This document shows positions 1-64,000 of a DNA stretch of 64,000 bases, piece after piece. The translations under genes and the position numbers were made by a program. This DNA is from Oscillospiraceae bacterium (GTDB lineage: Bacteria > Bacillota > Clostridia > Oscillospirales > Ruminococcaceae). The stretch's first letter is position 1; every line of letters begins with the position of its first letter. The stretch lies in contig JAGASN010000038.1 of assembly GCA_017847875.1 (NCBI GenBank), forward strand, positions 1-64,000, given 5' to 3'. The notes beneath the pieces are model-generated. The model did not search any database, was not told the origin of the DNA, and saw only the letters and a list, made by a program, of their open reading frames with translations.

Positions 1-36
1 GTGATTTCTGTTCTTTCCGCCTTTCGGTCTTCCCAT
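1..36 (-). CDS. Start of a gene running off the left edge; possible transposase-type HTH protein (partial)
   Basis: Only the first 12 codons are inside the window. They follow a good ribosome binding site (AAAGGAG, 8 bases before the ATG at 36). The N-terminus reads MGRPKGGKNRNH, which resembles the opening of clostridial helix-turn-helix proteins of the IS3 OrfA type. The Gly/Lys/Arg-rich opening is visible in the sequence; the transposase assignment is inference from memory of similar N-termini and is weak. A 12-bp inverted repeat (81-110) lies upstream and could be an element end or merely a terminator. Confidence 0.35.
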   Translation of the reverse strand, partial: MGRPKGGKNRNH

Positions 37-73
37 TTTTCTTCACTCCTTTTCTTTGCTTCTATTTTATCAC

Positions 74-117
74 AAAAAAAGATGGTAGACACTTTTTTGT
101 GTCTACCATCTTTTTAG
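74..117 (-). terminator. Strong bidirectional hairpin downstream of the HD gene
   Basis: Perfect 12-bp inverted repeat (81-92 and 99-110) with a six-T loop, flanked by seven A on the left and five T on the right, so it has the form of an intrinsic terminator on both strands. On the minus strand it would end the pfoR-like/HD transcript. It also sits just upstream of the edge gene, so an insertion-sequence end cannot be excluded. Confidence 0.7.
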
Positions 118-146
118 CACTTCATGCTCGGTTTGAGCACGGTGCT
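116..146 (-). terminator. Nested hairpin containing a TTTGAGCAC word
   Basis: Outer stem AGCAC (116-120) with GTGCT (142-146) and inner stem TGCTC (125-129) with GAGCA (135-139). It lies between the stop codon of the HD gene and the stronger hairpin at 81-110. It contains one copy (132-140) of the dispersed TTTGAGCAC word described in the findings. Confidence 0.45.
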
Positions 147-149
147 TTT

Positions 150-701
150 TTATCCAAAAATTTTATAAGTCAATTCACAATATTCCCTGTAAGCCGCCGT
201 TTCAGAAAGTTCCGAAAGAGTTTCGGCAAAACTTTTGTAATACCATGCGTGCTCATTTTTATCTTTCTGATTAAAACGGTTCCAAAGTTCGTCACCGATT
301 TTTTCATAATCACGGCAAATGGCTCTTATGTTTGAAAGTTTATCCGCCAGAGCAACAATTTTTTCTTTTTTATCCGCTTTATTTTTGAGATATTCTATTG
401 TTTCCTGTTTCCTTATTTTCCAGGTTTCTTCCGGAGGAAGCTCTTCCCTTTTATCTTCAGAATCGCTCTTAACAAGGCGAAGAACTTCTTTTCCGAACTC
501 TTTTTCAATTTCTTCTGCGGAGACAAAAGTGTCTTCAAGAACATCATGCAAAATTGCGGCGGAAATAACTTTTTCATCATCAGTTATGGAAGCCGCTATT
601 GCACCGGCTTCCATAGGATGAACTATATAGGGAATTTTTGTTCTTTTGCGGAACATTCCCCAATGCGCCTTTGAAGCAAAAATCATTGCCTTTTCTACCA
701 T
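150..701 (-). CDS. HD-domain hydrolase of the RSH/MESH1 type (HD domain only)
   Basis: The 183-residue protein carries the hydrolase-type HD signature of RelA/SpoT homologues: His28, the His52-Asp53 pair within ILHDVLEDT, and Asp120 in ALADKLSN, which together form the metal site. No synthetase domain follows, so it would act only as a phosphohydrolase; (p)ppGpp-like alarmones are the obvious candidate substrate by family, but small HD proteins of this type also have other or unknown substrates. The start at 701 has GAAAGG eight bases upstream. It follows the permease gene by 13 bases and is probably co-transcribed. It could counterbalance the small alarmone synthetase at 49013. Confidence 0.8.
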   Translation of the reverse strand: MVEKAMIFASKAHWGMFRKRTKIPYIVHPMEAGAIAASITDDEKVISAAILHDVLEDTFVSAEEIEKEFGKEVLRLVKSDSEDKREELPPEETWKIRKQETIEYLKNKADKKEKIVALADKLSNIRAICRDYEKIGDELWNRFNQKDKNEHAWYYKSFAETLSELSETAAYREYCELTYKIFG

Positions 702-714
702 AGATTTTTACCTT

Positions 715-1785
715 TCAGTTTTGGAGCTTCATATCTCCGGCTTTGATCAAGCCCATTTTTTTCATAACTGCATAGAAAACATAAGAAAGAATTGCCGGAA
801 GAACAAAATAGCAAAGGAACATTCCAAGCCACATATCCAATCCGCCGCCCATATCAGAAAGTGTTCCGAGAGGGCCTACAAGTCCGCAGGTGCCCATTCC
901 GGCGGAAACTCCGGTACATTCAAGTTTAAAAACAAGTGTACTTATAGGACCGGTAACAGCCGCCGCAAGAGTCGGTGGAATCCAGATTGCAGGTTTTTTA
1001 ATAATATTGCTCATCTGGAGCATTGAAGTTCCGAGTCCCTGGGCAAAAAATCCGCCCCAGCCGTTATCCGCAAAACTTATAACCGCAAAACCGATCATCT
1101 GGGCACAGCAACCGGCTGTTGCAGCTCCTCCCGCAATTCCGCTTATTCCGATCATGGCGCAAATTGCCGCAGAAGAGATAGGAAGAGTAAGGATCATTCC
1201 GACAACAACGGAAATAATGATTCCCATAATAAACGGCTGCATTTCCGTTGCGGTGTTGATAAAATCTCCGAGATAGAACATAATATAAGCAACCGCAGGG
1301 CAAATTAACTTTGCAATTGCATATCCGGCAATTATCGTTACGGTCGGTGTAACAAGAATATCAACTTTTGTTTTCTTTGAAACAAGCATTCCGATTTCAA
1401 CAGCAACAATTGCCGCAACATAAGCTCCCGCAGGTCCTGCAGTATAAGCAATTGTTTCGCCGTTTTCAAGAAGAATTGTTGCTCCGAGAGAATAAGAAAG
1501 ACTTCCGACTGCGGCGCAGGAAAACATAACAAGTGGGTCCGCTTTAAGCGAATATGCAATGGCAACGCCTATTGCCATTCCGGAAGCGCCTTGGGCAAAT
1601 GTTTTCATTTCGCTGAAAAATCCGCCGATTTCATTTACCAATCCGTTTGCAACATATTCCGGACCGAGATATGTTCCTACTGTTCCGAAAATTGTTCCGA
1701 TTAAAAGCGAGGCAAAAAGACCAAGCGCCATAGCGGACATTGCATCGATAAAATATTTCTTTGCGTATTTTTTCAGAGTTTCCAT
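715..1785 (-). CDS. PfoR-like PTS EIIC-family membrane protein
   Basis: This 356-residue, highly hydrophobic protein has about ten membrane segments and many Gly/Ala-rich stretches (for example SYSLGATILLENGE and TPTVTIIAGYA). It matches the PTS_EIIC_2 family that includes clostridial PfoR, annotated as a sugar-phosphotransferase permease-like or regulatory protein. No EIIA or EIIB gene is nearby, so transport through the PTS is not shown. ATG start at 1785 with GGAGATG upstream. It is the first gene of a two-gene unit with the HD hydrolase and has its own promoter (1820-1848). Confidence 0.75.
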   Translation of the reverse strand: METLKKYAKKYFIDAMSAMALGLFASLLIGTIFGTVGTYLGPEYVANGLVNEIGGFFSEMKTFAQGASGMAIGVAIAYSLKADPLVMFSCAAVGSLSYSLGATILLENGETIAYTAGPAGAYVAAIVAVEIGMLVSKKTKVDILVTPTVTIIAGYAIAKLICPAVAYIMFYLGDFINTATEMQPFIMGIIISVVVGMILTLPISSAAICAMIGISGIAGGAATAGCCAQMIGFAVISFADNGWGGFFAQGLGTSMLQMSNIIKKPAIWIPPTLAAAVTGPISTLVFKLECTGVSAGMGTCGLVGPLGTLSDMGGGLDMWLGMFLCYFVLPAILSYVFYAVMKKMGLIKAGDMKLQN

Positions 1786-1819
1786 TATTATTTCATCTCC
1801 AATAAAAATTTACATTTTT

Positions 1820-1848
1820 ATTGTATCACTAAACAACATACATTGCAA
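1820..1848 (-). promoter_or_regulatory. Sigma-A-like promoter for pfoR-like/HD operon
   Basis: On the minus strand, TTGCAA (1843-1848) and TACAAT (1820-1825) are separated by exactly 17 bases, about 35 bases before the permease start codon. Confidence 0.6.
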
Positions 1849-1900
1849 AAAATATTTTAAAAATATATAATAATATTATAAAAATTTAAGGAGGTTTTTA

Positions 1901-2611
1901 ATGAAACCCATAATCGGTATTTTGCCTTCTTTTGATGAAGAAAAGAAACAAATATTTCTTAACCAGTCATATATGGACGCCGTAATCGAATCCGGTGGAA
2001 TTCCTTTTGTCTTTCCCCTTTCCGAAGACCCAAAAATTATTTTTGAAGCTTTGGAAGAAGTTGACGGACTTATCCTTTCCGGCGGAACCGACATCGACCC
2101 GAAATATTACGGCGAAGCAAATTCCGGAAAAAGCCTTGGAATCAATGAGTTCCTCGATAGCTGTGAAGCGGCAGTAATCCGTCTTGCCCTTGAAGCGGAT
2201 ATTCCAGTTCTCGGAATTTGCCGCGGAATGCAGGCTCTCAACGTTTTTTGCGGCGGAAGCCTTATTCAGGATATTCCTTCCGAACGCGGAATTTCCGTTA
2301 CGCACAGCCTTACGAAGCCCGAAATTGCATTCCACAAAATTTCTGTCGAAAAAGCTTCTCCTCTTTCTGACGCAATCGGATTCGGCGAACATCTTATAAA
2401 CAGCTATCATCACCAGGCGGTAAAAAATATTGCTCCGGATTTTTCTTCCTGCGCCGTTGCCGAAGACGGAATTGTTGAAGCGATTTATCACAAAAACAAA
2501 AAATTCATTCTCGGCGTTCAATGGCATCCGGAGCGTGACCGCGAAATTGCCGTTAATAACAAGAAAATCATAGATAAATTCATCAGTGTTTGTGCAGAGG
2601 CCAAAAAATGA
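1901..2611 (+). CDS. Class I glutamine amidotransferase-like hydrolase (peptidase C26; PuuD-type)
   Basis: The 236-residue protein belongs to the gamma-glutamyl-gamma-aminobutyrate hydrolase family. Visible motifs are LSGGTDIDP near residue 60, the nucleophile elbow GICRGMQ with Cys107, and the His209/Glu211 pair in QWHPERD, completing the Cys-His-Glu triad. The likely reaction is hydrolysis of a gamma-glutamyl amide; the true substrate is unknown because no putrescine-pathway gene is adjacent. ATG start follows AAGGAGG by six bases. Its stop overlaps the ATG of the next gene (ATGA), indicating translational coupling. Confidence 0.88.
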   Translation: MKPIIGILPSFDEEKKQIFLNQSYMDAVIESGGIPFVFPLSEDPKIIFEALEEVDGLILSGGTDIDPKYYGEANSGKSLGINEFLDSCEAAVIRLALEADIPVLGICRGMQALNVFCGGSLIQDIPSERGISVTHSLTKPEIAFHKISVEKASPLSDAIGFGEHLINSYHHQAVKNIAPDFSSCAVAEDGIVEAIYHKNKKFILGVQWHPERDREIAVNNKKIIDKFISVCAEAKK

Positions 2612-3408
2612 CAAAAACAGTTCTTATAACCGGCGCTTCTTCCGGGATCGGTCTTGAATTTGCAAAAATCTTTGCAGAAAAAGGCGAAAACGTTATTCTT
2701 GTTGCAAGAAACGAAGAAAAACTTATTAAGATAAGAAAATATCTTATGGAAAAATATAATAATTTCACCTGCTTTTATGTAAAAGATCTTTCCGCACCAA
2801 ATGCTGCAAAAGAACTTTTTGATGAAATTACCGCCGACGGAAGAAAAGTTGATTATCTTATCAATAATGCAGGTTTCGGCGATAATCATAAATATCTCCA
2901 TACGGATTTTGAAACCCATGAAAAAATGGTAAAGCTCAACGTTCTTGCCTTAATGGAACTTTGCTATTATTTCGGGCGGGTAATGTGCAACCGAGGAAAC
3001 GGAAAAATTCTTAACGTTGCTTCTGTTGCCGCATTTTGCGGAGGACCTTATATGTCCGTTTATTATGCAACAAAAGCTTTTGTTCTTTCAATTTCTGAAG
3101 CACTTGCGGAAGAATTCGGTGAATTTGGTGTAAAAGTAACCTGCCTTTGTCCCGGACCGACGATAAGCAATTTTGCAGATGCGGCAGATTCCGGAAAATC
3201 CAATATGTTCAGATATCTTAAGCCTTCCACATCAAAGGAGGTTGCTGAAGCAGGTTACAAAGCTATGATGAAAGGCAAACCTTTGCATTATCACGGTTTT
3301 AATGTTAAAGCAATGGCTTTTTTAACAAGGTTTTCTCCCCGTTTCATCAATACAAAATTTGCAAAATTTATGAACAATACCGATTCAGCGAATAAACATA
3401 ATCTGTAA
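2608..3408 (+). CDS. Short-chain dehydrogenase/reductase
   Basis: The 266-residue protein has the classical SDR layout: glycine-rich cofactor loop TGASSGIG (8-15), NNAG (86-89), catalytic Ser139, and the Tyr152-x3-Lys156 motif (YYATK). It is closest to the DltE/YqjQ-like cytosolic SDRs acting on unknown carbonyl or hydroxyl substrates. I chose the ATG at 2608, which overlaps the preceding stop as ATGA, over an upstream TTG at 2590 with no better site. Co-transcribed with the C26 hydrolase; ends at a shared hairpin. Confidence 0.88.
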   Translation: MTKTVLITGASSGIGLEFAKIFAEKGENVILVARNEEKLIKIRKYLMEKYNNFTCFYVKDLSAPNAAKELFDEITADGRKVDYLINNAGFGDNHKYLHTDFETHEKMVKLNVLALMELCYYFGRVMCNRGNGKILNVASVAAFCGGPYMSVYYATKAFVLSISEALAEEFGEFGVKVTCLCPGPTISNFADAADSGKSNMFRYLKPSTSKEVAEAGYKAMMKGKPLHYHGFNVKAMAFLTRFSPRFINTKFAKFMNNTDSANKHNL

Positions 3409-3428
3409 AGTAATTATACTTCACATAA

Positions 3429-3456
3429 ATAAAAGCCCGCATTTGCGGGCTTTTAT
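3429..3456. terminator. Bidirectional terminator between SDR and trpB
   Basis: A 13-bp perfect stem (3429-3441 and 3444-3456) with a GC-rich core (GCCCGCA) and A/T flanks on both sides, placed between two convergent genes. Confidence 0.85.
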
Positions 3457-3469
3457 TTATTACTTTATA

Positions 3470-4705
3470 TTATTTTTCAAAAAATCTTTCGCCAAGTCCA
3501 TACTGATCGACAACGAAATCCATATCTTTATCGCCACGACCGGAAAGACAAACGAGAATTGAACCGGTATCGTGTTCTCTTGCATATTTCATTGCGTAAG
3601 CAACAGCATGGGAACTTTCAACTGCGGGAATAATACCTTCAAAACGGCAAAGTTTATAGAAAGCTTCCATTGCTTCCTCATCGCTTATTGCAACGTAATT
3701 AACACGGCCGACATCGCGAAGGAATGCGTGTTCCGGACCGACAGACGGATAATCCAAACCGCTTGCAATGGAATAAACCGGGCTCGGTTCGCCGTTTTCG
3801 TCCTGGAGAAGATAGCTGTTGAATCCATGAAGAATGCCGGGTTTTCCGTATGCCATAGATGCGGCATGATCACCGACTGCGGAACCTCTTCCAAGAGGTT
3901 CAACGCCGTAAATATCGACCGGATCCCCAAGGAACGGAACAAACATACCAATGGAGTTTGAACCGCCGCCAACGCAGGCTGTAACCGCATCAGGCATGAT
4001 TCCCGTCATTTCAAGGAACTGTTCCCTTGCTTCAATACCTACTATGGATTGGAAATCACGAACCATTTTCGGGAACGGATGAGGACCGACAACAGAACCG
4101 ATGCAGTAGATAGCATCTTTATATTCGTTCATATATGCTTCGAAAGCGGCATCCACAGCCTCTTTAAGGGTTTTAAGCCCCTTTGTTACAGGAATTACTC
4201 TTGCGCCGAGAAGTTTCATTCTGGTGACGTTGGGAGCCTGTTTTTCTATATCAACTTCGCCCATATAAACGTCGCATTCAAGACCGAAATATGCAGCGGC
4301 AGTAGCGATTGCAACGCCATGCTGACCTGCGCCGGTTTCAGCGATAAGTTTTTTCTTGCCCATATATTTTGCAAGAAGTCCTTCGCCCATGCAGTGATTA
4401 AGTTTATGGGCACCGGTATGGTTAAGGTCTTCCCTCTTGAGGTAAATCTGGCATTTTCCGAGATGATTGGAAAGTCTTTCACAATGATAAACCGGGGTTG
4501 CTCTTCCCTGAAATTCTTTTCTGATTCTGCGGAGCTCATTTATAAACTGAGCACTGTGACAAATTGTTTCATATGCATCGTCAATTTCTTTAAATGCAGG
4601 CATAAGTTCGTCCGGAATAAACTGTCCGCCGAAAGTTCCGAAAAATCCTTCTTTATTAGGGTAATCCCTGAGATAACGGTCAAAATCTTTATAGCTCATA
4701 TACAT
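3470..4705 (-). CDS. trpB: Tryptophan synthase beta chain
   Basis: The 411-residue protein is a full-length TrpB: the HTGAHKLNH motif places the PLP-binding lysine at Lys101, GAGQHGVA follows near residue 130, and the phosphate-binding GGGSNS loop is near residue 245. It condenses indole with L-serine (PLP-dependent) to give tryptophan. No trpA or other trp gene is adjacent, so it is a stand-alone beta subunit and may salvage indole. The first ATG (4705) is preferred because GAAAGGA lies about 11 bases upstream. The upstream leader carries a Trp-specific T-box, so expression should rise when uncharged tRNA-Trp accumulates. Confidence 0.95.
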
Positions 4706-4746
4706 AGTAATTAATTCCTTTCAAAATAAAATTGTTTTATCAAAAA

Positions 4747-4773
4747 TTATTTTAAAATACGCCATCGTTTCAT
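4747..4773 (-). CDS. Candidate 8-residue leader ORF between T-box and trpB
   Basis: After the T-box terminator and before trpB, GGAGG is followed nine bases later by ATG and an eight-codon ORF reading MKRWRILK then TAA. It contains one Trp codon. It may be a real translated leader, a remnant, or chance; no homology can be judged at this length. Confidence 0.35.
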   Translation of the reverse strand: MKRWRILK

Positions 4774-4784
4774 TAAAATTACCT

Positions 4785-5060
4785 CCAAAAATAAAAAAAG
4801 CCTCTGTCCCCTATAAAAACAGGACAAAGACCTTGAAATCTCTGCGGTGCCACCTGAATTGGCTGAAAGCCCACTTTTCGGATACTAACATATCCTCCCG
4901 GTTTGATAACGGTCCGGCGCCGACAGCCATTACTTACAAAAATGCTTTCCTGCTGCCCTCATGAGTCCATTCGCTTTTATTTAAGTTACGGCATTTCCAT
5001 CATCGTCCGCTCTCTTTTAACTGCCATAAAAGTTACTATTCTCAATCATCGGTTTTTCAA
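4785..5060 (-). promoter_or_regulatory. T-box riboswitch, tryptophan specifier
   Basis: Read on the minus strand the leader contains the hallmark T-box sequence GGTGGCACCGC (about 4842-4852), which pairs with the uncharged tRNA acceptor end, and a stem I region with AGAGAG and a specifier loop GAATGGACTC in which TGG (4967-4969) matches tryptophan. The antiterminator is followed by a terminator stem (CTTTGTCC paired with GGACAGAG) and a seven-T run ending near 4793. This is a classical transcription-attenuating T-box and controls trpB directly downstream. The specifier call rests on position and consensus, not on a computed fold. Confidence 0.9.
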
Positions 5061-5069
5061 TATAAATTA

Positions 5070-5098
5070 TATATACCACCAAAAAATACTTTTGTCAA
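5070..5098 (-). promoter_or_regulatory. Promoter of the T-box/trpB transcript
   Basis: Minus-strand TTGACA (5093-5098), a 17-base spacer, and TATATA (5070-5075), immediately upstream of the T-box leader. Confidence 0.75.
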
Positions 5099-5120
5099 GT
5101 AAATCGCTAAAATATTTTAA

Positions 5121-5152
5121 CAAAAAAAGCGGTGCTCAAAATGAGCACCGCT
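5121..5152 (-). terminator. eutBC terminator built from an inverted pair of GTGCTCA
   Basis: A perfect 11-bp stem (5128-5138 and 5142-5152) with a three-base loop, followed on the minus strand by a seven-T run. The stem is made of GTGCTCA (5132-5138) facing TGAGCAC (5142-5148), the dispersed word seen elsewhere in the window. It ends the eutBC transcript. Confidence 0.85.
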
Positions 5153-5165
5153 TAAATTATGTATC

Positions 5166-6026
5166 TTATGCTTTAAGGTCAAGACCGGAAGCTTTTTTGT
5201 CATACATCTGTTTGCAAAGTTCTGCAATGTATGCGCCCGCTTCTACCGGAGGAGTACCTGCTTTGTGGATGTTGGAAACTACGGTACGGTTTGCTTCCGG
5301 AATTCCGGGATAGCCGCCATATACGCAGTATGCGGAAAGAGAGCTGGAAGTTGCAAGTCCGGGTCTTTCACCGAGAAGGATTACGGTTACTTTTGCGCCG
5401 AGAATCTGTGCAACAGAGTCTTCTGCACCAACACGTCCGTATTTTACAAAGAAAGGAGTACCAACTTTAAGACCGGTTGATTTAAGACCGTTATAGATTG
5501 CAGGAAGAACTGCGTCGATGTTAGCTTCAACTGCGGAAGAAGAAAGTCCGTCGGAAACTACGATCTGTACGTCGGGTTCAGCAATGCAGTCTTTTTTGAT
5601 CTGTGCTGCGGTTTCGTCATCGAAAACACGGCCGAGGTCAGGTCTGGTAAGATAGGTTTCTTTGCTGTCGCATTTGGTCTGATAGGTTTTGAGGTTGTTT
5701 CTTTCAAGATATTCCTCATGAACATCGTTGAAAACTGCGTCCATTGCAGCAGCGTTGTCTGCGCGGACACGAAGAGTAGTTCTGGTAAGAGGGCGAGGAC
5801 CTGCTCTCCAAACGCCAAGACGTGCGTCGGTTTTTGCTTTGATTCTCATATACTCTTCTTTGTTGTAAGGATTGGGAATGTTGAATTCCTCTCTGAGGCT
5901 ATATGCGGAGATGTCTTCTACCTCTCCGTCACACTCGCATTTGCACTCACATTTAGGAGCTGCTTCGCCCTGAGTGGCCTGTGCGATAGCTTCACGGATG
6001 ATTCTCATAAGTTCGGTATCGTTCAT
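5166..6026 (-). CDS. eutC: Ethanolamine ammonia-lyase small (light) subunit
   Basis: The 286-residue protein has the EutC core: RAGPRPLTRT, YLTRPDLGR, VVSDGLSS, GTPFFVKYGR, GERPGL and NIHKAGTPPVEA. With EutB it forms the adenosylcobalamin-dependent lyase that splits ethanolamine to acetaldehyde and ammonia. The first 20 residues look amphipathic, as expected for a microcompartment-targeting peptide, and are followed by an unusual cysteine cluster (KCECKCEC, residues 25-32). No shell or eutA reactivase gene is in the window. AAAGGAGG precedes the ATG; the gene follows eutB by 20 bases and ends before a strong hairpin. Confidence 0.95.
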   Translation of the reverse strand: MNDTELMRIIREAIAQATQGEAAPKCECKCECDGEVEDISAYSLREEFNIPNPYNKEEYMRIKAKTDARLGVWRAGPRPLTRTTLRVRADNAAAMDAVFNDVHEEYLERNNLKTYQTKCDSKETYLTRPDLGRVFDDETAAQIKKDCIAEPDVQIVVSDGLSSSAVEANIDAVLPAIYNGLKSTGLKVGTPFFVKYGRVGAEDSVAQILGAKVTVILLGERPGLATSSSLSAYCVYGGYPGIPEANRTVVSNIHKAGTPPVEAGAYIAELCKQMYDKKASGLDLKA

Positions 6027-6046
6027 TAAATTTGCAGCCTCCTTTC

Positions 6047-7417
6047 TTATTTAGCAAAGAACATGGATGCGTCGCCTGCACGTTCGCCAAGACGGCCTTC
6101 TTCGTCGAGGATGCCCATCTTGATTGCCCATTTGTGGAATTCAGGAGCAGGTTTTCTGTGGCTGAGTTCACGCATGGTGTTGTCGTCGTGGAAGGAAACG
6201 TCCTGATATGCAAGCATTACGTCATCGCCCATAGGAACGCCCATGTAGTAGTTGCAGTTTGCTGCGTTGAGGAGCAGGCAGGCAATTTCCTGGTCGTCCT
6301 GGGTAATGCCGGTGTGGTTGGTAAAGCAAGGTGCCATACCCATAGGAAGACCGATGATTTTTGCCATGAAGTGGTCTTCAAGGTTACCACGGATCATTTC
6401 TTTACCGTCATAAATGGTTTCCGGTCCGATGAAGCCGGTTACGTTGTTTACGCCGAAAGGTTCAAAGTTACGTGCAAAACCATAGGTACGTGCTTCAAGG
6501 GTCATTTCGTCTGCGCCTTCATCGCAGTCGATGGACATTTCGGAACCTTGGCCGGTTTCGAAATAAAGTTTGTTCATACCGGTACCATAGCATTCCTGTT
6601 TTGCAAGGTCATAAGCTTCGTTAAGAAGTGCTTTATCTACGCCGAAAGCTTCGCAAGCGCTCTGGGTACCAGCAATGGACTGGAAGAACATAGAGAGCGG
6701 TGCGCCTTCACGAACAGCCTGCATCTGGGTAGTTACGTGAGAAAGAACGGAAATCTGGGTAGGAATATCCCACTGGTCTTTGAAATCGCGGAGTGCATGG
6801 GAAATTCTCTGGGTGGTTTCAACGGTATCTTCAACGGGGTTGATACCGAAGCAAAGGTCACCGGAACCGAAGGAAACAGCTTCCTGAACGCCAAGAACGA
6901 TAGTTTCGGGGTCGTCGGTGCTGGAGTTGCACTGTGCACGGAAGGAAAGAGTGCCGGGAAGACCAATCTGGGTTTCGCAGCGGGTAGGTCTGCAACATTT
7001 GCTTGCGCCATAGATAAGGTCGGAAGCGGAGCAGATTTTTGCTACTGCTGCAACGGTTTCACCGATCCAAGCATAGCTTGCGCGGTAAAGATCGTTGGTA
7101 GTGGTCTTGTGGTCCATGATCCACTCGCGAACTTCTGCAATGGTATAGTTTTTAAACTTATCATACATGCGTTTGTTCATGGAGTCAATCTCAACTCTGG
7201 TAACCTCGTCTTTTTCATAAGGAACAACGGGGTTTTCGGTGATGTCAGCAACGGTAAGTTCGCTGAGAACTACTTTAGCCGCAATTTTTTCGGAAACAGT
7301 TTCGGGAGCAATTCCGAGATATCTGTCGCCGGATTTGGGCTCGTTAGCTTTTGCGAGAACGTCTTTGACATCACGGAATTCATATGTTTTTCCGTTAAGT
7401 CTGGTTTTCAGTTTCAA
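6047..7417 (-). CDS. eutB: Ethanolamine ammonia-lyase large (heavy) subunit
   Basis: The 456-residue protein is a full-length EutB; recognisable segments include FGSGDLCFGINP, the substrate-site stretch YFETGQGSE, and ARTYGFARNFEPF. It is the catalytic TIM-barrel subunit that binds ethanolamine and adenosylcobalamin. The start is a TTG at 7417, eight bases after AAGGAG; the next in-frame ATG is well inside the conserved region. First gene of eutBC, transcribed from a consensus promoter at 7581-7609 through a leader of about 150 bases. Confidence 0.96.
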   Translation of the reverse strand: MKLKTRLNGKTYEFRDVKDVLAKANEPKSGDRYLGIAPETVSEKIAAKVVLSELTVADITENPVVPYEKDEVTRVEIDSMNKRMYDKFKNYTIAEVREWIMDHKTTTNDLYRASYAWIGETVAAVAKICSASDLIYGASKCCRPTRCETQIGLPGTLSFRAQCNSSTDDPETIVLGVQEAVSFGSGDLCFGINPVEDTVETTQRISHALRDFKDQWDIPTQISVLSHVTTQMQAVREGAPLSMFFQSIAGTQSACEAFGVDKALLNEAYDLAKQECYGTGMNKLYFETGQGSEMSIDCDEGADEMTLEARTYGFARNFEPFGVNNVTGFIGPETIYDGKEMIRGNLEDHFMAKIIGLPMGMAPCFTNHTGITQDDQEIACLLLNAANCNYYMGVPMGDDVMLAYQDVSFHDDNTMRELSHRKPAPEFHKWAIKMGILDEEGRLGERAGDASMFFAK

Positions 7418-7580
7418 TGTGAAAACTCCTTTCCGTTTTCTGCAAAAAGCAGAAAGCTGGTTAAATTATATTTTCCGTTTTTACGTGAAACCACGTCCCA
7501 GAACATCTCCTAATCTCGGACGCAATTTCACATAATCGCGATTTAAATTAGCAGAGACAATCCCCCACTTATGCAGTAAT
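7418..7580 (-). promoter_or_regulatory. eutBC 5' leader with two small hairpins
   Basis: The untranslated leader holds two short hairpins: ACGTG/CACGT (7483-7496) and a 7-bp TTTCTGC/GCAGAAA stem (7437-7455) just before the ribosome binding site. Neither looks like the tandem ANTAR hairpins that control eut genes in enterococci, and no B12-box was found, so the regulatory role is unproven. The hairpins are seen; regulation is inference. Confidence 0.35.
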
Positions 7581-7609
7581 ATTATAATGTAAATAGCAAA
7601 TTTTGTCAA
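7581..7609 (-). promoter_or_regulatory. Consensus promoter for eutBC
   Basis: Minus-strand TTGACA (7604-7609), a 17-base spacer and TATAAT (7581-7586), a perfect vegetative consensus. Such a strong promoter suggests control, if any, acts after initiation or by a repressor. Confidence 0.85.
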
Positions 7610-7687
7610 CAAAAACACTCCTTGTATAGTTGTTGAAATATATCATATTTTTTTGTTTATTTTAACATTCTTGTTTTATTTTGCAAC

Positions 7688-7714
7688 AAAAAAGCTCCCT
7701 TTTCAGGGAGCTTT
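7688..7714 (-). terminator. typA terminator
   Basis: A 10-bp stem (7691-7700 and 7705-7714, AAAGCTCCCT) with a TTTC loop, followed on the minus strand by a T-rich run, 12 bases past the typA stop. Confidence 0.85.
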
Positions 7715-7726
7715 CAATCTTAAAAA

Positions 7727-9553
7727 TCAGTCAACGTTCTTTTTAAAACGCGCTTTCATTCTCATATTGTTATCAAGAATCTTTTTGCGGATTCTGATAT
7801 TTTTGGGAGTTACTTCAAGAAGTTCGTCATCCTTGAGGAATTCAATGGAAGCTTCAAGGCTCATTCTCTTATAAGGAACAAGGCGGAGAGCATCATCGGA
7901 ACCGGAAGCGCGGGTGTTGGTAAGATGTTTGGTTTTGCAAACGTTAACGGCAATGTCTTCCGCTTTGGGAGATGCGCCGACAACCATTCCTTCATAAACC
8001 GGAACACCGGGTCCGATAAAGAGCTGGCCGCGCTCCTGGGCGTTGAAAAGACCATAGGTGATGGATTCGCCGGTTTCAAAGGAAATAAGGCTTCCGGTTG
8101 CGCGGCGCTGAATATCGCCTTTATAAGGCTCATAACTATCAAAAACCGCGCTCATGATGCCTTCACCCTTGGTATCGGTCATAAATTCGTTTCTGTAACC
8201 GAAAAGTCCGCGGGAAGGAATTCTGAATTCAAGACGCATACGGCTGCCGAAAGGAGCCATTTTGGTAAGTTCGCCTTTTCTGTTGCCCATTGCGGACATA
8301 ATGTTGCCGACACAATCTTCCGGAACGTCGATGGAAAGAAGTTCAATCGGTTCATGAAGCTTTCCGTTTATAGTTTTATAAAGAACCTTCGGAGTGGAAA
8401 CAGCAAATTCATAGCCTTCGCGGCGCATTGTTTCGATAAGAATAGAAAGATGCATCTCGCCTCTTCCGCAAACGGAGAATTTATCGGTTGTATCTGTATC
8501 GGAAACGCGAAGAGATACGTCTTTAAGAAGTTCTCTGTAAAGTCTGTCGCGGAGCTGACGGCTTGTAACAAACTTTCCTTCTCTTCCGGCAAAAGGACTG
8601 TCGTTTACACAGAAAGTCATTTCAACGGTGGGTTCGCTTATCTTTACAAAAGGAAGCGCTTCAACAGCATCCGGTGCGCAAACGGTATCGCCTATATAAA
8701 TATCTGGAATACCGCTGAGACATACGATATCGCCAACGGAAGCAGTTTCGCAAGGTTCTTTTGCAAGGCCTTCAATCTGATAAAGAGTTGCGATGCGTCC
8801 TTTATAGTTGGCTTTTTCACCGTGATAATCGGTTACAACAACATCTCTGTTGGGGGTAATACATCCGCGTTCAACTCTGCCGATACCGATTCTGCCGACA
8901 TATTCATTATAATCAATGGAAGAAACAAGCATCTAGAGCGGTCCTTCTGCGTCGCCTTCCGGTGCGGGAATATGATCAAGAATGGTATCGAAAAGCGGTT
9001 TAAGGTCTTTTCCTCTGGTATAAGGATCAAAAGAAGCGGTACCTTCTCTTCCGGAGCAGAAAAGCATGGGGCTTTCGAGCTGTTCTTCGGAAGCATCGAG
9101 GTCAAGAAGAAGTTCAAGAACTTCATCGCCGATTTCATCAAGTCTTGCATCGGGTTTATCAACTTTGTTTACAACAACGATTACCGGATGATTAAGTTCA
9201 AGAGCTCTCTGAAGAACAAATCTGGTCTGAGGCATGGGGCCTTCCGCCGCATCAACAAGAAGAATAACACCATCGACCATTTTAAGGACACGTTCAACTT
9301 CGCCGCCGAAGTCTGCGTGTCCGGGAGTATCGATGATATTGATTTTTACTCCGTTGTAATGAACGGAAGTGTTTTTTGCAAGAATGGTAATGCCTCTTTC
9401 GCGCTCAAGGTCGCCGGAGTCCATAACGCGGTCTTCAACAACCTGGTTATCGCGGAAAGTTCCGCTCTGTTTGAGCATTTCATCAACAATAGTGGTTTTG
9501 CCGTGGTCAACGTGGGCAATAATTGCAACGTTTCTTAAATCTTCACGAATCAA
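7727..9553 (-). pseudogene. typA: Ribosome-associated GTPase TypA/BipA, interrupted by an in-frame TAG
   Basis: Two consecutive, same-frame ORFs make a complete TypA. The first (9553-8936) has the GTPase domain: G1 AHVDHGKTT at 13-21, [14 protein letters not shown]. The second (8932-7727) has domains II, III, V and the C-terminal region, starting at YNEYVGRIG. They are separated by one TAG codon (8933-8935). Read through, the protein is about 608 residues, normal for TypA, with no frameshift or lost sequence. Homologues read ...PLQ or ...PFQ here, so TAG replaces a conserved Gln (one C-to-T change from CAG). The next codon is ATG, so re-initiation is possible. Start is TTG after AAGGAAGG. It is either a recent nonsense mutation, an assembly error, or a recoded or suppressed codon. 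Confidence 0.9.
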
Positions 9554-9603
9554 AATTTTTTCTTCCTTCCTTGTGGGATCGGTTTCCCGGAATAAATAAA
9601 CAT

Positions 9604-9627
9604 AAAAAACGGACAGTTCCCCGTTTT
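9604..9627 (-). terminator. Terminator of the ydbC-like gene
   Basis: AAAACGG (9606-9612) pairs with CCGTTTT (9621-9627), followed on the minus strand by a six-T run; lies between the ydbC-like gene and typA. Confidence 0.6.
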
Positions 9628-9691
9628 GTCAATCGTGGGAAATGCCCGTTATTGGACAAATCTCTTTTGGTCTGTCGCCGGATTTTTTAAA

Positions 9692-9934
9692 TCAGTCCGG
9701 AAGATCTTCGGTGGGAAGATCGAGGTTTTCAAGAAGTCTGCGGAGTTCGCCGAGTTCTTCAGCGGTAAAGGTAAGACCTTTTGCCATTCTGCTGTGATCG
9801 GGAGCCCATTCGCGGATATCGTATTTTGCAGGACGGTCATTCCAGCTTACAAGGTTGAGTTCTTTGGTCCAGCCTCTGGAGTTTTCGGAAATTACGCCGC
9901 ATTCTTCGGTGATTTTATAAGTGATTTCAGGCAT
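9692..9934 (-). CDS. YdbC/PC4-like single-stranded-DNA-binding domain protein
   Basis: The 80-residue protein contains GVISENSRGWTKELNLVSW and KYDIREWAPDH, the pattern of the Lactococcus YdbC family, bacterial relatives of the eukaryotic coactivator PC4 that bind single-stranded DNA as dimers. I chose the ATG at 9934 because GGAGG lies eight bases upstream; an earlier ATG at 9949 would place that site inside the coding region. Stands alone on the minus strand upstream of typA. Role in the cell is not known; nucleic-acid binding follows from the family. Confidence 0.8.
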   Translation of the reverse strand: MPEITYKITEECGVISENSRGWTKELNLVSWNDRPAKYDIREWAPDHSRMAKGLTFTAEELGELRRLLENLDLPTEDLPD

Positions 9935-10171
9935 GTCAAGTTCCTCCATGAAGTTTTTATAGTTTTATGCTTTTATATATTATATATTATAATTATAATA
10001 TTAAAATTTGCAATATCATTTTTCAAAAAAAATATTTTTTTATTTCGTTTTTTTGATATTTATTTTCCAAAAAACGTGTTTTTATAAAATTTGTCCCGCC
10101 GATTTTCGGTTTAACATAATATATACTGCACAGCAAAATGTGTATTACAATTTTTTCAGGAGATAGATTTT

Positions 10172-10354
10172 ATGGAAAACAACGGCAATATTAATCAGCC
10201 TTGCTTCTGCGGAAGCAACGAAGGGGTTCTTGCCATGGCAAAAGTTCCTTCCCAGGCCTGGTGCAATGTTTATGACGGCGCGACAGCTCTTTCCCGCGGA
10301 ACGCTCTTCCCTGCTCTTGATTTGCCTTATCTCGGCAGAAAGGCAACAGAATGA
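10172..10354 (+). CDS. cotJA: Spore coat-associated protein CotJA
   Basis: A 60-residue protein whose core (LAMAKVPSQAW, YDGATALSRGTLFPALDLPY) matches CotJA of Bacillus and Clostridia. CotJA is made in the mother cell and assembles with CotJB and CotJC into the spore coat. The start follows AGGAGAT by eight bases; the stop overlaps the cotJB start (ATGA). The 230-base region upstream is very AT-rich; I could not identify a convincing sigma-E promoter there. Confidence 0.88.
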   Translation: MENNGNINQPCFCGSNEGVLAMAKVPSQAWCNVYDGATALSRGTLFPALDLPYLGRKATE

Positions 10355-10605
10355 ACGAACAAAAAACTCTTCTTTCAAGAATTGCAACCTGTGATTTTAT
10401 TCTTGCGGAAACATCTTTGTTTCTTGATACACACCCGAATTGCGCCGAAGCGCTTGCTTTTTATAAAAAGCATCTTGAAATGAGAAAAAAAGCCGCGGAG
10501 GAATATACGGAAAAATTCGGAATGCTCCGTCACGAAGATTACACCGGTCAGAACACATGGCAATGGATCGAAGGTCCCTGGCCCTGGGAATATGAGGAGG
10601 TATGA
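10351..10605 (+). CDS. cotJB: Spore coat protein CotJB
   Basis: The 84-residue protein fits CotJB in length and features: an N-terminal helix (LLSRIATCDFILAE), HPNCAEALAFYKK, and the aromatic C-terminus GPWPWEYEEV. Middle gene of the cotJABC operon, overlapping cotJA by four bases and ending four bases before cotJC. Function by family: coat component, possibly needed for assembly of the CotJC manganese protein. Confidence 0.88.
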   Translation: MNEQKTLLSRIATCDFILAETSLFLDTHPNCAEALAFYKKHLEMRKKAAEEYTEKFGMLRHEDYTGQNTWQWIEGPWPWEYEEV

Positions 10606-10608
10606 TAT

Positions 10609-11211
10609 ATGTGGATTTATGAAAAGAAACTTCAGCATCCTGTAAAAATATCAAAATGCGATCCGGCAATGGCAAAAATCATTATAACCCAGCTTGGCGG
10701 ACCTGACGGCGAACTCGGAGCTTCCATGCGTTATCTGAATCAGCGTTACGCAATGCCGAATGACAAAGTCAAGGCGACCCTTACTGATATCGGCACCGAA
10801 GAACTTGCCCACATGGAAATGATCGCAAGCATTGTCCACCAGCTTACAAGAAATCTTTCGATGTCGGAAATTGAAAAAAGCGGATTTGCGCCTTATTTTG
10901 TTGACCACACCGTCGGAATATATCCGGTCGATGCAAACGGAGTACCTTGGACCGCGGCAACAATTCAGTCCACCGGTGATCCCATAGCAGACCTTCATGA
11001 GGATATGGGCGCAGAACAAAAGGCAAGAAAAACTTATGACAACATTCTCAACCTTTGTGATGACCCGGACGTCCGCGACGTAATTAAATTCCTCCGTGAA
11101 CGGGAAATTGTTCATTATCAGCGCTTTGGCGAAAGTCTTGAACATGTTCTTGACGGACTCAACAGCAAAAACTATTACGCATTCAACCCCGCTTTTATCC
11201 CCAAAAAGTAA
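10609..11211 (+). CDS. cotJC: Spore coat protein CotJC, manganese-catalase family
   Basis: The 200-residue protein belongs to the dimanganese catalase-like family: TQLGGPDGELGAS near residue 25, the ligand segment GTEELAHMEM near residue 65, and a second helix with HEDMGAEQKAR and ERE...H ligands. It would disproportionate peroxide in or near the coat. GGAGG lies 10 bases before the ATG. Last gene of cotJABC, followed by an 18-bp hairpin. Presence of the operon indicates an endospore former. Confidence 0.93.
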   Translation: MWIYEKKLQHPVKISKCDPAMAKIIITQLGGPDGELGASMRYLNQRYAMPNDKVKATLTDIGTEELAHMEMIASIVHQLTRNLSMSEIEKSGFAPYFVDHTVGIYPVDANGVPWTAATIQSTGDPIADLHEDMGAEQKARKTYDNILNLCDDPDVRDVIKFLREREIVHYQRFGESLEHVLDGLNSKNYYAFNPAFIPKK

Positions 11212-11220
11212 TCAAACAAA

Positions 11221-11258
11221 AAAACAGCCGTAAAGTTTAAAAACTTTACGGCTGTTTT
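11221..11258. terminator. Bidirectional terminator between cotJC and the nucleoside importer
   Basis: An 18-bp perfect inverted repeat (11221-11238 and 11241-11258) with A and T flanks, between convergent genes. Confidence 0.88.
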
Positions 11259-11271
11259 GATAAGTGAAATA

Positions 11272-12213
11272 TTATCTCTGGCCTTTATCGTAAGGAATAC
11301 CTTCTGCTTTAGGTGCTCTGGATTTCTTGGAAGTAAATGCAAGAACAATAAGGCAGATGATATAGGGCAGCATATTGTAAATGGAGCCCGGAATATTGAG
11401 GCTGACAAGGAATTCAAATCCAAAGTAAACGTTGGAAAGTGCGCGGAAGAAACCGAAGATAACCGCTGCCATAGCGATTCTGGTAGGTTTCCACTGACCG
11501 AAGATCATAACCGCGAGAGCAAGGAATCCGAAGCCTGCTACACCGTTTTCAAATTTCCATTCGGAAACACCGGAAAGAATATAGCAGATACCGCCGAGAC
11601 CGCCGAATACGCCGGAAATAAGAACGCCTGCCCAGCGCATTTTATAAACGTTGATACCAACGCTGTCTGCCGCCTGGGGATGTTCACCGCAAGCCATAAG
11701 GCGAAGACCGAATTTGGTCTTATAAAGAGTGATATAAGCAACAACAAGTCCGATAACCGCGACAGCCATGAACCAGTTGAATTCGAAATCGCCGATATTT
11801 ACGATAAACTGTTTTTTCTCATCAACATACTGAATGGTGGAAGAAACGTCGTTGGGGTTGGTTGCTGTATTGATAGCTTTTACGATAACGGTTGCCGCCG
11901 CAGTACCGAGCATATTCATTGCAGTACCGACAATGGTCTGGTTAGCTTTGAAGTTGATGCAAGCTACGCCAAGCAACGAAGAATAAGCGACACCAAAAGC
12001 AATCGCGGCAAGAAGGACACAGATTATAAGTCCGAAAGCGCCCATGCTGTCCGGAGCGTATCTCATCATAAGAGCGCCGCCGAGAGCACCGATTACCATG
12101 ATACCCTCAAGACCGAGGTTGATAACGCCGGAATGTTCAGCAAAGCATCCGCCGAGAGCAACAAGAAGAAGAACCGAGGCAAAAATCAATGTGTACTGAA
12201 TAAGTAATAACAT
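11272..12213 (-). CDS. BMP-type nucleoside ABC importer, permease 2
   Basis: The 313-residue permease has about nine membrane helices and belongs to the BPD_transp_2 (branched-chain/ribose) superfamily; it corresponds to NupQ in Bacillus subtilis-type guanosine/nucleoside importers. The segment GGCFAEHSGVINLGLEGIM near residue 20 is characteristic. Its ATG overlaps the stop of the previous permease gene by one base (TAATG). Last gene of the importer operon. Confidence 0.88.
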   Translation of the reverse strand: MLLLIQYTLIFASVLLLVALGGCFAEHSGVINLGLEGIMVIGALGGALMMRYAPDSMGAFGLIICVLLAAIAFGVAYSSLLGVACINFKANQTIVGTAMNMLGTAAATVIVKAINTATNPNDVSSTIQYVDEKKQFIVNIGDFEFNWFMAVAVIGLVVAYITLYKTKFGLRLMACGEHPQAADSVGINVYKMRWAGVLISGVFGGLGGICYILSGVSEWKFENGVAGFGFLALAVMIFGQWKPTRIAMAAVIFGFFRALSNVYFGFEFLVSLNIPGSIYNMLPYIICLIVLAFTSKKSRAPKAEGIPYDKGQR

Positions 12214-13358
12214 TATTTATCGCCTCCTTCCTGAGTATTTGCTTCCGCAGCAGCTTTTGCTTTAACAGCCTGTTTTTCTTCAGTTTTGTCAATAAGATAG
12301 TTCATTGCATATTTGATGAAGAATACGAAGCCGCAAAGATAAATGATGATTGCGGAAATAAGGTCGGAAATCTGGGAGCAGTACATGGTTTTATCAACAA
12401 ATGCGCCGCCGTTGGTAATGTGCTGAATGAAATAGGAAGAGAAAATTGCGCCGATGGGGTTAAGACCGCCGAGGAATGCAGCTGCAATTCCGTTGAAGCC
12501 CATTGCGGGAACTGCGGAAGATGTGCAGGACCACTGCTCGAAGTCGGTAAGATAAAGGAAGGAAGCGCCGAGAGCTGCAATTCCGCCGGAGATCATAAGA
12601 GTAACGATAATGTTTCTCTTCTCTGCCATACCGCAATATTTTGCGGCGTTTTTGTTAAAACCGGTTGCTTTAAGTTCATAACCGAATTTTGTTTTATCGA
12701 GAATGATAAGAATAACAACCGCGGCAATAATGGAAAGCGGAAGAGCAATGGTAACCCTTTCGTTTCCTGCAAAGAATTTTTCAAGTCCAAGAGTCGGAAG
12801 AATTGCCTGCGGAGCTTCAACGTCAAGATGGAAAGTATAAGGGCTGGTTACTTCTTTTACAGGGGTGAGAATCATGTTGGTACTGTAAAGAGCAATCCAG
12901 TTGAGCATAATACCGGAAATAACTTCGTTAACGTTGCAGTAGGCTTTGAGGAGACCTACAACTGCGCCATAAAGTGCACCGCAAACTGCAGCAATGATCA
13001 TGCAGGGAACCCAACCGAGTCCGAGAGAAAGTGCACAGTAAAGGCATACGCAGATACCAACGCAATACTGACCGGGAGCACCGATGTTGAAAAGACCGAC
13101 TTTATATGCAAAAAGAATAGAAAGGGAGCACATAATAAGCGGAGCTGTTTTTACAAGGGTGTTACCGAAGTTTTTAAGCTGAAGGTTAGTTTTGGAATAA
13201 TGGAAGAAGTTTTTGAGAACTTCGGAAATTGCTTCACCTGCGCCGGTGGGGTTGATGAAAAGAAGAACAACATAACCGACCAAAACACCGAGAACAATGC
13301 AGATAAGAGAAGCAAACAGAGACTGGAAAGCCTCATTTCTTAAAATTTTCTTGATCAT
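12213..13358 (-). CDS. BMP-type nucleoside ABC importer, permease 1
   Basis: The 381-residue permease, the larger of the pair and NupP-like, has an N-terminal cytoplasmic segment, a first helix near residues 15-35 and an unusual Lys/Ala/Glu-rich C-terminal tail. The motif KVGLFNIGAPGQY near residue 86 fits the family. It overlaps the ATPase gene by four bases (ATGA) and the next permease by one, so the three are translationally coupled. Confidence 0.88.
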   Translation of the reverse strand: MIKKILRNEAFQSLFASLICIVLGVLVGYVVLLFINPTGAGEAISEVLKNFFHYSKTNLQLKNFGNTLVKTAPLIMCSLSILFAYKVGLFNIGAPGQYCVGICVCLYCALSLGLGWVPCMIIAAVCGALYGAVVGLLKAYCNVNEVISGIMLNWIALYSTNMILTPVKEVTSPYTFHLDVEAPQAILPTLGLEKFFAGNERVTIALPLSIIAAVVILIILDKTKFGYELKATGFNKNAAKYCGMAEKRNIIVTLMISGGIAALGASFLYLTDFEQWSCTSSAVPAMGFNGIAAAFLGGLNPIGAIFSSYFIQHITNGGAFVDKTMYCSQISDLISAIIIYLCGFVFFIKYAMNYLIDKTEEKQAVKAKAAAEANTQEGGDK

Positions 13359-14893
13359 GCTTTCACCTCATCTCTCTTTGCACCGGCCATATAAAGACCA
13401 AGTTCATCTTCGGTTGTGGTTTTGGGATTAAGTTCGCCGACGATTTCGCCTTCATACATAACAAGGATACGGTCGGAAACGTCCATAACCTCATCAAGTT
13501 CAAGGGAAACAAGAAGAACGCCTTTTCCCGCATCGCGCTGTGCAATAATTTGTTTATGGATATATTCAATTGCACCTACGTCAAGTCCGCGGGTAGGCTG
13601 AACAGCGATAAGAAGTTCGGGGTTTTTATCAATCTCACGGGCAACAATTGCTTTCTGCTGGTTACCGCCGGACATGCTTCTTGCAATGGTTATCGGGCCC
13701 TGACCGGAACGAACGTCATACTGTTCGATAAGTTTTTCAGCATATTTTCTGATGTTTCCTTTTTTGAGGAAACCGAATTTATCGGTAAATTCAGGTTCAA
13801 AATAACGCTGGAGAACGCAGTTGTAATCAAGAGGATAGTCAAGAACAAGACCGTGTTTATGTCTGTCTTCCGGAATATGGCTCATGCCGGAAAGAAGTCT
13901 TTTGCGGATGGGAGCTTTTGTAATATCTTCGCCGCAAAGGGTTATTTTTCCGTTAACAAGAGGTTCAAGACCGGTAAGACCATAAACAAATTCGGTCTGA
14001 CCGTTTCCGTCGATACCTGCAATACAAACAACTTCGCCGCGGTGTACCTTGAGGGATACATTTTTAACTGCGTTGTTTTTATGCATTTTTGAAGCAACGG
14101 TCATATTTTCGATATCAAGAACAACGTCGCCGGGAATGCTTTCTTCTTTCTGAACGTGGAGGTTTACGTTATGACCTACCATCATTGCGGAAAGTTCCTC
14201 AATAGTTGTATCCTTGGTATCAACGGTACCGACATATTTACCTTTTCTGAGAACGCTGCAACGGTCCGCAACAGCTTTGATTTCGTTGAGTTTATGAGAA
14301 ATGAAGAGGATGGATTTTCCTTCCGCCGCAAGGTTCTTCATGATCTGCATAAGTTCATCAATTTCCTGGGGGGTAAGAACCGCGGTGGGTTCGTCGAAAA
14401 TAAGAATTTCATTTTCGCGGTAGAGCATTTTAAGGATTTCAGTACGCTGCTGCATACCAACAGTAATATCCTCAATATAAGCATCCGGATCTATATGAAG
14501 ACCGTATTTTTCGGAAAGCTCAATAACTTTCTCTCTGGCTTCTTTTTTCTGAAGGAAGCCAAATTTGTTAGGTTCAACGCCCATGATGATATTATCAAGA
14601 ACCGTAAAACATTCAACAAGTTTAAAATGCTGATGTACCATTCCGATACCAAGGTCATTTGCGTCATTAGGGTTTTTGATATGTACTTCTTTACCGTCTT
14701 TTTTGATAATACCCTCTTCTGCCTGATAAAGACCGAAAAGAACACTCATCAAAGTAGATTTTCCGGCACCGTTTTCGCCAAGAAGAGCGTGTATCTCGCC
14801 TTTTCTAAGCTGGATAGTTACGTCATCGTTGGCGATGATTCCGGGGAATTTTTTGGTAATATGAAGCATCTCTATTGCATATTGATTCTCCAA
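13355..14893 (-). CDS. BMP-type nucleoside ABC importer, double ATPase subunit
   Basis: The 512-residue protein holds two ABC domains in tandem, as in sugar/nucleoside importers (NupO-like). The first has Walker A GENGAGKST near residue 37 and LIFDEPT; the second has the degenerate nucleotide loop GIDGNGQTE near 297 and the signature SGGNQQK near 413. The start is a TTG (14893) nine bases after AGGAGGG; the next in-frame ATG is already inside the conserved region. It powers the two permeases encoded downstream. Confidence 0.93.
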   Translation of the reverse strand: MENQYAIEMLHITKKFPGIIANDDVTIQLRKGEIHALLGENGAGKSTLMSVLFGLYQAEEGIIKKDGKEVHIKNPNDANDLGIGMVHQHFKLVECFTVLDNIIMGVEPNKFGFLQKKEAREKVIELSEKYGLHIDPDAYIEDITVGMQQRTEILKMLYRENEILIFDEPTAVLTPQEIDELMQIMKNLAAEGKSILFISHKLNEIKAVADRCSVLRKGKYVGTVDTKDTTIEELSAMMVGHNVNLHVQKEESIPGDVVLDIENMTVASKMHKNNAVKNVSLKVHRGEVVCIAGIDGNGQTEFVYGLTGLEPLVNGKITLCGEDITKAPIRKRLLSGMSHIPEDRHKHGLVLDYPLDYNCVLQRYFEPEFTDKFGFLKKGNIRKYAEKLIEQYDVRSGQGPITIARSMSGGNQQKAIVAREIDKNPELLIAVQPTRGLDVGAIEYIHKQIIAQRDAGKGVLLVSLELDEVMDVSDRILVMYEGEIVGELNPKTTTEDELGLYMAGAKRDEVKA

Positions 14894-14985
14894 CTCTACC
14901 GTCCCTCCTATTTTGACTTATAGTTATAATCATAGTACTACATAATTCGATTAAATACAAGCAAAATTTATTTATAATTAAAAAG

Positions 14986-15016
14986 AAAAAGGACAGGCTT
15001 CGTGCCTGTCCTTTTT
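14986..15016 (-). terminator. Internal terminator between BMP lipoprotein and its ABC genes
   Basis: A 13-bp perfect stem (14986-14998 and 15004-15016, AAAAAGGACAGGC) with a five-base loop and T-run on the minus strand. It follows the binding-protein gene by 18 bases, so only readthrough would express the transporter genes, giving excess binding protein. Confidence 0.85.
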
Positions 15017-15033
15017 AAATACTGTGATAAAAA

Positions 15034-16203
15034 TTATTTGAGGTTACCGAGATCGTTAACAGTAACAACGGTGCAGTTGTCAGCAGCAGTGATGGTGATG
15101 TCGTTGTTAACAACAACTTCGCCATTGTAGATTGCTGCTACGAGAGCGTTGTAATCTTCTTCGGTGAAGCCTTCAGCCCACTGAGTGGAAGCAGGAAGCT
15201 GTACGTAGTTGTCTGCGGAAACTTCGGAAACAAGACCGAGGTTTTCAACAGTGCCGCCTACGAATTCGCCGGCAACGATTCTGCCGAGAACGGTTTTAAC
15301 GGTAGGTGCAAGACCTTTCATTGCGGAAGTTACGGTCATGCCTTCGCCATAGAGACCATCGATGATGGGAGCCTGGTCAACGTCAACGCCGATAACTTTG
15401 CCGCCAACTTTTGCTGCTGCTTCAGCAACAGAAGTGTAAACGCCGCCGCCGCAAGCGAATACGAGTTCGGTGCCTTCACCGTACCAGGTATCCATAACTG
15501 CAGTGATGTCAGCATCGCCGTAGAACTGGTTTGCATAGCCCCAAACAACGCTTACGTCAGCACCGGTTTCAACTGCTGCTGCGTCTGCGCCCTGAAGGAA
15601 GCCATATCCGAATCTGAGAACTGCAGGAACAGCCATACCGCCGCAGTAACCGAGTTTGGTGTAACCGAGTTTAACTGCTGCATAGCCTGCGAAATAACCG
15701 GAAATTTCTTCCTGGTATACTGCAGAATATACGTTTTCGGGAATGGTCCAGCCGTTGCCGGTAAGGTCGAATTCAGAAACGTCGAGTGCTACGAATTTTA
15801 CTTCGGGATATTCATCTGCAACAGCGATGATTGCGTTTGCAAATGCAAAACCGGGCATTACGATTACGTTGTAACCGCTGTCGATTGCGTTTTCGATCTG
15901 TGCGATACGGTCATCGTCAGAGTCGGATGCGGGTTTGAAGTACTCGAAAGCAAGACCTTCAGCTTCTGCAAATTCTTTGCAAGCTTCATAAGTGGTCTGG
16001 TTGAAGGACTGGTCAGTGATATCGCCGTAGTCGGTGATCATTGCAACAGCAACTTCTTCGCCAGCGGGTTCTTCGGGTTCTTCGGTTTCTTCGCCGCCTT
16101 CTACAGGTGCGTTGGGTTCTTCGGGTTCTTCGGGCTCAGTTCCGCATGCTGCAAGAGAGAGCATCATAACAAGAGCGAGAAGAAGTGCAAGAATTTTTTT
16201 CAT
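15034..16203 (-). CDS. BMP-family nucleoside-binding lipoprotein
   Basis: The 389-residue protein has a lipoprotein signal with lipobox LAAC and the modified cysteine at residue 20, then a Glu/Pro-rich linker (EPEEPEEP repeats, residues 23-49), then a Bmp/PnrA periplasmic-binding fold with VAMITDYGDITDQSFNQ, typical of nucleoside receptors. It delivers nucleosides to the adjacent importer. Codon use is strongly biased, suggesting high expression. Its own promoter lies at 16247-16275. Confidence 0.92.
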   Translation of the reverse strand: MKKILALLLALVMMLSLAACGTEPEEPEEPNAPVEGGEETEEPEEPAGEEVAVAMITDYGDITDQSFNQTTYEACKEFAEAEGLAFEYFKPASDSDDDRIAQIENAIDSGYNVIVMPGFAFANAIIAVADEYPEVKFVALDVSEFDLTGNGWTIPENVYSAVYQEEISGYFAGYAAVKLGYTKLGYCGGMAVPAVLRFGYGFLQGADAAAVETGADVSVVWGYANQFYGDADITAVMDTWYGEGTELVFACGGGVYTSVAEAAAKVGGKVIGVDVDQAPIIDGLYGEGMTVTSAMKGLAPTVKTVLGRIVAGEFVGGTVENLGLVSEVSADNYVQLPASTQWAEGFTEEDYNALVAAIYNGEVVVNNDITITAADNCTVVTVNDLGNLK

Positions 16204-16246
16204 TTTAATTTTCCTCCCCTGTGTAATATTTTTTCACAGTACCTTT

Positions 16247-16275
16247 AATATAACACATTCCAAAAATAAGTTCAA
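16247..16275 (-). promoter_or_regulatory. Promoter of the BMP lipoprotein gene
   Basis: Minus-strand TTGAAC (16270-16275), 17-base spacer, TATATT (16247-16252). Confidence 0.65.
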
Positions 16276-16317
16276 GTCGATTTATTATTTAACACTAATT
16301 TTTCCCAATTATTCAAC

Positions 16318-16346
16318 AAAAAAACGCACTTTTCAGTGCGTTTTTT
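16318..16346 (-). terminator. udk terminator
   Basis: Stem of AAAAACGCACT facing AGTGCGTTTTT with a TTTC loop, flanked by A and T runs; it separates the salvage genes from the BMP importer. Confidence 0.85.
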
Positions 16347-16352
16347 CATAAA

Positions 16353-16970
16353 TCAGCTGTGGTTTTCAATATATTCTCTTATATATCCGCAGAAAAGATC
16401 GATCGCGGCTTTATTTTTTCCGCCTTCGAGAATAACTATATCTGCATTTTTCTTGCTTGGCTCAACAAATTTTTCGTGCATGGGCTTAACTGTTGTCTGA
16501 TATTGGGTAAGAACCGATTCAAGGCTCCTTCCCCTTTCGTTCATATCCCGGAGTATTCTTCTGCCAAGACGGATATCTGCATCTGTATCTACAAAAATCT
16601 TCATGTCCATAAGGTCACAAAGCTCCTTGTTTTCAAGGATAAGGATTCCATCTATAATAAGTATTTCAGTAGGTTTAAGGGTAATTGTTTTACTTTTGTC
16701 ACGGTTGTGAACAGTATAATCATAAACAGGTTCCTCAACCGCTTCACCGTTCCTGAGCATCTTAATATGTTCAATCATAAGAGCAGTATCGAAAGAATCC
16801 GGATGGTCATAATTTGTTTTGCATCTTTCTTCATAGGAAAGATGGTCCTGAACCTTATAATAGTTATCGTGATGGATAACAGTTACATAATCTTTAAATT
16901 TTTCAACAATGGTATCCGTAAAGGTTGTTTTTCCGCTTCCGGTTCCTCCGGCAATTCCTATAACAAACAT
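16353..16970 (-). CDS. udk: Uridine kinase
   Basis: The 205-residue protein has the P-loop GGTGSGKTT (8-16), the uridine-binding segment HHDNYYK near 33, and the DIRLGRRILRD and LTQYQTTVKPMHEKFVEPSK stretches of bacterial Udk. It phosphorylates uridine and cytidine to UMP and CMP with ATP or GTP. It is the third gene of a tdk-deoD-udk set directly upstream of the nucleoside importer, so the two units probably serve the same salvage route. Confidence 0.95.
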   Translation of the reverse strand: MFVIGIAGGTGSGKTTFTDTIVEKFKDYVTVIHHDNYYKVQDHLSYEERCKTNYDHPDSFDTALMIEHIKMLRNGEAVEEPVYDYTVHNRDKSKTITLKPTEILIIDGILILENKELCDLMDMKIFVDTDADIRLGRRILRDMNERGRSLESVLTQYQTTVKPMHEKFVEPSKKNADIVILEGGKNKAAIDLFCGYIREYIENHS

Positions 16971-17002
16971 TTTAAGCTATCCCCTATTTTTTTATTTGTG
17001 TT

Positions 17003-17749
17003 TTATTTGCTGATTTTTACAACAGTATCAAGAACAAGGGTTATCATATCATGGAAAGAAGTCTGACGTTCTTCAGAAGAAATATTTTCTCCGGTTACAA
17101 GACTGTCGGAAATTGTGCAAACAGAAAGAGCATGTTTTCCTGCTCTTGCGGCATTCATAAAGAGAGCTGCAGATTCCATTTCGCAGGCAAGAACGCCCAT
17201 TTTTGCCCAACGTTCAAAAACCGGCATTCCGACACATTTTTCGTTGAGGTCATCATTATAGAAAATATCGGAAGAAACAATGTTTCCTACGTTATAATCA
17301 ATTCCTTTTTCCTTTGCGGTTTCAACGCAGGCGGAAAGAAGACCGAAATCGGAAATCGGAGCAAATGCGCCCGGAAGACCGAAGTTATTTGCATAATTGG
17401 AATCATGGCAAGCGCCCTGGGCAATAACAACGCTTCTCATATTAACGTAAGGAACAATGGCGCCGGCGGAACCGATTCTGATAATATTATCAACATCGAA
17501 GAAATTGAAAAGTTCATAGCTGTAAAGTCCCATTGAAGGCATTCCCATTCCGCTTGCCATTACAGAAACCGGAACACCTTTATATGTACCTGTATAGCCC
17601 TGAACTCCGCGGACATTGTTAACAAGTTTTGCGTTTTCAAGATAAGTTTCCGCAACAAATTTTGCGCGAAGAGGATCTCCGGGCATGAGAACGGTTTTTG
17701 CAAAGTCGGAAGGTGTTGCGTTGATATGGGGAGTAGGATGATTGGACAT
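17003..17749 (-). CDS. deoD: Purine-nucleoside phosphorylase, DeoD type
   Basis: The 248-residue protein shows the hexameric NP-I features: the N-terminal HINA motif, VLMPGDPLRAKF (phosphate binding), GMGMPS, and EMESAALF with the ribose-binding glutamates. It cleaves purine ribo- and deoxyribonucleosides with phosphate. ATG at 17749 is chosen because AGGAGG lies eight bases upstream; a longer in-frame extension has no site. Fourteen bases after tdk. Confidence 0.94.
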   Translation of the reverse strand: MSNHPTPHINATPSDFAKTVLMPGDPLRAKFVAETYLENAKLVNNVRGVQGYTGTYKGVPVSVMASGMGMPSMGLYSYELFNFFDVDNIIRIGSAGAIVPYVNMRSVVIAQGACHDSNYANNFGLPGAFAPISDFGLLSACVETAKEKGIDYNVGNIVSSDIFYNDDLNEKCVGMPVFERWAKMGVLACEMESAALFMNAARAGKHALSVCTISDSLVTGENISSEERQTSFHDMITLVLDTVVKISK

Positions 17750-17762
17750 GGATGTTGCCTCC

Positions 17763-18338
17763 TTATTTCTGTTCGGCAATGGCTTTTTTCCAGCATTTAT
17801 GGCACATTGCAATATATCTGTCGTTTCCTCCGAGGCAAATCTGGTCGCCTGCGGTAACGATTTTTCCGTTGTCGTCCATTCTTGCGTTTACGGTTGCTTT
17901 TGCTCCGCAATCGCAAATGGTTTTGATTTCTGTAATGGAATCCGCAACCTCAAAAAGGCGCATGCTTCCCGGGAAAAGTTTTGTAACAAAGTCGGTGCGA
18001 AGCCCGAAGCACATTACCGGAATATTCATTTCATCAACAATATCGCGAAGTTCGTCGATCTGTTCCGGAGCAAAAAACTGGGATTCATCAGAAATTATTA
18101 CGTTGCAGTCCTCATGCTTTGCAAAAAGTTCCTTGATGCTGTCGCCGAGTCCAACCTGTTCCGCTTCGGCATAAAGACCGATTCTGGATTTTATAATGCT
18201 TGCGCCGTCCCTTGTATCGGTCTTTGGTTTGATGAGCCAAACCTTCATTCCGCGTTCTTCATAATTATATTTTGCAATAAGCGCCTGGGCGGATTTTGAA
18301 CTTCCCATTGCGCCGTATTTAAAATAAAGTTTCGCCAT
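17763..18338 (-). CDS. tdk: Thymidine kinase
   Basis: The 191-residue protein is a type II thymidine kinase: P-loop-like GAMGSSKS near residue 9, DESQFF near 85, FGLRTDF in the lasso region, and four cysteines (CDCGAK... CHKC) forming the structural zinc site. It makes dTMP from thymidine and ATP. The chosen ATG (18338) follows AAAAGGGGAAAG; upstream extension is not conserved. First gene of the salvage operon. Confidence 0.93.
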   Translation of the reverse strand: MAKLYFKYGAMGSSKSAQALIAKYNYEERGMKVWLIKPKTDTRDGASIIKSRIGLYAEAEQVGLGDSIKELFAKHEDCNVIISDESQFFAPEQIDELRDIVDEMNIPVMCFGLRTDFVTKLFPGSMRLFEVADSITEIKTICDCGAKATVNARMDDNGKIVTAGDQICLGGNDRYIAMCHKCWKKAIAEQK

Positions 18339-18483
18339 AAAGCTTTCCCCTTTTCTGTTTTTTGGCAGAAAAACCAAATTTTCGGCACCGTATTTTTTTT
18401 TATTATAACACATGGTAAATTTATTTCATATAGCAAAAAGAAAATATATAAACAAAATTTAATAAATTTTTACATAACATCTC

Positions 18484-18512
18484 TTGCTATAATATTGATT
18501 TTGATGTAGAAT
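18484..18512 (+). promoter_or_regulatory. Promoter of ireB
   Basis: TTGCTA (18484-18489), 17-base spacer, TAGAAT (18507-18512); about 55 bases before the GTG start. Confidence 0.5.
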
Positions 18513-18568
18513 ATATATGTGATAATTTTATGTTTTGCAAAGATGCAAAAACGAGAGGAGGATTTTCC

Positions 18569-18814
18569 GTGAACGAACCTACCATTTCCTTTTCTATAAG
18601 AGAAGACAAAGAAAAAGAAATCAAAGCAATTCTTACAACTGTTTATGATGCACTCCGCCAGAAAGGATACAACCCCATCAACCAGATAGTCGGATATATC
18701 CTTTCCGAAGACCCCACATATATCACCACCCATAACAACGCAAGAAGCCTTATCCGCAGAATTGACCGCGATGAGCTTCTCCAGATCCTTGTTAAAACTT
18801 ATCTTAATGATTGA
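18569..18814 (+). CDS. ireB: IreB/ReoM-family regulatory phosphoprotein (UPF0297)
   Basis: The 82-residue protein matches IreB/YrzL: an N-terminal [11 protein letters not shown] segment with a Thr that is the known kinase target in enterococci, then [35 protein letters not shown]. IreB is controlled by the PASTA kinase IreK/PrkC and affects cell-wall synthesis. The GTG start follows GAGAGGAGG by seven bases. Usually ireB sits with ruvX and a DUF1292 gene; here the next gene is different. Confidence 0.92.
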
Positions 18815-18829
18815 TATTTGGAGGAAAAT

Positions 18830-19120
18830 ATGTCTGAACAGTTTATGACCTATAAGGGCCGTCCCCTTGTTCGCAGTAAAAAAATTCTTTATTACGGAGA
18901 TATGCGCGACGCTTATGTTGTTATGCTCCAGATAAACAACACCGCAACCGCTGCCGGAACCGAAGTTGCCGGTCACATCACCCTTCAGATGATGTCCACC
19001 GACCCCAACGCCGCTCCGACTGAAATGGTTATTAAACGCGCAGAACGCGACGGACTTTATTCCGCTCTCGATCTTGCTTCCACCTGGCTTGACCGTCAGC
19101 TTGGAAAAGTTGAAGAATAA
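18830..19120 (+). CDS. Small protein of unknown function downstream of ireB
   Basis: A 97-residue soluble protein with no signal or membrane segment and alternating beta-like stretches (KILYYGDMRDAYVVMLQI, GHITLQMM). I do not recognise the family. The ATG at 18830 follows GGAGG by five bases and is 15 bases after ireB, so the two are co-transcribed and end at the same hairpin. Normal codon use, so it is likely a real gene. Confidence 0.75.
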   Translation: MSEQFMTYKGRPLVRSKKILYYGDMRDAYVVMLQINNTATAAGTEVAGHITLQMMSTDPNAAPTEMVIKRAERDGLYSALDLASTWLDRQLGKVEE

Positions 19121-19123
19121 TTC

Positions 19124-19149
19124 AAAAGCCGCCTTTTGGCGGCTTTTTT
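19124..19149 (+). terminator. Terminator of the ireB unit
   Basis: AAAAGCCGCC (19124-19133), TTTT loop, GGCGGCTTTT (19138-19147) and a T-run. Confidence 0.88.
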
Positions 19150-19167
19150 CTTAAAGGAGGCATTTTT

Positions 19168-19194
19168 ATGAGGTTGCGTTTCGTTCTCTTTTGA
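19168..19194 (+). CDS. Candidate 8-residue leader ORF before the GNAT gene
   Basis: AAAGGAGG is followed seven bases later by ATG and an eight-codon ORF reading MRLRFVLF then TGA, ending 22 bases before the acetyltransferase start. The ribosome binding site is as good as any in the window. It resembles the mini-ORF before trpB in length and position. Function unknown. Confidence 0.4.
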   Translation: MRLRFVLF

Positions 19195-19216
19195 TTAAAA
19201 TTCGAAAGGAGAACTT

Positions 19217-19630
19217 ATGGAAATTACAATAAAAGAATATGTAAAATATGATTCTGATGAAATTTTGAATTTATATAACAGCGTCGGCTGGTGCTCATAC
19301 ACAAACCGTCCAAAAATGCTTGAGCACGCATTTGAGCATTCATTAAAAATTCTTGGTGCTCATGACGGAAACAAACTTGTCGGATTGGTTCGTGCCGTCG
19401 GCGACGGATATTCCGTCCTTTTCATTCAGGATATTCTTGTCATTCCGGAATATCAGAGAAAAGGAATCGGAACAATGCTTCTTAAATCCATGCTCGGTTT
19501 TTATCCGGAAGTATATCAGACCCAGCTTGCTACAGACAAAACCGAAAAAACTGTTGAATTTTATAAATCCTGCGGTTTTCTTCCATATTCCGAAACCGGA
19601 TGTGAAGGTTTTATAAAAATTAAATACTGA
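19217..19630 (+). CDS. GNAT-family N-acetyltransferase
   Basis: The 137-residue protein has the GNAT core: FIQDILVIPEYQRKGIGTML carries the acetyl-CoA pyrophosphate loop (Q/R-x-x-G-x-G/A), followed by TDKTEKTVEFYKSCGF, the usual C-terminal beta-bulge segment. Substrate not predictable. AAAGGAG precedes the ATG. Contains two copies of the dispersed GTGCTCA word (19321, 19356). Ends at a bidirectional hairpin shared with groEL. Confidence 0.9.
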   Translation: MEITIKEYVKYDSDEILNLYNSVGWCSYTNRPKMLEHAFEHSLKILGAHDGNKLVGLVRAVGDGYSVLFIQDILVIPEYQRKGIGTMLLKSMLGFYPEVYQTQLATDKTEKTVEFYKSCGFLPYSETGCEGFIKIKY

Positions 19631-19634
19631 CACA

Positions 19635-19664
19635 AAAAAGGCTTCCCTTCCGGGAAGCCTTTTT
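19635..19664. terminator. Bidirectional terminator between GNAT and groEL
   Basis: A 13-bp perfect stem (19635-19647 and 19652-19664, AAAAAGGCTTCCC) with a TTCC loop between convergent genes. Confidence 0.88.
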
Positions 19665-19680
19665 AATTTTTGTTTTGTGA

Positions 19681-21656
<1,976 letters not shown>

Positions 21657-21699
21657 TGGAAATCCTCCTATATATGTTATTTATTGAAAACAATTCCGT

Positions 21700-21726
21700 T
21701 TAGCACTCTTTCTTTTTGAGTGCTAA
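21700..21726 (-). promoter_or_regulatory. CIRCE operator (HrcA binding site)
   Basis: TTAGCACTC (21700-21708), nine-base spacer, GAGTGCTAA (21718-21726): an exact CIRCE inverted repeat between the groES promoter and start codon. HrcA repression of groES-groEL follows from established knowledge of this element. Confidence 0.97.
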
Positions 21727-21730
21727 CAAT

Positions 21731-21759
21731 ATTTTATACCATACAGATATAAAAGTCAA
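21731..21759 (-). promoter_or_regulatory. groESL promoter
   Basis: Minus-strand TTGACT (21754-21759), 17-base spacer, TAAAAT (21731-21736), directly upstream of CIRCE. Confidence 0.7.
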
Positions 21760-21796
21760 TCATTTTTACACATATTTTTCAAAATATATGTAATTT

Positions 21797-22549
21797 TTAA
21801 TTATCGTTCATATTTTCATGCTTTTCGTCACAATTTTCGACCTTTTCAGTACAAATTTCGGACTCACTGCCCTGTTTTTCAGCAGGATTGATTGTTAATT
21901 TTTTAGCGATAAGGAATTTTATCGGAATTCCCTGCTCGGAAAACATCTTTTCATGTTCGGTTTCAATATTATCGTCAAAACCGGAATTATGGAGATCTTC
22001 GGTAACAAAAGTAAGTTCAAAACCGCATTCCGCAAAATATCTTTTTGAAGAAAGGAAAAGATCGTCATTATCGGTCTTAAAACGGATTTCACCGCCGTCC
22101 TTCAAAAATTCACGGTACTGCATAAGCTGGTTATTATGAGTAAGGCGTTTTTTATGGTCATGGGTTTTCGGCCAGGGATTGCAGAAGTTTATATATATTC
22201 TGTCGAACATATCTTCATTGGAAAAAACTTTGCTGATAAGCATAATTTCCTGGCTGAAAATATAAACGTTATCTACTTCCCTGTTTGCTTCGGCATATTC
22301 ACGTTTGATGTTTCTCATTGCAAGACCGAGCATCTCACTCTTGATATCAACTGCAATGTAGTTGATATCCGGGTTTGCTACCGCAAGTTTTGAAATAAAA
22401 CCGCCTTTTCCGCATCCGAGTTCAAGCATCATCGGTGCGTCATTTTTAAAAAGGGATTTCCATTTTCCTCTGTTTTCCGCCGGAACATCAATACAGTTTT
22501 CCCATTCGGCAAGTTCCGGTCTTGCCCAGGGTTTTCTTCTTATTCTCAT
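21797..22549 (-). CDS. trmB: tRNA (guanine-N7-)-methyltransferase
   Basis: The 250-residue protein has the TrmB class I methyltransferase core: LELGCGKGGFI (SAM-binding, near residue 43), FCNPWPKTHDHKKRL (substrate-binding signature) and FKTDND. It methylates G46 of tRNA using SAM. Homologues end soon after the core; this one continues with a Glu/Asn/Lys-rich, likely disordered tail of about 35 residues (EKQGSESEICTEK...). Third gene of metG-tatD-trmB; GGAGG precedes its ATG. Confidence 0.93.
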   Translation of the reverse strand: MRIRRKPWARPELAEWENCIDVPAENRGKWKSLFKNDAPMMLELGCGKGGFISKLAVANPDINYIAVDIKSEMLGLAMRNIKREYAEANREVDNVYIFSQEIMLISKVFSNEDMFDRIYINFCNPWPKTHDHKKRLTHNNQLMQYREFLKDGGEIRFKTDNDDLFLSSKRYFAECGFELTFVTEDLHNSGFDDNIETEHEKMFSEQGIPIKFLIAKKLTINPAEKQGSESEICTEKVENCDEKHENMNDN

Positions 22550-22552
22550 AAA

Positions 22553-23335
22553 TTAATCCTCCGCATTGATTCCGTAAATTCTGCAGCCGTTTTCTCTTGC
22601 TCTGTCGATAAGAGTCTGTGCATCTGTTCCGCGAATTTCCGCAAGTCTTTCCGCTGTTGCAGGAATAAGGCTGCTGTCGCATCTCTGACCTCTGTATGGA
22701 ACCGGAGCCATATAAGGGCTATCCGTTTCAAGAAGAATTCTGTCTTCCGGAACAACTTCCGCAGCAAGCAAAAGTTTACTTGCATTTTTAAAAGTTACCG
22801 AACCGGTGAAACCTATATACATTCCAAGCTTAAGAAATTCTTTTGCAGTTTCCGCAGAACCGGAAAAACAATGAATAATTCCCTTCGGGCGGTATTTTTT
22901 TACCAATTCAAGAGTGTCCGCATGGGCTTCCCTGTCGTGTATTATTACAGGCAAATCAAGTTCATTTGCAAGTTCAAGCTGGGCGGCAAAAACCTCTTTC
23001 TGCTTTTCTCTCGGAGAAAAATCATAATGATAATCCAGACCGATTTCTCCGATTGCAACAACTTTTTTGTTTTTTGCAAATTCTCTTATTTTTTCAAGCC
23101 AATCGCCGTTTCCGTCGCTTTCGGCTGAATGAGGGTGAACCCCGACCGCGGAATAAACAAAATCATATTTCGACGAAAGTTCAAGCGTCTTTTCACAGGT
23201 TTCAAGATCGCACGCGGGATCAACAATCAAGGAAACGCCGTGCTCAAAAACATTTTTGAGCACGGTGTCACGATCCTCATCAAATCTTTCGTCATCATAA
23301 TGAGCATGGGTATCGAAGATTCCTTTATATTCCAT
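22553..23335 (-). CDS. tatD: TatD-family metal-dependent deoxyribonuclease
   Basis: The 260-residue protein has the TatD motifs: DTHAHYDD with His10/His12, GEIGLDYHY near residue 97, IIHDRE and ETDSPYM. It is a magnesium-dependent 3'-5' exonuclease of the amidohydrolase superfamily. It starts one base inside the metG stop (TAATG), so the two are translationally coupled. Codons 24-33 contain a perfect 13-bp inverted repeat made of two facing GTGCTCAAAAA words, which is unusual inside a coding region. Confidence 0.94.
   Translation of the reverse strand: MEYKGIFDTHAHYDDERFDEDRDTVLKNVFEHGVSLIVDPACDLETCEKTLELSSKYDFVYSAVGVHPHSAESDGNGDWLEKIREFAKNKKVVAIGEIGLDYHYDFSPREKQKEVFAAQLELANELDLPVIIHDREAHADTLELVKKYRPKGIIHCFSGSAETAKEFLKLGMYIGFTGSVTFKNASKLLLAAEVVPEDRILLETDSPYMAPVPYRGQRCDSSLIPATAERLAEIRGTDAQTLIDRARENGCRIYGINAED
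23238..23265. repeat. Perfect 13-bp inverted repeat inside tatD
   Basis: Arms 23238-23250 (CCGTGCTCAAAAA) and 23253-23265 (TTTTTGAGCACGG) separated by two bases. It encodes ordinary TatD residues (VLKNVFEHG), so it is not a gene-end terminator. Both arms carry the dispersed GTGCTCAAA word. Confidence 0.95.
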
Positions 23336-25278
23336 TAATGAAGCCTCGTTCCTACCGGTACGGAATCATCAATAAACGTTACGCAAACGGAGCCGTCTTC
23401 CCTGTCGCCTGCAAGAAGCATTCCGTTGGATTCAACTCCACAGAGTTTTGCGGGTTTAAGGTTTGCAACAACAACGATTTTCTTTCCGATGAGTTCATCG
23501 GGGGTATAATGCTGTGCAATTCCGGAAACGATCTGGCGTCCGCCCATTCCGTCATCAAGCTGGATTTTATAAAGTTTTTTTGCTTTCGGAACTTTTTCAC
23601 ATTCGAGAATTTTCGCTACGCGAAGTTCAACTTTTGTAAAATCATCGATGGCGATTTCGGGCTGGAGTTCAATTGCGGGTTTTTCTTCCGCTTTTTCCGC
23701 TTCAAGCTGTGCTTTATGTGCCGCTTCAAGTTCAGCAATAAGTTTTTCAGCATCTATTCTGGAGAAAAGAGGAGTTGCAACGCCGACTTTTTTGCCTGCT
23801 TCAAGTCCGCCGAAAGTCTGAATGCTTTCGTAAGTCTGTTCTTCAAGACCAAGCTGTTCCGCAATTTTCTTGGTGGTTTCGGGCATAATGGGAGCAATGA
23901 GCACGGAAAGGATTCTGATTCCTTCAAGAAGGTTATAAAGAACCGTGCCGAGTCTTTCCTTCTTGCTTTCGTCTTTTGCAAGAGCCCATGGCATTGTTTC
24001 GTCGATATATTTGTTGCAACGGCGCGCAAGGTCCATAACGCAGTCTATGGCATCGCTCATTTTATATTCGGAAAGGTTTTTGTCAAAGCCTTCTATTGCT
24101 TTTTTTGCGGTAGCTTTGAGGTCATCGTCAAATTCGCCGACGCAGTCCGGAGACTGGATTACGCCTTCGAAATATTTGTTCTGCATTGCGACGGTGCGGT
24201 TGACAAGGTTTCCGAGGGTGTTCGCAAGGTCGGTGTTGAATCTATCGATCATCGCTTCATAGGTGATGGAACCGTCGTTTGCGTGAGGCATTTCGGTAAG
24301 AAGGTAATAACGAACTGCGTCAACGCCGAAAACTTTGGTAAGGTCATCGGCATAAATTACGTTGCCGCGGGATTTGGACATTTTGTCTTCGCCGAAAAGA
24401 AGCCAGGGATGACCGTAAACCTGTTTCGGAAGCGGTTCGCCAAGAGCCATAAGCATGATCGGCCAATAAATGGTATGGAATCTTACGATATCCTTACCGA
24501 TAATATGAACGTCTGCGGGCCAATATTTTTTATACTGTTCGGAACTTCCGTCAGGATCATATCCGAGAGCGGTGATATAGTTGGAAAGAGCATCGATCCA
24601 AACATAAATTACATGTTTATCGTCAAAAGTTACCGGAACGCCCCATTTGAAAGAAGTTCTGGAAACGCAAAGATCCTGAAGACCGGGTTTGATGAAGTTG
24701 TTGAGCATCTCTTTTTTGCGGGCTTCCGGATAGATGAAGTTTTCATTGTTCTCAATGAATTCTTCAAGCTGTTTCTGATATTTTGAAAGGCGGAGGAAAT
24801 ATGCTTCCTCTTTTGCTTTTCCGACTTCTCTTCCGCAGTCCGGGCATTTTCCGTCAACAAGCTGGCTTTCAGTCCAGAAAGATTCGCAGGGAGTGCAATA
24901 AAGGCCTTCATATTCGCTTTTGTAAATATCGCCCTGGTCATAAAGTTTTTTGAAAATTTTCTGAACGGTTTTTTCATGATAATCATCGGTAGTTCTGATG
25001 AAATGATCATAAGTTGTGTTCAGAAGGTCGCAGATTTCCTTGATTTCTCCGGCAACTTTATCAACATACTGTTTTGGGGTAACTCCTGCATCAGCAGCAT
25101 ATTTTTCAATTTTCTGACCATGCTCATCGGTACCGGTAAGGAAAAATACGTCATATCCCTGCATTCTTTTATATCTTGCAATGGCGTCGGTAAGAACTAT
25201 TTCATAGCTGTTGCCGATATGAGGCTTTCTGGAAGTATAAGCAATGGCTGTTGTTATATAAAATTTAGGTTTATCCAT
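23335..25278 (-). CDS. metG: Methionyl-tRNA synthetase
   Basis: The 647-residue protein is the clostridial form: HIGN signature (20-23), zinc-binding knuckle CTPC...CPDC near residues 128-145, KMSKS near 300, anticodon-binding helical domain, and a C-terminal OB-fold tRNA-binding domain beginning IDDFTKVELRVAKI. It charges tRNA-Met. First gene of metG-tatD-trmB, a common clostridial arrangement. Confidence 0.97.
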   Translation of the reverse strand: MDKPKFYITTAIAYTSRKPHIGNSYEIVLTDAIARYKRMQGYDVFFLTGTDEHGQKIEKYAADAGVTPKQYVDKVAGEIKEICDLLNTTYDHFIRTTDDYHEKTVQKIFKKLYDQGDIYKSEYEGLYCTPCESFWTESQLVDGKCPDCGREVGKAKEEAYFLRLSKYQKQLEEFIENNENFIYPEARKKEMLNNFIKPGLQDLCVSRTSFKWGVPVTFDDKHVIYVWIDALSNYITALGYDPDGSSEQYKKYWPADVHIIGKDIVRFHTIYWPIMLMALGEPLPKQVYGHPWLLFGEDKMSKSRGNVIYADDLTKVFGVDAVRYYLLTEMPHANDGSITYEAMIDRFNTDLANTLGNLVNRTVAMQNKYFEGVIQSPDCVGEFDDDLKATAKKAIEGFDKNLSEYKMSDAIDCVMDLARRCNKYIDETMPWALAKDESKKERLGTVLYNLLEGIRILSVLIAPIMPETTKKIAEQLGLEEQTYESIQTFGGLEAGKKVGVATPLFSRIDAEKLIAELEAAHKAQLEAEKAEEKPAIELQPEIAIDDFTKVELRVAKILECEKVPKAKKLYKIQLDDGMGGRQIVSGIAQHYTPDELIGKKIVVVANLKPAKLCGVESNGMLLAGDREDGSVCVTFIDDSVPVGTRLH

Positions 25279-25309
25279 CTATTATATGTCTCCTTTTCAG
25301 GTTATGATA

Positions 25310-26536
25310 TCAATATTCCTTGATATATTCGAGCATTTTTTCCGCAAATTTTTCGGAAGTTACGTTACCTTTGAAAACATCAACGATAAGACCGCAGAAC
25401 TCATCGGAAAGAGTTGCGTTGGAAGCGGATTTTACCGTAAATTCCGGAGCAATAACAGTGGTTCCACTTACCGGTATTTCTTTTCCGAGTTTATCTTTAG
25501 CAAGATTTGCAACGGTTTCACTGTAAAGGAAGGACATAAACTGTTTTGCGGTTTCCGCTTCCTTTGCTTCAACAGGAATGTACATTTCTGTGAAAGAAAC
25601 AGTCTGAACAGAAGAACCGCTGAGAGAAGGATAATTGCAGATCGCATATTTTTCCCCGTCTTTATTGAGTTCCTCAAGATCCTTACCGTTACCGGAAATA
25701 AAGAGTGCTTTTCCGTCCTTAAGATTTTCAAGAGTATCTTCTTTGGTTTTGGTACTGCTTCCGGAAACAACAAGTTTTGTTACGCTTTCAATTTTTTCAA
25801 CAAAAGTTTTTACTGCATCGTTTTTCCACGCTTCTTCTTCACAGGCAAGAAGTTTGTTCATTTCGGAAGTTCCGATTGCAGGGGTAAGAGCTGCCGCAAA
25901 AATATTTACATATTCTTCGGGTTCTGCGCCGGCATAAGTAAAGAACTTGATGTTTTTATTATCGCAGGCTTTTGCAATTGCTATAAAATCATCCCATGTC
26001 TGCGGAACAGAAAATCCGTTGGAAGAAAGAGTTTCTTTGTTATAGATAAGTCCCTCGGTTTCAACAAAAAGAGGAGCAAGATAAGAAACACCGTCTTCAA
26101 AAGGTTTGCAAAGATTGTTTTCAAAAATTCCGTCCGGTGCGGAAGATTCAACGGATTCAAGAGAAAGAAGCGCTTTGTCTTTAATAAGTGCGGTTGTAAC
26201 ACCGGATTCTTCGGAAGAAGGAAGATAAACAAAATCCGGGGAATTTCCGGCAAGAATTCTGTCACGAACTTCATAGGCGGCATCTTTGCTTATAACCATA
26301 TTTATGGTAACGCCCTGGTTTGCGCTTTCGAATGCGGCTTTTACCTCTTTCCAAAAAGCTTCGTCTTCACCGCTGTCGTAAATAACCGCAGTAAATGATT
26401 TCTGTAAAGCAGAAACAACAATTTCGCTTTCGCCCTCTTTAGGCGGTTCAACTTCTTCCGGTTTTTCATCGGAACAACCGGCAAAAGCCGAAAGCATCAT
26501 TAAAGCTGCAAGTAAAATAGAAAGAAATTTTTTCAT
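25310..26536 (-). CDS. ABC transporter substrate-binding lipoprotein, family 1, without nearby permeases
   Basis: The 408-residue protein starts with a lipoprotein signal (lipobox FAGC, Cys21) and an acidic/Pro linker, then a family-1 extracellular solute-binding fold (WKEVKAAFESANQGVTI, GNSPDFVYLPSS, PQTWDDFIAIAKA), the type that binds oligosaccharides or similar solutes. No permease or ATPase genes adjoin it, so its transporter must be elsewhere or shared. ATG at 26536 follows GGGAGG by five bases; the upstream extension has no signal. Confidence 0.88.
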   Translation of the reverse strand: MKKFLSILLAALMMLSAFAGCSDEKPEEVEPPKEGESEIVVSALQKSFTAVIYDSGEDEAFWKEVKAAFESANQGVTINMVISKDAAYEVRDRILAGNSPDFVYLPSSEESGVTTALIKDKALLSLESVESSAPDGIFENNLCKPFEDGVSYLAPLFVETEGLIYNKETLSSNGFSVPQTWDDFIAIAKACDNKNIKFFTYAGAEPEEYVNIFAAALTPAIGTSEMNKLLACEEEAWKNDAVKTFVEKIESVTKLVVSGSSTKTKEDTLENLKDGKALFISGNGKDLEELNKDGEKYAICNYPSLSGSSVQTVSFTEMYIPVEAKEAETAKQFMSFLYSETVANLAKDKLGKEIPVSGTTVIAPEFTVKSASNATLSDEFCGLIVDVFKGNVTSEKFAEKMLEYIKEY

Positions 26537-26678
26537 ATTAACCTCCCGGTCATAAAAATACAGATTAATATTACCACAAAACCGATTCAAATAAAAGACT
26601 TTTTATAATTAATTTTACTTTACATTTATTAATATTTCATTTAGAATAGAAGAAGCATATAAGAATGGATGTGATTCG

Positions 26679-27140
26679 TTGGAAGAATATATTGACTATA
26701 TATATCTTTTTCTGATTTCAATGGTTCCGCTCATCGAACTTCGCGGAGCAATGATATATGCCGCAGTTGCAGAAATGCCGTTTCTCCCCTCTTTGATTTG
26801 TTGCGTTATCGGAAACATTCTTCCTGTTCCGTTTCTTATAAAATTTGCAAAAACAATACTTATTTATTTTGCAAAAATTCCGAAAATAGGTTTTATTTTT
26901 CAAAAAATAATTGACCACGGCAACAAAAAATCCAAAACCGTTGATAACGTTGAATTTTTGGGACTTTTCCTTTTCACGGCAATTCCGGTTCCGGGAACAG
27001 GAGCGTGGAGCGCTTCACTTGTGGCAACTCTTTTACAGCTAAGGGTATGGAAATCGAGTTTTGCAATTCTCCTCGGGGTAATCACCTGTGGCATAATCAT
27101 GGGTGTTCTTTCATTCGGAATTGTTGATTTTATTTTATAA
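26679..27140 (+). CDS. Small multidrug export-type membrane protein (COG2426)
   Basis: The 153-residue membrane protein has about four helices and the features of the Sm_multidrug_ex family: SMVPLIELRGAMIYA near residue 15 and FTAIPVPGTGAWSASLVA near residue 95, the paired re-entrant-like Pro/Gly motifs also seen in DedA/SNARE-associated proteins. Substrate is unknown. The start is a TTG at 26679 preceded by a weak GGATGTGA; an overlapping ATG at 26665 is in another frame. Followed by a short membrane/coiled-coil gene 11 bases later. Confidence 0.8.
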   Translation: MEEYIDYIYLFLISMVPLIELRGAMIYAAVAEMPFLPSLICCVIGNILPVPFLIKFAKTILIYFAKIPKIGFIFQKIIDHGNKKSKTVDNVEFLGLFLFTAIPVPGTGAWSASLVATLLQLRVWKSSFAILLGVITCGIIMGVLSFGIVDFIL

Positions 27141-27151
27141 AGGAGCTTTTT

Positions 27152-27598
27152 ATGGAAAACGAAGTAATTAAAACCGAAGATTATCAGAAACTTATTTTTG
27201 AAGAAAGCCTTAAACAAACCGCACTTTTGGAAAAACAGACAAAAATGGTAAAAACACAGACCATTGTTGTTTCCGTTCTTATGCTCATTGTTGCTGCTGC
27301 TCTCATTATTTTGAGCACACAGGTTGGCGGAGTTCTTGAACAGGCAAATTCCGCAATAGAAGAGATAACCGTTCTCACTAAAGAACTCAACACGGTTCTT
27401 GAGGAATCCAACCTTACCGAACTGCTCAATAACGCAAACTCCCTTATTGCAGAAAGCGGAGATGCTCTTACAAAAGCGCTTGAAGATGTTGACGAAGCCC
27501 TTAAAACTATCGGACAAATTGATATAAAAACTCTTAACGATGCTATTGCTGACCTTAAGAAAATCATTCAGCCGCTTGCAAATCTTTTCGGAAGATAA
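27152..27598 (+). CDS. Membrane-anchored coiled-coil protein of unknown function
   Basis: The 148-residue protein has a charged N-terminus, one membrane helix (about 38-58, VVSVLMLIVAAALIIL) and a long outside-facing helical region (heptad-like, residues 60-145). It resembles DUF948 or apolipoprotein-like proteins only in layout. AAGGAG precedes the ATG. Paired with the export protein and probably co-transcribed; ends at a strong hairpin. I do not recognise a family. Confidence 0.7.
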   Translation: MENEVIKTEDYQKLIFEESLKQTALLEKQTKMVKTQTIVVSVLMLIVAAALIILSTQVGGVLEQANSAIEEITVLTKELNTVLEESNLTELLNNANSLIAESGDALTKALEDVDEALKTIGQIDIKTLNDAIADLKKIIQPLANLFGR

Positions 27599-27601
27599 GT
27601 T

Positions 27602-27634
27602 AAAAAAATCTGCGGATTTTCCGCAGATTTTTTT
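27602..27634 (+). terminator. Terminator after the coiled-coil gene
   Basis: A 15-bp stem (27602-27616 and 27620-27634) with core ATCTGCGGA and a three-T loop, A and T runs on the flanks. Confidence 0.88.
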
Positions 27635-27648
27635 AATAGGTAAATAAT

Positions 27649-28146
27649 ATGAAAATTATATTTTTAGATGTTGACGGAGTATTGAATTCCGAAGTTTGGA
27701 ATCAAAATCATAAAATTGAAACAGAAAACGGTTTTCTTATAGACGAAAAAGCGATAAAACTTCTGTCATATCTTGTAAAAAAGAGCGGAGCAAAAATTGT
27801 TTTGCATTCAGGTTGGCGTTTTTGGTTTGATGAAAAATTTTCTCCCATAAGAAAAGAATCCGAAAATTTTAAAAATTTATTGGATAAAAGCGGGTTGTCA
27901 TTTTATGATTTCACGCCGGATTTGACTACTGAAGAAATACGAAAAAACGGCAAATTCAGTCTTGCCAAACCCAAAGAAATTTTGCTTTGGCTTAATAACC
28001 ACTCTGATATTTCAAACTGGGTCGTAATAGATGACATCGTTCTTAATGATGAAACCATTCAAAAGCATCAGGTTGCTCCGGACAGTAAAATCGGTCTTTC
28101 TATTGCTGATATAGAAAAAGCAATAAAACTTCTTGAAAACATATAA
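27649..28146 (+). CDS. HAD-superfamily protein of the 'Swiss Army Knife RNA repair' HAD type
   Basis: The 165-residue protein has HAD motif I FLDVDGVLNS (Asp7/Asp9), motif II HSGWRF, a conserved Lys in SLAKPKEI, and the acidic motif WVVIDD. The short cap-less layout and HSGWR motif fit the HAD domain described in bacterial RNA-repair polyproteins and in stand-alone relatives; a phosphatase reaction is likely, the substrate unknown. Ribosome binding site is weak (AGGTAA). Slightly AT-richer than its neighbours. Confidence 0.75.
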   Translation: MKIIFLDVDGVLNSEVWNQNHKIETENGFLIDEKAIKLLSYLVKKSGAKIVLHSGWRFWFDEKFSPIRKESENFKNLLDKSGLSFYDFTPDLTTEEIRKNGKFSLAKPKEILLWLNNHSDISNWVVIDDIVLNDETIQKHQVAPDSKIGLSIADIEKAIKLLENI

Positions 28147-28175
28147 AAAAAACCGCCATTTGGCGGTTTTTTTAT
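28144..28175. terminator. Bidirectional terminator between HAD and GDPD genes
   Basis: Stem AAACCGCCA facing TGGCGGTTT with a TT loop and long A and T flanks, between convergent genes. Confidence 0.88.
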
Positions 28176-28179
28176 ATGT

Positions 28180-28896
28180 TTATTTAAGTTCGGTAAGCAA
28201 ATCCACCCTGTTTGTAAGCATTCCGTCCGCACCCATATCGAGCATACGGCGCATTTCATCAGGCTCATCAACTGTCCAGGGATATACCTTTACACCATGT
28301 TTATGGAAATCGTCCATGATTTCCTGATTAAGAGCAAAGTGATACGGAATGGTAATGGTGACATTACGCTTTTCGCAATATTCGCCGTAATCAAAAATCC
28401 AGTTATCAAAAGGGAAACAGATTTCGATATCCGGTGCCATTGCTTTGAATTTCATTACGGAATAATGATTTGCAGAATAAATTATAACTTTTTCCCGAAG
28501 ATTATGTCTGTCGATACATTCCAGAACTTTTTCTTCCATTCCGTCATAAGTAATGAAACTGTTTTTAAGTTCGACAAAAGTAACGAGGTCTTTATCCTGA
28601 ACAAGGTCAAAATATTCATCAAGAGTCGGAACTTTCTGATCGTGTATATCAAAACCGTTGGAAGGATCAAGCTCCCGCATTTCCGCAAGAGTCATATCTT
28701 TGACCCAGCCTTTCGCGCCGGTGGTTCTGGAAACCTCCTCATCGTGGAAAACAACAAGTTCGCCGTCCTTAGTCATCTGAACGTCCATTTCAATGGCTTC
28801 CGGATCATATTCAAGGCATTTTTCAAAGGCAATCATTGTGTTTTCCGGATAAAGACCGGCAAGACCTCTGTGTGCAATGCGCATCATTCTCCGCAT
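28180..28896 (-). CDS. Glycerophosphodiester phosphodiesterase, copy 1
   Basis: The 238-residue protein has the GDPD motifs: AHRGLAGLYPENT with the catalytic His, the EMDVQMTKDGELVVFHD stretch (Glu/Asp metal ligands and second His), and FVELK. It hydrolyses glycerophosphodiesters to glycerol-3-phosphate and an alcohol. No signal peptide, so cytoplasmic. The start is uncertain: ATG at 28896, 28887 or 28884, all overlapping the end of copy 2. The pair looks like a tandem duplication followed by divergence. Confidence 0.9.
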   Translation of the reverse strand: MRRMMRIAHRGLAGLYPENTMIAFEKCLEYDPEAIEMDVQMTKDGELVVFHDEEVSRTTGAKGWVKDMTLAEMRELDPSNGFDIHDQKVPTLDEYFDLVQDKDLVTFVELKNSFITYDGMEEKVLECIDRHNLREKVIIYSANHYSVMKFKAMAPDIEICFPFDNWIFDYGEYCEKRNVTITIPYHFALNQEIMDDFHKHGVKVYPWTVDEPDEMRRMLDMGADGMLTNRVDLLTELK

Positions 28897-29618
28897 ACTT
28901 CCTTTCTGATTTCAAGGAATTTTTCCGGTCTGTTGGTAATTGCAATTTCAAGCTGGAGTTTAAGAGCTTTTTTCATATCCTCTTCATCATTGATGGTCCA
29001 GGCGTTGATTTCAATTCCGTTGTTGCGAAGATCCTGCATATTTTCATGGTTAAGGCAGTTGAAGAAAGGATGAAAACATTCTACTCCCCTGGCCCTTGTG
29101 TATGCGCCGGGATGAATAAGCCAGCTTTCCTCAAGGAAACCGCATTTTACGTCCGGAGCGAGTTCCTTGAAGCGGGTGCAGGTAAAATGATTGAAAGAGC
29201 TGATGATAATTTTATCGCGAAGACCGAACTCGTCCATAAGGGCAAGAACTTTTCTCTCGATTCCCTTATATTCAAAAACACCGCTTTTGATTTCGATGTT
29301 GCATTCAAGTCCGGTTTCGACCATGAGTTCAAAAACTTCGCGAAGGGTCGGCGGTGCTTCAAATTCAAATTCACCTTTTTTAACAAAACCGGCGTCAAGA
29401 GCTTTGAATTCTTCAAGAGTCAAGTCTTTAATAAGCGCATTAACTCCGGTGGTGCGAATCGTATTTTCATCATGCATTACAACAAGTTCGCCGTCTTTTG
29501 TAAGATGAACGTCGATTTCAATACCTTCCGCACCGATTTCTGCCGCTTTTCTGAAAGCGAGCATTGTATTTTCAGGATATTTTTCGGAAAAACCACGATG
29601 AGCATAAATTTTTGTCAT
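28884..29618 (-). CDS. Glycerophosphodiester phosphodiesterase, copy 2
   Basis: The 244-residue protein has the same motifs as its neighbour: YAHRGFSEKYPENT, EIDVHLTKDGELVVMHD and CNIEIK. ATG at 29618 follows GGAGG by five bases. Its stop lies within the start of copy 1. Lies downstream of an ABC importer operon from which it is separated by a hairpin (29657-29681), so it may be partly co-expressed by readthrough. Confidence 0.92.
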   Translation of the reverse strand: MTKIYAHRGFSEKYPENTMLAFRKAAEIGAEGIEIDVHLTKDGELVVMHDENTIRTTGVNALIKDLTLEEFKALDAGFVKKGEFEFEAPPTLREVFELMVETGLECNIEIKSGVFEYKGIERKVLALMDEFGLRDKIIISSFNHFTCTRFKELAPDVKCGFLEESWLIHPGAYTRARGVECFHPFFNCLNHENMQDLRNNGIEINAWTINDEEDMKKALKLQLEIAITNRPEKFLEIRKEVCGE

Positions 29619-29656
29619 AACTGCCTCCAAAAAAATATAATTTTTTAATTAAACAA

Positions 29657-29681
29657 ACCGGGAAGCAAAACGCTTCCCGGT
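29657..29681 (-). terminator. Terminator after the ABC importer ATPase gene
   Basis: ACCGGGAAGC-type stem (29657-29666 with 29672-29681) and a T-rich tail on the minus strand (interrupted run). Confidence 0.7.
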
Positions 29682-29707
29682 ACTGCTTCGTTTACATTAT
29701 AACGCTC

Positions 29708-30715
29708 TTAAAGCCTGATTACAAGGTCTTTTTCAACTGTTACATAAACTTCGTCGCCCTCTGCAAAGGCAAGTTCACGCTCGAATACGATGTCGGAATT
29801 GAGCCAAATATCATCGTTTTCAACGCGGAAACGAATAACGTTACCGTGAGAAATGAAGCTGGTAATCTTTCCTTTAAGCTGATAGCATGTATCGGATTCA
29901 ACGGGTTCTTTGCTGAGTTTGACGATTTCGGGTCTGATTGCAACGTCGCTGCAGTCAATTTCTTCGCCGCAGGCTTTTCCGAATTTTTCAGCATGAAGCA
30001 GATTATAGTTTCCGATGAAGGAAGCGGTGAATTTGGTCTTAGGAGTTACGTAAAGATCAACAGGGCTGCCGGACTGTTCAATATGACCTGCATTGAACAG
30101 ATGAATTGTATCGGACATTACCATTGCTTCGTCCTGGTCATGGGTTACGAAAATTGTGGTAATGTTGAGTTCTTTCTGAATTCTTCTGATCTCAATCTGG
30201 AGATTATGGCGAAGAAGAGCATCAATTGCGGAAAGCGGTTCGTCAAGAAGAAGAACCTTCGGTTCGGTAACAATTGCTCTTGCAAGCGCAACACGCTGCT
30301 GCTGACCGCCGGAAAGCTGCATCGGGAACTGGTCGATCTTATCGGAAAGACCTACGATTTCGAGCATCTCTTTAACTTTTTTATCGATTTCATCTTTCGG
30401 AACTTTTTTCATTTTGAGGCCGAAAGCAACGTTATCCTTAACGCTCATGTTGGGGAAAAGAGAATACTGCTGGAAAACCATTCCGATTCCTCTGTCACGG
30501 GGGTCAACGTCGGTGATATCGACTCCGTCGAGATAGATTTTACCGCTTGTTACTTTTTCAAGACCGGAAAGGCAGCGAAGAAGAGTTGATTTTCCGCAGC
30601 CGGAAGGTCCGAGAAGGGTTACAAGTTCGCCCTTTTCAACGTCAAGATTGATGTCTTTCAGAACGTGGTTATCTCCGAAAGATTTATTTAAATTTTCAAA
30701 ACGAATGTAAGCCAT
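29708..30715 (-). CDS. ABC importer ATPase (PotA/FbpC-like)
   Basis: The 335-residue ATPase has Walker A GPSGCGKST near 36, signature LSGGQQQR near 134, Walker B VLLLDEP, and a C-terminal TOBE-like regulatory domain after residue 240. This layout is that of polyamine, iron(III), sulfate and phosphonate importers. Last gene of a four-gene unit; it starts seven bases after the second permease stop. Confidence 0.92.
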   Translation of the reverse strand: MAYIRFENLNKSFGDNHVLKDINLDVEKGELVTLLGPSGCGKSTLLRCLSGLEKVTSGKIYLDGVDITDVDPRDRGIGMVFQQYSLFPNMSVKDNVAFGLKMKKVPKDEIDKKVKEMLEIVGLSDKIDQFPMQLSGGQQQRVALARAIVTEPKVLLLDEPLSAIDALLRHNLQIEIRRIQKELNITTIFVTHDQDEAMVMSDTIHLFNAGHIEQSGSPVDLYVTPKTKFTASFIGNYNLLHAEKFGKACGEEIDCSDVAIRPEIVKLSKEPVESDTCYQLKGKITSFISHGNVIRFRVENDDIWLNSDIVFERELAFAEGDEVYVTVEKDLVIRL

Positions 30716-30721
30716 TATAAC

Positions 30722-31531
30722 TTATCTCCCTTCTTTTTGGATTTTTTCGAGTTTGTTGCGGCTTTGGAGGTAAAGAACAACAGCGGTTATTGCGAAAGTC
30801 ATAAGCATAATGACTACGAAAACCGCGGAAGATTCCGCGCTCGAATATTTCATGGTCTGGTAAAGGAAAACCTGAACGTTGGTGGTTCCGCTTCCGGAAA
30901 GGTTTCTGATAATAACGTAATCTCCGAAAAGGATACCGACCGCGAGAAGAGAAGATACTGTAATACCGGTTATAATGTTTGGAACTATTACGCGGAAGAA
31001 AGCGTAAAGCTTGCTTGCACCGAGCATTTCCGCCGCTTCAAGAAGCATCGGCATATTAACGGCGTGCATGCTGTTTCTTATGCCCTGATAAATATGCGGA
31101 AGAATTATGATGCAGTAAGCGCCTATGAGCATTACCATTCTTTCCCCAAGGATCGTTCCGCTTTTTCCGTAAAGAGAGAGGATAGATACGGAAAGGATAA
31201 CGCCCTGAATAGTATAAGGAATCATGCAGAGAACCTGAAGATATTTTTCAAGGTTCGGGAAATAAATAGTAACAACAAAAAGCGCAAGAAGAACAAGAAT
31301 AATTGTGAGAACTATCGGAACAATGCAAAGCAAAATTGTCTGATAAATCGCCGTAAGGAATTTTGCGTTGGAAAAAATCGTTACATAGTTCTGAAGGGTG
31401 AATCCGGAAGGAATAATTCCTGTCCAGTCTTCAAACAAAGAATAAATTATGGTTGCAACAAGAGGAATGAGAAGCCAGATGATAACGCAGGTCATTACGA
31501 TATTAGCACAAATTTTAGTCCATTTATTCAT
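30722..31531 (-). CDS. ABC importer permease 2 (PotC/FbpB-C-terminal-like)
   Basis: The 269-residue permease has six predicted helices and a BPD_transp_1 EAA-type loop (EAAEMLGASKLYAFFRVIVPNI) that contacts the ATPase. ATG at 31531 follows GAGGTGAACGAT; a longer form overlapping the previous gene is less likely. It pairs with permease 1. Confidence 0.9.
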   Translation of the reverse strand: MNKWTKICANIVMTCVIIWLLIPLVATIIYSLFEDWTGIIPSGFTLQNYVTIFSNAKFLTAIYQTILLCIVPIVLTIILVLLALFVVTIYFPNLEKYLQVLCMIPYTIQGVILSVSILSLYGKSGTILGERMVMLIGAYCIIILPHIYQGIRNSMHAVNMPMLLEAAEMLGASKLYAFFRVIVPNIITGITVSSLLAVGILFGDYVIIRNLSGSGTTNVQVFLYQTMKYSSAESSAVFVVIMLMTFAITAVVLYLQSRNKLEKIQKEGR

Positions 31532-31536
31532 ATCGT

Positions 31537-32415
31537 TCACCTCGTTTTCCACTGGGTCGTCTTTTTGACGATGTAGTTATCGACAAAAATTACAACAACC
31601 ATAAGAATCATCATTACAACAGAAAGCGCTGCACCAAGAGAAGGTTGGCTTCGGATATCACCGGTGAATGCCGCGGAGATATTAACAGGAAGCAGCGAGA
31701 AGTTGTTCATAAGAAGTGCGTATGCGGTTGCGTAGGCGCAAAGTGCATTTGCAAAAAGAACGCTTATGGTACCGAAAATACTGGGAATAAGAACCGGAAT
31801 TCCGACTTTAAACCAGAAAGTGGAAGACCTTCCACCAAGAAGCATATTGGCTTCCTGCCATTCTTTTCTGATTCCGTTGAATGCAGGAATAAGAAGAAGC
31901 GTTGAAAGCGGAATCTGGAAATAAATATACATAAGGATAAGGCCGCTACTTGAATACAAATCGAAATTCTGAATAAATCCGATTCCGTAAACATTTGCTA
32001 CCTGTTTAAGAACACCTGCATTACCGATAATAATCATATAAGCGAACGCAAGCGGAACACCCGCAAAGTTGGATGTCATATTAAGAACAGCCATAAATGC
32101 GTTTCTGAATTTTCCGCGGGAATTATGAGCTGCCTGTGCGCCGAGGAATGCAATTACAATTCCGACGACGGTTGAAACAAAAGTTATAATAAGGCTGTTT
32201 TTGATTGCAGTCTTATAACTTAAAGTTGTAAAAATCTTTTTATAGTTCTCAAGAGTAAAGAGAACTGTTTTGTCGGCATCCGAGCCAAAGCTGTCGATTA
32301 TAAGCATAAAGAGCGGCAGAAGCTCGAAAAGCAAAACAACAGTAAGGAACGGAAGAAGAACAAGCAAATATGTATATTTGCTTGTCATTTTTTTGCCGCC
32401 GGAAGCATTCTTCAT
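31537..32415 (-). CDS. ABC importer permease 1 (PotB-like)
   Basis: The 292-residue permease has six helices and the EAA loop (EANMLLGGRSSTFWFKVGIPVLIP). The start at 32415 follows GAGGTGTGACCCT. It lies behind a hairpin that separates it from the binding-protein gene, as in the nucleoside importer. Confidence 0.9.
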   Translation of the reverse strand: MKNASGGKKMTSKYTYLLVLLPFLTVVLLFELLPLFMLIIDSFGSDADKTVLFTLENYKKIFTTLSYKTAIKNSLIITFVSTVVGIVIAFLGAQAAHNSRGKFRNAFMAVLNMTSNFAGVPLAFAYMIIIGNAGVLKQVANVYGIGFIQNFDLYSSSGLILMYIYFQIPLSTLLLIPAFNGIRKEWQEANMLLGGRSSTFWFKVGIPVLIPSIFGTISVLFANALCAYATAYALLMNNFSLLPVNISAAFTGDIRSQPSLGAALSVVMMILMVVVIFVDNYIVKKTTQWKTR

Positions 32416-32436
32416 AGGGTCACACCTCACTCAAAA

Positions 32437-32466
32437 AATGGGGCGTGCTTAAAAAGTACGCCCCAT
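32437..32466 (-). terminator. Internal terminator between solute-binding protein and permease genes
   Basis: A 14-bp stem with one G/T wobble (AATGGGGCGTGCTT facing AAGTACGCCCCATT) and a six-T run on the minus strand. It should hold permease/ATPase expression below that of the binding protein. Confidence 0.8.
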
Positions 32467-32513
32467 TCTTATTACTCATGGAGTAAATTTTAAAAGTTAA
32501 ACATCAAATCGAA

Positions 32514-33584
32514 TTAAAGAAGCGGGATGATGTTTTCGTTCCACCAAATGGAAATCTGTTCGCATGCTGCTGCATATGCTGCAGGATCGGAAATACCGAC
32601 TGCGTTTGCATAGGTTTCGGGAGCAAAGATCTGATCTGCTTCGGGGATTACAACGTCGGTTCTGGTGGGGATTGCACCTGCTTTAGCAAGGTTGATCTGG
32701 CCAGCATCGGAGAAGATGTATTCTCTTGCAAGAGCTGCTGCGAAAGGAGTATCGGAAGTTTTGTTGATGATGGAAGCATAACCTACAAGGATTGCACCGT
32801 CGGAAGGAATGCCGATGGTGATGTCATAGTTTGCTGCGCCGTCTTTGTATCCGGGAGCATTGTAGGACCAGGTTACACCGCATTCAACTTCACCTGCCTG
32901 AATTCTTGCAGGGATGATGTCGCCGGCATCGATACGGCCAGCTTTAGCCATTTCAGTCCAGAATTCGAAAGCGGGTTCAAGGTTTTCAAGGTCGCCGCCG
33001 AATGCGTATGCAGTTGCAACTACAACGCCCTGGCCGGTTGCACCGCCGACTACGTCGCCGATGGTAAGTTTATAAGTACCTTCGCGAACATCTGCCCAGG
33101 AAGTAGGCATGGGTTCATCGCAGATATCATTGTTATAAATGAAAGTGGTTGCGCCAGTATAAGCGATCATCCAGAGACCATCGGGATCTTTTGCCCAATC
33201 CGGAACTGCATCCCAATGAGTGGTTTTATAGGACTGTACAAGACCTTCGTCAATTGCCTGCTGGGTGAATGCAAGACCAACGTCGCCGATGTCTTTGGTG
33301 CTGTCGTTTGCAAAGGTGGTAAGTTCTTCTGCGGAGCTCATATCTGCATCGGTATGGGTAATTCCATATTCAGCAGTAAGACCTTCCCAGGAAGCACCCC
33401 AGTTTGCCCAAGTGTCAGGCATACCAACGGACTGGACATCGCCTTCCTCTTTTGCTTTTTCAATAATTTCATCAAGGGTGTAGGAGTTGAGATCAACAGC
33501 CTCAGCTTCACCGCCGGCGCCACAGCCTGCGAATACAAGAGCGAGGCAAGCAAGAATTGCGATAAGTTTAAGGGTAGTACGCAT
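32514..33584 (-). CDS. ABC importer solute-binding lipoprotein (COG1840-like)
   Basis: The 356-residue protein has a lipoprotein signal (lipobox FAGC, Cys21) and a type II binding fold like AfuA/FbpA and aminoethylphosphonate-binding proteins (DEIIEKAKEEGDVQSVGMPDTWANW, YNNDICDEPMPTSWADV). The ligand cannot be read from sequence: iron(III), polyamine, phosphonate or phosphodiester are all possible; the neighbouring GDPDs favour an organophosphate. Highly biased codons suggest strong expression, in keeping with its consensus-like promoter. Confidence 0.88.
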   Translation of the reverse strand: MRTTLKLIAILACLALVFAGCGAGGEAEAVDLNSYTLDEIIEKAKEEGDVQSVGMPDTWANWGASWEGLTAEYGITHTDADMSSAEELTTFANDSTKDIGDVGLAFTQQAIDEGLVQSYKTTHWDAVPDWAKDPDGLWMIAYTGATTFIYNNDICDEPMPTSWADVREGTYKLTIGDVVGGATGQGVVVATAYAFGGDLENLEPAFEFWTEMAKAGRIDAGDIIPARIQAGEVECGVTWSYNAPGYKDGAANYDITIGIPSDGAILVGYASIINKTSDTPFAAALAREYIFSDAGQINLAKAGAIPTRTDVVIPEADQIFAPETYANAVGISDPAAYAAACEQISIWWNENIIPLL

Positions 33585-33640
33585 TTTATTCCTTCTCTCT
33601 GAAATAGAATTAGTGCTTATTTTTTCTTTGCACTGGGGAT

Positions 33641-33669
33641 ATTATAACTTTTTTTACACTTTTTGTAAA
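33641..33669 (-). promoter_or_regulatory. Promoter of the solute-binding protein operon
   Basis: Minus-strand TTTACA (33664-33669), 17-base spacer, TATAAT (33641-33646). Confidence 0.75.
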
Positions 33670-33755
33670 TGGATTTTTGCAAATATCGCTATTTTGTTGT
33701 ACAAAAGATTATTAATTTTATTTATTTTTCACAAATAATTAACTCATTTTTAGCA

Positions 33756-33784
33756 TTGCATAATGTAAACGCATTTGATATAAT
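33756..33784 (+). promoter_or_regulatory. Promoter of pepT
   Basis: TTGCAT (33756-33761), 17-base spacer, TATAAT (33779-33784). Downstream, AAGTGCTC/GAGCGCTT (about 33796-33817) forms an imperfect hairpin in the short leader. Confidence 0.7.
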
Positions 33785-33832
33785 TTAATGTATTAAGTGC
33801 TCTTTGTGAGCGCTTCTTTTTGGAGGTAAAAA

Positions 33833-35062
33833 ATGAAAGCATACGAAAGACTTCTCAAATACGTTCAGTATCCTACCGCTTCCGATGAAGAAAGCGAAAC
33901 CTGCCCAAGCACTTCCGAACAAACCATTCTCGGACTTGCTCTTGTCGATGAAATGAAAGAAATGGGCATAAGCAACGTCAATATTGATGACAACGGCTAT
34001 GTATATGGCGAAATTCCCGCATCAGAAGGCTGCGAAAACGCTCCCGTAATCGGATTCATCGCCCATATGGACGTTGTCCGTGAAGTTCCTTTTACAAATA
34101 TCAAACCCAAAATCGTGGAATATAACGGCGGCGATGTTCTTCTTAACGAAGAAGAACAAATTTGGCTTTCCTGCAAGGAATTTCCCGAAATGGAAGAATG
34201 CAAAGGCCAGCACCTTATTGTAACCGACGGCACCACCCTTCTCGGCGCCGATGATAAAAACGGAATTGCCGAGATCCTTACCGCTGCGGAAGAACTTCTT
34301 GCAAACCCGGAAATCAAACACGGAAAAATCATGATCGGCTTTACTCCCGATGAAGAAATCGGCCGCGGCGCAAACAGATTTGATCTTGAACGTTTCGGTG
34401 CTGACTATGCATATACTCTTGACGGCGGTGCATTTGGTGAAGTTGAATGTGAAACCTTCAACGCCGCTCATGCTCATATCACTTTCAACGGAATTTCCGT
34501 TCATCCCGGCAGCGCAAAAGACAAAATGGTAAACGCCGCACTTGTTGCAATGGAATTTGATTCCCTTCTTCCCGCCGTTGAAAGACCCTGCCATACTTCC
34601 GGATATGACGGTTTCTATCATCTTACCGGAATGAAAGGTACCTGCGACAACGCAGACCTTTATTACATTATCCGCGACCACGATTCCGAAAAACTTACCT
34701 ATCGCGTTGAATATATCAAACGCGCGGAAGATGAAATCAACCGCCGTTACGGCGCAGGAACCGCAGTTGCCGAAACCGGTTATGATTATAAAAACATGAG
34801 CGTAATCATTAAAGACCACTGGCATCTTATCGAAACCGCACAGAAAGCCATTCGTGAACTCGGAGCAGAACCAGTAACAAATCCTGTTCGCGGCGGAACT
34901 GACGGCTGTGTTCTTTCCTTCATGGGTCTTCCCTGCCCCAACCTTGGAACCGGTGGTTATAACTTCCACGGCAAATTTGAATTTGCAAGCGTTGAACAGA
35001 TGGATAAAGCCGTTGAAATGATTAAACTTATTGCAAAATATTACGGTGAACAGACAAAATGA
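33833..35062 (+). CDS. pepT: Peptidase T (tripeptide aminopeptidase)
   Basis: The 409-residue protein is an M20 metallopeptidase of the PepT group. Dinuclear zinc ligands and catalytic residues are recognisable: AHMDV (His78, Asp80), GADDKNG (Asp140), PDEEIGRG (Glu174 and Glu175), HPGSAK, and a C-terminal GGYNFHG. These positions agree closely with Salmonella PepT. It removes the N-terminal residue from tripeptides in the cytoplasm. GGAGG lies seven bases before the ATG. Overlaps the next gene by four bases. Confidence 0.96.
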   Translation: MKAYERLLKYVQYPTASDEESETCPSTSEQTILGLALVDEMKEMGISNVNIDDNGYVYGEIPASEGCENAPVIGFIAHMDVVREVPFTNIKPKIVEYNGGDVLLNEEEQIWLSCKEFPEMEECKGQHLIVTDGTTLLGADDKNGIAEILTAAEELLANPEIKHGKIMIGFTPDEEIGRGANRFDLERFGADYAYTLDGGAFGEVECETFNAAHAHITFNGISVHPGSAKDKMVNAALVAMEFDSLLPAVERPCHTSGYDGFYHLTGMKGTCDNADLYYIIRDHDSEKLTYRVEYIKRAEDEINRRYGAGTAVAETGYDYKNMSVIIKDHWHLIETAQKAIRELGAEPVTNPVRGGTDGCVLSFMGLPCPNLGTGGYNFHGKFEFASVEQMDKAVEMIKLIAKYYGEQTK

Positions 35063-35640
35063 GCACCGTGCTCAAAGATAAGCCTTCCCGTGCTCAAAAA
35101 GGCGGATTCAAAAAACTGCTTTTCGGTTTAACTGCAATTTTTGCCGTTCTATTCATAATTTCGCTCACGCTGTTTTTCAGTTTCAAAGACGAAATCTATT
35201 TTACTTTAAGCATAACTTTCGGGGTTACGTTTTATCACTTTGCAATAAGATTGGTTATCGGATATTTTACAGATAAAATCTTTCGCGGAAGAACGAATCC
35301 AAACTCGAAATGGTTTTCCCAAAAGAAGTTTGAGCACACAATTTATAAGAAACTTAAAGTTCACAAATGGAAAAAGTTAGTTCCGACTTATGACCCGGAT
35401 CAGTTTAACCTTGAATATCATAGTTTTGAAGAAATTGCCCGTTCAATGTGCTCCGCTGAAATATGTCACGAGGTAATAATGCTGTTTGCACTGTTTCCGG
35501 TTTTATTGATAATCCCCTTCGGTTCACCTGCGGTATTTATCATAACTTCCGTTCTTTCCGCATTAATTGACCTTGTTTTTGTGATAATTCAGCGCTATAA
35601 CCGTCCGCGAATTCTTCGCCTGATTAAAAGAAAAGTATAA
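35059..35640 (+). CDS. Integral membrane protein, possibly CrtO-like acyltransferase family
   Basis: The 193-residue protein has four hydrophobic segments (about 22-40, 46-66, 135-155, 160-178) and the C-terminal IQRYNRPR motif, with HEVIML upstream. This combination is reminiscent of the glycosyl-4,4'-diaponeurosporenoate acyltransferase (CrtO) family, but no carotenoid gene is near and the assignment is from memory. Start overlaps the pepT stop (ATGA). Three copies of the GTGCTCA word lie in its first 40 bases. Confidence 0.6.
   Translation: MSTVLKDKPSRAQKGGFKKLLFGLTAIFAVLFIISLTLFFSFKDEIYFTLSITFGVTFYHFAIRLVIGYFTDKIFRGRTNPNSKWFSQKKFEHTIYKKLKVHKWKKLVPTYDPDQFNLEYHSFEEIARSMCSAEICHEVIMLFALFPVLLIIPFGSPAVFIITSVLSALIDLVFVIIQRYNRPRILRLIKRKV
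35060..35074. repeat. 15-base palindrome at the pepT/membrane-gene junction
   Basis: TGAGCAC (35060-35066), one base, GTGCTCA (35068-35074): a facing pair of the dispersed word that also contains the pepT stop and lies on the start codon of the next gene. A third copy is at 35090-35096. Confidence 0.95.
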
Positions 35641-35675
35641 AAAAACAGCTTCCGTTTTTCGGAAGCTGTTTTTTT
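35641..35675. terminator. Bidirectional terminator between membrane gene and M32 gene
   Basis: A 14-bp stem (35641-35654 and 35660-35673, core AACAGCTTCCG) with a five-T loop, between convergent genes. Confidence 0.88.
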
Positions 35676-35683
35676 ATTGTTTA

Positions 35684-37189
35684 TTATACGCCATAAAGTT
35701 CGCTGAATTTCTTTTCAAGATATTCAACGTAATATTTCGGATCAAAAGGCGCGCCGCAGACCATTTCGAAAAGTTCGTTCGGATCATACATGCTTGCGTG
35801 CTGATGAATTTTCTCTTTAAGCCAATCTGCAATCGGTTTAAGACTTCCGGAAGCTATCGCCGCTTCAACGTCGATATCCTCACGCATTTTTGCAATCATC
35901 TGTGCGCCGTAAGCGCTTCCGAGTGCATAGGACGGGAAATATCCTACGTTTCCGCCGGACCAGTGGCTGTCCTGGAGGCAGCCTTCGGTATCGGAAGGAA
36001 CTTCGACACCGAGGTATTCTTTATAAAGTCTGTTCCATTCTGCGGGAATTTCATCAACGGTAAGTTCGCCGGCGAACATCTTTTTCTCGATTTCATAGCG
36101 GACCATTACGTGGAGGCAATAGGTAAGCTCGTCCGCTTCGGTTCTGATGAGAGAAGGTTCAGCTTTGTTGATAATCGAATATGCAAGCTCCGGAGTGATA
36201 TCGCCGTACTGTTCCGGGAAAAGTTCTTTGACTTTCGGAAGAATTGCGGTAATGAAAGCTTTGCTTCTTCCGATAAGGTTTTCGAAGAATCTGGACTGGC
36301 TTTCATGGATTCCCATGGAAACTCCGCCGGCAACAACGGTATATTTATGTTCATCTGCGCCGCCGAGTTCATAAAGAGCGTGGCCGCCTTCGTGGATTAC
36401 GGAATACATGGAGGATTCGAAATTATCCTCATAATAATGGGTTGTGATGCGAACGTCATCTTTTGTGAATTCAAGAGTGAAGGGATGCTCGGTTTCGCCG
36501 CAAACGCAATGGTTCGGGTCGATGCTCATGAAATCCATGAGATATTTTGTGAGTTCCTTCTGTTTTTCAACGGAAAAACCGGTGAGCTTCGGAAGTTTTT
36601 CGTTTTTTCCGGTGGCAACGATTTTTTTGATGAGCGGAACGATGTGCTCACGAAGAGTTGCAAAGAATTCATCGCATTTTTCCATTGTGAGTCCTCGCTC
36701 ATACATATTGAGCTGGGTGTTATAAGGCTCTTCGTCCGGTTTATAATATTTTGCAAAACGAATGTTATAATCAAAAACCTCTTTGAGATAGGGTTTGAAG
36801 GATTCAAAATCGTTTTCGCCTTTTGCTTTGTGCCAGACATATTCAGCTTTGCTGAGAACTTTCTGGTAACCTATATATTCATCAAGCGGAATGGTCTTCA
36901 TAAATTCGTTATCGCGAAGGAGGAGTTCAACTTCTCTTGCCTGATGAGGAGTGAGTTCATCTTTATGCTCTTTAAGGTATTCAAGAAGTTCAATGGTTTC
37001 CGCTTTTGTTGAAAGTTCATACATATATCCCGTGAGAATTCCAAGAGCTTCGCTTCTTCCCTCTTCGGTATCTTTCGGTGCAACGGTTGCACTGTCGAGA
37101 TAGATAGAAGAAGTTGCGTATCTGAAGGCGTAAAGCTGTTTCTGGAGTTCCGCAAGTTTTTCAAGTTTTGCAGTAAGTTCTTCTGTCAT
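35684..37189 (-). CDS. Carboxypeptidase M32 (Taq-type metallocarboxypeptidase)
   Basis: The 501-residue, mostly helical protein carries the M32 signature HEGGHALYELG (zinc His266 and His270, Glu267) and the later HESQSRFFEN with the third ligand, plus RTEADELTYCLHV. It removes C-terminal residues from peptides with broad specificity. AAAGGAG precedes the ATG. Together with pepT across the hairpin it gives peptide turnover from both ends. Confidence 0.95.
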   Translation of the reverse strand: MTEELTAKLEKLAELQKQLYAFRYATSSIYLDSATVAPKDTEEGRSEALGILTGYMYELSTKAETIELLEYLKEHKDELTPHQAREVELLLRDNEFMKTIPLDEYIGYQKVLSKAEYVWHKAKGENDFESFKPYLKEVFDYNIRFAKYYKPDEEPYNTQLNMYERGLTMEKCDEFFATLREHIVPLIKKIVATGKNEKLPKLTGFSVEKQKELTKYLMDFMSIDPNHCVCGETEHPFTLEFTKDDVRITTHYYEDNFESSMYSVIHEGGHALYELGGADEHKYTVVAGGVSMGIHESQSRFFENLIGRSKAFITAILPKVKELFPEQYGDITPELAYSIINKAEPSLIRTEADELTYCLHVMVRYEIEKKMFAGELTVDEIPAEWNRLYKEYLGVEVPSDTEGCLQDSHWSGGNVGYFPSYALGSAYGAQMIAKMREDIDVEAAIASGSLKPIADWLKEKIHQHASMYDPNELFEMVCGAPFDPKYYVEYLEKKFSELYGV

Positions 37190-37267
37190 TTTAACTTTCT
37201 CCTTTTATTTGAGATGATTCGAGTATATCACAATATCTCATATTTTTCCAGCATTAAAAATCCGGTT

Positions 37268-37762
37268 TTATTCCGGCTTTTTCCTTCCGGATTCAATAAG
37301 CTCCTTTTCAAATTCTTCCGGGTGTTTTATGTAATAATCCTGATGTTCATCTTCTGCTGTATAAAATGCAGAAAACGGTTCAAGGCTTATCCAGACCTTT
37401 TTTCCGGACTTTTCTTCAAGTTCAGCGATCATTTTTTTCGCAGTTTCTTTTTCGGAAAAATCATTATAATAAACAGCAAGGGTATATGAATATCCCCTGT
37501 CGATAAACTGGCCTTCGCCGTCAAAAGGATCTACTCCGTCAAGAAAAATTTCAAAAAGTTCATTAAAAGAAACTTTTTCCGGATCATATTCGATTTTTAT
37601 CGTTTCTCTGTGGCCTGTTTTCTGGCTTTTTACTTCTTTATAGGTTGGATTTGCTTCCTTTCCGCCGCAATAGCCGCTTGTAACATCAAAAACACCGGCC
37701 AGTTCTTTAAATGCAGGAGTTATGCACCAGAAACATCCACCGGCAAAATATGCTGTTTTCAT
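37268..37762 (-). CDS. msrA: Peptide methionine sulfoxide reductase MsrA
   Basis: The 164-residue protein has the GGCFWC motif with catalytic Cys10, the Gly-rich SGYCGG, and FFEIFLDGVDPF-like motif (ELFEIFLDGVDPFD). It reduces methionine-S-sulfoxide in proteins. The ATG at 37762 directly precedes the conserved AYFAGGCFWC; the longer open frame upstream is not conserved and overlaps the hydrolase gene. Thirteen bases after the hydrolase stop. Confidence 0.95.
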   Translation of the reverse strand: MKTAYFAGGCFWCITPAFKELAGVFDVTSGYCGGKEANPTYKEVKSQKTGHRETIKIEYDPEKVSFNELFEIFLDGVDPFDGEGQFIDRGYSYTLAVYYNDFSEKETAKKMIAELEEKSGKKVWISLEPFSAFYTAEDEHQDYYIKHPEEFEKELIESGRKKPE

Positions 37763-37775
37763 AAAATCACCGCCT

Positions 37776-38516
37776 TTATTTTTCGCAGATGAACTTTTTG
37801 AATTCACCGAGCAAATAATCAAAATCCTTTTTTTCGTAATAATAGTGTCCCGATTTTTCAAGAACATTTATCGAAGCAAAAGTTTTTTCCTCAAGATATT
37901 TTATAGATTTTTTTGCAACAAGCTCGTCCCCGAAAGACTGAAAAATCACACAATCCGTTTTCAGGCTTCCGATTATTTTTCTTGTTTCACCGATTTTTCC
38001 GAAAAGTTCAAGAAATCTCGGAATCCAGCCAAGATATTTCAGCGGATTTTTTGAAAGCTCTATTCCGCAGCAATTTTTCATTGCAACAAGTTTTTCATCG
38101 CTTTCCGGAACTTTTCCGAGATAGATTCTGAAGGCTGAAAAGAGCGCAACCGGCTTTACAAAAAGTTTTATCGGAACAGCAAGCAAAAAAAGTTTTTCTA
38201 TTCTTCTTTCTTTAACCGCCTGCTCAATCGCAAGAAGTGTTCCGAGGGAATGCGCAACTATAAAAATCTTTTTATGATTTTTCAAAAGTTCCGAAACGGC
38301 AAAATCAACCCGTTTTTCCCATTTTTTCATTGAAGTTCTTGAAAAATCCTCGGTTTTTCCGCCGTGACCATCCAAAAGAAGATTATAGACCGAAAATTCT
38401 TTTGGAACAAGCGGAAGAAAATCTTTAAAATGATTCGGCGTTCCGGCAATTCCGTGGATAAACAAAACGGCGGTTTCTGCTTCCGAAACAATGCGTTTAT
38501 ACTCTTTATGTTCCAC
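37776..38516 (-). CDS. Alpha/beta hydrolase
   Basis: The 246-residue protein has the oxyanion motif FIHGIAGTPNHF near residue 27, nucleophile elbow VAHSLGT (Ser near 93), a late Asp (GDELVAKKS) and catalytic His in SGHYYYE. Probably a carboxylesterase or lipase-like enzyme; the substrate is unknown. The start is GTG (38516), eight bases after AAAGGAGG. A TATAAT lies upstream. Co-transcribed with msrA. Confidence 0.88.
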   Translation of the reverse strand: MEHKEYKRIVSEAETAVLFIHGIAGTPNHFKDFLPLVPKEFSVYNLLLDGHGGKTEDFSRTSMKKWEKRVDFAVSELLKNHKKIFIVAHSLGTLLAIEQAVKERRIEKLFLLAVPIKLFVKPVALFSAFRIYLGKVPESDEKLVAMKNCCGIELSKNPLKYLGWIPRFLELFGKIGETRKIIGSLKTDCVIFQSFGDELVAKKSIKYLEEKTFASINVLEKSGHYYYEKKDFDYLLGEFKKFICEK

Positions 38517-38572
38517 AAAAACCACCTCCTTTGATTTAATTATACCATTTTTAAATTTAAATGTATATGACA

Positions 38573-38602
38573 AAAAAGCTCATTCCGAAGAATGAGCTTT
38601 TT
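38573..38602 (-). terminator. Terminator of the tRNA-Thr/tRNA-Tyr unit
   Basis: A 13-bp perfect stem (38573-38585 and 38590-38602, AAAAAGCTCATTC) with a CGAA/TTCG tetraloop and T-run on the minus strand. Confidence 0.92.
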
Positions 38603-38604
38603 GT

Positions 38605-38689
38605 TGGTGGGAGCGGGTGGGTTCGAACCACCGTAGCAACTTGCAACAGATTTACAGTCTGCCCCCTTTGGCCGCTTGGGTACACTCCC
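38605..38689 (-). tRNA. tRNA-Tyr (anticodon GTA)
   Basis: Read on the minus strand the acceptor arms GGGAGTG and CGCTCCC pair (one G-T), the anticodon arm ACT-GTA-AAT gives GTA (Tyr), there is a long variable arm as expected for a class II tRNA, the T-arm has GGTTCGAACCC, and CCA is encoded (38605-38607). Confidence 0.95.
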
Positions 38690-38715
38690 ATATAAATTAT
38701 TCAGTTTGTCGATAG

Positions 38716-38791
38716 TGGAGCTGGTGGACGGACTCGAACCCCCGACCTGCTGATTACAAATCAGCTGCTCTACCAACTGAGCTACACCAGC
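38716..38791 (-). tRNA. tRNA-Thr (anticodon TGT)
   Basis: Minus-strand cloverleaf with acceptor GCTGGTG/CACCAGC, D-arm AGCTCAGTTGG, anticodon loop TT-TGT-AA (Thr, ACA codons), T-arm GGGGTTCGAGTCC, encoded CCA (38716-38718). Transcribed before tRNA-Tyr, 26 bases away. Confidence 0.95.
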
Positions 38792-38961
38792 ATCTCAGCG
38801 ACGAATGTTATCTTATCATATCTGAAAGAATTTGTCAACACCAAATTGCAAAAAAATTTTATTTTTTATCTTAAAAAATATTTAAACAAATCTTAAAACT
38901 TCTCCTCCTTTTTTCTTAAAACTTTTTTTGCTAACATTTTATGGAAACGGAGGGCTCGATA

Positions 38962-39804
38962 ATGAAAAAATTTTTAATCATATCACTTGCTTTTGCGGTA
39001 ATCTTTGTTTCAGGTTTTTTTATTGCAGAAAAATTCTTCCCGGCGGAAACATATATTGCAAAATCTTTTGTTACCGATTTTTCAGAAAATTCCTTCCCAT
39101 CTCCGGAAAAAGAAAATTTCGAAGAAGGCTTTGATCTGGCGGAACTTTTGGAAAATGGCGCCGTTCTTAACGATTCGCTTTTGCTTATAAATGAAGAACA
39201 TCCCTTTCCGGAAGATTATTCACCGGAACTTATCGACCTTGGCGGGGTTTTTGTAAATTCCTGCGCAGTAAATGCATATAAAAACCTTTCCGAAGATATA
39301 AAAGAAAAATTTGACAACTCACTTTATATCATGAGCGCCTTCCGGACCCGGGAAGAACAGCGCGCAATTATTGAATCCGGAAACGAATTTGCCGCATCTG
39401 TTGATTCCAGCGAACATCTTTCCGGTCTTGCGCTTGATGTTTATGTAAAATACCATGCGGGAATGGGCTTTCTCGATAGCGAAGAAGGACAATTTGTCAA
39501 TTCTTTCTGCCAGGATTACGGATTTATAATCCGATATCCTTATTACGGCGAAAAAATTACCGGAATTCCTTTTGAACCCTGGCACCTTCGCTATGTTGGT
39601 CTTCCCCATTCAGAAATCATTGCAGAAAACAACCTTACTCTTGAAGAATATATCGAATCATTTATGCCCGGAAAAATCTATTATTATAATGAATATTTTA
39701 TTTCAAGACAAAAACCTGAAGAAATTTTTATTCCGGAAGGTTTTTCGGATATTATAATTTCTTCCGACAACACGGGTTATTATTATATAACCGGGAAACA
39801 ATGA
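38962..39804 (+). CDS. VanY-type D-alanyl-D-alanine carboxypeptidase (M15B)
   Basis: The 280-residue protein has an N-terminal membrane anchor or signal (7-24) and a peptidase M15 domain: SAFRTREEQ, then SSEHLSGLALDV (zinc His152, Asp159) and EPWHLRYVG (zinc His208). It trims peptidoglycan stem peptides on the outer face. ATG at 38962 has GGAGGG seven bases upstream. There is no van regulatory gene, so a role in ordinary wall remodelling is more likely than vancomycin resistance. Confidence 0.9.
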   Translation: MKKFLIISLAFAVIFVSGFFIAEKFFPAETYIAKSFVTDFSENSFPSPEKENFEEGFDLAELLENGAVLNDSLLLINEEHPFPEDYSPELIDLGGVFVNSCAVNAYKNLSEDIKEKFDNSLYIMSAFRTREEQRAIIESGNEFAASVDSSEHLSGLALDVYVKYHAGMGFLDSEEGQFVNSFCQDYGFIIRYPYYGEKITGIPFEPWHLRYVGLPHSEIIAENNLTLEEYIESFMPGKIYYYNEYFISRQKPEEIFIPEGFSDIIISSDNTGYYYITGKQ

Positions 39805-39912
39805 TCTGTTGTTTATAATGATTAACCGCCGTATATTTTCCGGCGGTATTTTTTGTTGCCCGAAAGCTGTTTTTATGGTAAAATTTTATCATATTCAGTT
39901 CGGAGGGATTTT

Positions 39913-41166
39913 ATGAAAAAATTTGTTTCTCTTCTTTTGGTTTTCATAATGATTTTTTCTTTCTGTGCCTGTTCGCCAAAAGAAAAATCCATAAAAATCG
40001 TAACCGTTACCGACACCCATTTTACCGGAAAAGAAGCTTTTTCCTATGAGGGAACTTTTGCTTTGGCAAACGACAGCAACGGAACCGGAAAACAGGTAAA
40101 ATATGTTGAGGAAATTTTTGATGCTTTCGTTTCGGAAATGCTTTCCGAAAAGCCGGAATATATCATAATCACCGGCGATATTGTTTTTAACGGTGCAAAA
40201 GCCTCGCACCTTGCTTTTGCCGAAAAACTTAAGGTTCTTTCCGAAGAAGGGATTAAAATCCTTGTTCTTCCCGGGAACCACGATATAACCGGTTCCTCTT
40301 ATATTTTCCCGAACGGTGAAGCAGAAACTGCGGATTCCGTAACCCCCGACGAATTCAGAGAAATCTATTCCGAATTTGGTTATTCCGGCGGAATTTCCTA
40401 TGATGAAAATTCCCTTTCCTATGTTTATGATACCGAAAAAGGCGTTCGCATCTTTATGCTTGATACAAATGTTTTTTATGGCGCAACCCTTGGAAATCTC
40501 AGCGAAGCAACCCTTATCTGGCTTGAAGAACAGCTTTCTTCCTGCAAAGAAGCGGAAGACGTTCCCATTGTTGCGGGACACCACAGCCTTCTTTCCCATA
40601 ATCCCCGTTTTGATCTCAACTATAAGCTCGGAAACGGAGATAAAGTTTCCGAAATCATAACCGAATACGGCGGCAATCTTTATCTTTGCGGACATCTTCA
40701 TACTCAGCATTTTGTTCAGACCGAAGAAATCACCGATATAGTCGGCGGCGGATTCTGCGTTTATCCCCACAGATACGGCGTAATCGATTTTTCAAAGGAA
40801 AGCTGGACCTATGAATCCAAAGCAACCGATGTTTCCGCCTATGCCGAAAACATTGGCAGCACCGACGAAAACCTTCTCCAATATTCCGATTTCGGATACA
40901 ATTTCTTCTATGACAACGCTTATGCCCAGGCGAGGGAAACAATTTATTCTGTTATTAGCGACCCGGAACTTGCAGAAAAATACAGCGTTTTCAGCGCAAA
41001 GCTTAACGTTGCATATTTCGACGGAGTTTTTTCCGACCTTGATCTTTCCTTTGCGGAAGATTTTATCGCCGCAACGGAAGGCACCGGCTGGAGCTCCTAT
41101 ATGAAAACCATTCTTCTTGATACAAAAGATAACATTTATTGCCAATGGCCGGCAGAAACCGAATAA
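39913..41166 (+). CDS. Calcineurin-like metallophosphoesterase lipoprotein
   Basis: The 417-residue protein has a lipoprotein-like signal ending in FCAC (Cys20) and metallophosphoesterase motifs in order: TDTHF, GDIVFNG, PGNHDI, GHHSLL and GHLHTQH. It should be an exported, metal-dependent phosphatase or phosphodiesterase, substrate unknown. ATG at 39913 follows GGAGGG by five bases. It precedes a type I phosphodiesterase gene by 18 bases, suggesting a joint role in extracellular phosphate-ester use. Confidence 0.9.
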   Translation: MKKFVSLLLVFIMIFSFCACSPKEKSIKIVTVTDTHFTGKEAFSYEGTFALANDSNGTGKQVKYVEEIFDAFVSEMLSEKPEYIIITGDIVFNGAKASHLAFAEKLKVLSEEGIKILVLPGNHDITGSSYIFPNGEAETADSVTPDEFREIYSEFGYSGGISYDENSLSYVYDTEKGVRIFMLDTNVFYGATLGNLSEATLIWLEEQLSSCKEAEDVPIVAGHHSLLSHNPRFDLNYKLGNGDKVSEIITEYGGNLYLCGHLHTQHFVQTEEITDIVGGGFCVYPHRYGVIDFSKESWTYESKATDVSAYAENIGSTDENLLQYSDFGYNFFYDNAYAQARETIYSVISDPELAEKYSVFSAKLNVAYFDGVFSDLDLSFAEDFIAATEGTGWSSYMKTILLDTKDNIYCQWPAETE

Positions 41167-41184
41167 AAAAAGAGGTGTTACCTT

Positions 41185-41958
41185 ATGCAGAATAAAGTTC
41201 TTTTGATTCTTTGCGACGGAATGAGACCCGATGCGGTTATAAAATGCAATCACCCTTTTGCTGAAAAACTCATGAGCACCGCGCGTTATAATCCGCATGC
41301 TCAAACGGTTTTTCCTTCCTGGACCCTTCCCTGCCATATGTCTCTTTTCCACAGCGTTTTGCCTTCCGAGCACGGAGTTTTGGGCAACACTTTTGTTCCG
41401 GGTGAAAGAAAAGGACTTTTTGAACAGCTTCGTGACAACGGAAAATCCACATCGTTTTTCTATAGCTGGGGCGAACTTAAAGATCTTTATGCGCCCTATT
41501 CCGTTTGCTACAGCCATTTTGTTTCGGAAGAACATTTCCCCCACGGAAAAGTTACGGAGATGCTTGAGGAAAACTGCGAAAAATTCATCAATGAATATAA
41601 ACCGGATTTTGTTTTTCTCTATCTTGAAACCACCGACAGCATCGGACACGAAATCGGCTGGGGTACCGAGGAATATTATAAAGCGGCTAACCACTCTTTT
41701 GGAATAATAGAAAAGATAATGTCCAGCCTTCCGGAAGATTATTCCGTAATTGTTCTTGCGGACCACGGCGGCCACGACCAAACTCACGGAACGACCGATC
41801 CGATTGATATGACGATTCCTCTTTTTATTAAAACGGATTTTGAAATCGATGAAGAAAATTTTGAAAATGCAAATATTATAGATATAGCGCCGACAATTTG
41901 CAAAATAATCGGAATAGAACCTTCAAAAAAATGGAAAGGCAAATGCCTTTTGAAATAA
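41185..41958 (+). CDS. Alkaline-phosphatase-superfamily type I phosphodiesterase (NPP-like)
   Basis: The 257-residue protein has the NPP-type nucleophile segment FPSWTLPCHMS (Thr47 by alignment with known NPPs), LCDGMRPDA with the first metal Asp11, TDSIGHEIG, and ADHGGHDQTHG with later metal ligands. It lacks a signal peptide and is shorter than typical NPPs. It would cleave phosphodiesters or pyrophosphates, possibly after their uptake. Follows the metallophosphoesterase gene; ends at a weak hairpin. Confidence 0.87.
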   Translation: MQNKVLLILCDGMRPDAVIKCNHPFAEKLMSTARYNPHAQTVFPSWTLPCHMSLFHSVLPSEHGVLGNTFVPGERKGLFEQLRDNGKSTSFFYSWGELKDLYAPYSVCYSHFVSEEHFPHGKVTEMLEENCEKFINEYKPDFVFLYLETTDSIGHEIGWGTEEYYKAANHSFGIIEKIMSSLPEDYSVIVLADHGGHDQTHGTTDPIDMTIPLFIKTDFEIDEENFENANIIDIAPTICKIIGIEPSKKWKGKCLLK

Positions 41959-41959
41959 A

Positions 41960-41990
41960 GAAAGCACCCGCAAGGGTTCTTTTTTCGTCG
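41960..41990 (+). terminator. Probable terminator after the phosphodiesterase gene
   Basis: AAAGCACCC faces GGGTTCTTT with a GCAA loop and one mismatch, followed by six T. Confidence 0.6.
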
Positions 41991-42062
41991 GATATCTTTT
42001 CAAAAATTCTGATATGTGCTATTATATTAAATTAAGGAAAGAGGGCGATCTTTATTTACTAT

Positions 42063-42875
42063 GTGAAAAAGTTTGACGGGCACGTCCACAGCGACTGTTC
42101 ACCGCGAGGCGTTCATTCCATGATGAGCCTTTGTGAACAGGCGGTAAACCGCGGACTTTTCGGTTTTGCCGTAACGGATTGCTGTGATTGTGACCGCTTT
42201 GATGAAATGCAGTTTTCCGAAAGGGTTCGCGAATCCGTTTACTGCGTATATAAAGCCCGCTCCGTTTTCGAAGATTCTCTTGTAATTTCCAATGGAGTTG
42301 AAATCGGACAGCCCCTTGATAATATTGAAAAAGCGGACAAAATCATCGGAAGCGTTCCTTTCGATATTGTTCTCGCTTCCGTAAAAAAATATCCGGACGG
42401 AAGAAAACTCAGCGAAATAAATTATTCCGAACTTTCAGAAAATGAAATTGTAAGACACATGGAATCTTATTACAATCTCCTTCTTGAAACTTCTAAATGG
42501 AATAATTTTGACGTATTGAGCCAGCTTACCCTTCCGATGAGATATGTCAACAGCGAATCCGCGCCCTATTTTTCCATTCGCCATTGTGACGATATAATTG
42601 AAACAATTCTTAAAAAACTCGTTGAAGACGGAAAAGCCCTTGAGGTAAACACTTCCGCTCTTCGCGGAAAACTTAATATGATCCTTCCCCCGGTAAGATA
42701 CCTCAGAATGTTCCGAGAACTCGGCGGCGAATTTGTTACCATAGGTTCCGGTTCCCACAGCTGCGGTTCTCTCGGCGCAGACATTGGCGAAGGAATAAGC
42801 CTTGTTCATGAGGCAGGTTTTTCTTCCTATTGCTATTTTGAAAAACGTAAACCCGTTCTTATAAAAATTGATTAA
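42063..42875 (+). CDS. PHP-domain phosphoesterase
   Basis: The protein (about 270 residues) has the PHP domain metal motifs: GHVHSDCS near residue 6, a VTDCCD segment near 38, NGVEIGQ near 80, EVNTSA near 198 and SGSHSC near 228. It is related to histidinol-phosphatase (HisK) but no his gene is near. The start is uncertain: GTG at 42063 lies about 15 bases after GAGGG, whereas an in-frame ATT (42054) has optimal spacing. Precedes an Lrp regulator by 13 bases. Confidence 0.85.
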   Translation: MKKFDGHVHSDCSPRGVHSMMSLCEQAVNRGLFGFAVTDCCDCDRFDEMQFSERVRESVYCVYKARSVFEDSLVISNGVEIGQPLDNIEKADKIIGSVPFDIVLASVKKYPDGRKLSEINYSELSENEIVRHMESYYNLLLETSKWNNFDVLSQLTLPMRYVNSESAPYFSIRHCDDIIETILKKLVEDGKALEVNTSALRGKLNMILPPVRYLRMFRELGGEFVTIGSGSHSCGSLGADIGEGISLVHEAGFSSYCYFEKRKPVLIKID

Positions 42876-42888
42876 AGGAGATTTCAAT

Positions 42889-43374
42889 ATGGATCAGCTT
42901 CTTAAACTTCTTGAACAGAACGCAAAACTCACCACCGAACAGCTTTCCGCCCTTCTTGGAAAAACCGAAGAAGAAATTTCCGCCGCGGTAAAAGAATATG
43001 AAAAAGAACACGTTATTATCGGATATAACGCTCTCGTTAACTGGGAAAAAATCGATCCGAACGATTGCACCGCCGTCATTGAACTTAAAGTTCAGCCCAA
43101 ACGCGATTACGGTTATGACGAAATTGCCGCCGAAATAATGCGCTTTGATGAAGTTCAGACCGTATGGCTCATGAGCAGCTCCAGCTATGACCTTTCCGTA
43201 ATAATCCGCGGACACAGCTTCAAGGATATTTCCATGTTTGTTGCAAAACGCCTTGCTACCCTTGATTCCGTAACTTCCACCGCAACAAACTTTGTTCTTA
43301 AGCGTTATAAAGAACATTTCTTCAATTTTACCGACGAGGTAAAAGACGAAAGGAGGCACCTGAATATTGATTGA
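42889..43374 (+). CDS. Lrp/AsnC-family transcriptional regulator
   Basis: The 161-residue protein has an N-terminal winged HTH (MDQLLKLLEQNAKLTTEQLSALL region) and a C-terminal RAM ligand-binding domain (ELKVQPKRDYGYDEIA...). It probably controls the aminotransferase gene that follows and overlaps it by eight bases; the same pair (AlaR-AlaT) occurs in Bacillus. AAAGGAG precedes the ATG. Confidence 0.9.
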   Translation: MDQLLKLLEQNAKLTTEQLSALLGKTEEEISAAVKEYEKEHVIIGYNALVNWEKIDPNDCTAVIELKVQPKRDYGYDEIAAEIMRFDEVQTVWLMSSSSYDLSVIIRGHSFKDISMFVAKRLATLDSVTSTATNFVLKRYKEHFFNFTDEVKDERRHLNID

Positions 43375-44539
43375 TTACAACAAAGTGCTTTCCGAAAAAG
43401 TTGCTGAACTAAAACCTTCCGGAATCAGAAAATTCTTCGATCTTGCCGCTGAAGTCAAGGACGTTATCGCCTTAACCATCGGAGAACCGGATTTCAAAAC
43501 TCCTTGGCATATCCGCGAAGCAGGAATAAAATCCCTTGAAAAAGGCAGAACCTGGTATACCGCAAACGCCGGTCTTATTGAGCTTCGCCAGGAAGCTTCA
43601 AAATATCTTAAACGCAGATTCAGCCTTGATTATGATGCAAAGGATATTTTTATAACCGTCGGCGGCTCCGAAGCTATTGACCTAACCATTCGCGCCATTA
43701 TCGAAAACGGCGATGATATGCTTCTTCCGATTCCTTCCTTTGTTTGCTATGACCCTATTTGCCGCCTTGCTGGAGGAAATGTTATTCCGATCGAAACAAA
43801 ACGTGAAAACGATTTCCGTCTTACTGCGGAAGAACTCAGAGCGGCAATTACTCCGAAAACAAAACTCCTCGTCCTTCCTTTCCCTAACAACCCGACAGGC
43901 GCAGTTATGAGAAGAGAACATCTTGAGGAAATTGCCGAAGTTCTTCGCGGAACCGACATTATGGTTCTTTCCGATGAAATTTATGCGGAACTTACCTATG
44001 GCGGTGAACGCCATGTTTCCATTGCCGAAATTGACGGCATGAAAGAGCGCACCATTATTGTAAACGGTTTTTCAAAAGCCTATGCTATGACCGGCTGGAG
44101 ACTCGGCTATGTTGCCGGACCTTCCCCGATAATTCAGCAGATGCTTAAAATTCATCAATACGCGATAATGAGCTCTCCCACCACAAGTCAGTATGCCGCC
44201 GTTGTTGCAATGCGCGATTGTGACAACGAGGTTGAGGAAATGAAAAAGCAATATGATATGAGAAGACGTTTTCTTGTAAAAGCCTTTAACGATATGGGTC
44301 TCGATTGCTTCACTCCCGAAGGAGCATTTTACGTTTTCCCCTGCATAAAATCCACCGGACTTTCCTCCGAAGAATTTTGTGAAAAGCTTCTTCACAGCAA
44401 AAAGGTTGCTGTTGTTCCCGGCGGAGCTTTTGGTTCTTCCGGGGAAGGTTTTGTCCGCGTTTCCTATTCCTATTCTCTTGATCATCTTATGGAAGCGACA
44501 AAGCGAATCAAAGAATTCCTTGAGGAACTTGAAAAATGA
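43367..44539 (+). CDS. Class I/II PLP-dependent aminotransferase (AlaT/YugH-like)
   Basis: The 390-residue protein is a fold-type I aminotransferase: TIGEPDFKTP at the N-terminus, PFPNNPTGAV near residue 165, SDEIYAEL, NGFSKAYAMTGWRLG with the PLP lysine near 230, and the C-terminal Arg in GFVRVSY. The pairing with an Lrp regulator suggests alanine or aromatic amino acids. The start is TTG (43367), ten bases after AGGAGG and inside the Lrp gene. Overlaps the next gene by four bases. Confidence 0.92.
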   Translation: MIDYNKVLSEKVAELKPSGIRKFFDLAAEVKDVIALTIGEPDFKTPWHIREAGIKSLEKGRTWYTANAGLIELRQEASKYLKRRFSLDYDAKDIFITVGGSEAIDLTIRAIIENGDDMLLPIPSFVCYDPICRLAGGNVIPIETKRENDFRLTAEELRAAITPKTKLLVLPFPNNPTGAVMRREHLEEIAEVLRGTDIMVLSDEIYAELTYGGERHVSIAEIDGMKERTIIVNGFSKAYAMTGWRLGYVAGPSPIIQQMLKIHQYAIMSSPTTSQYAAVVAMRDCDNEVEEMKKQYDMRRRFLVKAFNDMGLDCFTPEGAFYVFPCIKSTGLSSEEFCEKLLHSKKVAVVPGGAFGSSGEGFVRVSYSYSLDHLMEATKRIKEFLEELEK

Positions 44540-45882
44540 AAAGCATAAGCGTTAAGGCGCCGGCAAAAATCAATCTATTTCTTGATATTGTCGGAAGGCT
44601 TCCGACCGGATATCACGAAATCGAATCGATTATGCAAACCATTGACCTTTTTGATTATGTTAAAATTTCGGAAGATGAAGAAATCTCCGTTTTTTGCAGC
44701 GACAGCGCCCTTGATGGCGATTCAAACATTGCTTTCAAAGCCGCAAAACTCTTTTTTGAAAAAACGGGAATTGATTCCGGGGTTAAAATCGAAATTGATA
44801 AACGGATTCCGAAACAGGCAGGTATGGCCGGCGGAAGCGCCGATGCCGCCGCTGTTCTTTTTGGAATGAACAAAATTTTCGGTTTTCCCCTTTCCGAAGA
44901 TGAACTTTGTGATTTGGGCGCAAAATGCGGAGCCGACGTTCCCTTTTCGATAACCGGAGGAACAAAGCTTTCCGAAGGAATCGGCGAAAAGCTTTCGTCT
45001 GTTCCGGAAATTCCGGATTGCTGGATTGTTACCGTAAAGCCTGATATCAGTATGAGCACGCCGGAAAGTTATAAATATTATGATGAGCACGGACTTTTTG
45101 CCCTTGAGCACCCCGGAAAATCCGGGATTATCGGCGCATTGGAAGAAAACGATATTTATCCCCTTTCCAAAAAGCTTTATAACGTTCTTGAGCATACCGT
45201 TGAAGACCCGATTATCAAAGAAATCAAAAATGATATGCTCTCTCTTGGTGCTCTCGGTTCAATGATGACCGGAAGCGGTACGGCTGTTTTCGGAATTTTT
45301 GATTCCGTTCAGAAAGCTGTTGCCGCAAAAAACTATCTTTCCGGAAAATTCAGCTCTGTTTTTCTTTCAAGACCTACAAAATCCGGCGTACAAACAGATA
45401 AAAGCGCCGCGGTTTATGAAAAATTTGCCGAACTCGGAATAAAATATGAACGTGTTGACCACCCGGCTGTTTATACCATGGAAGAAATGGATTCCCTCGG
45501 AATTTTCAAAAAAGGTGTTGTCGGAAAGAACCTTTTTCTTCGTGATAACAAAGGTCACAGACATTTTCTTGTTTTTGTTTTCGGAGATAAACACGCAAAC
45601 CTTGAATCCATTCAGAATGAACTCGGAATCAAACACGTAAGCTTTGCTTCCGCCGAAAGACTTGATAAATATCTCGGTCTTACAAAAGGTTCCGTTTCTC
45701 CCCTCGGAGTAATAAACGATTCCTCTGCGGCTGTTGAATTTATAATCGACAGCGAATTCAAAGATTACCCATGCGTCGGTGTTCACCCGAACCAGAACAC
45801 TTCAACCGTTTGGCTGACTTTTGAGGATTTGATAAAAGTTATTCGTGAAAACGGAAACAAAATCGATTTTATAAACATCTGA
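44536..45882 (+). CDS. ispE: IspE kinase fused to a YbaK/ProX-type aminoacyl-tRNA deacylase domain
   Basis: Residues 1-283 are a complete 4-diphosphocytidyl-2-C-methylerythritol kinase: Lys11 in PAKINLFL, GHMP loop AGMAGGSADAAA (95-106), catalytic Asp134 in CGADVPF, GSGTA (246-250). Residues 288-448 form a second domain: GIKYERVDHPAVYTMEEM, GKNLFLRDN (Lys331), GSVSPLGV, and GVHPNQNTSTVWL, the signature of the YbaK/PrdX deacylases that remove Ala or Cys from tRNA-Pro. The open frame is continuous with no start site needed between. IspE acts in the MEP isoprenoid pathway; the deacylase in translation quality control. Such a fusion is unusual. Confidence 0.92.
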   Translation: MKSISVKAPAKINLFLDIVGRLPTGYHEIESIMQTIDLFDYVKISEDEEISVFCSDSALDGDSNIAFKAAKLFFEKTGIDSGVKIEIDKRIPKQAGMAGGSADAAAVLFGMNKIFGFPLSEDELCDLGAKCGADVPFSITGGTKLSEGIGEKLSSVPEIPDCWIVTVKPDISMSTPESYKYYDEHGLFALEHPGKSGIIGALEENDIYPLSKKLYNVLEHTVEDPIIKEIKNDMLSLGALGSMMTGSGTAVFGIFDSVQKAVAAKNYLSGKFSSVFLSRPTKSGVQTDKSAAVYEKFAELGIKYERVDHPAVYTMEEMDSLGIFKKGVVGKNLFLRDNKGHRHFLVFVFGDKHANLESIQNELGIKHVSFASAERLDKYLGLTKGSVSPLGVINDSSAAVEFIIDSEFKDYPCVGVHPNQNTSTVWLTFEDLIKVIRENGNKIDFINI

Positions 45883-45894
45883 TTGAATAATTTT

Positions 45895-45942
45895 AAAAAA
45901 ATCCGTCAATGCTTTTTTTATCAAAAGCAAAGGCGGATTTTT
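45895..45942 (+). terminator. Terminator after ispE
   Basis: Two-part hairpin: AAAAAATCCG faces CGGATTTTTT, with an inner TGCTTTT/AAAAGCA stem; it ends two bases before an ATG at 45944 in frame with spoIIR. Confidence 0.65.
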
Positions 45943-45985
45943 TATGAGTTTTTACAGATATGACGCTTACCCTAAAGGAAGGAAA

Positions 45986-46570
45986 ATGAAAGGATTCGAA
46001 AGTCTTTTGCTTATCGGTCTTGTTTTCACTTTGTTTTCTTCCGGAGTAAATAAAACCGTTGCAACCGGAAACGAAATCCGTTCCGAAACGCTTCGGCTTC
46101 ATATAATTGCCAATTCCGACAGCGAAGAAGACCAACAGCTTAAACTTAAAGTCCGCGATGCGGTTCTTGAAGCAACCGGAGAACTTTTTGCGGAAGTTTC
46201 CGGAAAAACGGAAGCTGTTGCCGCGGCGGAATATTCTGCGAACGATATAAAAGAAATTGCAGAAAAAACTATTGCAGAAGAAGGTTTTGATTATCCCGTT
46301 CAGGTCGAAGTTACCGAAATGTGGTTCGAAACAAGAAGTTATGAGGGTTTTACTCTTCCGGCCGGAGATTATGACGCCGTAAGAATAATCATAGGCGAAG
46401 GCGAAGGAAAAAACTGGTGGTGCGTGATGTATCCCGCGCTTTGTATTCCCGGCGCGGAAAAACCGCTTGAAAAATACGGTGATAATGCGGATTTTGTTTC
46501 CGGAACCGAATTTGAGATTCGGTTCGCGGTTATTGAATGGATTGAAAGCATTAAAAAGAGTTTTTTATAA
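45986..46570 (+). CDS. spoIIR: Stage II sporulation protein R
   Basis: The 194-residue protein has a signal-like N-terminus (residues 4-20) and the SpoIIR core RLHIIANSDSEEDQQLKLKVRDAVL near residue 40, then WWCVMYPALC. SpoIIR is made in the forespore, exported, and triggers processing of pro-sigma-E in the mother cell. I chose ATG 45986 (AAAGGAAGG upstream) over 45944, whose site lies in the preceding hairpin. The gene supports the endospore-forming lifestyle shown by cotJABC. Confidence 0.92.
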   Translation: MKGFESLLLIGLVFTLFSSGVNKTVATGNEIRSETLRLHIIANSDSEEDQQLKLKVRDAVLEATGELFAEVSGKTEAVAAAEYSANDIKEIAEKTIAEEGFDYPVQVEVTEMWFETRSYEGFTLPAGDYDAVRIIIGEGEGKNWWCVMYPALCIPGAEKPLEKYGDNADFVSGTEFEIRFAVIEWIESIKKSFL

Positions 46571-46586
46571 ATAGTGCAAAATTTAT

Positions 46587-46626
46587 AAACCGTTAATGGA
46601 TTTTACCAAAATTCATTAACGGTTTT
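46587..46626 (+). terminator. spoIIR terminator
   Basis: A 12-bp stem AAACCGTTAATG (46587-46598) with CATTAACGGTTT (46614-46625), 15-base loop and short T-run. Confidence 0.7.
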
Positions 46627-46713
46627 GTCAGTTTTGTCAAATATTAAAATTCCGTCTTTTGACAAAAATGTTATAATTTTTGAATTTTTTTGGTCTAAAT
46701 TTTGAATATTCCC

Positions 46714-46743
46714 TTGACTTATTATAGTAATAATAGGTATAAT
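46714..46743 (+). promoter_or_regulatory. hppA promoter
   Basis: TTGACT (46714-46719), 18-base spacer, TATAAT (46738-46743), about 65 bases before the start codon. Confidence 0.8.
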
Positions 46744-46812
46744 AAGTTGTTGATATACAACAGTGGGCAAAATGCCCAAAATAAGAAACACGAACAGGAG
46801 TGAACAAAGCTT

Positions 46813-48849
46813 ATGGAAAATCTTCTCTATGCTGTTCCCGTTATCGGTGTCGTCGCTCTCGCTGTCGCTCTTATGCTTAAAAGCTGGATCGGCAAACAGG
46901 ACGAAGGCAACGACAGAATGAAGGAAATCTCCGGTTATATCCGTGAGGGTGCAATGGCATTCCTCGGCCGCGAGTACAAAATGGTCGCTGCATTCGCAGT
47001 TGTCCTCCTTCTTATCGTCGCAATCTTCATCAGCCCCATCGCTGCAATCGCATGCCTTTTCGGCGCTGCATTCTCTGTACTTGCAGGCTTCATCGGCATG
47101 AAAACCGCAACCGATGCAAACGTACGCACTACCAACGCTGCAAGCAAAAACGGTATGCCCGCTGCTCTTAAAGTAGCATTCCGCGGCGGCGCTGTTATGG
47201 GTCTTTGCGTTGTTGGTCTCGGCCTTCTCGGCGTCAGCGTTGTTTTCATCATCTGCAACCTTGATACCGGTATTTTCGCAAACATCACCCTTGATAACTG
47301 CGCAACCATCATCACCGGTTTCTCCCTCGGTGCTTCCTTCGTAGCACTTTTCGGACGTGTTGGCGGCGGTATCTATACCAAAGCAGCAGACGTCGGTGCA
47401 GACCTTGTTGGTAAAGTTGAAGCAGGTATCCCCGAAGACGACCCCAGAAACCCCGCAGTTATCGCAGATAACGTTGGTGATAACGTTGGTGACGTTGCAG
47501 GTATGGGTTCCGACCTTTTCGAATCCTATGTTGGTTCCATCGTTTCCGCAATTACCCTCGCAATTGCAATTCCTACCATCAACAGCGGACTTCTCGGTGA
47601 AGTTGCTCTTGATCCGGTAACCGGTTCTCTCTTCCCGCTTTTCCTTGCTGCAATCGGCATTATTGCTTCCATCATTGCTGTTTTCTTTGTTAACGGCAAA
47701 ACCAACAACCCCGCAAGCCAGCTTAACCTCGGTACTTACATCAGCTCCGCAATCGTAATCGTTGCTTCCTTCTTCCTCAGCCAGGCTTGCTTCGGAAACA
47801 TCGGTGCTTTCGTAGCAGTTGTTATCGGTCTTGTTGTCGGTGTTGCAATCGGTAAAATCACCGAGTTCTACACTTCCGGCGACTTCAAACCCGTTAAAGA
47901 GATTGCACAGCAGTGCGAAACCGGTTCCGCAACCTGCATCATCAGCGGTTTTGCAACCGGCCTTACCTCCACTGTTTTCCCGCTTCTCCTTATTGCAATC
48001 GCAATTCTCGGTGCTTACTATGCATTTGGTCTTTATGGCATTGCAATCGCAGCAGTAGGTATGCTTTCCACCACCGGTATTGTTATCGCAGTTGACGCTT
48101 ACGGTCCTATCTCCGATAACGCAGGCGGTATCGCAGAAATGAGCGAACTTCCCGAAGAAGTACGTGAAATCACCGATACTCTCGACTCCGTTGGTAACAC
48201 CACCGCAGCAGTCGGCAAAGGCTTTGCAGTTGGTTCCGCAGCTCTTACCGCTCTTGCACTCTTCGTATCTTATTCCCAGATTGCAAACCTTGAAAAAATC
48301 GACCTTCTCAGCCCCGCAGTTGTTGCAGGTCTTCTCATCGGCGGTATGCTTCCGATGCTCTTCTCCGCTCTTACCATGAACTCTGTTGGTAAAGCAGCAA
48401 ACCAGATGATCGAAGAAGTTCGCCGTCAGTTCCATGAATTCCCCGGCATTATGGAAGGAACTCAGAAACCCGACTATGCAAGATGCGTTGACATCTCCAC
48501 CGGTGCAGCTCTTAAAGAAATGCTTCTTCCCGGCGCTCTTGCAGTTGTTTGCCCCATTGCTGTTGGTCTTATCCTCGGCACTGAAGCTCTCGGCGGTCTT
48601 CTCGCAGGTTCCCTCGTAGTTGGCGTTCTTATGGCAATCACCATGTCCAACGCCGGCGGTGCTTGGGATAACGCAAAGAAATACATTGAAAACGGTCATA
48701 ACGGCGGCAAAGGTTCCGAACCCCACAAAGCTGCTGTTGTCGGCGATACCGTCGGTGACCCCTTTAAAGATACTTCCGGTCCTTCCCTTAACATCCTTAT
48801 TAAGCTCATGACCGTTGTAGCTGTTGTATTCCTTCCCCTTTTCCTTTAA
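46813..48849 (+). CDS. hppA: Membrane-bound ion-pumping pyrophosphatase, potassium-dependent type
   Basis: The 678-residue protein has about 16 membrane helices and the catalytic stretches [43 protein letters not shown] and [12 protein letters not shown]. The motif [12 protein letters not shown] carries Ala where potassium-independent enzymes have Lys, so it should need potassium; such enzymes pump Na+ or H+ using pyrophosphate hydrolysis. Codon use is strongly biased to C-ending codons, unlike its neighbours, which points to very high expression. Strong promoter and terminator; single-gene unit. Confidence 0.96.
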
Positions 48850-48864
48850 TAGGTAAATAAAATT

Positions 48865-48890
48865 AAAGCCCCGCTTTGCGGGGCTTTTTT
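48865..48890 (+). terminator. hppA terminator
   Basis: AAAGCCCCGC (48865-48874), TTT loop, GCGGGGCTTT (48878-48887), T-run. Confidence 0.92.
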
Positions 48891-49012
48891 TGTGCCAAAA
48901 AACTGCTTGTATTTTTGTTGGATTTGTCAACAGAAATTTCTTTAAAAAATAAGAAAATTTAACAAATATATGTTATACTTAAATTAAAGTATAACCCGAA
49001 AGGATTTGCGCT

Positions 49013-49732
49013 ATGTCCCGGGAATTTGCAAACGAACGCGAGCTTGAAAAAGAATTTGAACAGATTTTTGAAAACGAAGAAGCCCACTATCTTATTGCCC
49101 AACGCGCCCACGAATATGCAAAGCTTATGGCATATTACCGCTGTGCCATAATGGAGGTTGAAACCAAATTCAAGGTGCTCAACGAAGAATTTTCTCTTCG
49201 CTTAGACCGCAACCCTATCGAAAACGTAAAAAGCCGTCTTAAAAGACCAATCAGCATACGCAACAAGCTGAAAAAATACGGTTACCCTCTTACAATGCAA
49301 AACATTGAAGAACAGCTCCATGATGTTGCGGGAATCCGCGTTGTTTGCTCTTTTCCAAGCGACGTTTATACCATTGCCGAAGCTTTTCTGAGCCAGGACG
49401 ACGTTACGCTTATCCGTATGAAGGATTACATTAAAAATCCAAAGCCAAGCGGTTACAGAAGCCTTCACCTTATTATTGAAATCCCCATTTTTCTTGCAAG
49501 AGAAAAAAGAATGATGAAAGTTGAAATTCAGCTTCGCACCATTGCAATGGATTGCTGGGCAAGCCTTGAGCACCAGATACATTACAAAAAAGATTTTCAT
49601 TTCACCGACGATATGGCAAAGGAACTTGCTCTTTGTGCGGAAATCAGCGCAGACCTTGACGAACGAATGGAAAAACTTCGTAAAATCGTAAGAAAAAACC
49701 CCGATAAAGTGGATATTATAAACATCATATAA
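49013..49732 (+). CDS. Small alarmone synthetase (RelQ/RelP-type GTP pyrophosphokinase)
   Basis: The 239-residue protein has only the RelA/SpoT synthetase domain: RPISIRNKLKKYG (substrate binding, near 80), LHDVAGIRVVCSF near 104, GYRSLHLIIEIP near 148 and VEIQLRTIAMDCWASLEHQIHYK near 168. It makes (p)ppGpp from GTP/GDP and ATP without a hydrolase domain; the HD-only protein at 150-701 could be the matching hydrolase. Alone in its transcript, ended by a hairpin. Confidence 0.93.
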   Translation: MSREFANERELEKEFEQIFENEEAHYLIAQRAHEYAKLMAYYRCAIMEVETKFKVLNEEFSLRLDRNPIENVKSRLKRPISIRNKLKKYGYPLTMQNIEEQLHDVAGIRVVCSFPSDVYTIAEAFLSQDDVTLIRMKDYIKNPKPSGYRSLHLIIEIPIFLAREKRMMKVEIQLRTIAMDCWASLEHQIHYKKDFHFTDDMAKELALCAEISADLDERMEKLRKIVRKNPDKVDIINII

Positions 49733-49766
49733 AAAAACCGTGCCGGAAAATCCGGCACGGTTTTTT
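49732..49766. terminator. Bidirectional terminator between alarmone synthetase and zinc-ribbon genes
   Basis: A 16-bp stem (49732-49747 and 49751-49766, core CCGTGCCGGA) with AAA loop and T-run. Confidence 0.9.
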
Positions 49767-49777
49767 CTAAAATTGCA

Positions 49778-49996
49778 TTATTTACCGTAATCATATTTGC
49801 AGAAAGGACATTTGGGATAATCGAAATTATGCTTTTTCCCACAGTTTGGGCAAGTATAAATATCCACTTCCATCGCTCCAGCCAGAAGATTCGGCAAATC
49901 ACCCAAAATCCAGCCCGTTTGTCCAAGCTGCAATTTTTCTGTTTTTATATGATTCATTTCGTATCCGCAGCGCAGACAAGGCATATTCTTCGACAT
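49778..49996 (-). CDS. Small zinc-ribbon protein
   Basis: The 72-residue protein has three CxxC pairs: CLRCG near 7, CPNCG near 49 and CPFC near 63, giving one or two zinc-ribbon knuckles, with a hydrophobic ILGDLPNLLAG segment between. Resembles small clostridial zinc-ribbon proteins of unknown function. AAGGGGA precedes the ATG. Transcribed after deoC but beyond the deoC hairpin. Confidence 0.75.
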   Translation of the reverse strand: MSKNMPCLRCGYEMNHIKTEKLQLGQTGWILGDLPNLLAGAMEVDIYTCPNCGKKHNFDYPKCPFCKYDYGK

Positions 49997-50021
49997 AACG
50001 GTCTTCCCCTTTAATCAAAAA

Positions 50022-50058
50022 ACGGGCACTGTAGTTTTTACCGTGCCCGTAAATTTTG
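50022..50058 (-). terminator. deoC terminator
   Basis: ACGGGCAC (50022-50029) faces GTGCCCGT (50043-50050), T-run on the minus strand. Confidence 0.8.
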
Positions 50059-50063
50059 CTGTC

Positions 50064-50714
50064 TTAGTCGCAAATATTAGAAGAACTGGAAGTTCCGATT
50101 CTGGAAGCGCCGGCTTCGATCATTGCGCAGGCTGCTTCATAAGTTTTAACGCCGCCGGAAGCTTTTACGCCCATTTCCGGACCAACGGTTTCGCGCATAA
50201 GGCGGATATCTTCAACAGTTGCACCGCCGGTGGAAAAACCGGTGGAAGTTTTTACAAATTCTGCGCCGGCGCGTTTTGCCGCAAGGCAAGCTTCGACTTT
50301 TTCTTCATCGGTAAGAAGGCAGGTTTCGATAATTACTTTAAGGATTGCTCTGCCGTCGCAAGCGCTGTGAACGGTTGCAATATCGTCCTCAATTCTGCGC
50401 CAATCGCCCACTTTTGCGGAAGCGATATCTATTACCATGTCGATTTCCTCTGCGCCGTCTTCAATTGCGCAGGCTGCTTCAAAAGCTTTTGCGGCGGAAG
50501 CCATTGCTCCGAGAGGAAAACCTACAACGGAGCAGGTTTTTATTCCGGTACCTTTAAGCTCTTTATGTACGAAGTAAACGTTAAGGGAGTTTACGCAAAC
50601 AGCGGCAACTCCGTATTTTTTTGCTTCGTCACAAACTGCTCTGAGCTGTTCATGGGTGGCATCTGCTTTAAGAAGGGTGTGATCAAGATATTTTGCGATA
50701 GCCTGTTTATCCAT
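50064..50714 (-). CDS. deoC: Deoxyribose-phosphate aldolase
   Basis: The 216-residue protein has the DeoC active-site residues: Asp94 in MVIDIA, the Schiff-base Lys155 in VKTSTGF and Lys184 in VKASGGVK. It splits 2-deoxyribose-5-phosphate into acetaldehyde and glyceraldehyde-3-phosphate, linking deoxynucleoside salvage (deoD, tdk at 17-18 kb) to glycolysis; the acetaldehyde also meets the ethanolamine pathway. GGAGG precedes the ATG; 25 bases after the ylbF-like gene. Confidence 0.96.
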
Positions 50715-50738
50715 TTTGTTTTCCTCCTTTTATTTAAA

Positions 50739-51149
50739 TCAGCCGCAACCGCCGCAGGAACCGCAATCGCCGGAGCAACCGCCCTGTTCGGGTCTTGCAA
50801 TGGTTTCGGGATCGTCGCCTGCTGCGGACATCTGGATGATATGAAGAACATATTCAAACATTTCGTTGAATTCGTCCTGGGCATTGTTATATGCAACCAT
50901 TTTTTCGTGGTTGGTTGCAACGTCATAAAGTTCATGAACAACTTTATCAAGTTCCTCGATTTTTTTGTCGTCACGGTCTGCCTTGGTGATTTCCTGGGTG
51001 AGTTCATATCTCTTCATATTGAATTCGGCAATTTTTTCCTGAAGCTCATCGTCTTCCTCAACAGCTCTCTGTGCGGTGTTTAGAAGGATATAGCTTTCTT
51101 CCTGCTGGATTTTTTTGCCAAGTTCTCTTGCCATTTCGATAACAGTCAT
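50739..51149 (-). CDS. YlbF/YmcA (Ric)-family protein with a cysteine-rich tail
   Basis: The 136-residue protein is helical over most of its length (residues 1-110, LGKKIQQEESYILLNTAQ...) as in the YlbF/YmcA family, and ends in a Gly/Cys tail with four cysteines (GGCSGDCGSCGGCG). In Bacillus these proteins form the RicAFT complex, which carries Fe-S clusters and guides RNA maturation. The gene sits six bases after miaB, the same neighbourhood as ymcA-ymcB in Bacillus. The tail could bind a metal or cluster. Confidence 0.87.
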   Translation of the reverse strand: MTVIEMARELGKKIQQEESYILLNTAQRAVEEDDELQEKIAEFNMKRYELTQEITKADRDDKKIEELDKVVHELYDVATNHEKMVAYNNAQDEFNEMFEYVLHIIQMSAAGDDPETIARPEQGGCSGDCGSCGGCG

Positions 51150-51155
51150 TTTATT

Positions 51156-52538
51156 TTATTCCTCCGTTTTAATAATTTCTCCGTCAAGAGCCCAGCCAAG
51201 GGACTCTTTTAAATATACTTTTGCAAGGCCTTTCTGAACGTCGGTTCTTGGGGCTCGAACAACAAGGTTTTCGTAACTTCTTCCGCTTATATAGCCTTCT
51301 CCCACGTCAACTTCATCATCGAAAAGAACGGTGGTTGTTTTTCCGACGAATGAAGCGTTTATTTCGTGGCTGATTTCTGTTTGTAAATCAAGAAGCCTTT
51401 GGAAGCGGTTTGAGGAAACGTCATGGGGAATCTGGTCTTCCATAACGGCGGCTTTTGTTCCCTCGCGTTTTGAATAGATGAAGCTGTAAGTCATGCTCCA
51501 TCTTGCTTTCCTCGAAAGTTCCATAGTGGCTTCAAAATCCTCTTCCGTTTCCCCGGGAAATCCGACTATAAGGTCACTTGTTATGGTAACATAGGGAATG
51601 ATTTCTCTCGCCATATCAACAAGTTCCATATAATGTTCGGCGGTATATCTTCTGTTCATCCGGCGAAGAACATCGTTTGAACCGCTTTGTACTGGAAGGT
51701 GGATATAGTTGCAGACTTTTTCGCAATCGCGGATTGCTTCAAGAAGTTCGCGGGTGCAATCTTTCGGGTGGGAAGTCATGAATTTTATTCTGAAATCTCC
51801 GGGAATTGCGTTAACTTCCCGAAGAAGCTCTGCAAAGGTGATTCCCTTTACAAGTCCTTTTCCGTAGGAGTTTACGTTTTGGCCGAGCAAAGTTATCTCT
51901 TTATATCCCGCCGCAACGATTTCTCTTGCTTCGGCAAGAATATTTTCCGGTTCCCTGCTCTTTTCTCTTCCGCGAACAAGGGGCACTACACAGTATGTGC
52001 AGAAGTTATCGCATCCATGCATTATCGGAAGATTTGCTTTCATATCGCTGTCGCGGTGGATCGGAAGATATTCCGCCATACAGCCTTCGCCTTCGCCGAT
52101 ATCGAACTGGCGTTTTTTTGCGGTTATATGTTTATAAACAAGTTCCGGTAATCTCGGAGCAGCGTGGGTTCCAAAAACGATATCCACAAAAGGATAGCTC
52201 TGGCGGAATTTTTTTGCAATATGTTCCTGCTGGACCATACAGCCGCAGACAGCGATTATCATATCCGGGTTTTCTTCATGGGCTTTTTTAAGGATTCCCA
52301 CGTTTCCGAAAACACGTTTTTCCGCATTTTCTCTTATTGCGCAGGTGTTGAAAATTACAAATTCTGCTTCTTCGGCGGAATTTATGATTTCATATCCCAT
52401 CTCTTCAAGAAGACCTTCGAGCTTTTCGCCATCGGAAAAGTTCTGCTGACAGCCGTATGTATGGACATAGGCCTTATGTTCGCCTTCTCTTTTTGAAAGG
52501 ATCTCGCGCACTTTTTCAATATAATTTATTTCGGGCAT
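51156..52538 (-). CDS. miaB: tRNA-2-methylthio-N6-dimethylallyladenosine synthase
   Basis: The 460-residue protein has the UPF0004 domain with three cysteines (YGCQQN, FNTCAIREN, AVCGCMVQ), radical SAM motif CDNFCTYC near residue 175, and a C-terminal TRAM domain. It adds the methylthio group to i6A37 in tRNA using two Fe-S clusters and SAM. GAAAGGAAG precedes the ATG. Adjacent to the YlbF-type gene. Confidence 0.96.
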   Translation of the reverse strand: MPEINYIEKVREILSKREGEHKAYVHTYGCQQNFSDGEKLEGLLEEMGYEIINSAEEAEFVIFNTCAIRENAEKRVFGNVGILKKAHEENPDMIIAVCGCMVQQEHIAKKFRQSYPFVDIVFGTHAAPRLPELVYKHITAKKRQFDIGEGEGCMAEYLPIHRDSDMKANLPIMHGCDNFCTYCVVPLVRGREKSREPENILAEAREIVAAGYKEITLLGQNVNSYGKGLVKGITFAELLREVNAIPGDFRIKFMTSHPKDCTRELLEAIRDCEKVCNYIHLPVQSGSNDVLRRMNRRYTAEHYMELVDMAREIIPYVTITSDLIVGFPGETEEDFEATMELSRKARWSMTYSFIYSKREGTKAAVMEDQIPHDVSSNRFQRLLDLQTEISHEINASFVGKTTTVLFDDEVDVGEGYISGRSYENLVVRAPRTDVQKGLAKVYLKESLGWALDGEIIKTEE

Positions 52539-52697
52539 TGAAACTTCCTTTCTGCCTTTAAAAAATCAAATATATTCCTTAACTTTATTATATTATCACG
52601 AAGACGGAAAATTATCAATAGTATATAAGGCGAATATGTTTAACAAAGCTTTTTCGCGGCAATAATATCTTCGCAACAAAATTACGGAGTGATAAAA

Positions 52698-53054
52698 ATG
52701 ACCGTTAAACGAGGAGATATTTATTATGCCGACCTGAGTCCCGTGGTCGGTTCGGAACAGGGCGGAATACGTCCGGTACTTATTGTTCAGAACGATGTCG
52801 GAAACAAATTCAGCCCGACTGTAATTGCCGCGGCAATTACCAGCCAGAAGGACAAAACAAAGCTTCCGACCCATATTTCCGTTTCTTCGGAAAAATGCGG
52901 GCTTGCAAAAGATTCCATTGTTCTTCTTGAACAGATCCGCACCATTGACAAACAGCGTCTTAAAGAACACATGGGTCATCTTGACGACGGCGCAATGAAC
53001 AGAATTGATGAAGCTCTTTCAATAAGTTTCGGACTCGGAAACTCTGTTATATAA
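52698..53054 (+). CDS. MazF/PemK-type mRNA interferase, no antitoxin gene adjacent
   Basis: The 118-residue protein has the MazF fold markers: [30 protein letters not shown] at the N-terminus (active-site Arg in GGIRPV), a Thr-rich VIAAAITSQ strand, and [10 protein letters not shown]. It would cleave single-stranded RNA at a short motif. ATG at 52698 is preceded by GGAGTGA. No antitoxin-sized ORF with a good site precedes it; only a nine-codon ORF (52636-52665) does. Ends in a bidirectional hairpin. Confidence 0.9.
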
Positions 53055-53056
53055 CA

Positions 53057-53088
53057 AAAAAACGGAAGGCTTTGCCTTCCGTTTTTTA
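53057..53088. terminator. Bidirectional terminator between mazF and kinase-like gene
   Basis: A 14-bp stem (53057-53070 and 53074-53087, core ACGGAAGGC) whose end covers the stop of the minus-strand gene. Confidence 0.88.
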
Positions 53089-53955
53089 ATCAAGCATTTT
53101 TTTAAGTTTTTCATCAAATCCGGTCTTTAATTCTTCAAGAAGTTCCATTCCCCAATCGGGAAATTCTTCCCTTTTGCACGCGAAGAAAAGAGAGGAAAGA
53201 ACCATTGCGATTTCCTGAACAAATTTTTCGTGCTCATCTATTTTTCCGTATTCATCAAGAAAAGCTTTTTTCGCTTCTTCCGAAAGAGACCAGCAAACGT
53301 TGTTTACATCCGAATATGCCGGACCTTTTCCGAAAAGGTTATAATCAAACATAAAAGCCTTCGATTTATCTTTTGATACAACAAGATTTGTAAAATAAAA
53401 ATCGTTATAATTAAAGGTTTTTTTCATGCTTTCGATTTCGTTTTTTATAAGGGGAAACTTATCGTTTATTGTTTTCCAGACAGGTAAATTTTCCGTTTTT
53501 GTTCTTTCTTTGATAAACGCAAGATTTTCCCTTGTTATAACCGAGTTTTCGGAACAGAAAGGTTCGCTGTGGGTTTTAAGATAAACATATCCTGCAGAAT
53601 GAAGTTTTTTATACCATTTTGCAAGAGCTTTCGCAACAAGCGGATCGGATAAATCCTCCTTTTTTCCAAGGCGCAGGGTTTTGCTTTCGGAGATATCTTC
53701 CATAAGAATTGCCTTTTTTGTTTTTCCGAAAATTTCAACCGTTTCAATTCCTGTTTCTTCAAGAATTTCATAAATGCGGATTTCCCTTCGGAAATCCGCA
53801 TTATCAAAATATTTTAATATAAAGCTTCTTTTTCCGGATTTTATCCGAAGAAGTGCAATTCCTTCCTTTTCGCGGATTTTTTCAAAAGAATCCGCTGTAA
53901 TTCCGAATTTTTTAAATTCTTTTTCTGCTTTTAAAAAAATTTTTTCGTCATTCAT
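53086..53955 (-). CDS. Aminoglycoside phosphotransferase/choline kinase-like protein
   Basis: The 289-residue protein has a kinase-like fold of the APH family: RSFILKYFD (ATP-binding Lys), ILMEDIS (hinge), YNDFYFTNLVV in place of the usual HGDxxxxN catalytic loop, and FMFDYNLFGKGPAYSDV as the metal-binding segment. The catalytic His is replaced by Tyr or Asn, which is tolerated in some spore-coat kinases (CotS family); that similarity is a guess. Starts eight bases inside the WYL regulator gene (53955) and is likely co-regulated with it. Confidence 0.75.
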   Translation of the reverse strand: MNDEKIFLKAEKEFKKFGITADSFEKIREKEGIALLRIKSGKRSFILKYFDNADFRREIRIYEILEETGIETVEIFGKTKKAILMEDISESKTLRLGKKEDLSDPLVAKALAKWYKKLHSAGYVYLKTHSEPFCSENSVITRENLAFIKERTKTENLPVWKTINDKFPLIKNEIESMKKTFNYNDFYFTNLVVSKDKSKAFMFDYNLFGKGPAYSDVNNVCWSLSEEAKKAFLDEYGKIDEHEKFVQEIAMVLSSLFFACKREEFPDWGMELLEELKTGFDEKLKKMLD

Positions 53956-54940
53956 AAATTTTATAAAGTTCTTTTGCTCTTTTCCGAATTGCATCAACAA
54001 TATTTTCCGGCGCGACAACTTTCATATCTTCCGCGGAAAACTGCATTATCCAGCGAATAAGTCCTTCGCCTTCGGCGGCTTTTACCTCCGTAACAAACCT
54101 GTTTTCGCCGATTGGCTTCGTAATAATATCTTCGCCGAATTCTTCGCGGACGTTTTTCGCGATTTTATCGCTGCATTCAAGGGTAATTTTAACGCTTTCA
54201 CCGCCGTACATATTAACGCTTCTGCGGAGATATTCGCCAATTGAAAAGCTTCCGTGAAGTTCTTCAATTTCGCTTTCCGGTCTTATCGGAATTTTCGTTA
54301 CTTCAACGTTCGTCATCATTTCAACGTGGAAATGGATAAGGTGGTCGTGGCTTTTGCTGTTTCCGATGAGAAAATAGCTGTCATTATCCCAACAGAGATA
54401 ATACGGCGAAATTTCATAGATATGTCCGTCGCGCTTAAGCTGCATTTTTCCATCGGCAGTAAACTCAAAATACTGGAAAGTTATGCGTTTTCCGTTTTTA
54501 ATTGCGTTTATTACTTTATCAATGTTATAGCGGACTTTTTTGTTTTTGGATTTTATTTTTTCGTCAATGAAGGTGTGGTTTTTAATAATTTCCTCGCCGG
54601 TGGGGCTTGCAAGTTCACAAAGTTTATCAACAATCGAAGAAGAATCTTCGAAAGTAATAAATTTTGCGCCGGAAACCGCATCCGCAATTATCTTTAGCTC
54701 ATAATCCTCAAAAAGCTGGTCGGTCATATAATAACCGCGCTTATATTCATCGCAGAGAATTATTGAATAGCCTGCGTCCCGAAGGGCGGCAACATCTCTT
54801 GCGACGGATTTTCTTTCCGCGGTTATTCCCCTTTCGCCGAGATACGCAATAAGTTCATTGGTATTAACAGGGTGCTGTTCGTCTGTTTTTTTAAGTCTTT
54901 CGAGTATAAAAAGAAGTTTTTCCTTTGTTCTTCCTTCCAT
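53948..54940 (-). CDS. WYL-domain transcriptional regulator
   Basis: The 330-residue protein has an N-terminal winged HTH (residues 1-70, LIAYLGERGITAERKSVARDV), a WYL domain around residues 140-210 (ITFQYFEF, YEISPYYLCWDNDSYFLIGNS) and a C-terminal WCX extension. WYL domains sense ligands, often nucleic acids. The target is unknown; the overlapping kinase-like gene is the obvious candidate. Confidence 0.9.
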   Translation of the reverse strand: MEGRTKEKLLFILERLKKTDEQHPVNTNELIAYLGERGITAERKSVARDVAALRDAGYSIILCDEYKRGYYMTDQLFEDYELKIIADAVSGAKFITFEDSSSIVDKLCELASPTGEEIIKNHTFIDEKIKSKNKKVRYNIDKVINAIKNGKRITFQYFEFTADGKMQLKRDGHIYEISPYYLCWDNDSYFLIGNSKSHDHLIHFHVEMMTNVEVTKIPIRPESEIEELHGSFSIGEYLRRSVNMYGGESVKITLECSDKIAKNVREEFGEDIITKPIGENRFVTEVKAAEGEGLIRWIMQFSAEDMKVVAPENIVDAIRKRAKELYKIYE

Positions 54941-54986
54941 CTTTAAGCACCGCCTTTCCTTTTATGAACCTATTTTACCACATTTT

Positions 54987-55610
54987 TCAGGACAAAACCG
55001 CACCAACAGGCTGTTTTTTCTTAAAATTCTGAACTTTTTCAATAATCCAGCCGGAAAGAAGAACCGTTATAAGCGAATAGAAAATCTGTCTGAACGGAAT
55101 ATAACTCAGAGAAAGCAAAAGAACGGTCATATCCGTTGAAAGATATGCCGTTGAAATTTTGCATTTAAGTTTTTGTGATATTGCCAGAGCAAGAGCATCG
55201 TCACCTGCGCAGGCGCCCCCTTGGCGAACAACAATTCCTGCGCCGATTCCGACAAAAATCGCGCCGATTACCGCCGCAGCCAAAGGAACCGAGTTCAAAT
55301 CCGGCAAAAGCGGCGGAAACTGTTCAAGAACAGCATAAAATGCGGAATAGCCGAGGGTTCCGACCAGAGATTTAAGAATGAATTCTTTTCCCAGGAAAAC
55401 AACGCCCAGAAGATAGCAGGTTCCGTCAAGAAAAGGCGCGGTTACCGCAGGCGAAAGTCCGAACCAATGGTCAAGAAGAAGCTCTATTCCCCAGATTCCG
55501 CCTTCAGTTATAATCGTCCGCGAATGTATGTTATACATTCCGAAAGCAAGGATAAATGCTCCGAGCAGAATATAAACAAGATAAAAATATCTTTTTATCA
55601 GTTTTTTCAA
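54987..55610 (-). CDS. YitT-family integral membrane protein (short form)
   Basis: The 207-residue protein has six hydrophobic segments and the YitT N-terminal module: GAFILAFGMYNIHSRTIITEGGIWG near residue 15, and RQGGACAGDDALALAISQ near residue 145 that parallels the second half. It lacks the soluble DUF2179 domain of the adjacent paralogue. Start is TTG (55610) after AAAGGAAAG. Function unknown. Transcribed with the following-described YitT gene, 13 bases apart. Confidence 0.8.
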   Translation of the reverse strand: MKKLIKRYFYLVYILLGAFILAFGMYNIHSRTIITEGGIWGIELLLDHWFGLSPAVTAPFLDGTCYLLGVVFLGKEFILKSLVGTLGYSAFYAVLEQFPPLLPDLNSVPLAAAVIGAIFVGIGAGIVVRQGGACAGDDALALAISQKLKCKISTAYLSTDMTVLLLSLSYIPFRQIFYSLITVLLSGWIIEKVQNFKKKQPVGAVLS

Positions 55611-55623
55611 AAAATCTTTCCTT

Positions 55624-56487
55624 TCAGTTAAAGCCGCGGAAACCTTTACCGATGATTTCACTGCTGTTGGTAATCATCATAAAAGCGGTGGGCTCAATTT
55701 CTTTTATAAATCTGCGAAGGCGAACTGCCTGGCTTCTTTTAAGAACAACAAGAACTATGTTCTTTTCCGTATGGGAATAAGCGCCTTCAGCCTTATAGAT
55801 AGTTGCGCTTCTGTGGAGTTCGTGATGAATAAAATCGCATATCGGCTTCGGATTCGTTGTGATAATGGTAAAATATTTGCAAAGGTTCATATTTTCGATT
55901 GCGCCGTCCATAATAAGGGTTTTTGCCATAAGACCGGTTACGGAATAAAGACCCGTTGCAAAATCGAAAGCAACGAACGCACTGAGAGTTATGATAATAT
56001 CTACCGCAAAAATTGCCGTTCCGATTTCCAATGTTGTGTGTTTTTTAAGGAGCATAGCAACAATATCCGTTCCGCCGCTGGAAGCATCCATATTGAAAAG
56101 GATTGCGGAAGCTACCGCCGGAATTGCAACCGAGAAAAGAAGTTCGATAACCGGTTCATCTGTAAGCGGAGTTGTTATCGGATAGATTTTATCAAGAGCA
56201 GAAAGACCGACGGTTGAAAGAATTGTTACATAAAACGTTTTTCCGGCAAAGCCTTTTCCGAGAACAGCAACGCCGATTACAAGAAGGACCGCGTTCATAA
56301 CAAGGTTAAGGGTACTTGCGGGAACTTCAAAAATCCGGCTTAAAACGATTGAAAGACCGGTTATTCCGCCGAAAGTAAAGTTGTTGGGATATTTAAAGAG
56401 CCATGTGCTTATGATTATCAAAACCGATGCAAGAGTAAGCAAAGCATATTCTTTTACGATTTTTATTGCGGGTTTCGTCATATCCAT
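55624..56487 (-). CDS. YitT-family membrane protein with C-terminal DUF2179 domain
   Basis: The 287-residue protein has about six membrane helices (residues 10-205; FGGITGLSIVLSR, DASSGGTDIVAMLLKKH are the paired signature loops) and a cytoplasmic DUF2179 domain near residues 220-280 (FTIITTNPKPICDFIHHELHRSATIY). Family function is not established. AAGGAG precedes the ATG. Pair with the shorter paralogue downstream suggests a hetero-oligomer. Confidence 0.88.
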   Translation of the reverse strand: MDMTKPAIKIVKEYALLTLASVLIIISTWLFKYPNNFTFGGITGLSIVLSRIFEVPASTLNLVMNAVLLVIGVAVLGKGFAGKTFYVTILSTVGLSALDKIYPITTPLTDEPVIELLFSVAIPAVASAILFNMDASSGGTDIVAMLLKKHTTLEIGTAIFAVDIIITLSAFVAFDFATGLYSVTGLMAKTLIMDGAIENMNLCKYFTIITTNPKPICDFIHHELHRSATIYKAEGAYSHTEKNIVLVVLKRSQAVRLRRFIKEIEPTAFMMITNSSEIIGKGFRGFN

Positions 56488-56505
56488 AATTGATCTCCTT
56501 AACGG

Positions 56506-57732
56506 TCAGATGACCTGGAAAATATAGAATTTAAGATAATCCGTTTCCGGAACGTTCCAAAGAACCGGGTGGTCGGGAGATTGCTGTCTTGCCTCGATCT
56601 GGCGAAGTTCAACTCCCGCATCTTTTGCGGCAGAATGGAGCATTTTTACAAAAAGCTCGTCCGGCATAAAATGCGAACAGGAAGCAGTCGCAAAATATCC
56701 TCCCCTTGGAAGAAGTTTCATCGCTCTGAAGTTGATATCTTTATAACCTTTGAAAGCGCTGTCAACGGTCTTTCTGGATTTTGTAAAAGCCGGCGGATCA
56801 AGGATTATGAAATCAAATTTTTCCGCTTTATTATCAAGATTGGTAAGCAAATCGAAAACATCTGCAACACGGAATTCCATAACGCCTTCAAGGCCGTTTT
56901 TCTCCGCGTTGCGCCTTGCCATTTCAATTGCGGATTCGGATATATCAACGGCACAAACATGGCTTGCACCGCCTTTTGCGGCATTGAGAGCAAAGGAACC
57001 GGTGTGGGTAAAACAATCCAGAACTCTTTTTCCTTTTGCGATTTTTGAAACGGCAAGACGATTATATTTCTGGTCAAGGAAAAAGCCTGTTTTCTGTCCG
57101 TTTTCAAAATCAACGCTGTATTTTATTCCGTTTTCAATGATTTCCGTTTCGGTGGAATCCGGAACAGGAACTCCCGGAAGATTGAACCAGCCTTTGTTTT
57201 CTTCCATTCCTTCCAGCTTACGGATAGCTACGTCGTTGCGTTCATAAATTCCGCGAACGGTTTGTCCGTCTTCGGAAAGTACCTCAAAAAGAAGAGGAAA
57301 AACAATATTTTTTATTTTTTCCATTCCAACGGAAAGGCATTGGGTAACAAGAATATCGCCGAATTTATCGACCGTTAAACCCGGGAACTGGTCCGCTTCG
57401 CCAAAAATAAGACGGCAGCAGCCGATATCTTCGCCCATTACGGTTTTTCGGTAATCCCAGGCATATCTTACCCTTCTTTTCCAAAAATCGCGGTCGAATT
57501 TATCGTTCGCGTTTTTTGAAACAAGGCGGATACGGATTTTGCTTTCGGTGCTGATAAAACCCGTTCCGATATATTTTCCTTTTTCGGAAACCGCATCAAC
57601 AAGCGAACCGTTTTCAAATTCGCCTTCAATTGAAAGCACCTCTGCATCGTATATCCAGGGGTGACCGCCCAAAACCCAGTTTTCGCCTTTTTTTGTTATA
57701 ATTGCTTTTGGAAAGCTTCTTTCTGTTTTCAT
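56506..57732 (-). CDS. Class I SAM-dependent rRNA methyltransferase (RlmI-like)
   Basis: The 408-residue protein has an N-terminal PUA domain (GHPWIYDAEV near residue 22), a central RNA-binding part, and a C-terminal Rossmann methyltransferase: VLDCFTHTGSFALNAAKGGA near 215, ILDPPAFTKSR near 300. This is the RlmI/YwbD layout, 23S rRNA (cytosine-5)-methylation in E. coli. ATG at 57732 follows GAGAGGA. Ten bases after the PPTase gene. Confidence 0.9.
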   Translation of the reverse strand: MKTERSFPKAIITKKGENWVLGGHPWIYDAEVLSIEGEFENGSLVDAVSEKGKYIGTGFISTESKIRIRLVSKNANDKFDRDFWKRRVRYAWDYRKTVMGEDIGCCRLIFGEADQFPGLTVDKFGDILVTQCLSVGMEKIKNIVFPLLFEVLSEDGQTVRGIYERNDVAIRKLEGMEENKGWFNLPGVPVPDSTETEIIENGIKYSVDFENGQKTGFFLDQKYNRLAVSKIAKGKRVLDCFTHTGSFALNAAKGGASHVCAVDISESAIEMARRNAEKNGLEGVMEFRVADVFDLLTNLDNKAEKFDFIILDPPAFTKSRKTVDSAFKGYKDINFRAMKLLPRGGYFATASCSHFMPDELFVKMLHSAAKDAGVELRQIEARQQSPDHPVLWNVPETDYLKFYIFQVI

Positions 57733-57742
57733 AAAAATCCTC

Positions 57743-58360
57743 TCAATATATAAGGTCTTCCGGAAGTAATTCCGAAATTTCAAAATCTTCTTTTTTATAA
57801 AAAGCCGCTGTAAAAGGCGCTTCGTTTATATTTCCGCAGAAAAAACTGATTTTTCTTCCGTTTATTTCATGCGGATCATCAAGCGGAAGCACGGAAAACT
57901 TCTTCGGTGAAAAGGAAAAACCCGTTCCAAAAAGTTTGAGCACAGCTTCCTTCGCTGTCCAGATCCTCAGAAAATTTTCCGTGCTCAATTTTGCAAAAGC
58001 CGCTTCATCTTCGGTAAAGCAGCGGTCTAATAATCTTTCGCTCGGGCTTTGGTGCATTTCTATATCGATTCCGATTTCATTTTCCGAAACCGCAAGAACA
58101 GAAAACTGCCTGCTGTGGGAAACACTGAAAAAAGGTCCCTGCTCAAGAAAAGGTTTTCCGTGTTCGCCATAGGAAAGCATTGAATCTTCCGTAATACCGA
58201 GAATTTTTTTCATCATAAGTCCTGTGGTTGCGGAAAGAAGAGCTTCGTTTTTGTTGATTATTCTTTCTGCTTTCTGCCTTCTTTTTTCCGGAAGAAGGAA
58301 AACACATTCCTCATAAAGATGTTCGAATTTTTTCATATCGCAATAATAGATATGACCCAA
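57743..58360 (-). CDS. 4'-phosphopantetheinyl transferase, Sfp type
   Basis: The 205-residue protein has the Sfp-family motifs: KPFLEQGPFFSVSHS (69-82), GIDIEM with magnesium ligands Asp99 and Glu101, and WTAKEAVLK with Glu138. It loads phosphopantetheine onto carrier proteins; length suits the broad-specificity type used for NRPS/PKS as well as fatty-acid carriers. No carrier-protein gene is in the window. TTG start (58360) lies seven bases after GAGGTG. Confidence 0.92.
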   Translation of the reverse strand: MGHIYYCDMKKFEHLYEECVFLLPEKRRQKAERIINKNEALLSATTGLMMKKILGITEDSMLSYGEHGKPFLEQGPFFSVSHSRQFSVLAVSENEIGIDIEMHQSPSERLLDRCFTEDEAAFAKLSTENFLRIWTAKEAVLKLFGTGFSFSPKKFSVLPLDDPHEINGRKISFFCGNINEAPFTAAFYKKEDFEISELLPEDLIY

Positions 58361-58481
58361 AAGCGAACACCTCTTTTTCTTTACATATTTTTATAATCTT
58401 GTTATAATTATAATAATTCCACTAATCCAATCCATTTTAGCACAATCTGCTGTATTTTCAAGTATTATTTGAAAGAAGGGC

Positions 58482-60179
58482 ATAAATACGGATAAAATCA
58501 ACAAAATTGTTCTCTGTTCCCTTTCATCAAAATATGTACATTCACCGCTTTCTCCCTGGTGTCTTGCCGCCGGAATCAAAGCCTATTCTTCAGCTGAAGA
58601 TTATTCCTGCAGGGTTGTTGAAGGAACAATCAACGAACCCATTGAAAAAGTTTTTGAAAGAATTGTTTTTGAAAAACCGGACGTAATAGGTCTTTCCTGC
58701 TATATCTGGAACATAAGCCATATAAAAATACTTGGTGAAATGCTTAAAAAATCTCTTCCGAATTCAACAATCGTTCTCGGCGGACCGGAAGTTTCCTATA
58801 ACCCAAAGGAAGTTCTTGAAGAATATTCCTGGTGTGATTATTTAATTTCCGGCGAAGGCGAATATCCTTTCGCCCTCCTTTGCGATTTGCTTAATTTCAA
58901 AACAAGCTTCCCTGTTCCGGGACTTTGTTCCAGGAACGGAAAAGAAATTATTATAAACGAGCCGTTTATTGCCGAAGGTGAACCGCCTTCCCCCTATTGC
59001 GATGAATATTTTGAAGCGCTTAAAGGGCGGATTGCTTATCTTGAAACAAGCCGCGGATGTCCATATTCCTGTGCATTCTGCCTTTCCGGAAGATGCGGCG
59101 GAGTCCGTTTTTTTGATATTGAAAGAGCAAAAAAGGAAATGCTTCTTCTTGCAAAAAGCGGAACCCAAACCGTTAAACTTGTTGACCGAACTTTTAACGC
59201 AAACAAGGCAAGGGCGAAGGAGCTTTGGCAATTTGTAATAAATGAGCACGGAAAAGGAATTCCTGAAAACGTCTGCTTCCATTTTGAAATTGCCGGAGAT
59301 ATTCTTGACGAAGAATCCATTGAAATTCTTAATTCCGCACCGAAAGGTTCCATTCAGCTTGAAATCGGAATGCAAAGTTTCAACGAAAAAACGCTTGCTT
59401 ATATTAACCGCAAAACGAACACCGAAAAACTTATTGAAAATATTAAAAAATTGCTTGCTCCGGGTAATTTACATATCCATATCGACCTTATCGCCGGGCT
59501 TCCTTTTGAGGATTTGGAAAGTTTTGAGCACAGTTTTGATATCGGATATAAGCTTCGTTCAAATATGCTCCAGCTTGGATTTTTAAAACTCCTCCATGGT
59601 GCTCAAATGCGCGAAAACGCGGAAAAATATCCTTGTGAATTTTCAAAAGAACCGCCTTATGAGGTTATTTCCACACAATGGACAAGCAAGGAAGACCTTT
59701 CCCTTCTTCATAAAGTTGAAGATGCGCTTGAGCGTCTTTGCAACAGCGGAAGATTCATCGGAACGGTTGATTATATTCTTGAAAAAACGGGGCTTTCGCC
59801 TTTTGAATTTTTCAAAAGGTTTGGAATTTATGCTGCTGAACATTCAAAACCGCTTGTTTCGCTTGATGATTACACCGAAATGGCTTTTGAATATCTTTCA
59901 AAACTTGATGGAATCGATGCGTCCGTGCTCAAAGATAAAATGATCTGCGACAGGCTGTGCTCAAATTCTTCCGGAAAACTTCCGGAAGTGCTCAAGGTCA
60001 AAAATCCGGAAATCAAAAAAATCCGTCTTGCAATAGAATCCGAAGAAGAAAACCGCAGAAAACCCGGAATCAAGCGAGGTTTTTCCCTTTTGGAAAGCGA
60101 AAAAGCCGCAGTTTTTGCGGATTATGAAAACAAAGACCCCGTTACCGGAAAATTCGTGCTCAAAAAAGTTTATTACTGA
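58482..60179 (+). CDS. B12-binding radical SAM protein (DUF4080-type) with a non-canonical start
   Basis: The protein (about 565 residues) has an N-terminal cobalamin-binding domain (KIVLCSLSSKYVHSPLSPWC, DVIGLSCYIW, VLGGPEVSY), radical SAM motif CPYSCAFC, and a C-terminal DUF4080-like part. Function unknown; cobalamin radical SAM enzymes often methylate unreactive carbons. The conserved N-terminal domain starts well before the first ATG (58740), and the frame has no ATG, GTG or TTG back to the TGA at 58470. An ATA at 58482 or ACG at 58488 after GAAAGAAGGG is the likely start, or the start codon has mutated. Seven GTGCTCA words lie in the gene. Confidence 0.85.
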   Translation: MNTDKINKIVLCSLSSKYVHSPLSPWCLAAGIKAYSSAEDYSCRVVEGTINEPIEKVFERIVFEKPDVIGLSCYIWNISHIKILGEMLKKSLPNSTIVLGGPEVSYNPKEVLEEYSWCDYLISGEGEYPFALLCDLLNFKTSFPVPGLCSRNGKEIIINEPFIAEGEPPSPYCDEYFEALKGRIAYLETSRGCPYSCAFCLSGRCGGVRFFDIERAKKEMLLLAKSGTQTVKLVDRTFNANKARAKELWQFVINEHGKGIPENVCFHFEIAGDILDEESIEILNSAPKGSIQLEIGMQSFNEKTLAYINRKTNTEKLIENIKKLLAPGNLHIHIDLIAGLPFEDLESFEHSFDIGYKLRSNMLQLGFLKLLHGAQMRENAEKYPCEFSKEPPYEVISTQWTSKEDLSLLHKVEDALERLCNSGRFIGTVDYILEKTGLSPFEFFKRFGIYAAEHSKPLVSLDDYTEMAFEYLSKLDGIDASVLKDKMICDRLCSNSSGKLPEVLKVKNPEIKKIRLAIESEEENRRKPGIKRGFSLLESEKAAVFADYENKDPVTGKFVLKKVYY

Positions 60180-60192
60180 AAGAGTTGATAAA

Positions 60193-60702
60193 ATGGAACT
60201 AAGTGAAGCATTGCTCAAAAGAAGAAGCGTAAGGAAATTCACCGCCGAACCGGTTTCCGAAGAAAACGTTTTGGAACTTCTTCATGCGGGAATGAGCGGA
60301 CCTTCCGCCTGCAACAAAACTCCATGGGAATTTTTTGTTGTAACAAAGCCGGAAGTTCTTGAAAAGCTCCGCAAGGCCGCAAGATATTCAAAAATTGAAG
60401 CACCTCTTGCGATTGTTGTTTGCGGAAATCTTTCAAAAGCCCTCCCTTCCCAGCTTTCTCCATTCTGGATTCAGGATTGCAGCGCAGCAACGGAAAACAT
60501 TCTTCTCCGGGCAGTCGATTTGGAACTTGGCGCCGTATGGTGCGGGATTCATCCTATGAAAACCGCAGAAAAGAACGTACGCGAAGCTCTTTTGCTTCCC
60601 GAAAAATTTATTCCTCTCAATATCATCTACATTGGTCACCCTTCCGAAGAAGCGGAAGCAAGGGATCAATTTAATAAAGAAAAAGTTCATTACATAAAAT
60701 AA
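60193..60702 (+). CDS. Nitroreductase-family flavoprotein
   Basis: The 169-residue protein has RRSVRKFTAEPV at the N-terminus (FMN phosphate binding), SGPSACNKTPWEF near 38, and LGAVWCGIHPM near 115, the common layout of short clostridial nitroreductases. It would reduce nitro or quinone-like compounds with NAD(P)H. ATG at 60193 chosen over an upstream extension overlapping the radical SAM gene; 13 bases after that gene. Confidence 0.9.
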   Translation: MELSEALLKRRSVRKFTAEPVSEENVLELLHAGMSGPSACNKTPWEFFVVTKPEVLEKLRKAARYSKIEAPLAIVVCGNLSKALPSQLSPFWIQDCSAATENILLRAVDLELGAVWCGIHPMKTAEKNVREALLLPEKFIPLNIIYIGHPSEEAEARDQFNKEKVHYIK

Positions 60703-60730
60703 AAAAAGGCAGCGAAAGCTGCCTTTTTTT
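60701..60730. terminator. Bidirectional terminator between nitroreductase and TPM genes
   Basis: A 13-bp stem (60701-60713 and 60718-60730, AAAAAAAGGCAGC) with a GAAA tetraloop. Confidence 0.92.
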
Positions 60731-60743
60731 ATTTTATTAATAA

Positions 60744-61541
60744 TCAGAACCCACCGGATTTATGTGAAAAACCTCCGGCATTTATTGTTGTTCCGCCGCC
60801 GCTGTTGTTGTCATTATCCTGCGGAGGATTGTAAACTCTGCGGATATCTCTGTGGCTGAATCTGTCATAGTGGTTTGTAAGATTAAGCTCTTTCTGATAA
60901 TCGTGTGCTTCGGTTGCCAATCTTGCGGTTTTCATCTGTGCTTTGAAGATAAGGCAAACTACAAGCGCTATTACACAGGAAACTATGGTTGCAATAAGAA
61001 CTCCGAAAAGGTTTGCGCCGAAAGAATCCCCTTCCGAACCAACATCAAAAGGTTCGCCGTTTACGGCCATTTCAAGGAATTCGTCGCAGGTATTGAGATA
61101 ATCATTGAATCCCCAGTACCAGTCGTCAATGGCAAAATCATCGAGGAACCTTTCCGCCATAACGTCTTTTCCGTAATCGGTGAATGCGGTGTTTCCGTAG
61201 CCGTGAGCAAGGATATCATACTGTCTTTCTTCCATTGCAAGAGTAAGAATTATGATATCTTCACTTGCTCCAAAAACTTCAGTAAGCTGGAAGTAAAGCA
61301 TTTCGTTAAGTTCCCAAGCTTCACTGCCTTCAAGTCCGGGAACAGTTATTGCATAAACTTCACAGCCATATTTTTCTGATATTGCTTTTGCTTTGGCGTT
61401 CAGTTCTTCAATTTCATCATTTGCAAGGATTCCAGCTTCATCATAAACATATATTCCCTGATTATTGGCAAAGGCGGAAACGCTCATTCCGAGCACGAGG
61501 ATAATTGCGAAAAGGATAGAGATTATCTTTTTAGTCATCAT
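60744..61541 (-). CDS. TPM-domain (Psb32/YgcG-like) membrane protein
   Basis: The 265-residue protein has a signal peptide (residues 4-25, cut near AFAN), an outside TPM domain (VYDEAGILANDEIEELNAKAKAI...), one membrane helix (about 182-205) and a cytoplasmic Gly-rich tail (GGGTTINAGGF). TPM domains are proposed phosphatases or assembly factors. Thirteen bases after the zinc-ribbon membrane gene, with which it likely forms a functional pair at the membrane. Confidence 0.85.
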   Translation of the reverse strand: MMTKKIISILFAIILVLGMSVSAFANNQGIYVYDEAGILANDEIEELNAKAKAISEKYGCEVYAITVPGLEGSEAWELNEMLYFQLTEVFGASEDIIILTLAMEERQYDILAHGYGNTAFTDYGKDVMAERFLDDFAIDDWYWGFNDYLNTCDEFLEMAVNGEPFDVGSEGDSFGANLFGVLIATIVSCVIALVVCLIFKAQMKTARLATEAHDYQKELNLTNHYDRFSHRDIRRVYNPPQDNDNNSGGGTTINAGGFSHKSGGF

Positions 61542-61554
61542 AAGCCGCCCCCTC

Positions 61555-62667
61555 TCACAAAAGAATCCAGATGATACTGGATATTATCGCAAGGGGTGCC
61601 GCTATCGCCGCAAAAAGTCCCCAGAATTTGCCCTTATCAACCGGCAAATCGCCGATTAGCTTTCCGGTCTGGCCGTTCATTGCAAAAAGGAAGTTTTGTC
61701 CTTTCCATTTCGTGCTCAGCATCCAGACAGGCATCAGTGCATATTTTACGCCTTTGTTCTCAAAGCCGAAATTTTCCATTTCCGTGGTTACCATGGAATA
61801 GCCTCTTACGGTATTACGCATTTCGCTCTTGATGCTGTTTCTCGCTCTTCCTTCGATTCTTTCCATGCTCGCTTCCTGGCTTACGTCATATTTATCCGCA
61901 AGGAATCCCGGAAGATATGCTGTGGAAAAAGGTTTCAGTTCTCTGTAATCAAAAGGCTCAACTGCATCCATATGAGCATCCGGCATCTTTGTGGAAGCAT
62001 CTACCGGAATCATCTCAAATTCAAGTTTTCCTTCGCGCATTACGTTGAAATAGGTGGTTTCGGTGATATCATAATCTCCCTCGCGCCAGCTTCTTACGTT
62101 TGCGCCCTTATACATTGCGCTTCCGCCCATTTCGCAGTCGCAAAGCCAGAACGGAACATATACGCCCTTTATCTCTTCTATGTGATTATGTTCTTTGAAT
62201 GCCTTCGGAAGGAAGATTTTGCCCTTATAATAATTTTCAAGAGCCTTTACTGCCTGGTCTTTATTCAGCTTGAACGGAATTACAAGGTCCGGTTTAAGTC
62301 CGCCGGTGAATTGTCCGGGAATAACCGTCGGGTTTCCGCAATAGGGACAGCTTGTTGCGGCGGTGGTTGCATCACAGATAAGTTCCGCGCCGCAGGAAGG
62401 ACAGCTATAGGTTTTCATTCCCTTAGCTTCTTCTTCACTCCATTCCATTCCCATGGCTTCAAACTCTGCTTTTTCCTTTTCTTTCTTTTCTTCGTTTACT
62501 GCAAAGCCCTCTTCCGCTTCCGCAACGTCTTGTGCATAGAGTTTTTCAATTTCCTCAACGGTATATTTGCTTCCGCAGTAATCACATTCAAGCATTCCGC
62601 TTTCTCCGACAAAATGCAATGGTCCGGTACATGCGGGACACTTATGGTTCGTTATATCTACTGCCAT
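61555..62667 (-). CDS. Zinc-ribbon protein with C-terminal membrane helix
   Basis: The 370-residue protein has two zinc ribbons (CPAC...CDYC, residues 10-33; CPSC...CPYC near 87-106), an intervening Glu/Lys-rich helix, a long beta-rich middle part (PFWLCDCEMGG, MPVWMLSTKW) and one C-terminal helix (about 350-369). Homologues are often mis-named PriA-like or TFIIB-type proteins; function unknown. ATG at 62667 follows GGGAGGCG. First of a two-gene unit with the TPM gene. Confidence 0.85.
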   Translation of the reverse strand: MAVDITNHKCPACTGPLHFVGESGMLECDYCGSKYTVEEIEKLYAQDVAEAEEGFAVNEEKKEKEKAEFEAMGMEWSEEEAKGMKTYSCPSCGAELICDATTAATSCPYCGNPTVIPGQFTGGLKPDLVIPFKLNKDQAVKALENYYKGKIFLPKAFKEHNHIEEIKGVYVPFWLCDCEMGGSAMYKGANVRSWREGDYDITETTYFNVMREGKLEFEMIPVDASTKMPDAHMDAVEPFDYRELKPFSTAYLPGFLADKYDVSQEASMERIEGRARNSIKSEMRNTVRGYSMVTTEMENFGFENKGVKYALMPVWMLSTKWKGQNFLFAMNGQTGKLIGDLPVDKGKFWGLFAAIAAPLAIISSIIWILL

Positions 62668-62749
62668 TTCTTCGCCTCCCTGTTTAAGGATTCTATGCTT
62701 ATATAATACACCCATAATACCTTTTATTTCAACAAATTTTACAAAATAA

Positions 62750-62781
62750 AAAAAGATGCCCGTTTTAGGGGCATCTTTTTA
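62750..62781 (-). terminator. pfkA terminator
   Basis: AAAAAGATGCCC (62750-62761) faces GGGCATCTTTTT (62769-62780), T-run on the minus strand. Confidence 0.9.
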
Positions 62782-62784
62782 AAA

Positions 62785-63768
62785 TCAATGGTAAATACCG
62801 GTCATTGCTTCAAGAACTTCATACTGTTCTTCATTAAGACCTTTTTTCATATTAAGGGCTTCGATAATATCGATATCCTCAAATTCACCGGAAACGGAAC
62901 GGATAACGCGGTTTGTTTTTCCTTCGGCAAGGGCTTTTACTGCTTCATAACCCATTGCCGCCGCAGTAACTCTGTCACGGGCTGAGGGGCTTCCGCCGCG
63001 CTGGATATGCCCGAGAATCGTTACCCTTGTATCAAGCGCAAGCTCTTCCGCAATGCGTTCGCCCATTTTTGTTGCTTTTCCAACGCCTTCCGCCATAATA
63101 ATCATAAAATGGGTTTTTCCGCTAAGTCTTGCTTTTCTGATATTTTCAACGATATCGTTTTCAAAATCGAATTCTTTTTCCGGAACAAGAACAGCGGTTG
63201 CGGAAGTTGCAAGACCTACATAAAGAGCAAGGTGACCTGCTCTGTGGCCCATAACTTCAACAACGGAACAACGGTCATGGGACTGCATTGTATCGCGGAG
63301 ACGGTCGATTGCTTCAACAGCGGTGTTTGCGGCGGTATCATAACCGATGCAGTAATCGGTGCAGCTGATATCGTTATCAATGGTTGCGGGAATTCCGACA
63401 ACGGAAACATCGTGTTTTGAAAGAGCATAAAGTCCGCGGAAAGTTCCGTCGCCGCCGACGGCGATTATTCCGTCAATGCCGAACTGTTTGCAGGTTGCGG
63501 CGGCTTTGTTCTGTCCCATTTCGGTCATGAATTCTTCGCTTCTTGCGGTATAAAGCATTGTGCCGCCTTTGTTGATAATTCTCGAAACGCTGTCGGAATC
63601 AAGGCGGATTATATCACCATTGATAAGTCCGTTATAGCCTCTTCTGATACCAAGACATTCAATTCCTTTGCTTGCGGCAGTTCTTACAACGGAACGAATT
63701 ACAGCGTTCATACCGGGAGCATCGCCGCCGGAAGTAAGAATACCGATTCTTTTAACATGTTTATCCAT
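62785..63768 (-). CDS. pfkA: ATP-dependent 6-phosphofructokinase
   Basis: The 327-residue protein has GGDAPGMNAVIRS near residue 14, GGDGTFRG near 102, PATIDND (catalytic Asp near 128) and GHIQRGGSPSARDR near 247. The Gly in GGDGT marks the ATP-dependent form rather than pyrophosphate-dependent (which has Asp). It makes fructose-1,6-bisphosphate, the committed step of glycolysis. AGGAG precedes the ATG; own promoter at 63800-63827. Confidence 0.96.
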   Translation of the reverse strand: MDKHVKRIGILTSGGDAPGMNAVIRSVVRTAASKGIECLGIRRGYNGLINGDIIRLDSDSVSRIINKGGTMLYTARSEEFMTEMGQNKAAATCKQFGIDGIIAVGGDGTFRGLYALSKHDVSVVGIPATIDNDISCTDYCIGYDTAANTAVEAIDRLRDTMQSHDRCSVVEVMGHRAGHLALYVGLATSATAVLVPEKEFDFENDIVENIRKARLSGKTHFMIIMAEGVGKATKMGERIAEELALDTRVTILGHIQRGGSPSARDRVTAAAMGYEAVKALAEGKTNRVIRSVSGEFEDIDIIEALNMKKGLNEEQYEVLEAMTGIYH

Positions 63769-63799
63769 ATATCAAAAAACACTCCTGTCAGAATTTTCT

Positions 63800-63827
63800 A
63801 TTATATATAATAACTGAAAAATGTCAA
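63800..63827 (-). promoter_or_regulatory. pfkA promoter
   Basis: Minus-strand TTGACA (63822-63827), 16-base spacer, TATAAT (63800-63805). Confidence 0.75.
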
Positions 63828-63853
63828 TATGTAAACTGGCAATTTGGCAGAAA

Positions 63854-63884
63854 TAAAAACCCACGGCATTCCGCGGGTTTTTGC
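63854..63884 (-). terminator. Terminator upstream of pfkA
   Basis: AAAAACCC and CGG face CCG and GGGTTTTT with one mismatch and a CATT loop; it would end a minus-strand gene lying to the right. From 63885 to the edge I see no complete gene. Confidence 0.65.
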
Positions 63885-63964
63885 ATTAGTTACAAAATAT
63901 CAATGTTGTTTTTAGTGGTTTTTGCCTTATGTTGCAGAGAACAATTTTTCTTTTTGTTTATATT

Positions 63965-64000
63965 TTATCCCAAATAGTTTTTTATATAATTCTGCTCATC
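63965..64000 (-). CDS. Possible 3' end of a gene entering from the right edge (partial)
   Basis: On the minus strand the frame reads DEQNYIKNYLG then TAA, open to the edge; the other two frames close within a few codons. A terminator 80 bases further on supports a gene ending here. Too short to identify. Confidence 0.25.
   Translation of the reverse strand, partial: DEQNYIKNYLG

Follow-up and report, generated by a model that had tools for sequence, protein, structure and literature searches.

Bacteria with a ProRS that lacks the INS domain commonly rely on ProXp-ala instead (PMC9425024). The bacterial ProXp-ala of Caulobacter recognises the bases C1:G72 and A73, and its residue Arg80 is important for the recognition of G72 (PMC10164551). 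Apart from the INS domain itself, members of the INS superfamily were described in a 2024 review as consisting of a single domain; the exceptions are ProRS fusions in some protists and an added C-terminal domain in plants (PMC11295145). Fusions are also known among the enzymes of the MEP pathway, IspDF being an example (PMC13001223). For one of these enzymes, IspE of E. coli, Lys10 and Asp141 are known to contact the methylerythritol part of the substrate (PMC11541488). No report of an IspE-YbaK fusion, or of any fusion across the MEP and editing systems, was found in the open-access literature searched.

The gene analysed here joins these two systems. It lies in a stretch of 64,000 nucleotides from a genome of the Oscillospiraceae (contig JAGASN010000038.1), hereafter the window, and consists of a single open reading frame with an ATG start, a TGA stop and no internal stops (Table 1). 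The length, coordinates and residues given for it in the preliminary description of this DNA were correct, and both domains scored far above their cut-offs in one open frame. The gene product is predicted to be a bifunctional protein, combining an IspE kinase with an Ala-tRNA(Pro) deacylase; both activities, as well as the Ala-tRNA(Pro) substrate, are inferred.

Table 1. Features of the fused gene and its neighbourhood (positions refer to the window).
Feature	Position	Strand	Basis and remarks
Lrp/AsnC-type regulator	42868..43374	+	Upstream gene of the same run; synteny
Class I/II aminotransferase	43367..44539	+	Domain matches; synteny across the family
Fused gene ispE-proXp-ala	44536..45882	+	448 aa; coordinates include the stop codon; kept in 12 species of the genus
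IspE half (predicted CDP-ME kinase), residues 1 to about 285	44536..45390	+	TIGR00154; VIA-align to 4emd
Lys11, equivalent of E. coli IspE Lys10	44566..44568	+	Alignment to 1oj4; invariant in 12 fusions
Asp134, equivalent of E. coli IspE Asp141	44935..44937	+	Alignment to 1oj4; invariant in 12 fusions
ProXp-ala-like editing half, residues about 286–448	45391..45879	+	PF04073; VIA-align to 1vki; tree
Lys331, equivalent of Caulobacter ProXp-ala Lys45	45526..45528	+	Alignments; invariant in 12 fusions
Terminator-like hairpin	45896..45943	+	Between the fused gene and spoIIR; folding energy −21.2 kcal/mol (z −4.5)
spoIIR, conserved downstream neighbour	45944..46570	+	TIGR02837, 156.7 bits (cut-off 151.9); synteny

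Residues 3–279 matched the IspE equivalog model TIGR00154 with 240.3 bits (cut-off 138.7), and the kinase half additionally matched GHMP_kinases_N and GHMP_kinases_C. In the alignment to the E. coli enzyme, Lys11 and Asp134 took the places of the two substrate-contacting residues. Dxr was encoded in the same genome (457.7 bits vs. a cut-off of 315.7), providing the context of the MEP pathway. The N-terminal half would be the cell's CDP-ME kinase (IspE), an essential enzyme of isoprenoid synthesis by this pathway.

The C-terminal half matched PF04073 (tRNA_edit) over residues 309–434 with 93.7 bits (cut-off 25.5). Compared to proteins of solved structure, it scored 69–75 bits with Atu3699, Caulobacter ProXp-ala and human PRORSD1 vs. 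22 bits with YbaK of H. influenzae, and the YbaK model TIGR00011 gave 31.9 bits on the fused protein, under its cut-off of 153.25. Its Lys331 aligned with the catalytic-site lysine of the Caulobacter enzyme, and the earlier observation that both active sites are kept was thereby confirmed. Phylogenetic analysis of 59 editing domains placed all 12 fused domains in a single clade (99/98), which fell with ProXp-ala and was separated from YbaK by a well-supported branch. The order inside the ProXp-ala side was poorly resolved, and the fused clade was not firmly placed beside the characterised ProXp-ala references. By identity, the closest free relatives of the editing half (50–56%) belonged to different genera within the family. 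A YbaK identity, the name first given to this half, was excluded by the scores and by the presence of a separate true YbaK in the genome. Judged by these comparisons, the editing half is a member of the ProXp-ala group, and thus a predicted Ala-tRNA(Pro) deacylase, rather than a YbaK.

The ProRS of the window's genome (478 aa) was without the INS stretch, and this INS-less form was present in all 15 genomes of the genus. The only other PF04073 protein in the window's genome was the YbaK (contig C7), with 164 bits to TIGR00011 (cut-off 153). YbaK is the usual Cys-tRNA(Pro) deacylase. Among the PF04073 proteins of the genus genomes, no free ProXp-ala was found in any genome bearing the fusion, and in the window's genome the fused protein was the single IspE copy and the sole ProXp-ala found. 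A third, distinct PF04073 protein occurred in three genus genomes (L107, L109 and L110 in G009, G008 and G002, respectively); it scored under the YbaK cut-off and had a long branch. Four tRNA-Pro genes were found in the window's genome, of which three distinct ones were read with C1:G72 and A73, while the fourth, a tandem TGG copy, fitted the same pattern. Because the ProRS lacks INS here, the C-terminal half would take the place of this domain, as a trans-editing Ala-tRNA(Pro) deacylase doing the job that INS does in other bacteria.

The recognition of the tRNA, or the specificity, may differ in detail from that of the Caulobacter enzyme, since the positions of its Arg80 and Lys50 were occupied by His367 and Arg336 in the fused proteins. 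Arg80 does not define the whole ProXp-ala family, given that most free relatives had Lys or Arg at this position and human ProXp-ala has Asn (PMC10164551). The two replacements could point to another substrate, for instance tRNA-Pro charged with Ser, Cys or a non-protein amino acid, or to another tRNA altogether. Bacterial ProXp-ala is known to accept Ser as well (PMC11295145), and the loose placement of the fused clade relative to the characterised references would also fit such a shift. We consider a different substrate unlikely: ProXp-ala outscored YbaK by about 50 bits, a YbaK is already present for Cys, and an INS-less ProRS together with C1:G72/A73 tRNA-Pro fits the setting of ProXp-ala.

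The two halves appeared to be complete proteins placed end to end. Free IspEs of relatives ended at the equivalent of residues about 283–289, and the start Met of a free editing protein (L190) aligned near residue 286, indicating that the halves were joined at their natural ends with almost no linker. This was consistent with a joining of genes by loss of a stop, as initially suggested. In 10 of the 12 species with the fusion, no in-frame ATG, GTG or TTG was present at residues 262–312; of the remaining two species, one had potential start codons at 263 and 265, the other at 269 and 287. In the protein of the window, translation could next begin at Met315, a start that would cut into the editing domain. 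In most species, the editing half would therefore be made only within the fusion, barring an unusual start. An AlphaFold2 model, for which an alignment of fused proteins and free relatives was used as input, had a mean pLDDT of 94.1 and a pTM of 0.90, with both folds intact. Model residues 1–289 were superimposed on IspE 4emd with a VIA-align Z of 40 and an rmsd of 1.6, and residues 287–448 on Atu3699 (1vki) with a Z of 23.7 and an rmsd of 1.7.

Of the 15 genus genomes, 12 had the full-length, in-frame fusion, always at the same locus. In two others (G003 and G005), contig ends cut the locus inside IspE, and the last one (G013) had a free IspE between the same neighbours, so that 12 of the 13 species with a complete locus were fused. 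The preliminary description had proposed a search for the same domain order in other genomes and had regarded exclusively separate genes in close relatives as an argument against the fusion; the order was present in 11 other species genomes of the genus, and the relatives were predominantly fused. The 11 other fused proteins were 74–96% identical to that of the window. For comparison, the ProRS proteins (L165–L178) were 95–99% identical among the species of the genus with the fusion. According to their public records, the genomes with the fusion are separate metagenome-assembled genomes, mostly from the ruminant gut. Lys331 and the stretches KNLFLRD and HPNQN were kept in all 12 fusions. Median dN/dS values (Nei-Gojobori, 66 pairs) were 0.17 for IspE, 0.35 for the junction (residues 263–292) and 0.06 for the editing domain, and are rough values due to saturation at silent sites in some pairs, which were left out. 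The ratios point to clear constraint on both halves, stronger on the editing half than on the kinase. The fusion is genuine, old and under purifying selection.

Outside the genus, the whole protein was used to search samples of 198 genomes of the family, 394 of the order and 398 of the phylum, and the editing half to search samples of 397 genomes of the family and 295 of the order; neither query revealed another full-length fusion. The loci obtained from the genome_contigs scan, the reach of which is limited to close relatives, likewise contained none. Four long ORFs with an editing domain (L132, L134, L143 and L146) were rejected as candidates, since each resembled a free gene whose start Met immediately precedes the domain, with an unrelated upstream reading.

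The neighbourhood of the fused gene was older than the fusion. The TGA of the aminotransferase gene overlaps the ATG of the fusion (ATGA at 44536–44539), and the order Lrp regulator, aminotransferase, ispE and spoIIR was common to many genera of the family, with the editing gene absent. The aminotransferase was a generic class I/II enzyme that reached no NCBIfam cut-off among the matches listed. A connection between this enzyme and Ala-tRNA-Pro, which had been thought conceivable in the preliminary description, was not supported, because its adjacency to ispE occurs family-wide with no adjoining editing domain and is therefore uninformative on the fusion. A hairpin similar to the one behind the fused gene was present 3′ of the free ispE in G013. 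In the window, the hairpin stops directly at the first possible ATG of spoIIR (45944), indicating that the true spoIIR start probably lies further downstream. Beyond spoIIR, a membrane pyrophosphatase gene was present (46813–48849; NF001960, 1008 bits), with an open frame of 775 residues (46603–48930) opposite it over its whole length, which most likely is a by-product of codon use.

A free-standing proXp-ala gene would have landed between ispE and the hairpin and spoIIR in the ancestor of most of the genus; the ispE stop would then have been lost and the two genes joined in frame, once, after the G013 line had split off. Gain after this split would be the simplest history, with the events in the order in which we infer them, and a loss of the editing domain in the G013 line is a possible alternative. 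No editing gene adjoined ispE in the loci of relatives that were checked, and an intermediate preceding the fusion was thus not seen. In G013 (L015, G013:C28), ProXp-ala was not found, whereas an INS-less ProRS and a YbaK were both present, indicating that a species of this genus may live without this editor.

Overall, we consider it probable that a single ancient fusion gave rise to a bifunctional protein with two independent activities. Its retention would follow from the fact that no second copy of either half was found in the genome and that the editing half lacks a separate start codon. The two activities would most likely run side by side, sharing expression alone.

Instead, the halves could be coupled: the CDP-ME/ATP binding state or the dimer form of the kinase half might influence the editing half or the way it binds tRNA, or the kinase might serve the editor as a dimerising or tRNA-binding scaffold. 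The pTM of 0.90 for a linkerless two-domain chain of 448 residues suggests a defined packing, in which the halves are predicted to be held in a fixed arrangement; this would amount to more than mere joint expression. Moreover, the fusion was conserved over the genus although the junction tolerates change. There are precedents for an effect of attached parts, as the C-terminal domain of plant ProXp-ala adds dimerisation and tRNA binding (PMC9425024), and editing in Trypanosoma is faster when ProXp-ala is fused to ProRS (PMC11286415). Yet the junction was the least conserved part of the protein, IspE and proline editing have no metabolite in common, and the fusion was confined to one genus, and we regard coupling as rather improbable. 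Even more doubtful is the specific form in which the kinase half physically organises or regulates the proofreading of proline tRNA and so links the state of isoprenoid precursors with the fidelity of translation; if true, this would be an arrangement not known from any protein of the INS superfamily.

A decaying, inactive editing half carried as a passenger is very improbable, as no point was found in its favour, its dN/dS was under that of the kinase half and its conserved residues were retained in all 12 fusions. An assembly or sequencing error, or a stop lost in a single strain, is practically negligible: the window's genome is a draft of 53 contigs, but the in-frame fusion recurred under purifying selection on separate contigs and records of 12 species genomes, that of the window included, which excludes an artefact.

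The reading we prefer, one old fusion with two independent activities, would make this locus a case of neutral gene joining that persists because both parts are needed. As a lasting fusion with a metabolic kinase and the sole copy found of both functions, it would show that a trans-editor can stay attached to an unrelated enzyme for as long as a genus exists. The locus also offers a natural test of the effect of a fused partner on tRNA editing, with an unfused, editor-less member of the genus available for comparison.

Compared to known IspE (TIGR00154; PDB 4emd and 1oj4), the kinase is full-length and has the glycine-rich GHMP motif and both substrate-contacting residues, but its C-terminus bears an editing enzyme where free IspEs stop at about this junction. 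With ProXp-ala (PDB 5vxb and 1vki; human PRORSD1, 8huz), the editing half shares the fold, the catalytic-site lysine and the HPxxN motif, and the setting of an INS-less ProRS and C1:G72/A73 tRNA-Pro within one genome; it differs in not being free-standing and in having His for Arg80 and Arg for Lys50. YbaK (TIGR00011) has the PF04073 superfamily in common with the fused domain, which falls far under the YbaK cut-off, and the true YbaK of the window's genome is encoded elsewhere (C7, L115). The ProXp-ala–ProRS fusions of Plasmodium, Trypanosoma and Leishmania (PMC11295145, PMC11286415) likewise combine ProXp-ala with a second enzyme in a single polypeptide. Their partner, located at the opposite end, is the synthetase whose errors are corrected, whereas here it is a metabolic kinase. 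In IspDF (PMC13001223), as in the present protein, a MEP enzyme is fused to an enzyme other than that of its next step, but both halves of IspDF belong to the MEP pathway, unlike the editing half described here.
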